37,508 bases of DNA from Aquifex aeolicus (GTDB lineage Bacteria > Aquificota > Aquificia > Aquificales > Aquificaceae). Below, piece by piece: positions 1 through 37,508 of the stretch. Location of the stretch: contig DQTK01000054.1 in the NCBI GenBank assembly GCA_015662815.1, positions 1 through 37,508 of the forward strand, given 5' to 3'. The first letter of the stretch is position 1, and every line of letters starts with the position of its first letter. Made by a program: the position numbers and the translations under genes. The notes under the pieces were generated by a model, which saw only the letters and a list, made by a program, of their open reading frames with translations, had not been told where the DNA came from and did no database searches.

Positions 1-105
1 TAAAAAGAGTTTACAGATGCCTAAGGGAATTTCTCAAAGAATTAAACAAAAGGTTAGTTTACGGAGTTTTGATAATGGCTGTAGTAGATGAAATGAGGAA
101 GGTAG

Positions 106-285
106 CGGATATATGGTTTTATCCAGCCAATAAACACGAAGGTAGAGGGCTCGTTTGAGAGGTACAGGAAAATAGCACCTATTACCGCTATGGTTTGGAT
201 TTACGTCACTGTAACAGGATGGATGATATACTTTTTCTTACATGTCACTGTAACGGGATGGATGATATACTTTTTCTTACATTAA
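106..285 (+). pseudogene. 3' fragment of a DUF420-like (CtaM/YozB-type) membrane protein, truncated at its 5' side
   Basis: Frame 1 open from ~106 to the TAA at 283: ...VEGSFERYRKIAPITAMVWIYVTVTGWMIYFFLHVTVTGWMIYFFLH*. The motif F-x-R-[HY]-R-K-I-A...W-[IL]-Y-V-[ST]-V-T-G...Y resembles the DUF420 C-terminus; no in-frame start nearby. Confidence 0.5.
205..282 (+). repeat. 39-bp direct tandem duplication (2 units, 205-243 and 244-282, one mismatch a/g)
   Basis: gtcactgtaac[a/g]ggatggatgatatactttttcttacat repeated back to back. Confidence 0.97.
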
Positions 286-303
286 GAATTTAGGGAGGAT
301 ATC

Positions 304-780
304 ATGAAAAAAATTCTTTTTCCATTCTTAGTACTCAGTTCATTTTTAGTTGCTGCTGATTTTGCTTGCGTAGACACAAACAGAATAGTAAGGGAGTCAA
401 AGTTTATAACAAAAGCCCAGCAAGAATTAAAGAGGGAACTCGAAAAATATCAACAGATGATAGTTCAAAAGCAGAGAGAGATGGAGGATCTTAAAAAAGC
501 TTTGGAAAGCAAAGTTCTTTCGGAGAATGCAAGAAAGAAGAAAATGGAGGAGCTTGAAAAACTGGAAGAAGATCTCAGGAAACTCCAAGTTGAAGCTCAA
601 ACGAAACTCTCGAGAAAAAAAGCTGAGCTGGAAAAACTGGTTTTCGATAGGATAATAAATATAGTAAAAGAAAAAGCTAAAGCTGAAAAATTGAAAGCTG
701 TATTTGACTGCAACACAATGTTGTATACGGATAAATTGATAGACATTACAGAGGAAGTTCTCAGAGAGCTTGATAAATGA
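304..780 (+). CDS. OmpH/Skp-family periplasmic chaperone-like protein
   Basis: 158 aa; signal peptide, then a long charged coiled coil typical of OmpH/Skp; ggagg upstream. Confidence 0.8.
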   Translation: MKKILFPFLVLSSFLVAADFACVDTNRIVRESKFITKAQQELKRELEKYQQMIVQKQREMEDLKKALESKVLSENARKKKMEELEKLEEDLRKLQVEAQTKLSRKKAELEKLVFDRIINIVKEKAKAEKLKAVFDCNTMLYTDKLIDITEEVLRELDK

Positions 781-1181
781 AGAGGGAATTTTCCGCGGGG
801 GGTGTGCTATTTAAAGAGGATGAAGTGCTTTTAATACAAAATCTTTCTGGTGTTTGGAGTTTTCCAAAGGGAAATATTGAAACAGGGGAAGCTCCTGAAG
901 AAACCGCCATAAGGGAAGTCTGGGAAGAGACCAATGTAAAGGGAAAAATTTTGACCTACATAGGGGAAATCCATTACTGGTACAGGTTAAAGGGAGAGAA
1001 GATTTTTAAAACTGTGAAATATTTCTTGATGGAGTATATATCTGGTGAGCCTCAAGCTTCCTGGGAAGTAAAAGATGCACGATTTTTTCCTATCGAAGAA
1101 ACAAAAAAACTGCTAAAGTACAAAGGAGACAAGAGAATTTTTAAAAAAGCTTTGGAATTGCAAAAAAAGTTTAAGCTTTAG
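777..1181 (+). CDS. Nudix hydrolase (Ap4A hydrolase-like)
   Basis: Nudix box GNIETGEAPEETAIREVWEETNVKG; ATGA overlap with the upstream gene. Confidence 0.93.
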   Translation: MKREFSAGGVLFKEDEVLLIQNLSGVWSFPKGNIETGEAPEETAIREVWEETNVKGKILTYIGEIHYWYRLKGEKIFKTVKYFLMEYISGEPQASWEVKDARFFPIEETKKLLKYKGDKRIFKKALELQKKFKL

Positions 1182-2313
1182 CTTTTTCCTCCTCCTCTAT
1201 TCTTTCCAGAGTGGGGTCTTTTCTCCTTCCTGTTAACATTTCTATAAGTTCTTTAACGGAAATTATTCCTTGGTACTTTAGCCAGTGTCCATTAGCTCCG
1301 CTTATGAAGATTCCTTCTTCATAATCCCCCAACCAGGCAAGTCCTAACCTGTCAGCTATACAAAAACCCACTTTTTTGGCTTCTTCTCCTTTGTTACAAG
1401 GAACAACACAGTGGGATACACACCCTTTCCACCCGTTGTAGCCGTTTAATAGTTTTTCTATGAAAGGTGTTCTTATTACTCTAAGAGGATATCCAACAGG
1501 TGATTTGAAAAGCATAATATCTTCTTTGTTTAGATTTATTACTAGTTCTTTGTATATCTGAGGTGCATCACACTCATGGGTTGCTATGAAGCGTGTAGCC
1601 ATTTGAACACCTGCTGCTCCCCAACTTATAAACTTTTCTATATCCTCATAACTCCATACTCCTCCTGCTACTATAACCGGTATATCTCCCCACTTCTTAG
1701 CTTCTTCAAGGACTGAAGGTAATAGGTTTTCAAGTTGATTTTCGGGTTTAAAGCAGTCTTCATATTTGAACCCTTGGTGTCCTCCTGATTTTGGTCCTTC
1801 AAGTATTACTGCATCTGGCAATCTGTTATATCTCTTCTTCCAAGTTTTACATATCAAATTCAAAGCCCTTGCCGAGGATACTATAGGAACCAAAGCTACA
1901 TCGTAACCCTTGACATACTCCGGAAGTTTTAAAGGAAGTCCTGCACCCGAAATTATCAAATCAGCTCCTGCTTCCGCGGCATCACGGGCAACTCTGCCAT
2001 AATCGGTAATTGCAGCAAGGATATTTACCCCTATAGCGCCCTTTCCTCCGGAGATTTCTTTTGCATCCCTAATTATCTTTTTCAAGGCTTCGGGATGATG
2101 GGTATTTATAGATCCTATTGGTCTTCCGAATCTATCCCTTTCCACGAGATGGGGATGTCTGTAGCCTGTACCTACCGCGGAAACAACGCCTATGGCACCT
2201 TCCCGAGCTACATGTCCGGCAAGGTTTTCCCAAGAAATACCTACGCCCATTCCTCCTTGGATTATAGGTATCTCTACTTCTACCCTTCCTATCTTTAGCT
2301 TCGGTAGATTCAT
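1171..2313 (-). CDS. Nitronate monooxygenase / 2-nitropropane dioxygenase family FMN protein
   Basis: IIQGGMGVGIS..., GGHQGF, PVIVAGGVWSYEDIEKFISWGAAGVQMATRFIATHEC. Confidence 0.9.
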   Translation of the reverse strand: MNLPKLKIGRVEVEIPIIQGGMGVGISWENLAGHVAREGAIGVVSAVGTGYRHPHLVERDRFGRPIGSINTHHPEALKKIIRDAKEISGGKGAIGVNILAAITDYGRVARDAAEAGADLIISGAGLPLKLPEYVKGYDVALVPIVSSARALNLICKTWKKRYNRLPDAVILEGPKSGGHQGFKYEDCFKPENQLENLLPSVLEEAKKWGDIPVIVAGGVWSYEDIEKFISWGAAGVQMATRFIATHECDAPQIYKELVINLNKEDIMLFKSPVGYPLRVIRTPFIEKLLNGYNGWKGCVSHCVVPCNKGEEAKKVGFCIADRLGLAWLGDYEEGIFISGANGHWLKYQGIISVKELIEMLTGRRKDPTLERIEEEEKAKA

Positions 2314-2352
2314 ACTAACCTCTCCTAAGGTTTAACTAAATATAATATAGCC

Positions 2353-2832
2353 GTGGAGGTTTTCCTGGGCATAGGAAGTAATTTAGGAGACAGACTCTCC
2401 TATATCCTGAAAACACTGGATGAAATAAAAAAGCTGGGCAAAGTCTTGAAGATTTCTACAGTCTACGAAAGCAAAGCGTGGGGAGTTGAAAATCAGAATA
2501 ACTTTTTAAATCTTGTAGTCCTCTTTGAAACTAAATTACTCCCACAGGATTTACTTTTGCATCTGAGAGCCGTAGAGAAGAAAGTTGGAAGGAAAGAAAG
2601 GTTCAAATGGGGTCCCAGAGAAATAGATATAGATATTCTGCTATACGGCAATAAGATAATAAGAACTAAACTCCTCAGAGTTCCCCATCCCTTTTTACAC
2701 GAGAGGGATTTCTTTCTTTACCCTCTGCTTGAGATAAATCCCGGTTTAGTTCATCCTTTGTATTTAAAACCCTTGAAGGAATTTAATCCTCAGAATACTT
2801 TAAAGCCCTTTTGCTGTATTTTAAAAGTATGA
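2353..2832 (+). CDS. folK: 2-amino-4-hydroxy-6-hydroxymethyldihydropteridine pyrophosphokinase
   Basis: LGIGSNLGDR..., KWGPREIDIDILLYG, VPHPFLHERDFFLYPL; GTG start. Confidence 0.95.
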   Translation: MEVFLGIGSNLGDRLSYILKTLDEIKKLGKVLKISTVYESKAWGVENQNNFLNLVVLFETKLLPQDLLLHLRAVEKKVGRKERFKWGPREIDIDILLYGNKIIRTKLLRVPHPFLHERDFFLYPLLEINPGLVHPLYLKPLKEFNPQNTLKPFCCILKV

Positions 2833-4160
2833 GTAATCGTATCCTTATAGTTGATGATGAAGAAAATATAGTAAATTCTCTATCGGGAATCCTTGAGGAT
2901 GAAGGCTTTAAACCCGAAGGTGCAAAGACCCTCAAAGAGGCGGAAGAAAAGATTAAACAAATTTTCTTTCCCGTAGTAATTCTTGACGTTTGGATGCCTG
3001 ACGGAGATGGTATCAATTTTATAGATTTTATAAAGGAACATTCACCGGATAGTGTAGTTATAGTGATTACCGGGCACGGAAATATAGAAACCGCTGTCAA
3101 GGCAATAAAAAAAGGGGCCTATGAATTTTTAGAAAAACCTTTCTCCATGGAAAGATTGTTACTTACTGTAAAACATGCCTTTGAAGCATATAACACGAGC
3201 CGCAGTATAGAAGAAGGTATCGAGTTCATAGGAAAACATCCTAAAATTCTTGAAATCAAACAATTAATTCCCAAAATAGCGAGGAGTAAAGCCTCTGTGC
3301 TCATAACGGGAGAAAGCGGAACAGGTAAAGAAATAGTTGCAAGGCTCATACATAAATATTCCGAAAGGAAAGGAAATTTCGTAGACTTAAACTGTGCTGC
3401 TATTCCGACAGAACTGGCAGAAAGTGAATTGTTCGGTTACGAAAGAGGAGCCTTTACCGGAGCTCTTACCCGTAAAAAGGGAAAACTGGAACTTGCAGAT
3501 GAAGGAACGTTATTCCTTGACGAAGTCGGAGAGCTTGACCTAAAGGTTCAACCTAAACTCCTGAGGATATTGGAAACAGGAACTTTTACACGACTCGGCG
3601 GAACCCAAAGAATAGAAGTAGATATCCGAGTTATATCGGCAACAAAGAAAAATCTACAGGAAGAAATAGATAAAGGTAACTTCCGAGAAGATTTATATTA
3701 CAGGCTCTCGGTGATATCCATACACCTCCCACCTCTTAGGGAAAGAGGGGAAGATATAATCCTTCTTGCAGAGTACTTCCTTAACAGATTCGCAAAAGAG
3801 TATAAAAAGAATTGTTTTGAACTGAGTGAAACTGCAAAAGAATACTTATTATCAAGACCGTGGAAAGGGAATGTACGAGAACTGAAAAATTTAATAGAAC
3901 GGGCTGTAATACTTTGCGATAAAGAAGTAATAACTCCGGAGGATTTGGGAATCAAAGGGGAAAATTATGTAGATTTGAGTTATCTGTTGAACATAAAAGA
4001 CCTAAAAGAGGCAAAAAGGGAGTTTGAAAGGATATTTATAGAGAATAAGTTAAAAGAAAATAACTATGATTTAAAAAAGACAGCCCAAGCAATAGGAATA
4101 GATTTGTCAAATCTCTACAGGAAGATAAAATCTCTCAAAATAGATTTAACAGTTCATTAG
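2829..4160 (+). CDS. Sigma54-dependent response regulator (NtrC family; NtrC4-like)
   Basis: Receiver domain (ILDVWMPDGDG), AAA+ Walker A GESGTGKE, GAFTGA loop, Fis-type HTH. ATG at 2829 overlaps the folK stop; the ORF track start at 2811 is upstream of this. Confidence 0.95.
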   Translation: MSNRILIVDDEENIVNSLSGILEDEGFKPEGAKTLKEAEEKIKQIFFPVVILDVWMPDGDGINFIDFIKEHSPDSVVIVITGHGNIETAVKAIKKGAYEFLEKPFSMERLLLTVKHAFEAYNTSRSIEEGIEFIGKHPKILEIKQLIPKIARSKASVLITGESGTGKEIVARLIHKYSERKGNFVDLNCAAIPTELAESELFGYERGAFTGALTRKKGKLELADEGTLFLDEVGELDLKVQPKLLRILETGTFTRLGGTQRIEVDIRVISATKKNLQEEIDKGNFREDLYYRLSVISIHLPPLRERGEDIILLAEYFLNRFAKEYKKNCFELSETAKEYLLSRPWKGNVRELKNLIERAVILCDKEVITPEDLGIKGENYVDLSYLLNIKDLKEAKREFERIFIENKLKENNYDLKKTAQAIGIDLSNLYRKIKSLKIDLTVH

Positions 4161-4835
4161 TATAGAGACTATGGAAACTGCTGCGGTCTCGCTCTTCAAA
4201 GTATAGGGTTCAAGAATAACCGACTTGAAACCCTTTTCTCTTAATATTCTTCCCTCCCTTTCGGAAAAGCCACCTTCCGGTCCTACGACTACGCCAAAAT
4301 TTTCCGCCGTAAGATTTACGTTTTTCACCTTAATGCCCTTGTAGAAATTATCGAGGACTATGTTCTCCTCGTGGATAGGTTCTAACTCTTCCAATTCCAT
4401 AGGTTCGGATACATGAAGGTGTATAGGTCTTTTTGCTTGTTTCATAGCCTCAACAGCTATCTTCTTCCACTTTTCAAACTTTCTTTTTATAGCATCTTTT
4501 TTTCTAAAACTCCTCTCGGATATAATCGGCACTAATCTTTTTACACCCAGCTCCGTAATTTGTCTCACTATTGTGTCCATAGTTTTTAGTTCCACAGTAA
4601 TACATTGATAGAGTGTAATATCCTTGTGCGGTTCTTTAGTTTCTAACTGACCCACAATTTTACAAAAAATTCTGGACTTTTCTTCTTTTTCTACCTTGCA
4701 AAGGTAAATTCTCTCTTCGTATATTACTCCGAACTCCTCTTCCTTTCCTATTCTTCTTACTCTGAAATGTTTTACCTCTCCCTCTTCCAGAATTAGAATA
4801 TTCCCTTTCTTTTCTTCGCTGTAAAAGACGTGCAT
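4146..4835 (-). CDS. rsmE: 16S rRNA m3U1498 methyltransferase RsmE family (SPOUT)
   Basis: GPEGGFSEREG...LEPYTLKSETAAVSIVSIL, hallmark of RsmE. Confidence 0.93.
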   Translation of the reverse strand: MHVFYSEEKKGNILILEEGEVKHFRVRRIGKEEEFGVIYEERIYLCKVEKEEKSRIFCKIVGQLETKEPHKDITLYQCITVELKTMDTIVRQITELGVKRLVPIISERSFRKKDAIKRKFEKWKKIAVEAMKQAKRPIHLHVSEPMELEELEPIHEENIVLDNFYKGIKVKNVNLTAENFGVVVGPEGGFSEREGRILREKGFKSVILEPYTLKSETAAVSIVSILMNC

Positions 4836-4850
4836 GCTAATATCTTAACT

Positions 4851-5633
4851 ATGGGGATAGGGATTGTAGGCTTTGGAAATATGGGGCAAGCCTTTGCTCT
4901 TTGCCTTTCAAGGAAAGTAGGAAAAGAAAATATTACCGTTACGGATATAGTTCCCGAAAAGAGAAACCTCGCGGTTGAATTGGGAATAGCCTTTGCCGGT
5001 GATATAAAGTTTTTAGCGGATACTTCCGAATTGATAATAATAGCGGTAAAACCTAAGGATGCAAAAAGTGTTCTCGAGAAGTTGAAAGATTACAAAGGTA
5101 CTCTGATAAGCATAATGGCGGGAGTAAAAATAGAGGATATAGAGGGTATTGTAGGAAAGGATAAAAAAATAGTAAGGGTTATGCCTAATATCGCGGTAGC
5201 CGTTGGAAGCGGTGTTATGGCAATAACCGATAATGGCAAGCTTACAGAGGAAGAAAGAAAAAAGGTTGAAGAAATTTTCTTAAGTTGTGGTTCACTTTAC
5301 AGAATTGATGAAACTCTCTTTGACCCATTTACCGCACTGGCCGGAAGCGGACCCGCTTATATACTCGCATTTTTAGACGGCTTGGCTCTTGCAGGAGTTC
5401 ATCAGGGTTTTCAATACAGTCAAGCTTTGAAGATAGCTGTTGATACTGTAATCGGTAGTGCAAAGTTATTGAAAGAGTTCTCTCAGAATCCCAATGAAAT
5501 CATTACAAAGGTAACTTCGCCCGCAGGAACAACTATAGAAGGGTTAAAATTTCTTGAAGCTAAAGGTTTCAAAGGTATAGTTATGGAATGTATAGAGAAA
5601 ACTGCGGAAAAGGCAAAGAAGCTCAAAAAGTAA
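4851..5633 (+). CDS. proC: Pyrroline-5-carboxylate reductase
   Basis: GIVGFGNMGQA, RVMPNIAVAVGSG, TALAGSGPAYI, VTSPAGTTIEGL. ATG at 4851 preferred over the track start 4830. Confidence 0.94.
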   Translation: MGIGIVGFGNMGQAFALCLSRKVGKENITVTDIVPEKRNLAVELGIAFAGDIKFLADTSELIIIAVKPKDAKSVLEKLKDYKGTLISIMAGVKIEDIEGIVGKDKKIVRVMPNIAVAVGSGVMAITDNGKLTEEERKKVEEIFLSCGSLYRIDETLFDPFTALAGSGPAYILAFLDGLALAGVHQGFQYSQALKIAVDTVIGSAKLLKEFSQNPNEIITKVTSPAGTTIEGLKFLEAKGFKGIVMECIEKTAEKAKKLKK

Positions 5634-5647
5634 TTCTTGAATTAAAA

Positions 5648-6214
5648 ATGGATAATAAATTTATTAGATTATCCCGCTATATGGGTAACGAAAGGGTATA
5701 TACTCCAATTCAGAGACATACCGACGTTGTAATAAAGATTACCGAAAGGGATTTTCCCCCCAGAATAGGAGATGCTGTGATTACAAATCTTAAAAATTTT
5801 GAAATAGGAGTCAGGACTGCGGATTGTGTACCTATAGTGATTCTAGGAGAAGATTGGGTGGGAGTAATCCACGCAGGATGGAAAGGGTTAATGAAGAAAA
5901 TAATCCGCAAAACTGTAGAAGAATTGAAAAAGTACGAGAAAGGGAAACTAAAAGCCTTTATCTTCCCTGCTGCCAAGTCCTGCTGCTATGAAGTGGGAAA
6001 TGAATTTAAAGAAATATTTTCAAGGAACTTAGTAAACAGGGATAATAAACTCTATTTCGATACTCAGGAGGAAGCAAAGTATCAACTTCTGAAAGAAGGA
6101 ATTGAGGACTTATTCATATGGGAAAAATGCACTGTATGTTCTGATGAACTTCCCTCTTATAGGAGGGATAAAACGAAAAGCAGGATACTAACGAGCGTAA
6201 AGATAGAAGGTTAG
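5648..6214 (+). CDS. YfiH/laccase-domain (purine nucleoside phosphorylase-like) protein
   Basis: TADCVPIVI, GVIHAGWKGL, PAAKSCCYEVG, CSDELPSYRRDK; ATG at 5648. Confidence 0.9.
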   Translation: MDNKFIRLSRYMGNERVYTPIQRHTDVVIKITERDFPPRIGDAVITNLKNFEIGVRTADCVPIVILGEDWVGVIHAGWKGLMKKIIRKTVEELKKYEKGKLKAFIFPAAKSCCYEVGNEFKEIFSRNLVNRDNKLYFDTQEEAKYQLLKEGIEDLFIWEKCTVCSDELPSYRRDKTKSRILTSVKIEG

Positions 6215-6392
6215 GGATTAACCAAAGTTTTGTATGAGCTGAGTAAGTGAGTATTAAGTTTTGTAGGAGGAAGGAACCTAGCCTATCATCCGAGAAAGGA
6301 GAAAATCGCAAGCATCGTTCTATCAAAGAAGTTAAAGAAGTTATAAAAAAAATTAAAAAAATGGTCCCTTCCTTGGCAAGGGAATTAAGCAG

Positions 6393-6581
6393 ATGATTAA
6401 AGGGATTTTTGAAAATGGAAAGGAAAAAAACCTGATTGAAAGTATAAGGGATTTGGGTATAGGTTTAACTGTTGCAGGAGTGGTAGCTTCCGTTTTTCAA
6501 AATAATCCGGTAGGTTATCTCATTTCCCTATTCGGATTGTTTTTGATAAGCTACGGATTAATTTACGAGGAGAAAGAATAA
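6393..6581 (+). CDS. Small hypothetical membrane protein (62 aa)
   Basis: Two hydrophobic stretches: LGIGLTVAGVVASVF and VGYLISLFGLFLISYGLIY. Confidence 0.55.
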   Translation: MIKGIFENGKEKNLIESIRDLGIGLTVAGVVASVFQNNPVGYLISLFGLFLISYGLIYEEKE

Positions 6582-6839
6582 TGAAAGTAGATTGGGGCTT
6601 CACGCTCCCGCTTATATACCCAAATCATAAAAATTGAGGTGAGTTTATAACAAAATTAGGAATGAGCTTGTTTAATAATTAGAGGAGTTAGGATTTACAA
6701 TGGGAAGTTTAGCCAAAATATACAAGCTTCGCCAAACCAATAGGAACTTCAGTTTTAACGTGAAACCTAACCTCAATAGCTCTTTGTTCCTCTTCAGCTT
6801 CATTTCTATTGCTTTATCCTATTTACTTCCAAAGTGAAA

Positions 6840-8069
6840 TTATACCTTTACACTTTGTAACTCTTCCTTTCCAACCTCAACTATGAGATAAACTTTATCT
6901 CCCTCCCTTACTCTTTCGACTGTTTTTAAACCTATAATATCTCCTTTTTCAGCTGATTGAACGGGTTTTCCGTCTAAATGAATACTTTCGACTTTTTGTC
7001 TCACTACTCCTGTTTTCTTACCTATTATATGAATGGTGTCTCCCAATTTAATCTCTCCACTTTCTACCTTTATCTCCGCTACGCTTATTCTGGGATAAAA
7101 TTTTTGAACTTTACCTATATAAACCTTCTTTTCCTTAGCTACACTTTCATTTACACCGAAACTAGCTTTTCCGAAATAGAAACCACTATCCCATTCTCTA
7201 TGGTAAACCCTGCTTACCATATCTATGAGCTGTGACCTTAATTTTTCGTCAAATTTTCCTTCAAGGAGAGCATCCCTCGCCGTTCTGTAAGCTTTAGTAA
7301 CCATATAAACGTAATCGGGGTTTTTGCTTCTACCTTCTATTTTCCAAGCATCCAAGAACATCAGGTATTCAACAATGTCAAGAGTCATTAAATCTCGTGC
7401 AGACATAACGTAATCTTCACCCAATATGTACTGTGCACCCTTTGCATTTGGATTAAGATCTCTTATAATCACTTGAAACTCATGTCTGCAAACTTGGTAG
7501 CACTCTCCCCTATTTCCGGATTTTTGGAATATCTCGTGGCTGAGAAAACACCTCCCTGATATTGCCATACACATCGCCCCGTGAACAAAGACTTCTATTT
7601 CGAGATTTGTATTCTCCTTTAGCTTTTTAAGTTGTTCTAGGTTGAGCTCCTTTGCAGGGACTATTCTCTTTATACCCATATTTTCAAAAACCTTAGCACT
7701 TACCCTGTTGGCTATCCCTGTCATTACTGATGCATGGGTTTCTATTCCCAGTTCTAACGACTTGGTCATTACGGCAAAATCCCAAGCTATTACTGCATCT
7801 ATTCCAGACTCTTTGACCTTGTATAATACCTCCTCTACATAGGGTAAATCTTCGTCAAAAACTATGGAGTTTAAAGTGAGATATGCCCTTACATTATTCT
7901 CACCACAATATTCCTTTATATCTTTTAGTTCATCTGTTGAAAAATTCCTTTTGAGGGAACGCTGATTTAATTTATCTAATCCAAAGTAAATAGCTTCCGC
8001 TCCTGCCTTTATGGCGGCTGATAAACCTTCCCAGCTTCCTGCAGGGGCAAGTATTTCAGGCTTTTTCAT
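6840..8069 (-). CDS. Peptidase U32 family protein
   Basis: MKKPEILAPAGSWEGLSAAIKAGAEAIYFG and signature EVFVHGAMCMAISGRCFLS...RGECYQVCRHEF. Start at 8069 preferred over 8102. Confidence 0.93.
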   Translation of the reverse strand: MKKPEILAPAGSWEGLSAAIKAGAEAIYFGLDKLNQRSLKRNFSTDELKDIKEYCGENNVRAYLTLNSIVFDEDLPYVEEVLYKVKESGIDAVIAWDFAVMTKSLELGIETHASVMTGIANRVSAKVFENMGIKRIVPAKELNLEQLKKLKENTNLEIEVFVHGAMCMAISGRCFLSHEIFQKSGNRGECYQVCRHEFQVIIRDLNPNAKGAQYILGEDYVMSARDLMTLDIVEYLMFLDAWKIEGRSKNPDYVYMVTKAYRTARDALLEGKFDEKLRSQLIDMVSRVYHREWDSGFYFGKASFGVNESVAKEKKVYIGKVQKFYPRISVAEIKVESGEIKLGDTIHIIGKKTGVVRQKVESIHLDGKPVQSAEKGDIIGLKTVERVREGDKVYLIVEVGKEELQSVKV

Positions 8070-8092
8070 ATTAGCTATAAATTTAGATGAAA

Positions 8093-9625
8093 TTATTCCC
8101 ACTCTATAGTAGAAGGCGGTTTTGAAGAAACATCGTAAACCACCCTGTTAACCCCTTTTACTTCGTTTATTATCCTTCTCATCACTCTATCCAGAAAATC
8201 ATAGGGAAGTCTGTACCAGTCCGCAGTCATTCCATCCACACTCTCCACAGCTCTTAAAGCTATTACCTTTTCGTACGTTCTCACATCACCCATAACACCT
8301 ACGGACTTTACAGGAAGTAGAACCGCAAAAGCTTGCCATATACGGTCATAAAGACCTTCCTTTTTTAATTCTTCTATAAATATAGAGTCCGCTCTTCTGA
8401 GGATTTCTAAATCCTCTTTATTAATCGAACCTATAATTCTTATCGCTAAACCCGGTCCCGGGAAAGGATGCCTTTTCAAGATTTCTTCGGGAATTCCTAG
8501 TAGCTTACCTATTTGTCTTACCTCATCTTTAAACAGTTCTCTGAAGGGTTCTAAGAGTTTTAAATTCATTCTTTCGGGAATACCTCCCACGTTATGATGG
8601 GTTTTTATTTTTGCACTTCCCTTAATTCCTGCACTTTCAACTACATCGGGATATAAGGTTCCTTGAAGTAAGAACTCGGCATCTTCTATTTTCTTGGCTT
8701 CTCTTTCAAAAACCTCTATAAAGGTTCTTCCTATGATTTTTCTCTTTTCTTCCGGGTCTTCAACACCTTTGAGACGTTCTAAAAATAATTCACTTGCATC
8801 TACGACGGTTAAAGGTAATCCCAAGGATTTTAAGTTCCTTTCTACTTCTTTTCTTTCATTCAACCTAAGTAGTCCGTGGTCTATAAAGAAACAATGGAGT
8901 TGCTCTCCTATTGATTTGTGTGTAAGAACTGCTACAACGGTAGAGTCTACTCCCCCTGACAGAGCAGCGATTACTTTAGACTTCCCTACAGTTTGTTTTA
9001 TCTCTTCTATTTTTTCTTTAATGAAATCACCCATTTCCCAATTTCTTTGTGCTCCACAAACTCCGTAGACAAAATTAGCCAGCAGTTCTTTTCCGAAAAC
9101 CGTATGGGTAACCTCCGGATGAAATTGTAGACCGTAAATAGTTCTTTTTTTGTTCGCTATTACAGCATAAGGAGAATTTTCGGAAACCGCCAGAGTTTCA
9201 AATCCCGTAGGGAGTTTCACGACTTTATCAGCATGGGACATCCACACGTCACTTTCCTTTGGAATTCCTTCGAATATGGTGTTTCCTTTAATTACTTTGA
9301 GCCTTGCTCTTCCGTATTCTTGTTTTTCTGACTTTGCCACTTTTCCCCCAAGCTGGTGAGTGATTACCTGAAGACCATAACATATACCCAATATTGGAAT
9401 TCCAAGATTATAAATTTCAGGATCAGGTAGCGGTGCATCTTCCGCATAAACAGATGCAGGACCGCCCGAAAATATTATTCCGTAAGGAGCTTTCTTTTTA
9501 ATTTCTTCAGAAGGAGTATCCCAGTTTACTATTTCACTGTAAACTCCAAGTTCCCTAATCCTTCTGGCAATCAGTTGGACATATTGAGAACCAAAGTTAA
9601 CCACAATTATGGATTTCTTCCGCAT
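8093..9625 (-). CDS. guaA: GMP synthase (glutamine-hydrolysing)
   Basis: [29 protein letters not shown]-terminal [11 protein letters not shown]. Confidence 0.98.
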
Positions 9626-9689
9626 AAGATTTAATAATATATGAGCAAAATTCTTATTTTACTTTTTCAAAAATTTTAAAATCTGAATT

Positions 9690-10244
9690 ATGGCTATAGA
9701 CAAGGAAAAAATAAAGCAGGCTATAAGGCTATTCCTCGAAGGAATAGGAGAAGACCCTGACAGGGAAGGACTCAGAGAAACTCCCGAAAGGGTTGCCCGT
9801 ATGTGGGAAGAGTTTGAACGTATTAGAACCTTTGATATGAAACTCTTCGAAGAATTCGGCGGCTATAACGAAATGGTTCTGGTAAAGGATATAAGATTCT
9901 ACAGTTTATGTGAACACCACCTTTTGCCTTTTTTTGGAAAAGTTCACATTGCATATATTCCCGATAAAAAGATATCTGGACTCTCAAAGTTAGTTAGAAC
10001 CGTAAGAGCTTTTGCCCTTAGACCTCAAGTTCAGGAAAGACTTACCGAAGAAATAGCGGATTTCCTTGAAAGAGAACTGGAACCAAAGGGTGTAGGTGTA
10101 GTAATAGAAGCAGAACACCTATGTATGTCTATGCGCGGGGTAATGTCTCCCGAGCATCTAACTGTGACCTCAGCCCTAAGAGGTGTATTCCTAAAGGACA
10201 TTAGAACTCGGGAAGAATTTCTAAAACTAGTTAAAGGTAAATAA
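9690..10244 (+). CDS. folE: GTP cyclohydrolase I
   Basis: [55 protein letters not shown]. Confidence 0.98.
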
Positions 10245-11147
10245 TCAGGGAATGGGAACTTTTTCCATTATTTTGTTCATGAGCTCGCTAAAGGACACAT
10301 CATCCCTCAGGACTATCCTGTGGGAAACTACATAGGGTAAAAGTTCGATTATATCTTCGGGAACGACAAAATCCCTTTCCCTTATCAAAGCCAGAGCCCT
10401 TGAAGTATTAGCCAGATGGATAACTCCCCGTGTGGAAATGCCTAAAATTACAGAAGGGTGATTTCTTATCTCATTGGATATATTTACTATAAACTCTGCC
10501 ACCTCTGGGGAAATATATACGTTTTTTACTTCTTCTAAGGTAGTCAAGAGCTCATCTCTTCTAAAGAGAGGTCTTAGATTCTTTACCTCTTCCATGGGAT
10601 TTGTACCTTGAACTATCTGAATTTCATACTCCTTTGAGGGATAACCTATTGACAGCTTCATGGTGAAACGGTCAAGCTGGGCTTCCGGCAAAGGATAAGT
10701 TCCGTGATGTTCAATAGGATTTTGGGTAGCTATTACAAAAAAAGGTTCGGGAAGTTTATAGGTTTGACCGTCTATACTCACTTGTTTTTCCGCCATGGCT
10801 TCTAAAAGAGCACTCTGGGTTTTAGGTGTTCCCCGGTTGATTTCATCTGCAAGAACGATGTTATGGAAAATTGGACCCGGTTTAAATTCAAACTCCCTCG
10901 TTTTGGGGTTAAAAATGTTTACTCCCGTAATGTCCGATGGCATAAGATCACTTGTAAATTGAATTCTCGTAAAGGAGAGACCCAGAACCTTTGCTAGAGC
11001 TAAAGATAACATAGTTTTACCGGTTCCGGGTATATCCTCTATGAGGAGATGGCCTCCCGATAAAAAACAAACTAGAGCATTTTTAATTACTCTTTCCTTC
11101 CCCTTTATAACCTTGGATACCTCGGAAATTATAAGTTCCAAATCCAT
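10245..11147 (-). CDS. MoxR-family AAA+ ATPase
   Basis: GGHLLIEDIPGTGKTMLS, FTSDLMPSDITGV, DEINRGTPKTQSALLEAM, ATQNPIEHHGTYPLPEAQLDRF. Start taken at 11147. Confidence 0.95.
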   Translation of the reverse strand: MDLELIISEVSKVIKGKERVIKNALVCFLSGGHLLIEDIPGTGKTMLSLALAKVLGLSFTRIQFTSDLMPSDITGVNIFNPKTREFEFKPGPIFHNIVLADEINRGTPKTQSALLEAMAEKQVSIDGQTYKLPEPFFVIATQNPIEHHGTYPLPEAQLDRFTMKLSIGYPSKEYEIQIVQGTNPMEEVKNLRPLFRRDELLTTLEEVKNVYISPEVAEFIVNISNEIRNHPSVILGISTRGVIHLANTSRALALIRERDFVVPEDIIELLPYVVSHRIVLRDDVSFSELMNKIMEKVPIP

Positions 11148-11176
11148 TGTTATAATTTTAAAATCAAAGGAGGAAT

Positions 11177-13567
11177 ATGGTGAACGAGCTATTCCAAACA
11201 CCGCAAGTACCTACCGGGATTGCGGAATATCCCCTAATGCCTTTGAGGGACATAGTGATATTCCCGGCGATGGTTCAACCCTTATTTGTGGGAAGGCATT
11301 TCTCAATAAGGGCTATAGAAGAAGCCAATAAAAAGGACCGGTTAATCTTCTTGGTTCTTCAAAAGGATAAGGACGTAGAGGAACCGAAAGAAGGGGACGT
11401 ATACAAAGTCGGAGTAGTTGCTCACATACTTAGAACCGTTCCGATAGAGGACAGCAGGGTGAAAATCTTAGTTCAGGGATTAAAAAGGGGGATAATCAAA
11501 AATCTAAAGTGGAATGAAGATTACTGGTTAGCTGAAATTGACGTTATAGATGATAGAGATATTCCTCCCGAAGAGCAAAACATAGAGGATAAAGCTCTTG
11601 TAAAAGCTGTAAAAGAATCAATAGATAAACTGGTAAGCTTAGGAAAACAGATAATCCCAGATTTAGTGATACTTATAAAAGAGATAGAGGAGCTGGGAAG
11701 ACTTGCGGATATAGTAGCTTCCGTTTTAGATATAAAGTCCAATCAAGCCCAGGAAATACTTGAAATTTTAGACCCAAGGGAAAGGCTTAAGAAGGTTCAC
11801 AAGCTACTACAGGATGAGATAGGGTTTCTTGAGGTAAAACAGAGGATAAGTGAGATAGCCCGTGAGAAAATGGAGAAAGAACAACGGGAATACTTCCTGA
11901 GGCAGCAACTCAAAGCTATACAAGAGGAGCTAGGAGAAGCAGGAGGTATAAAAGCTGAAATAGAAGAATACAATAAGAAATTTGAAGAGATAAAACCTTG
12001 TCTTCCCGAAGAAGGGATTAAGGAAATAGAAAAAAATATAAAGAGATTAGAAAAGTTACATCCTGACTCTGCGGAAGCAGGAGTAATAAGAACCTGGTTA
12101 GATTGGGTTCTCGACCTTCCGTGGTGTACCAAAACTGAAGATAATTACGACTTGGAACGAGCAAGGGACATCTTGGATAGAGATCACTATGACCTTGAGA
12201 AGGTAAAAGACAGAATAATTGAGTATTTAGCAATAAAAAAGCTTACCCAAGGAAAGGAATCACCTACTCAAATCATGGCTTTTGTGGGACCTCCGGGTGT
12301 CGGAAAAACCTCTCTGGGACGTTCCATTGCTGAAGCCCTGGGGAGAAAGTTTATAAGAATAGCTTTGGGAGGAATAAGGGATGAAGCGGAAATAAGAGGT
12401 CACAGGAGAACCTATGTAGGTGCTATGCCCGGAAGAATTATACAGGCTATTAAACAAGCGGGAACTAAAAATCCTGTAATTATGCTGGACGAGATAGATA
12501 AACTTGCCATCTCCTTCCAAGGCGATCCGGCTGCGGCTTTACTTGAAGTTCTTGACCCTGAACAGAATAAAAAATTCACGGATTTATACATAGGAATTCC
12601 TTTCGATTTATCCGAGGTAATATTTATATGTACCGGAAATAGAGCCGATACCATTCCAACACCTCTTCTCGATAGAATGGAACTAATAACTCTTTCAGGA
12701 TACTCCGAAGAGGAAAAGTTGTTTATAGCCAAAAAGCATCTCATTCCCAAATTAATTCCCTTGCACGGACTCAAACCCGAAGAAGTTGAGTTTACAGATG
12801 AAGCTATACTTGAAATCATAAGAGGATATACAAGAGAAGCGGGTGTAAGAAATCTCCAAAGACAAATTTCTGCAGTTCTTAGAAAACTGGCTGTAAAAAA
12901 ACTACAAGGTCTGCAAGGGCCTTTCAAAATCTCTCCGGAGTTAGTCAAGAAACTTCTGGGTGTTTCCAGATACCGACCTGAGAAAGAAAAGATACCCCTT
13001 ATAGGTGTAGCCACAGGTTTAGCATGGACAGAAGTTGGTGGAGAAATAATGTTTATTGAAGCTACTAAGATGAAAGGTAAAGGTTCACTGGTATTGACGG
13101 GTTCTTTAGGAGATATAATGAAGGAAAGTGCGCAGGCGGCTCTTTCCTTTATCCGTTCCAAGGCAGAGGATTATGGTATAGATCCTGATATTTTCTCTCA
13201 GGTAGATATACACGTTCACGTCCCGGAAGGTGCTGTCCCGAAAGATGGTCCTTCTGCGGGAGTTGCAATAGCAACCGCACTTCTATCCCTTTTCACCGAC
13301 ACACCGGTGAGAATGGATGTAGCTATGACAGGAGAAATTACTCTAAGAGGTAGGGTTCTTCCCGTTGGAGGGCTAAAAGAAAAGATTCTCGCAGCAAAAA
13401 GAGCGGAAATTTACGAAGTAATCCTTCCGTTAAAAAATAAAGATGAAGTTTTGGAGGAACTTCCGGAATATGTAAGGGAAAAAATGACACTGCACTTTGT
13501 AGATAACCTCGATGAGGTATTCAGAATAGCTCTGGTAAAAGAACCCAAACCGGTCAAAGAGGCGTAA
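11177..13567 (+). CDS. lon: ATP-dependent protease La
   Basis: LON N-domain, [20 protein letters not shown], Ser-Lys dyad region [17 protein letters not shown] aaaggagg. Confidence 0.98.
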
Positions 13568-15053
13568 TCTCTATCATGAATATTTCTCCTTTATTCTGTA
13601 TGGATAATGTTCCCTTACTTCCCGTTATTACAAATATTCTCCCCTTGCTGTCTTTGACTATGGCCTGAATAGCTCCTTCAAATTTCCTTCCCTTTAACTT
13701 TATAATATCGTAAATTTTTCCTTTCTTCTTAATCACCGTCCAGAGTTCACCTTCGGTAAATTTTGTAAATCCCACCAATTCAAATACACTACTTGACCTA
13801 TTTTTAACTACAAGTGGCAGAAGTTCTTTGTAAACCTTAGTAAACGTCGGTTTAACGTAAAAGAAGTATTTATCTCCTTCTCCGTAATCGTATACTCCGG
13901 GAATTTGTGCGGTTGTATAGGAAAGTCCGAAACCGTTTTCCGAGAGAACTTCCTCTTCACCTATGAATACCCTTAGCCTTCTTTCATTGTCTACAAAAAC
14001 CAAAATATTATCTTTTTTTGCAGCACCGTCTATTCTGAAACCTTCGGGAAGGTTTAAACGTTCCTTTTTTACAAGTTTATTTCCTTCAAGTTCAAACCTG
14101 TAAACCTCTCCCCAAGAAATTCCTTCACCCAGCTCTTGACCTACCAGAACCTCTTCCCCTTTTTCAACGAAAATTCCAAAAATATAAGGGATATTCCTTT
14201 TGACAAGTATCAGTGTATCGCCTACGGGTTTTAATATAGATGAATTTGCAGACCCACCGGAAACGGAGTTTACCACAATCAAGCTTTCTTTTTCGTTATT
14301 ATAACAAACCACCCCCACGGGATATCCGGGGGGAAGTGAATAAGACGTAATTTCTACGAAATCCGTTTTTAAAACTTCGTAGACTTTAAGCTTATCCGGG
14401 AAAAGGACAACCAAATAATCTTTTTTACCAAAGAGTTTACATATATCCGCGGAAAGAGGTAAGTCACTTAAACTCCTTACGAACTTAGCTTTTATAACAT
14501 AGTCTTCAAATACAGTTTCCCTTCCATTGGAGGCAACACCGAAAACGGGGAAAAAGGCTATAGGTTTTCCTTTAAAGGAAACTCCGTAACCCTTTTCCAT
14601 TTCTTTTACAACGTAATCGCAGTTGTCTTTTCCTCTGCTTAGATTCTCGATTACTTGACTTAAAGAGTAAAAGCCCTCCTCTTTGCCGATATAACAAACT
14701 TTGCCAGTATATAGCTTAATCCTATCTCCTGCTTTAAATCCATTATCTTCAATTACTTTCGCTACAGAAAAATTATCCTTTGGAAGTATTATTTCAATCC
14801 CACCAACTTTTTTCTCATCGTATCCTAAGACTTCCTTTGTAATAGGGTGAATTATAGCTTCACCCTTTTGGAAAACCTCAAATCTTTCTCCGGGAAAAAC
14901 TTTTCCTTTGGGAAGGTCTATTATTACTCTGGAGTCTTCTTTCTTTACTATAAAACCTTCCCTTTTGAAAAAGTTCAAAAGCTCCTGAGGGACTTGGGAA
15001 AAGGAAAAGCTAATAGCGAAGAATAGAAACAGAAAAATATTAAACGTACTCAC
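13554..15053 (-). CDS. Secreted protein; N-terminal part resembles a FlgT-type C-terminal domain, remainder possibly beta-propeller-like
   Basis: Signal peptide [54 protein letters not shown] resembles FlgT_C/TonB-like assembly domains. Assignment tentative. Confidence 0.55.
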
Positions 15054-16134
15054 CTTTAAACCTCTCTATGTTTTCCAAAATTTTGTCGGTAATTTCTTTA
15101 GTTCCTACCTTAATCAAACCTTCACTCCATATGTCCGGTGTTCTATAACCTTGGTTTAGTGTCTCTTCAACGGATTTCTCAATAAGGTCATAGGCTTTAT
15201 CCATTCCGAAAGAGTACTTGAGCATCATAGCTGCAGAGAGTATGGTAGCTATAGGATTAGCTATACCCTTACCTGCTATATCGGGAGCTGAACCGTGAAC
15301 CGGTTCGTATAGAGCGTATTTATCTCCTATACTCGCCGACGGAAGCATTCCAAGACTTCCTACTACTACTCCGGCTTCGTCGGATAAGATATCCCCGAAA
15401 ATGTTGCCTGTGACTATTACATCGAAGGTTGTCGGTCTTCTAACGAGCTGCATCGCACAATTATCAACGTAGAGGTATTCCAGTTCAACATCTGGAAAGT
15501 TTTTCTTTTCCTCTTCTACTACTTGCCTCCATAAAGCACTCACTTCTAAAACATTGGCCTTATCTACACTGGTGAGTTTTCTCCTTCTCTTCTTCGCTAT
15601 TTCAAAACCTTTCCTTACAACCCTTCTTATTTCCTCTTCAGTATATTTCATGGTATTTACAGCATACCTTTTACCTCCCTCCTCGAAAATACCTCTGGGT
15701 TCCCCATAGTATATTCCCGAAGTAAGTTCTCTTATAACTAGCATATCCGTTCCCTTTACCACATCTTCCTTTAATGGAGATGCTGCTACTAAGGCATCCC
15801 ATACTTTTGCCGGTCTAAGATTTGCATACAGGTCGAGTTCCTTTCTTATTTTTAAGAGTCCTTTCTCAGGCCTTTTGTCCGTAGGAAGATTATCCCACTT
15901 TGGTCCTCCAACCGCTCCGAGAAGTATAGCGTCGGAATCTCTGCAGAGCTCTAAGGTTTCATCGGGAAGAGGGGTTCCCATTTCGTCTATAGCTATTCCA
16001 CCTATTAATCCCTCCCTGTATTCAAACTGAACACCGTAAATTTCTCCAATTTTGCCCAAAACCCTGAGTGCCTGCTCGGTTATCTCCGGACCTATACCGT
16101 CTCCCTTTAAAAGGGCTATCTTGTATTTCTTCAT
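15040..16134 (-). CDS. leuB: 3-isopropylmalate dehydrogenase
   Basis: KIALLKGDGIGPEITEQA, LLGAVGGPKWD, VDNCAMQL, GNIFGDILSDEA, EPVHGSAPDIAGKGIANP. Start at 16134 (MKKYK). Confidence 0.97.
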   Translation of the reverse strand: MKKYKIALLKGDGIGPEITEQALRVLGKIGEIYGVQFEYREGLIGGIAIDEMGTPLPDETLELCRDSDAILLGAVGGPKWDNLPTDKRPEKGLLKIRKELDLYANLRPAKVWDALVAASPLKEDVVKGTDMLVIRELTSGIYYGEPRGIFEEGGKRYAVNTMKYTEEEIRRVVRKGFEIAKKRRRKLTSVDKANVLEVSALWRQVVEEEKKNFPDVELEYLYVDNCAMQLVRRPTTFDVIVTGNIFGDILSDEAGVVVGSLGMLPSASIGDKYALYEPVHGSAPDIAGKGIANPIATILSAAMMLKYSFGMDKAYDLIEKSVEETLNQGYRTPDIWSEGLIKVGTKEITDKILENIERFKGEYV

Positions 16135-16177
16135 ACTGATGTATTTTAAAGGAAGAAAGTATAGAATAAAATCCGAT

Positions 16178-17299
16178 ATGCGTAAACGTGCCATCTTAGC
16201 CCTCGAAGACGGCTCATATTTCATCGGATACTCTTTCGGAGCTTCGGGTGAAACCCAAGGAGAGCTAATTTTCAACACATCCATGACAGGTTATCAAGAA
16301 ATACTTACAGACCCCTCTTATAAAGGCCAGATAGTAGTGATGACATATACTCAGATAGGAAATTACGGTATCACCGAGGAAGATATAGAGAGTAAAGGCA
16401 TTCAGGTAAACGGCTTTGTGGTAAGAGAAGCCTTCTTTAAGTATTCCAATTGGAGGGCTAAAAAGGGCTTGGATGAATATTTGGAGGAATACGGTGTAGT
16501 GGGAATTTACGGTATAGATACCAGAGCCCTTGTAAAAAAGATAAGGGAAAAAGGAACTATGAAGGGAGTAATTTCCACAATAGAAGAAGACCCGATAAAA
16601 CTGGTAGAAAAAGCAAAAAGAATACCTGACATTTCTCAGCAAAACCTCGTTGAGAAGGTTTCTACCCGCAAAGTGTATCACTGGAATGAAGGAGATTACG
16701 ATCTCATCAAAGGGTTCCTAAGAAGAAATAACGATAAACCCGTGATAGCCGTTATAGATTTTGGTGTAAAGTTCAACATTCTAAGAAGACTTGTATCGGA
16801 AGGAGCAAGAGTAGTCGTTATTCCCCCTAAGGATGCGGAAAGGATATTAGAAGAGATAAATCCCGACGCTATATTCCTTTCCAATGGGCCCGGAGACCCC
16901 CAAAGGGTTGTGGAAGGTATAAGATTGGTCGGGAAGTATAAGGAGAAGAAGCCCATCATGGGTATATGCTTGGGATGTCAAATTATAGGGCTTGCATTGG
17001 GAGGAAAAACTTATAAACTGAAGTTCGGACATCACGGAGCAAATCATCCCGTAAAGGACCTAAGAACCGGCAAAATAGAAATCACAGCCCAAAACCACAA
17101 CTTCGCAATAGACCCAGAAAGTCTACCTCAAGATGTTGAGATTACCCATGTCAATCTTTTAGACAATACCATTGAAGGTATAAGACACAAAGAGCTACCT
17201 ATATTCGCTCTGCAGTATCACCCGGAGAACTCGCCTGGACCCCACGATTCATACTATTTGTTTAAAGAATTTGTAAAACTTGCTCAGGCTGGAAAATGA
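16178..17299 (+). CDS. carA: Carbamoyl-phosphate synthase small subunit
   Basis: ALEDGSYFIGYSFGASGETQGELIFNTSMTGYQEILTDPSY, GICLGCQ, ALQYHPENSPGPHDS. Start at 16178 (MRKRAIL). Confidence 0.97.
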   Translation: MRKRAILALEDGSYFIGYSFGASGETQGELIFNTSMTGYQEILTDPSYKGQIVVMTYTQIGNYGITEEDIESKGIQVNGFVVREAFFKYSNWRAKKGLDEYLEEYGVVGIYGIDTRALVKKIREKGTMKGVISTIEEDPIKLVEKAKRIPDISQQNLVEKVSTRKVYHWNEGDYDLIKGFLRRNNDKPVIAVIDFGVKFNILRRLVSEGARVVVIPPKDAERILEEINPDAIFLSNGPGDPQRVVEGIRLVGKYKEKKPIMGICLGCQIIGLALGGKTYKLKFGHHGANHPVKDLRTGKIEITAQNHNFAIDPESLPQDVEITHVNLLDNTIEGIRHKELPIFALQYHPENSPGPHDSYYLFKEFVKLAQAGK

Positions 17300-18186
17300 A
17301 GGGACTTATAAGTGTTTTTGACTTGAAAAAAGACGAAGTTGAAGAAATCCTTCATTTAGCCAAGGAATTTAAAGAGAGAAGAAAAGAAAAGATTGAAGCC
17401 TCAGCCGTTCTGTTTTTTGCGGAACCTTCTACGAGGACAAGGTTATCTTTTGAGAAATCCGCACGGGAACTTGGAATTGAAACCTATAATGTTTCTTCAT
17501 CGGAAAGTTCCACTGTTAAAGGAGAAAGCTTTTACGATACTCTCAAAACCTTTGAGGGGTTAGGATTCGAATACGTGGTTTTCCGAGTTCCCTTTGTTTT
17601 ATTTCCTTATGAAAGCATAGTAAATAGTTTAAATCTTAGACTTATAAACGCGGGTGATGGCACCCATCAACACCCATCTCAGGGACTTATAGACCTGTTT
17701 ACTTTAAAAGAACATTTTGGAGAGCTAAGAGATTTAAAAATTTTATACGTTGGAGATATTAAACACAGCAGGGTTTTTCGCTCAGGTGCACCGCTCTTTA
17801 CTATGTTCGGAGCAAAGGTAAGCGTTTCAGGACCTAGAACTTTAATACCGAGAGATATAGAGGTTTTTAAAGTGGAAAGGGTATTTGACAATGTAGATGA
17901 AGGCATTGAGTGGGCAGACGTAGTAATATGGCTCAGACTTCAAAAGGAAAGACAAAAGGATAACTTTGTACCTTCCGAAACTTCATACTTTAGACAGTTT
18001 GGTCTTACGAAGGAAAGGTATGAAAAAGTTAGGTATTACATGCATCCAGGACCCGTAAACAGAAATGTAGATATAGACCATGACCTTGTATACACTGAAA
18101 AATCCCTGATTTATATGCAGGTGAAAAATGGTATCCATGTGAGAAAAGCTATATACAGATTTCTATGGAACGGTCAAATAGCTTAA
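17296..18186 (+). CDS. pyrB: Aspartate carbamoyltransferase catalytic chain
   Basis: EPSTRTRLSFEKSARELG, DGTHQHPSQGLIDLFTL, YVGDIKHSRV, MHPGPVNR; ATGA overlap with carA. Confidence 0.97.
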   Translation: MKGLISVFDLKKDEVEEILHLAKEFKERRKEKIEASAVLFFAEPSTRTRLSFEKSARELGIETYNVSSSESSTVKGESFYDTLKTFEGLGFEYVVFRVPFVLFPYESIVNSLNLRLINAGDGTHQHPSQGLIDLFTLKEHFGELRDLKILYVGDIKHSRVFRSGAPLFTMFGAKVSVSGPRTLIPRDIEVFKVERVFDNVDEGIEWADVVIWLRLQKERQKDNFVPSETSYFRQFGLTKERYEKVRYYMHPGPVNRNVDIDHDLVYTEKSLIYMQVKNGIHVRKAIYRFLWNGQIA

Positions 18187-18189
18187 ATC

Positions 18190-18741
18190 TTACAAAAGCC
18201 CGTATTTTTTGAGGATAGCTTCCAGCTCTTTATCGTTTTTGGCTTTTTCCCTTAAAGCGTTCAGGAGCTTTTTAAACTTCTCGGGTTTTAGTTCCCTTTC
18301 CATATCTTCAAAGGTCTCCTCCTTAGTTTTCCTGATAATGGTTCTTCTGTCCCACCACGCGAAGGCTATAACGCTTGCTGTCAAGGTTGTGAATATTCCC
18401 GTGATTATCCACAGGAATGTATAAAGTTGTTCAAAGCGCTTATTCATGTCTTCTCTTAGTTCCATGATTCTGTTATTAAAATCTTCAAACCTTTTGTCCA
18501 TTTGTTCAAAACGCTTATCTATAAGTTCAAATCTTTTGTTCATATCTTTTCTTAGCTCTTCAAACCTTTTGTTGGTGTCGTTTCTTAGTTCCTCAAACCT
18601 TCTGTTTGTCTGTTCCATAAAGGTTTTCAGAGTTGCCTTTATTTCCGCTATGTCTTTAAGGAGTTGATTTTCTTCCGAAGGACTGAGCGGATAAGCAAAA
18701 GAAGTAAACAAAAACAGTAAAACACCTAAAATCTTTTTCAT
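18190..18741 (-). CDS. Hypothetical repeat coiled-coil protein with signal peptide and one later TM segment
   Basis: Signal peptide, then imperfect NKRFEELRxDM / DKRFEQM repeats, then TM FLWIITGIFTTLTASVIAFAWW. Confidence 0.7.
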   Translation of the reverse strand: MKKILGVLLFLFTSFAYPLSPSEENQLLKDIAEIKATLKTFMEQTNRRFEELRNDTNKRFEELRKDMNKRFELIDKRFEQMDKRFEDFNNRIMELREDMNKRFEQLYTFLWIITGIFTTLTASVIAFAWWDRRTIIRKTKEETFEDMERELKPEKFKKLLNALREKAKNDKELEAILKKYGLL

Positions 18742-18759
18742 ATCTATTAGTTTAATCCT

Positions 18760-19293
18760 ATGTATATTTCTATGGACTTAGCTAAATTTACTTTTTCAAT
18801 CCTTTACAACGAAAACTATAAGGATAATTTAAAAAGGGCTTTAGAGGAAATTGAAAGACGCTTCGGAAAAATTGATTTAATCTCCAAGGAATTCTACTTT
18901 GATTTTTTGGAAAACTATTACGGAAAAGAAATGGGAAAACCGTTGAAAAAGCTTTATCTTTCCCTTCGAGATTTAAAAAATAAGGGTCAGCTCGTTGATA
19001 TAAAACTTGAATCCATGGAACTGGAAAAGGAGCTTTCCGTAAAAGGAAACAGAACAGTTAACTTAGACCCCGGATATTTGGACGAAAGTCAATTAATTCT
19101 CGCTTCCCACAAGAGGAGAGGTGCAAGAATATACCTTTCCAAGGGAATTTATGCAGAAATAGAACTCCTTTACGTTTACGGAGGTTTCAGACCTATCTAT
19201 TGGACTTACAGAGATTATAGAGACGTAAGAGTGAGAAGTTTCTTCGAAAATATTCGCAAAAAATTCCTAAAAGATAGAAAAAACTTGTTGTAA
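18760..19293 (+). CDS. DUF4416 family protein
   Basis: NLDPGYLDESQLILASHKRRGARIYLSKGIYAEIELLY...YWTYRDYR pattern. Confidence 0.75.
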   Translation: MYISMDLAKFTFSILYNENYKDNLKRALEEIERRFGKIDLISKEFYFDFLENYYGKEMGKPLKKLYLSLRDLKNKGQLVDIKLESMELEKELSVKGNRTVNLDPGYLDESQLILASHKRRGARIYLSKGIYAEIELLYVYGGFRPIYWTYRDYRDVRVRSFFENIRKKFLKDRKNLL

Positions 19294-19305
19294 AATCTCT
19301 GTCTT

Positions 19306-20562
19306 ATGGAACTGCTGAAGGAATACAATCCATACCTTGAGTACAGAAACGGAGAGCTTTTCTTAGAAGGTGTATCTTTAAAGGAGCTGGCCAAAGAGTA
19401 CGGAACTCCTCTCTACGTTTACAGTGCAAACTATATAAAAGATAGATTTAACGCTTATAGAGAGGCTTTTCCGGATGCCCTTATCTGCTACGCCGTAAAG
19501 GCAAACTTCAATCCTCACATAGTAAAGTATTTGGGAAAGCTCGGAGCAGGAGCCGATATAGTTTCAGGAGGAGAACTTTACTTAGCACTTAAAGCTGATA
19601 TTCCCGCGGGAAAGATAGTCTACGCCGGTGTTGGAAAAACGGAGAAAGAACTCACCGATGCCATAAACGTTGAAATTTTGATGTTCAACGTAGAGAGTCG
19701 CCAAGAGATAGAAGTCCTAAATGAAATTGCGGAAAGACTCGGAAAGAAGGTGAGAATCGCTATAAGGGTAAATCCAGATGTAGACCCTAAAACCCATCCC
19801 TACATTGCAACGGGGATGCAGAAAAGCAAATTCGGAGTAGATATTAGGGAAGCAGAGAAGGAATACGAATACGCTTCAAAGTTCAAGAATATTGAAATTG
19901 TTGGTATACATTGTCATATAGGCTCTCAGATTCTCGATATTTCTCCTTATAAGGAGGCAATAGAAAAAATCGTAGATTTACACGAAGGGCTATCAAATAG
20001 AGGATTCGATATAAAGTACCTCGATATAGGCGGTGGATTGGGTATAAAGTACAGACCAGAGGATAAGGAACCTAAGCCTATAGAACTTGCAAATTTAATA
20101 AGACCTTATGTTGAGAAGGTTAAAGCAAAACTTATTCTTGAACCGGGAAGGTCAATTTTAGGAAATGCAGGGATTCTTATAACACAGGTTCAGTTTATAA
20201 AGGATAAAGGAAATAAACACTTTATAATTGTTGACGCAGGGATGAATGACTTGGTAAGACCTTCCATATATAACGCCTACCACCATATAGTTCCAGCTTC
20301 TGTGTATGACCGCGAGAGTGTAAAAGCGGATATTGTAGGACCGATATGTGAAACCGGAGATTTCTTAGCCTTGGATAGGAAAATTCAGAAGTCCCTAAGA
20401 GGAGATTACTTGGTAGTACTTTCCGCCGGAGCATACGGTTTTGCTATGGCATCCCATTACAATATGAGGCCGAAAGCTGCAGAGATAATGGTGGAGAACG
20501 GAAATGTAAGATTAATAAGAAATAGAGAAAATTATGACTACATAATAACGCCTTCCTTATAG
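19306..20562 (+). CDS. lysA: Diaminopimelate decarboxylase
   Basis: YAVKANFNPHIVKYLGKLGAGADIVSGGEL, HCHIGSQILD, EPGRSILGNAG, GPICETGDFLA. Confidence 0.97.
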   Translation: MELLKEYNPYLEYRNGELFLEGVSLKELAKEYGTPLYVYSANYIKDRFNAYREAFPDALICYAVKANFNPHIVKYLGKLGAGADIVSGGELYLALKADIPAGKIVYAGVGKTEKELTDAINVEILMFNVESRQEIEVLNEIAERLGKKVRIAIRVNPDVDPKTHPYIATGMQKSKFGVDIREAEKEYEYASKFKNIEIVGIHCHIGSQILDISPYKEAIEKIVDLHEGLSNRGFDIKYLDIGGGLGIKYRPEDKEPKPIELANLIRPYVEKVKAKLILEPGRSILGNAGILITQVQFIKDKGNKHFIIVDAGMNDLVRPSIYNAYHHIVPASVYDRESVKADIVGPICETGDFLALDRKIQKSLRGDYLVVLSAGAYGFAMASHYNMRPKAAEIMVENGNVRLIRNRENYDYIITPSL

Positions 20563-20614
20563 AAGTGATAAATATTATTGAAAAGCTTTTCTTCTCATTT
20601 TATCTTTATTTTTC

Positions 20615-21049
20615 ATGCAAAATACTCACGAAAAACTTGAATTCTTTGTGAAGAAGTGTAAGGAAATAGGGCTTAAAATCACACCCCAAAGGTTGGCTAT
20701 CTATGAAGTTTTACTTAAATCCTACAATCATCCGACTGTTGAGGAAATATATGAGGAAGTCAAAAAAATGTACCCTTATGTATCCCTTGCAACAGTGTAC
20801 AGGACTTTGGAAACACTCGAAAAGATTGGGTTGGTTAAAAGGGTTTGCTTTTGGGGTAATTCTGCAAGGTACGATGCAAATACTTCCGAACACCACCACC
20901 TCATTTGTAAAAAATGCGGAAGGATTGAGGATATAGATTTAGATCAAAAACTTTCTATACCTGAAAATTTACAAGGGTTTAAAACCGATAGCTACTCGGT
21001 GAATATATACGGACTGTGTCCCAAATGTCAATCTAATCAGCAAGTTTAA
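20615..21049 (+). CDS. Fur-family metalloregulator (Fur/PerR/Zur)
   Basis: ITPQRLAIYEVL, VSLATVYRTLETLEKIGLVK, HHHLICKKCGRIEDID, CPKC. Confidence 0.92.
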   Translation: MQNTHEKLEFFVKKCKEIGLKITPQRLAIYEVLLKSYNHPTVEEIYEEVKKMYPYVSLATVYRTLETLEKIGLVKRVCFWGNSARYDANTSEHHHLICKKCGRIEDIDLDQKLSIPENLQGFKTDSYSVNIYGLCPKCQSNQQV

Positions 21050-21986
21050 AAGCTCCCATACTTCTGAACTTTTCCAACCTTTTTTCTACTAATTCGTCCG
21101 GCTTGAGCTTGAGGAGTTCCTGAAAACACTTTTTGAGAACCTTAGCAAGCATTCGTGCCGTAGCTTTTGGATTCCAATGGGCTGCTCCGAAGGGTTCGGG
21201 AATTACACAATCTATAACCCCTAACTCTTTTAAATCCTTTGCGGTAAGCTTAAGAGCTTTTGCAGCGTCTTTTACTTTACTCTGGTCTTTCCACAGGATT
21301 GCTGCACAACCTTCGGGGGATATTACGGAATAATAAGCATTTTCAAGCATACATACCTTATTGGCAACTCCCAGTGCAAGAGCTCCTCCGCTCCCACCTT
21401 CCCCTATCACAACCGCTACGGAAGGTACCCTCAGGAAAGCCATTGTAAGCATACTTTCAGCTATAGCTCTGCTTTGACCTCTCTCTTCAGCTCCTATTCC
21501 GGGGAAAGCACCCGGGGTGTCTATAAATGTTATTACGGGAATATTGTATCTTTCCGCCAGTTTAAATAGCTTTATAGCTTTTCTATAACCTTCCGGGTGA
21601 GGCATGCCGAAATTCCTTCCGATTTTATCTTTAGTATCTTTCCCCTTTTCATGCCCTACAACGGCGACAGGAGTACCCATAAAATATCCCAATCCTGCAA
21701 TAATCGCTTTATCATCACAGAAAAAAGTATCTCCGTGTATTTCTTTAAAATCTTTTATTAAATACTTTATATAGTCACTGGTATGGGGACGTTTAGGGTG
21801 TCTAGCTATCATTACTCTGTCCCAGGCTGAAAGGTTCTTATAAACCTTTTTAGCTTTTTCCTTAAAAGCCCTCCTCAACTGCCTTATCTCAGATAATACT
21901 TCCTCCTTCCCGAGACGGTAAAGGCCTAGGAGTTTATCCCTTTTCTCTTTTATCTCCCAGAGTTCTTTCTCAAAATCCAGGTGCAT
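21033..21986 (-). CDS. accA: Acetyl-CoA carboxylase carboxyltransferase subunit alpha
   Basis: ARHPKRPHTSDYI, FGMPHPEGYRKA, FIDTPGAFPGIGAEERGQ, GEGGSGGALALG. Confidence 0.97.
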   Translation of the reverse strand: MHLDFEKELWEIKEKRDKLLGLYRLGKEEVLSEIRQLRRAFKEKAKKVYKNLSAWDRVMIARHPKRPHTSDYIKYLIKDFKEIHGDTFFCDDKAIIAGLGYFMGTPVAVVGHEKGKDTKDKIGRNFGMPHPEGYRKAIKLFKLAERYNIPVITFIDTPGAFPGIGAEERGQSRAIAESMLTMAFLRVPSVAVVIGEGGSGGALALGVANKVCMLENAYYSVISPEGCAAILWKDQSKVKDAAKALKLTAKDLKELGVIDCVIPEPFGAAHWNPKATARMLAKVLKKCFQELLKLKPDELVEKRLEKFRSMGAFKLAD

Positions 21987-22009
21987 AACTATATATCTTA
22001 AAGTCTGAA

Positions 22010-23458
<1,449 letters not shown>

Positions 23459-23525
23459 TCGTTTCTTTTTGAATTTGTCTCCTCGTTAAAATCTCTCTCT
23501 TTTTTCTTTTTTTAACATTAACTTT

Positions 23526-25145
23526 ATGAAACTATTCATAGTTGAATCACCTACAAAAGCAAAAACTATCCAGAAATTTCTCGGTAAAGATTTCTACGTA
23601 AAGGCAACTTTGGGACATATAAAGGATTTACCCGAAAAGGAATTTGGTGTAGACCTTAAAACTCTCAGAGCTAAATATGTTTATTTGAGAGGGAAGAAAA
23701 AATTAATCGAAGAGTTAAAGAGGCTCTCGAAAAAAGCAGAAATAGTTTATATCTGTACAGACCCCGACAGGGAAGGTGAAGCAATAGCTTATTTCTTAAA
23801 AAAGGATTTGCAAAAGGTCAATAAGGATATAAAAAGAGCAGTATTTTACGAAATTACTCCTGATGCTATAAAGCAAAGTATAAGAAATGCAGGAGATATA
23901 AATATAAACCTCGTGCATTCACAATTTGCACGCAGGATTTTAGATAGGTTAATAGGTTATCTAATTTCCCCGATACTTTGGAAGGAGTTTAGAAATTACA
24001 AGCTTTCCGCCGGAAGAGTTCAATCTCCGGCACTACGTTTAATAGTTGAAAGGGAAAGGGAAATTCAAAACTTTAGAGTTAAAAAATATTACTACGTTAT
24101 GGTCATTCTGGAGAAAGATGGAGAGGTTTTTCAGGCTGTTTACGACTACAGGTATGAGAACCCGTCGGATGCAAAAATAATTGCGGAAAAGTTGGAAAAA
24201 GGCTTTTTCAGTGTATACAGCATTGATATAAAAAAGGATAAAGTGTACCCTCCCAAACCTTTTATCACCTCAAACCTTCAAGCCGAAGCCAATGCAAAGT
24301 TGGGATTCTCCCCTGAAAAAACCCAAAAGCTTTCCCAGGAACTCTACGAGAAAGGTTATATCACTTATCCGAGAACCGATAGTTATAGGATAAATGAACA
24401 AAAAGCAAAGGAATTTATGAACTTTATAAGAAGAGAATTCGGAGAAAAGTACGTAGGAAGATTAAGGAAATTTCGTGAGAAGAAAAACGTGCAGGGAGCT
24501 CATGAGTGTATAAGACCTACAAAGCCTATTCCAACGATACCCGAAAGAGAAGAACTCAGAATTCTTTATGACCTTATATTCCGTAGAACTTTGGCTAGTC
24601 TAATGAAGGAGATTCATCTAGAGAGGAAAAAAGTTATCGTTGAAGCGATTACCCCTGAACTAAGAAGACCCGTATATCTGGTAGCAAAAGGCTTAAAAAT
24701 AGTTTTCGATGGATGGAGTAGAGTTTATCCCTCAGAAATAAAGGAGGAACTTTTACCAAAACTCGTGCAAGGAGATCTTCTAAAGCTTATAAAGACAGAC
24801 CTTGAAGAGAGAAAAACTCAACCCCCTTCCAGATATACAGAAGGTACTTTGATAAAAACCCTTGAGAAACTCGGTATAGGAAGACCTTCAACATATTCGA
24901 CCATAGTAAAAACCTTGAAAGAGCGAGGGTATATAAAGGTCAAAAATAAAACCATTTTACCTACGGATGTCGCTTTTGAGGTAGTAGACTTCTTGATAGA
25001 AAACTTTCCCCTTTTAATGGACTATAAATTCACATCATTGATGGAGGAGAAACTGGACTTGATTGAGGAAGGGAAAGCTGATTGGAAAAAGGTTATTTAC
25101 GAATTTGCGTCAAAGGTTCTCGGTAAAGAACTTCCCAAGGTCTGA
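23526..25145 (+). CDS. topA: DNA topoisomerase I, short form without C-terminal zinc modules
   Basis: FIVESPTKAKTIQKFLG, CTDPDREGEAIA, SAGRVQSPALRLIVERE, YITYPRTDS, GIGRPSTYSTIV; ends at 539 aa. Confidence 0.96.
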   Translation: MKLFIVESPTKAKTIQKFLGKDFYVKATLGHIKDLPEKEFGVDLKTLRAKYVYLRGKKKLIEELKRLSKKAEIVYICTDPDREGEAIAYFLKKDLQKVNKDIKRAVFYEITPDAIKQSIRNAGDININLVHSQFARRILDRLIGYLISPILWKEFRNYKLSAGRVQSPALRLIVEREREIQNFRVKKYYYVMVILEKDGEVFQAVYDYRYENPSDAKIIAEKLEKGFFSVYSIDIKKDKVYPPKPFITSNLQAEANAKLGFSPEKTQKLSQELYEKGYITYPRTDSYRINEQKAKEFMNFIRREFGEKYVGRLRKFREKKNVQGAHECIRPTKPIPTIPEREELRILYDLIFRRTLASLMKEIHLERKKVIVEAITPELRRPVYLVAKGLKIVFDGWSRVYPSEIKEELLPKLVQGDLLKLIKTDLEERKTQPPSRYTEGTLIKTLEKLGIGRPSTYSTIVKTLKERGYIKVKNKTILPTDVAFEVVDFLIENFPLLMDYKFTSLMEEKLDLIEEGKADWKKVIYEFASKVLGKELPKV

Positions 25146-25147
25146 GG

Positions 25148-25223
25148 TGGTGGCCCAGGGCGGAGTCGAACCGCCGACACCCCGGTTTTCAGCCGGGTGC
25201 TCTACCACCTGAGCTACCGGGCC
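25148..25223 (-). tRNA. tRNA-Phe (anticodon GAA), CCA encoded
   Basis: Reverse complement ggcccggtagctcaggtggtagagcacccggctgaaaaccggggtgtcggcggttcgactccgccctgggccacca; anticodon arm cccgg-ctGAAaa-ccggg; 7-bp acceptor. Confidence 0.97.
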
Positions 25224-25293
25224 TCTAACCAAGAATATATTTTATAACCTTCTTTTCTTTAGTTCAAGTATTAAAGCTATATACTTAAAATTT

Positions 25294-25701
25294 ATGGAAA
25301 ATTTTAAGAAACAACTTCACGGTACATTTCTACTTGTAATCCAGGTTTTTATGTGGTTTACCATAACTCTGGAGTTTATATCCTTACTAAATGAGATTGT
25401 TTTAAACTTGAAGAATTTTAATTTTTCCGAGATAGAAACCTATGATATTATAATTAAAATTCTGAATATTTTGATAATATACGAGTTATTTACAACGCTA
25501 CTTACGGCATTTGAGGAGAAGAAGATAAAACTAATTCTCATTATCGATACGGCTATGATATTTTTTATAAGGGAACTCTTGATAATTCTCTTTTCTTATA
25601 AAAAACTCGAACTTAATGTGGGAGTATCTTATGCCCTAATTTTGGGAACTCTGGGAATTTTGAGATTCCTGTATATGAAGTATAAAATTGATACAGAATG
25701 A
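25294..25701 (+). CDS. PsiE-like integral membrane protein (hypothetical)
   Basis: 135 aa, four hydrophobic helices; IIYELFTTLLTAFEEKKIKLILIIDTAMIFFIRELLIIL resembles the PsiE family. Confidence 0.5.
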   Translation: MENFKKQLHGTFLLVIQVFMWFTITLEFISLLNEIVLNLKNFNFSEIETYDIIIKILNILIIYELFTTLLTAFEEKKIKLILIIDTAMIFFIRELLIILFSYKKLELNVGVSYALILGTLGILRFLYMKYKIDTE

Positions 25702-26819
25702 GGAAAATTCTATGGATTATATTAATAATTTCAATTATTATTTCCGTAGCTTTTGTATACTTTAATGTATTTGAGAAAAACTATAGGATTTACGAAGTCA
25801 AGGAATTACCTTTGGTAAAAGCCATTTATGCCACCGGGTACATCAAAGCACACAATGAGGTTGAGGTAAAATCACGGGTTGCAGGATACGTAGTAAGGGT
25901 CTATAAAGATGTCGGAGATATTGTAAAAAAAGGGGAACTTCTTGCAGAACTCGAAAATAAACCTTTGGAAAGGAAAATAGAAGAAATTAGAACTGAATTT
26001 GAGAATCTCCGGGAAAAGTTGCTTCCACAATCTTACTTTATAAAGAGCTTTAAGGAAAAAATCGCTGCTAAAAGGGAAAGGATAGAAGAATTAAAGTATA
26101 GACTTCAAAGGAGGAAAAAGCTTTATGAGAAAGGTCTTATTTCGAAAGAGGAAATTTTTAACCTTGAGAAACAGTACAACGCTCAGCTGAGGGAGCTATC
26201 AGCCCTTGAGTTGGAGTTTAAGGAAAAGGTGAAGGAAATAAAAAGAAAAATAAAAGTCCTTAAAGCTACATTGAACCGATTAGAGGAAGAGCTAGAGCAG
26301 TATAAAATAAAAAGTCCGATAAGTGGTGTGATTCTTAAAAGAGACGTAGAAATAGGGGATTATGTGAATACTTTTATGGAAACCAAGCCCTTGTTTGTTA
26401 TAGGCGATTTAAGGAAATTAAAAACAATTTTGGAAATAGATGAGGAATACTCTTATCTTGTAAAACCGAATCAAAAAGTTTACATAACTATTGATTCAGT
26501 CCCTGATAGGGTTTACGATGGAAGAATTGTAAAAATTTATAAAAGGGTAAATGAAAGGAGAAAGAGTTTCGAGGTGGAAGTTAAAACGGATTATGACGTA
26601 GAACTCTTTTCGGGAACAACGGTTGAAGCAAACATAATCATTTCAGAAAAGTTAGGTATAGCTATTCCGAAAGAGGCGATATTTGAAGAAAACAAAGTGA
26701 GGGTTCTCGAAAAGGGAAAAATTGTTGAAAGAGTAGTAAGGCTTGGAGGAACTTACGGTGATATGGTTGAAGTCCTTGAGGGACTCCAGGAAGGAGAAAA
26801 GGTTGTGATAGAAAGATGA
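25698..26819 (+). CDS. Periplasmic adaptor (HlyD/MacA-type membrane fusion protein)
   Basis: N-terminal TM, lipoyl half-motifs (VEVKSRVAGYVVRVYKDVGDIVKKGELLAELEN), long coiled coil, IKSPISGVILKRDVEIGDYV. Confidence 0.92.
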   Translation: MRKILWIILIISIIISVAFVYFNVFEKNYRIYEVKELPLVKAIYATGYIKAHNEVEVKSRVAGYVVRVYKDVGDIVKKGELLAELENKPLERKIEEIRTEFENLREKLLPQSYFIKSFKEKIAAKRERIEELKYRLQRRKKLYEKGLISKEEIFNLEKQYNAQLRELSALELEFKEKVKEIKRKIKVLKATLNRLEEELEQYKIKSPISGVILKRDVEIGDYVNTFMETKPLFVIGDLRKLKTILEIDEEYSYLVKPNQKVYITIDSVPDRVYDGRIVKIYKRVNERRKSFEVEVKTDYDVELFSGTTVEANIIISEKLGIAIPKEAIFEENKVRVLEKGKIVERVVRLGGTYGDMVEVLEGLQEGEKVVIER

Positions 26820-28055
26820 AGGGAAATTTCTTCATATCGCTCAGGTTATTCTTCGAAAGGCGGAGACAAAGCGTGATTGCAACACTCGGAGTGGTTATAG
26901 GTACAGTGGCCTTTGTAGTGATGAGTTCAATGATAAACGGGTTTCAAAAATATTTCCTCGAAGAGGCTCTAAATATAAATGGACATGTAAAGATTTTTGT
27001 CGAAAGCACTTTTAGAGAGGATAGGATTCTCAGAAAAGTTTACAAAGAGGGTATTTTTCTAGTTTTGGGTGCAAAACCGAAAAGTGTAAAAGATAGAATT
27101 TCAAACTATAGGGAGATTTTGAGTAAGTATGCAAAAGATGAAAACCTTTTGGGAATTACCCTGCACCTTGTAGGAAACGGAGTTATATCTTACGGTGTTA
27201 AGGAAAAGCCGGCAACTTTTGTAGGAATATTTCCCGAATTAGAAAATGAAACTTTGAAGATTTCAAAATACCTTGTAAAGAATAATCTTGGTCAATTAGA
27301 AAGAAATAAAGAAGCTGTAATTCTCGGTATTAAGCTTGCTGAAGAGCTGGGAATAAAAGATATAGGAAAGAAAGTTATTCTCCTTTCACCCAACGGAACA
27401 CTCCACAGATTGAAAGTTGTAGACTTTTTAAACACTGGAATTACTGAAATAGATAAGTCTCGAGTTTATTTGCATATTAAAAAACTTCAGGATATCCTAG
27501 GAAAGCCTAACGAAGTGAACGAAGTAATCCTAAAGCTAAAAAGTGCAGATTTAGCTCCCGTTTACGCTAAAAGGCTTACTAAAGAAACCGGCTACAGGGC
27601 TGAGAGCTGGCAGGAGTCCTTTAAAAATTTCCTATCTATATTTAAAATTCAGAGGATAATAACTCGTTCTGTTGTCTTTGCTATACTCTTGGTTTCAGGC
27701 TTTGGGATTTTCAATATCATAATGATGACTGTTTTAGAGAAAAAGAGGGATATAGCAATACTTAAAGCAATGGGTTACGAAAAAAGAGATATAATATTTA
27801 TTTTCTCACTTCAGGGAATAATAATAGGTGTATTCGGAGGATTAGCGGGAAACCTCCTATCTTTCGAGATACTTGAGTGGTTGGAAACTATCAAAATAGG
27901 AGTTGAAGGAATAATAAGGGCTGAAGGATTTCTTCTTGACAGAAGTATTTCCTATCACCTGCAAGGTTTTATCTTTGCGGTATTAGTTTCCTTTCTAGCA
28001 TCCTTTTACCCTGCCTACAGAGCTTCCCGATTTCATCCTGTAGAGGTTTTCAGAA

Positions 28056-28066
<11 letters not shown>
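26816..28066 (+). CDS. MacB/FtsX-type ABC transporter permease
   Basis: N-terminal TM plus periplasmic MacB_PCD region, C-terminal FtsX domain (MMTVLEKKRDIAILKAMGYEKRDIIFIF...FYPAYRASRFHPVEVFR). Confidence 0.93.
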
Positions 28067-30565
<2,499 letters not shown>

Positions 30566-30585
30566 ATTCTGTTAAAATTAAACCA

Positions 30586-31092
30586 ATGAGTAGGGTTCTA
30601 ATATTTCTGGAAGAATTAGTTGAGGATGTTGAATACATATATCCTTACCTTAGGTTTAAAGAAGAGGGTTTCGAAGTAATCTCGGTAGCTCCGAAACTTA
30701 AAGAGTACAAAGGAAAAAAGGGAATGAGCTTTTCTCCCGATAAAACCATAAAGGATGTATATCATACAGAGTTTGATTGTATCTTCATACCGGGCGGATA
30801 CGCTCCTGATAGATTAAGAAGATATACCGAAGTATTGCACATAGTCAAAAAGCACTACGAAAAGGATAAGCTTGTATGTGCAGTATGTCACGGACTGTGG
30901 GTTCTTATCTCGGCAAAGATTGTTAAGGGAAAAACTGTTACAGGATTTTTTGCAATCAAAGACGATTTAATCAACGCCGGAGCTAATTATACCGGTAATC
31001 CTGTGGAAGTAGATGGAAACCTGATAACGGCAACAGACCCCAACTCTATGCTGGAAATGGTAAGGATTATAGTAGGGAGGCTGAAAAAATGA
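30586..31092 (+). CDS. DJ-1/PfpI family protein
   Basis: VLIFLEELVEDVEYIYPYLRFKEEGFEV, FDCIFIPGGYAPDRLR, CAVCHGLWVLISAKIVKGKTVTGF. Confidence 0.92.
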   Translation: MSRVLIFLEELVEDVEYIYPYLRFKEEGFEVISVAPKLKEYKGKKGMSFSPDKTIKDVYHTEFDCIFIPGGYAPDRLRRYTEVLHIVKKHYEKDKLVCAVCHGLWVLISAKIVKGKTVTGFFAIKDDLINAGANYTGNPVEVDGNLITATDPNSMLEMVRIIVGRLKK

Positions 31093-31925
31093 AAATTCTT
31101 ATTTCCCTTATGCTTTTATTTGTTTTTTCTTTTGCAAAGGATTTGATTCTGGTATCTATTTATCCCTTTTACGATGTAGTAAAGGAGATAAGCGGTGATG
31201 ACTTTAGGGTAGAAAACCTCGTTCCCCCTAAAGCTGATTACCACATGTACGAGCTTACCCCCAGAGATCTTATAAAGCTTTACGTGGCTAAGGTTCTCTT
31301 TGTAAGTGGAATTCCCCTAGGTGAATGGGAAAGAAAACTTGAAAGAATAACAAAAGCCAGAGTTTTTTACCTCTCAAGGGATATAGATATACTTTTTTAC
31401 GGTCATAAGGAACTCGGAAAAGATCCCCATTTTTGGGTATCTCCCAAGCGTATGCTTTTGGTTGCCGAAAACGTGAAAAAATCCCTTGAGGAGATATATC
31501 CAAATAAGAGTTTCGAGGAAGGGTATAAAAACGCATATCGGAAGCTAAAAGAACTTCACGAAGCTTATATAAAAACATTATCGACCTGTAAGTACAGAAG
31601 TTTTGGAGCATTACACCCGGCATTCGGGTACCTTGCCTTAGATTATAATCTCAAACAGATTGTTCTGAAAGAGGGACACAGTCATGGTGATATATCTCCC
31701 GGAGAACTCAAGAAGCTAATGAGGAAAATTAAGAAAGAAAAGATTAAAGCAGTTCTTATACCCAAAGGATTCCATTCGAAAGTTGCCCGTATACTTAGGG
31801 AAGATTACGGTATCTCCGTTTACGAGATTAACATTAAAATTATCCCCGAGAAGGAAGGAGATAATTACTACTCTATAATGGATAGGAATTTAAGGGTTTT
31901 GAAAAAGGCTCTGAAATGCGAATAG
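31089..31925 (+). CDS. Metal ABC transporter substrate-binding protein (ZnuA/TroA family)
   Basis: Signal peptide; LVSIYPFYDVVKEISGDDFRVENLVPPKADYHMYELTPRDL, DPHFWVSPKRM, HPAFGYLALDY. Confidence 0.9.
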   Translation: MKILISLMLLFVFSFAKDLILVSIYPFYDVVKEISGDDFRVENLVPPKADYHMYELTPRDLIKLYVAKVLFVSGIPLGEWERKLERITKARVFYLSRDIDILFYGHKELGKDPHFWVSPKRMLLVAENVKKSLEEIYPNKSFEEGYKNAYRKLKELHEAYIKTLSTCKYRSFGALHPAFGYLALDYNLKQIVLKEGHSHGDISPGELKKLMRKIKKEKIKAVLIPKGFHSKVARILREDYGISVYEINIKIIPEKEGDNYYSIMDRNLRVLKKALKCE

Positions 31926-32614
31926 TAGAGGTTAATAACCTGAATTTCTCCTATGACGGCAGGTATAAAGTTTTGGAAAATGTATCCTTTTTTGTGGAAG
32001 AAGGGGATTTTCTGGGAATAGTGGGACCAAATGGTGCTGGCAAATCCACACTGTTTAAACTACTACTCAGGTTCTTAAAGCCTCAAAGCGGAGAGATACT
32101 TATCTTTGGAAAGAGAATAGAAGAATTTAGAGACTGGAAAAGTATAGGGTATGTACCTCAGAGGCTCAGTGTAGAACATACTTTTCCCGGAAAAGTAAAA
32201 GAACTTCTATTTAGCGTTTCACACGATAAAAGAGAAACCGAGTATTTGATAGAGTATTTGAAGATAGGAAACATTTTAGAAAAACAGTTTACAAAGCTTT
32301 CGGGCGGACAACAACAAAAGGTTCTTTTGGCTATTGCTTTATCATCAAATCCTAAACTTATACTCCTCGATGAACCGACAACAGGTCTGGATATTCACAC
32401 ACTCAATCATCTAATAAACATACTCCTCGATTTGAACTCAAATCACAGAAAAACCATCATGATGATATCCCACGATATAGGGACCCTTTTGAAATACTCC
32501 AATAAAATTCTCTGTTTAAATAGAAAGGTTTGCTATTTTGGTAATCCTACCGGTGCGATAGAATTCATAGAAGAAGTTTTCGGACTAAGAGGAATATTAG
32601 ATGGAGCTTCTTAG
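31916..32614 (+). CDS. Metal ABC transporter ATP-binding protein (ZnuC-like)
   Basis: GPNGAGKSTLFKLLL, LSGGQQQKVLLAIAL, LILLDEPTTGLD. Confidence 0.93.
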   Translation: MRIVEVNNLNFSYDGRYKVLENVSFFVEEGDFLGIVGPNGAGKSTLFKLLLRFLKPQSGEILIFGKRIEEFRDWKSIGYVPQRLSVEHTFPGKVKELLFSVSHDKRETEYLIEYLKIGNILEKQFTKLSGGQQQKVLLAIALSSNPKLILLDEPTTGLDIHTLNHLINILLDLNSNHRKTIMMISHDIGTLLKYSNKILCLNRKVCYFGNPTGAIEFIEEVFGLRGILDGAS

Positions 32615-33404
32615 TTATGATTTTATCCAGAGAGGTCTTCTTGCCGGGATACTTATAGCTGTTTCCACAGCTCTCATAGGTGTTTTTTTAATTTTAAAAA
32701 GGTTTGCCTTTTTAGGAGCAGGATTATCCCATGCAGCTTTCGGTAGCATAGCAATAAGCTTTCTTATAAACGCGGATATACACCTAACTACAGTTATATT
32801 TACCGTACTCATAGCCAACCTTATAGAGTTTCTAACTCAAACGAGAAAAGTTCCGGGAGATACGGCTATAGCGGTGATTTTTTCAAGCGGAATGGCTCTC
32901 GCAGTAATAATATTGGGCATAGCTAAGGGCTTTGGGGAAAATTTATTCTCCTATTTATTTGGAAATATTCTTATGGTAAGCAAAGAGGAACTCCTTTACT
33001 CGTTCTTTGTTTTTTTACTTACAATCTCCTTTTTACTGATTTTCTATAAAAAACTATTAATAACAACCTTCTCTGAAGAGATTGCAAGGGTAAAAGGTGT
33101 GAATATCTCCTTCATTAATTATGCGTTTGTATCTTTAACAGCTGTAGTAATAGTGGCAAGCATAAAGGCTGTAGGTGTTATTCTCGCTTCATCTATGGTT
33201 GTCATTCCGGCAATGACAGGAATTCTTTTGGCTAATTCTTTTCTGATGAGTTTAGTTTACTCTTGCTTAATATCAGTTTTCTCTGTAATATCGGGTATCT
33301 TGGTTTCCTTTAAATACGACCTTCCACCCAGTGGTACCATTGTAGGAATTTCCATACTCGCCTTTATTTTGTCCTTTGTATTAAGAAAGCTTCCTCTGAA
33401 GTAG
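32601..33404 (+). CDS. Metal ABC transporter permease (ZnuB-like)
   Basis: ABC-3 family features: FAFLGAGLSHAAFGSIA, VKGVNISFINYAFV, VGVILASSMVVIPAMTGILL, LPPSGTIVGISIL. Confidence 0.93.
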   Translation: MELLSYDFIQRGLLAGILIAVSTALIGVFLILKRFAFLGAGLSHAAFGSIAISFLINADIHLTTVIFTVLIANLIEFLTQTRKVPGDTAIAVIFSSGMALAVIILGIAKGFGENLFSYLFGNILMVSKEELLYSFFVFLLTISFLLIFYKKLLITTFSEEIARVKGVNISFINYAFVSLTAVVIVASIKAVGVILASSMVVIPAMTGILLANSFLMSLVYSCLISVFSVISGILVSFKYDLPPSGTIVGISILAFILSFVLRKLPLK

Positions 33405-34340
33405 AACCTTAAATTTGTCTCCCATAGATACGAGCATAGTTTTAAGTCTCGAAAGTCTTTCTACGCTTCCCGCATCCTCTTCCCAGCTTAGCTTTTCGAG
33501 TTCATTTAGAAAAGTGGGTATATGCATTAAAAAATCCCTTTGATTTTGAAAGAGTATAGTCTCAAGACCGAAATCCTTTCCATACTCTATAAGAGCGGAA
33601 AAATTAACATGGGCGGTAATATCAACACTTCCTGCTCCCTTTGTAAAGTCCTTGATGACTTTATGGTCTCTGTAAGCTACTACAGTTCCTTCAGGGAAAC
33701 GGGGCAGTTCTTCCGAGGTATACCCGTAATCTATAACCATGTGATAACCCTGTATAAGACTTTCGGAAATTTTCTTAAGGAAATCTATACAATCCAGACA
33801 TACTTCTAAAACTTGGTCCAGTCCATTGTATCCCATTCTATTGATGTATTCGTTAATCCTTTCGTCCTGAACATTGAGCCAAATTTCATTTCCTGAGTCG
33901 TCTATATAAAGCTCTTTATTTCCCTTAATTATATGAACAGGCAGAGTATCGAAAAACTCATTTGAAAAAATTATTCCCTCTATCTTAGGAAGATTTTCAA
34001 CCCATTCAACATTGGGAAAATTCCGCAATACCTGTTTTTGTTTTTCTATAAGATAGGGACTAAACTCGTATATGTAGTATTTAATGTTCTTGAAAAGTTG
34101 AGGATAATTTTCTCTGTAGTAATTTAGTATATCCCTTGCGAGAATACCTCTTCCGGCTCCCAATTCCAATAAAACGGGTTTATCAAATTCACAAAGGTGT
34201 TTAGAAAAAAATTCCGCAAGGGCTTCTCCGAAAGCTCTATCCAGTTCGGGAGCTGTAAAGAAATCCTTTAAAGCCCTATTTGAGGAGTAATACTCCCTTA
34301 CCGCATGTTCCATAAAATCTCTGAAGTTTTGAAAAGCCAT
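33381..34340 (-). CDS. SAM-dependent methyltransferase, MidA/NDUFAF7 family
   Basis: AVREYYSS...FTAPELDRAFGEALAEFF, LELGAGRGILARDIL, GIIFSNEFFDTLPVHII, VIDYGY. Confidence 0.88.
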   Translation of the reverse strand: MAFQNFRDFMEHAVREYYSSNRALKDFFTAPELDRAFGEALAEFFSKHLCEFDKPVLLELGAGRGILARDILNYYRENYPQLFKNIKYYIYEFSPYLIEKQKQVLRNFPNVEWVENLPKIEGIIFSNEFFDTLPVHIIKGNKELYIDDSGNEIWLNVQDERINEYINRMGYNGLDQVLEVCLDCIDFLKKISESLIQGYHMVIDYGYTSEELPRFPEGTVVAYRDHKVIKDFTKGAGSVDITAHVNFSALIEYGKDFGLETILFQNQRDFLMHIPTFLNELEKLSWEEDAGSVERLSRLKTMLVSMGDKFKVLLQRKLS

Positions 34341-34397
34341 TTAAATTTATTTTATCTTTCCCATAACGATAAGGAGTTTACTCGATTGGGCAGGAAA

Positions 34398-34853
34398 TTA
34401 CTCTTTTGCTTGGAGCTGTTCCTTAGCTTCACGTGCCTTCTTTGCCAATTCGGGAGTGTAAGCCTTTCCTTGCCAGAGCATTTTGTAAACTACCTCATAA
34501 GTACTTTCCGCAAGTTCCGTAAGTTCCTTAAACAGCTTATTGAATCCTTCGGATTTATGGGATTTTTCATGACTTTCCAAATTCCTCCAGAAGGTTACTA
34601 TAGGCACCTCCCTGTCTTTTAGGGGATGTTCCGTAGCTTGTCCGGCAGTAGAACCTTCCAGTGATACCCCTCCTGTATTCAAAACGACGAAACCTCCATA
34701 GAATCCATTTTCTGAGTGATACGTTTTCACATGTTCACAAAGATAAGCAAGCCTTTCCATGACTTCGTCTAAGTCTACTCCTTCCTTTAAAACTACGTAA
34801 TTTATGTTTACAATTGTATCGTCCGGTATGTCGGGAATTAGCGGATTCCCAAT
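34398..34853 (-). CDS. Hypothetical SOR/ABM-like (ferredoxin-like dimeric alpha-beta barrel) protein; true start unclear
   Basis: VPIVTFWRNLESHEKSHKSEGFNKLFKELTELAESTYEVVYKMLWQG resembles ABM/sulfur oxygenase reductase motifs. The track starts at 34760; coding-like sequence (IGNPLIPDIPDDTIVNINYVVLKEGVDLDEV) continues in-frame upstream to ~34853 without ATG/GTG/TTG. Confidence 0.6.
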   Translation of the reverse strand: MGNPLIPDIPDDTIVNINYVVLKEGVDLDEVMERLAYLCEHVKTYHSENGFYGGFVVLNTGGVSLEGSTAGQATEHPLKDREVPIVTFWRNLESHEKSHKSEGFNKLFKELTELAESTYEVVYKMLWQGKAYTPELAKKAREAKEQLQAKE

Positions 34854-34963
34854 ACATTTTACTCACCTCCTGTTTTTAAGTTATTAGAATTTGGCAAAAA
34901 ATAACAATATTTGAGTAAAAACATATATTACTTGTGTGAATAAAAAAGTAGAATTCTTAAAGT

Positions 34964-35590
34964 ATGGAAAAACTTAAGTATCGGATAGTCTTTCTTTTTA
35001 TACCTTTAATCTCTCTAATTCTTAGAATAATAGGTAGAACTATCCGTTGGAGAAAAAGATACGAATTTAGGAAGGATAAAGGGAAAATTTATGCACTCTG
35101 GCACGGACATGCTTTAGGACTTGCAATGTTTGCCATGGACAGAGGTATAGTCGTTCTGGTAAGTAGATACAGAGATGGAGAAATAGCGGCGAGAATCTTA
35201 AAACATTTAGGTTTTGAAGTGGTAAGGGGGTCTACCGAAGAAGGAAAAGCCCACAAGGGAGGTAGAACTGCTGTAAAGAAGTTAATGGAACTGCTTCAGC
35301 AGGGAAAAAATATAGCGATAACCATTGACGGGCCTAAGGGACCTGCTTTTAAAGTGAAGAAGGGAGTAATCTACTTAGCTCAAAAAACTGGAAGCCCTAT
35401 ATTACCGGTTGTAGTAAATTTTGAAAAGTACAAAAAATTAAACTCCTGGGACAGGTTAATAGTCCCTTTACCCTTTACGAAGGGTGAGATTCGTCTCGGA
35501 CAGGAGATGAAGATTTCCCAGAGTGAAGACTTGGAGAATGCTCGGAAAAAGCTTGAGCGGATTCTAAATAACCTTTCTTCGGACGTTTGA
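34964..35590 (+). CDS. Lysophospholipid acyltransferase-like protein, DUF374
   Basis: IYALWHGHALGLAMFA, VVLVSRYRDGEIAARILKHLGFEVVRGST, ITIDGPKGPAFKVKKGVIYLAQKTGSPILPV. Confidence 0.92.
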   Translation: MEKLKYRIVFLFIPLISLILRIIGRTIRWRKRYEFRKDKGKIYALWHGHALGLAMFAMDRGIVVLVSRYRDGEIAARILKHLGFEVVRGSTEEGKAHKGGRTAVKKLMELLQQGKNIAITIDGPKGPAFKVKKGVIYLAQKTGSPILPVVVNFEKYKKLNSWDRLIVPLPFTKGEIRLGQEMKISQSEDLENARKKLERILNNLSSDV

Positions 35591-36758
35591 TAGGTTTCTT
35601 CTTCTTTTTCTTCTTCGGGGGGTATATAACATCAGCTATTTTGGGGGCAATGGCAAATAGAATGCTTCCTATTATCGCCGTTGAGAGGATGAAAGGAATT
35701 GAAATTGACTTTATATTCGGTTCGAAGGAGCTCATTATCACGGAAAATTCCCCTCTGGGGACAAAGGAAAGTGAAGCCCTGAATCTAGTTTTTTTCTTAA
35801 GCCCGAATAGATATCCCGCGATATAAGTAGAAACTATCTTTAAAATAACACCTAGTATTATTAAAACCACTAAGAAACCTATTTCTTCGGGAACCGTAAA
35901 CTGGGTTTCATAAGCAAAGAAGAAGAAAAATAAACCCATGGAGAGTTCTTTTAAATCAGATAACTGTTTTTCTATATTTTCCAGAATTCTCGTTTCCGGT
36001 ACTATAACTCCAAGTAGGAAAGCTCCAAGTGCTTCCGATATACCTATAGAATGGAAGAAGGTTCCTACAAGAAGAACAATACCTAAGGCAAAGAAGATAA
36101 ATATTTCTTCTTCGGAAACGGTATCCAGCCATCTGTTGATTTTCGGAATTAAGAACCTGTGAATAATCCAAAAAACGAGTAATGCCAGTGAAACCTTGAT
36201 AAGACTTAAAGGTAAAAGGCCGGGGTCAAAACTTCCAGCCTCTTTTAATGGAATTATTACCGCCAGAAGGAGGATTGCTACCAAATCCTCAAATATTAGT
36301 ATCCCTATAAGCATTTCCGCTTCGGGAGAAGCTATTCTTTTGTAATCCATTAAGAGTTTTGCAATTATCGAAGTACTCGATGGATAAAACACAGCTGCCA
36401 AAATTAAAGCTGAAAAGAAGTCAAAACCGAAGAGGTAAGCGAGTACGAACGGAGGTATAAAATTAAAAACGAAATCTACACTTCCTGTTTTCCAAGCTCC
36501 TAGCATGTTTTGAAGTTTTTCGAAGGAGTATTCAAGCCCTATGAAAAAGAACAGAAGAATTATTCCCGCGTGCTTGAAGATTTCAAAGTGCTCCATGTGA
36601 TGAGGGTCTATGTAGAATTTAGCTGTAAAACCTACAAGCATAAAGGCTATTATTGAAGGAATGCTTATTCTTCTTAAGAGATAAGCTGATGCAAACATTA
36701 AAAGCAAAGCAATATAGGGAGCTAATTCTACGAATATATGATGTATTTGATTTGTCAT
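35475..36758 (-). CDS. CPA2-family cation/H+ antiporter (KhtU/KefC-like membrane subunit)
   Basis: ~12 TM segments, FFFIGLEYSFEKLQ, PSSTSIIAKLL, LGAFLLGVIVPET, FVPRGEFSVIMS; Lys-rich C-terminal tail. Confidence 0.92.
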   Translation of the reverse strand: MTNQIHHIFVELAPYIALLLMFASAYLLRRISIPSIIAFMLVGFTAKFYIDPHHMEHFEIFKHAGIILLFFFIGLEYSFEKLQNMLGAWKTGSVDFVFNFIPPFVLAYLFGFDFFSALILAAVFYPSSTSIIAKLLMDYKRIASPEAEMLIGILIFEDLVAILLLAVIIPLKEAGSFDPGLLPLSLIKVSLALLVFWIIHRFLIPKINRWLDTVSEEEIFIFFALGIVLLVGTFFHSIGISEALGAFLLGVIVPETRILENIEKQLSDLKELSMGLFFFFFAYETQFTVPEEIGFLVVLIILGVILKIVSTYIAGYLFGLKKKTRFRASLSFVPRGEFSVIMSSFEPNIKSISIPFILSTAIIGSILFAIAPKIADVIYPPKKKKKKKPIKRPKKGYLESAQAFSEHSPSLHSGKSSSPVRDESHPS

Positions 36759-36761
36759 AAC

Positions 36762-37253
36762 TTAAGTACTACAATCTCCGCACATATCAAGGAATTTCAA
36801 GAGCTGTTCTCTTGTTCCTACCACTATCAACGTATCTTTTGGTTGGATTTTTTCTTTGTAAGGGTCTGGACTCGGAATCATAGCACTGTCTCTGATAATA
36901 GCTATTATTGAAACACCTGTTTTTTTTCGGATTTCCAACTCTGCTATGGCCTTTCCGATAAATTTAGAATTCTCGCCTACCTTTACCCATTCCATAACAA
37001 TTTCTTTCATCAAGAATTCCATTTTTTCCGTGCTAACGGTTTGGAAAGTGGTTCCTGCAAGCAAAAATCCTAATTCCCTTGCTTCATCTTCATTTAGGGA
37101 AAAAACACAACTCGGTTCTTCTTCTTCCTCTTCAACTAAGTAGAGTTCACGTCTTCCGGTATTGTGAATTATAAGTGTAAGCTCTCCCCCTTCTTCCAAC
37201 TCTATAGTGTACTTCTTCCCTACACCGGGCAATTCGGTTTCTTTAATTCTCAT
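36762..37253 (-). CDS. TrkA-C (RCK_C) domain regulator, KhtT-like
   Basis: MRIKETELPGVGKKYTIELEEGGELTLIIHNTGRREL, then RCK_C region KVGENSKFIGKAIAELEIRKKTGVSIIAIIRD...YKEKIQPKDTLIVVGTREQL; pairs with the adjacent antiporter. Confidence 0.88.
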   Translation of the reverse strand: MRIKETELPGVGKKYTIELEEGGELTLIIHNTGRRELYLVEEEEEEPSCVFSLNEDEARELGFLLAGTTFQTVSTEKMEFLMKEIVMEWVKVGENSKFIGKAIAELEIRKKTGVSIIAIIRDSAMIPSPDPYKEKIQPKDTLIVVGTREQLLKFLDMCGDCST

Positions 37254-37339
37254 AACTTAGCCACCACTTTTTGTATATTATAACAAGAACCTGAATTTAG
37301 ATTTCCCTATTTTCTTTCAACTTGTCTACTTTTTTAAGC

Positions 37340-37443
37340 AAGCTCACCCCATACGGTAGATTAGGAACTTAACAATCTACAGAAGATACAACTTCATTCT
37401 CTTTAAGAAAATGGCTTTCAACTCCACACGGTAGATTAGGAAC
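37340..37443 (-). CRISPR. Two-repeat CRISPR mini-array with one ~46-nt spacer and a degenerate terminal repeat
   Basis: Minus strand: repeat gttcctaatctaccgtgtggagttgaaag (37443-37415), spacer 37414-37369, terminal repeat gttcctaatctaccgtatggggtgagctt (37368-37340), conserved at its 5' half and diverged at its 3' end. Confidence 0.75.
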
Positions 37444-37508
37444 CCCGCATCAGTGTGCAATAAAAAATATAGCAAAATCAATAACTTATTTCAATACCGA
37501 TTTTAAGA

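What the first reader, a model, noticed from the sequence alone, without database searches (positions are those of the whole stretch)
34398..34872. Start-site conflict or frameshift in an SOR/ABM-like small gene
On the minus strand a textbook SD (aggagg, 34871-34866) sits 8 nt before ATG 34857-34855, but that ATG frame gives an unlikely peptide (MYWESANSRHTGRYNCKHKLRS...). The +1 frame is coding-like and runs into the main ORF: IGNPLIPDIPDDTIVNINYVVLKEGVDLDEV-MERLAYLCEHV..., with no ATG/GTG/TTG before 34760. Options: sequencing error, real frameshift mutation, programmed +1 shift near ATG.T.ATT.GGG, or an ATT start as known for infC.
Basis: partly seen in the sequence, partly recalled or inferred. 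Interest (0 to 1): 0.6.

Follow-up and report, generated by a model that had tools for sequence, protein, structure and literature searches.

The report
One-base frameshift in SOR-like gene
A small Aquifex-family gene, probably for a sulfur-related enzyme, carries one extra base right after its second codon that no readable relative has, so the odd reading frame is an ordinary recent mutation or assembly error and not a new way of starting translation.

Summary
In detail: on the minus strand an ideal Shine-Dalgarno and ATG (34857) lead into a nonsense frame, while the +1 frame is coding and runs into the ORF at 34760. Orthologs settle what it is. Every ortholog readable at its 5' end (about 28 distinct sequences) starts at the homologous ATG, and the nearest relatives continue ATG-TAC-GGA-AAT (MYGNPLIP...). 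The window reads ATG-TAT-T-GGG-AAT, exactly one extra T (34851 or 34852). Codons 3-33 are still conserved with mostly synonymous change, so the break is recent or artefactual. The ATT start, the Met at 34760 as native start, and programmed frameshifting are not supported.

Error and true mutation cannot be separated without reads. True mutation is slightly favoured because the gene is dispensable in this genus: a 93%-identical relative lacks exactly the 555-bp segment carrying it, an Aquifex aeolicus-like genome has an independent one-base deletion in it, and its operator-like palindrome is decayed here.

The protein is an uncharacterised, single-domain, roughly 150-aa member of the SOR/ABM alpha-beta-barrel superfamily, with residues aligned to SOR's iron ligands His86, His90 and Glu114. 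That family is more interesting than the frameshift.

The parts
34866..34871 (-). Shine-Dalgarno AGGAGG, 8 nt before the ATG
   Evidence: Sequence; most orthologs have the same SD and a similar spacing
34855..34857 (-). Native start codon ATG
   Evidence: Homologous to the ATG of the orthologs
34851..34852 (-). TT where orthologs have one pyrimidine: the single extra T that breaks the frame after codon 2 (which of the two cannot be told)
   Evidence: ATG TAT T GGG AAT here against ATG TAC GGA AAT in G003, G014 and G001
34735..34857 (-). Out-of-frame 40-aa reading from the ATG to TGA
   Evidence: Translation; no counterpart in orthologs
34398..34850 (-). Remaining 150 codons and stop of the SOR-like gene, in the +1 frame; conserved
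   Evidence: Ortholog alignment A1; synonymous changes outnumber nonsynonymous in codons 3-33
34758..34760 (-). Internal Met codon (codon 34), the mechanical ORF start; not the native start
   Evidence: ORF list; the 31 codons before it are conserved
34902..34915 (-). Decayed copy (CTCAAATATTGTTA) of the upstream palindrome TWAGAATATTCTWA, at the same -58..-45 position as the perfect copy in G003
   Evidence: 4 mismatches, chance level here; 0-3 in nearly all orthologs, though 3 is itself near chance
34356..34910 (.). 555-bp segment holding the whole gene that is cleanly absent from the 93%-identical relative G006
   Evidence: Flanks abut in G006 contig C7
34737..34739 (-). Cys codon aligned with or next to SOR Cys31 (invariant in the family)
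   Evidence: role of Cys31 from PMC7398979
34557..34571 (-). His-x3-His (HEKSH) aligned with SOR iron ligands His86 and His90 (invariant)
34494..34496 (-). Glu codon aligned with SOR iron ligand Glu114 (invariant)

Best explanation
The gene starts at the SD-preceded ATG 34857 and its orthologs encode about 152 aa (MYGNPLIPDIPDD...). A single extra T after codon 2 shifts the frame, so as written only a 40-aa nonsense peptide is made, perhaps with weak reinitiation at an internal Met giving a truncated protein. The insertion is specific to this genome. It is either a recent true inactivating mutation in a dispensable gene (about 55%) or a consensus error of the draft assembly (about 40%). It is not a translational control device. 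Shown: the extra base, the conserved start and the conserved upstream peptide. Inferred: the choice between mutation and error, and loss of product.
For: All orthologs readable at the 5' end start at the homologous ATG and lack the extra base. Codons 3-33 differ from G003, G014 and G001 by 13-15 synonymous against 3 nonsynonymous codons. For true mutation: the whole gene is absent from 93%-identical G006 with flanks joined; G001 carries an independent 1-nt deletion near residue 72; only 37 of 64 family genomes gave a match; the operator-like site is decayed here. For error being possible: the genome is a 153-contig draft, and one other contig (L143) holds a gene with five frame breaks.
Against: No reads or second assembly of this species were available. 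The nearest partial relative, G002, has a contig that ends inside the gene (window 34489). The rest of the gene shows no decay, which an old pseudogene would show.
Confidence: 0.94

Rival explanations
1. Sequencing or assembly error alone: the living organism has an intact gene. (This is one of the two arms of the best explanation.)
For: Isolated one-base difference in a 153-contig draft; no other decay in the gene; another contig, L143, is heavily frame-broken.
Against: The draft's frame-break rate (7 of 483 conserved genes) is no higher than in the near-closed G001 (9 of 484), and no other conserved gene of this 37.5-kb contig was found broken. The site is not a long homopolymer.
Confidence: 0.4
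2. Programmed or tolerated +1 frameshifting just after the start codon makes the full protein.
For: The downstream frame is fully conserved.
Against: No ortholog has the extra base. The site AUG UAU U GGG has no stop or known shift-promoting codon, and the slipped P-site tRNA-Tyr would have to pair with AUU (general knowledge).
Confidence: 0.03
3. Initiation at ATT 34853-34851 (infC-like) in the coding frame.
For: ATT lies in the coding frame close to the SD.
Against: Orthologs use the ATG at about 8-nt spacing; ATT would be at 12 nt, and no ortholog has an ATT there.
Confidence: 0.02
4. The Met encoded at 34760 is the native start and the upstream reading is fortuitous.
For: It is the first ATG/GTG/TTG of the mechanical ORF.
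Against: Orthologs start 33 codons earlier and the upstream peptide is conserved; it forms the first beta strand of the predicted fold.
Confidence: 0.01

Closest known systems
Sulfur oxygenase reductase (SOR; PF07682, NF047630)
   Same: Weak but repeated similarity over the N-terminal half. Residues aligned with iron ligands His86, His90 and Glu114, and a Cys at or next to Cys31, all essential in SOR (PMC7398979), are invariant in this family.
   Different: About 150 aa against 307-336; scores below the curated cut-offs (18.3 of 25 and 14.1 of 400 bits). A separate true SOR exists in G001.
Antibiotic biosynthesis monooxygenase domain (ABM, PF03992) and dimeric alpha-beta barrels
   Same: The predicted fold matches ABM-type dimeric ferredoxin-like barrels (SnoaB, YgiN, IsdG and others; E about 1e-6 to 1e-5).
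   Different: Longer, with an invariant His-x3-His motif, Glu and Cys; only 4-22% identity to the listed hits.
Ordinary frameshifted genes in draft genomes
   Same: Single-base indel in an otherwise conserved gene; frame breaks occur in about 1.5-2% of conserved genes here.
   Different: Falls right after codon 2, so a gene caller moves the start instead of splitting the gene.

Membership tests
SOR (PF07682 / NF047630) | Score above the curated family cut-off | tested here: not met
   18.3 bits against 25 (Pfam) and 14.1 against 400 (NCBIfam); in 61 genomes only the true SOR of G001 passes
SOR (PF07682 / NF047630) | Mononuclear iron ligands His86, His90, Glu114 | tested here: met
   Aligned residues H94, H98 and E119 invariant in 15 of 15; the alignment is weak and iron binding is not shown
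SOR (PF07682 / NF047630) | Essential Cys31 | tested here: inconclusive
   An invariant Cys aligns in hhalign but is off by one in the HMMER alignment
SOR (PF07682 / NF047630) | Two-domain subunit of about 310 aa in a 24-mer shell | tested here: not met
   About 150 aa, a single domain; oligomer not testable
ABM-like dimeric alpha-beta barrel superfamily | Ferredoxin-like fold of the dimeric-barrel class | tested here: met
   Model pLDDT 79.7, pTM 0.65; the listed Foldseek hits are of this class; dimerisation itself not tested
Programmed +1 frameshift (prfB type) | Conserved shift site across orthologs with a stop or slow codon | tested here: not met
   Extra base unique to the window; no stop or slow codon at the site
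Non-AUG (ATT) start, infC type | Conserved ATT/ATC start at SD distance | tested here: not met
   Orthologs use ATG

The most novel reading that the evidence does not exclude
The Aquificaceae family is a 'half-SOR': a single-domain, homodimeric non-heme-iron sulfur enzyme keeping the Cys/His/His/Glu site of SOR and controlled by a sulfur-responsive repressor through the palindrome TWAGAATATTCTWA. It would be a living relative of the ancestor from which two-domain SOR arose by duplication. The frameshift would be one of several independent inactivations in the genus Aquifex.
Probability: 0.25. Interest if true: 0.55.

Novelty: new member of a known kind. Interest (0 to 1): 0.2.

Why it matters
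For annotation it fixes the true start and length of this gene and shows that an automated call from 34760 loses the first beta strand. The gene family is uncharacterised as far as I could find and carries SOR-like active-site residues in half the length, which bears on how sulfur oxygenase reductase evolved and on sulfur metabolism in deep-branching Aquificaceae. The frameshift by itself is ordinary.

Tried and rejected
The Met at 34760 as native start: rejected by orthologs. ATT start and programmed +1 shift: rejected. An independent copy of the same species: not found; G002's contig ends inside the gene and G004, G005 and G006 gave no match. PDB sequence hits to triosephosphate isomerase and designed PPR repeats were judged chance, since SOR hits recur and the fold search gives ABM barrels. 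No conserved gene neighbourhood across genera was found around the orthologs. Literature searches found no description of this short SOR-like family in the held library. An annotated A. aeolicus record was not held.

Full report
Observation. On the minus strand AGGAGG (34871-34866) precedes ATG 34857 by 8 nt. The ATG frame ends after 40 aa. The +1 frame is open from just after the SD region to the stop at 34398 and includes the mechanical ORF starting at 34760.

What it is. A search of 61 genomes of the order and a scan of GTDB contigs found orthologs in 24 genomes and 15 loci, largely the same set, nearly all Aquificaceae, plus one in Magnetospirillum. All orthologs readable at the 5' end start with an ATG at the homologous position behind a Shine-Dalgarno. 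G003, G014 and G001 read ATG TAC GGA AAT CCT (MYGNP); the window reads ATG TAT T GGG AAT CCG. One extra T (34851 or 34852) accounts for the whole start-site conflict. Read in the conserved frame, the window protein is 85% identical to L027.

Age of the event. Codons 3-33, which lie upstream of the fallback Met, differ from three relatives by 13-15 synonymous and 3 nonsynonymous codons, like the rest of the gene. The reading was therefore under selection until very recently, or still is.

Error or mutation. In a census of conserved genes, 7 of 483 were frame-broken in about 541 kb of the draft and 9 of 484 in G001. A break in any one gene is therefore unsurprising, and the draft is not worse than the near-closed genome. 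The census cannot see breaks in the first few codons. Three facts make a true mutation somewhat more likely. First, in G006, 93% identical over the flanks, the sequences left and right of window 34356-34910 are joined, so exactly the gene and its upstream region are missing. No target-site duplication was seen, and whether this is a gain here or a loss there cannot be told. Second, G001 has its own one-base deletion near residue 72 of this gene; given a break rate near 2% this is a mild coincidence. Third, the upstream palindrome is decayed here, at the same position where G003 has a perfect copy, and it straddles the edge of the missing segment; some intact orthologs also have weak copies, so this is only mild support. 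I put true mutation at about 55%, error at about 40%, anything else at about 5%.

The protein. Pfam SOR matches 14 of 15 members and ABM 10 of 15 at E up to 0.01, with the window protein itself below the SOR cut-off. The predicted structure is an ABM-type alpha-beta barrel half. SOR iron ligands His86, His90 and Glu114, essential by mutagenesis (PMC7398979), align with H94, H98 and E119, invariant here; an invariant Cys lies at or next to Cys31. Most likely function, inferred: a homodimeric non-heme-iron oxygenase acting on a sulfane-sulfur compound. Several members end in a CxxC, which could serve sulfur transfer.

Regulation. Upstream regions of orthologs share the palindrome TWAGAATATTCTWA: GAATAT/ATATTC counts 38 against a shuffle mean of 5.6, though the sequences are related. 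In G001 the best genome-wide sites lie before a YgaP-like membrane protein gene and an outer-membrane efflux gene, with a weaker site between TusA and Fe-S (Hdr-like) genes and another before a rhodanese gene. The first two are conserved in the window's genome. At two mismatches the pattern is not enriched over its reversed control, and a shuffled genome gave top scores near those of the weaker sites, so only the strongest sites are meaningful. A sulfur-responsive ArsR-type repressor is a guess by analogy with sHdrR/SoxR (PMC12423496, PMC10451225); neither paper's text gave a matching motif in my search.

Noticed in passing
G001:C1:1302044-1302486 (L023, L026): The A. aeolicus-like genome has an independent one-base deletion near residue 72 of the same gene, splitting it into two overlapping frames.
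   Followed up: partly
window 34356-34910 against G006:C7 near 13944 (L207): Relative G006, 93% identical, lacks exactly the 555-bp segment carrying the gene; the flanks abut.
   Followed up: yes
Upstream of orthologs; G001:C1 1046704, 478615, 266121; G000:C19:4372, C135:699: Shared palindrome TWAGAATATTCTWA before the SOR-like gene, a YgaP-like membrane gene, an outer-membrane efflux gene and, more weakly, within the TusA/Hdr-like cluster: a possible sulfur regulon.
   Followed up: partly
L143 (G000:C24) 555-2228: Ortholog of a 585-aa G001 protein broken into six frames within one contig: low-quality contig or fresh pseudogene.
   Followed up: no
L028, L029, L030, L032, L033, L036, L037 (C-termini): Many orthologs end in a C-terminal CxxC (e.g. 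HCSSC) that the window, G003/L027 and Thermocrinis copies lack.
   Followed up: no
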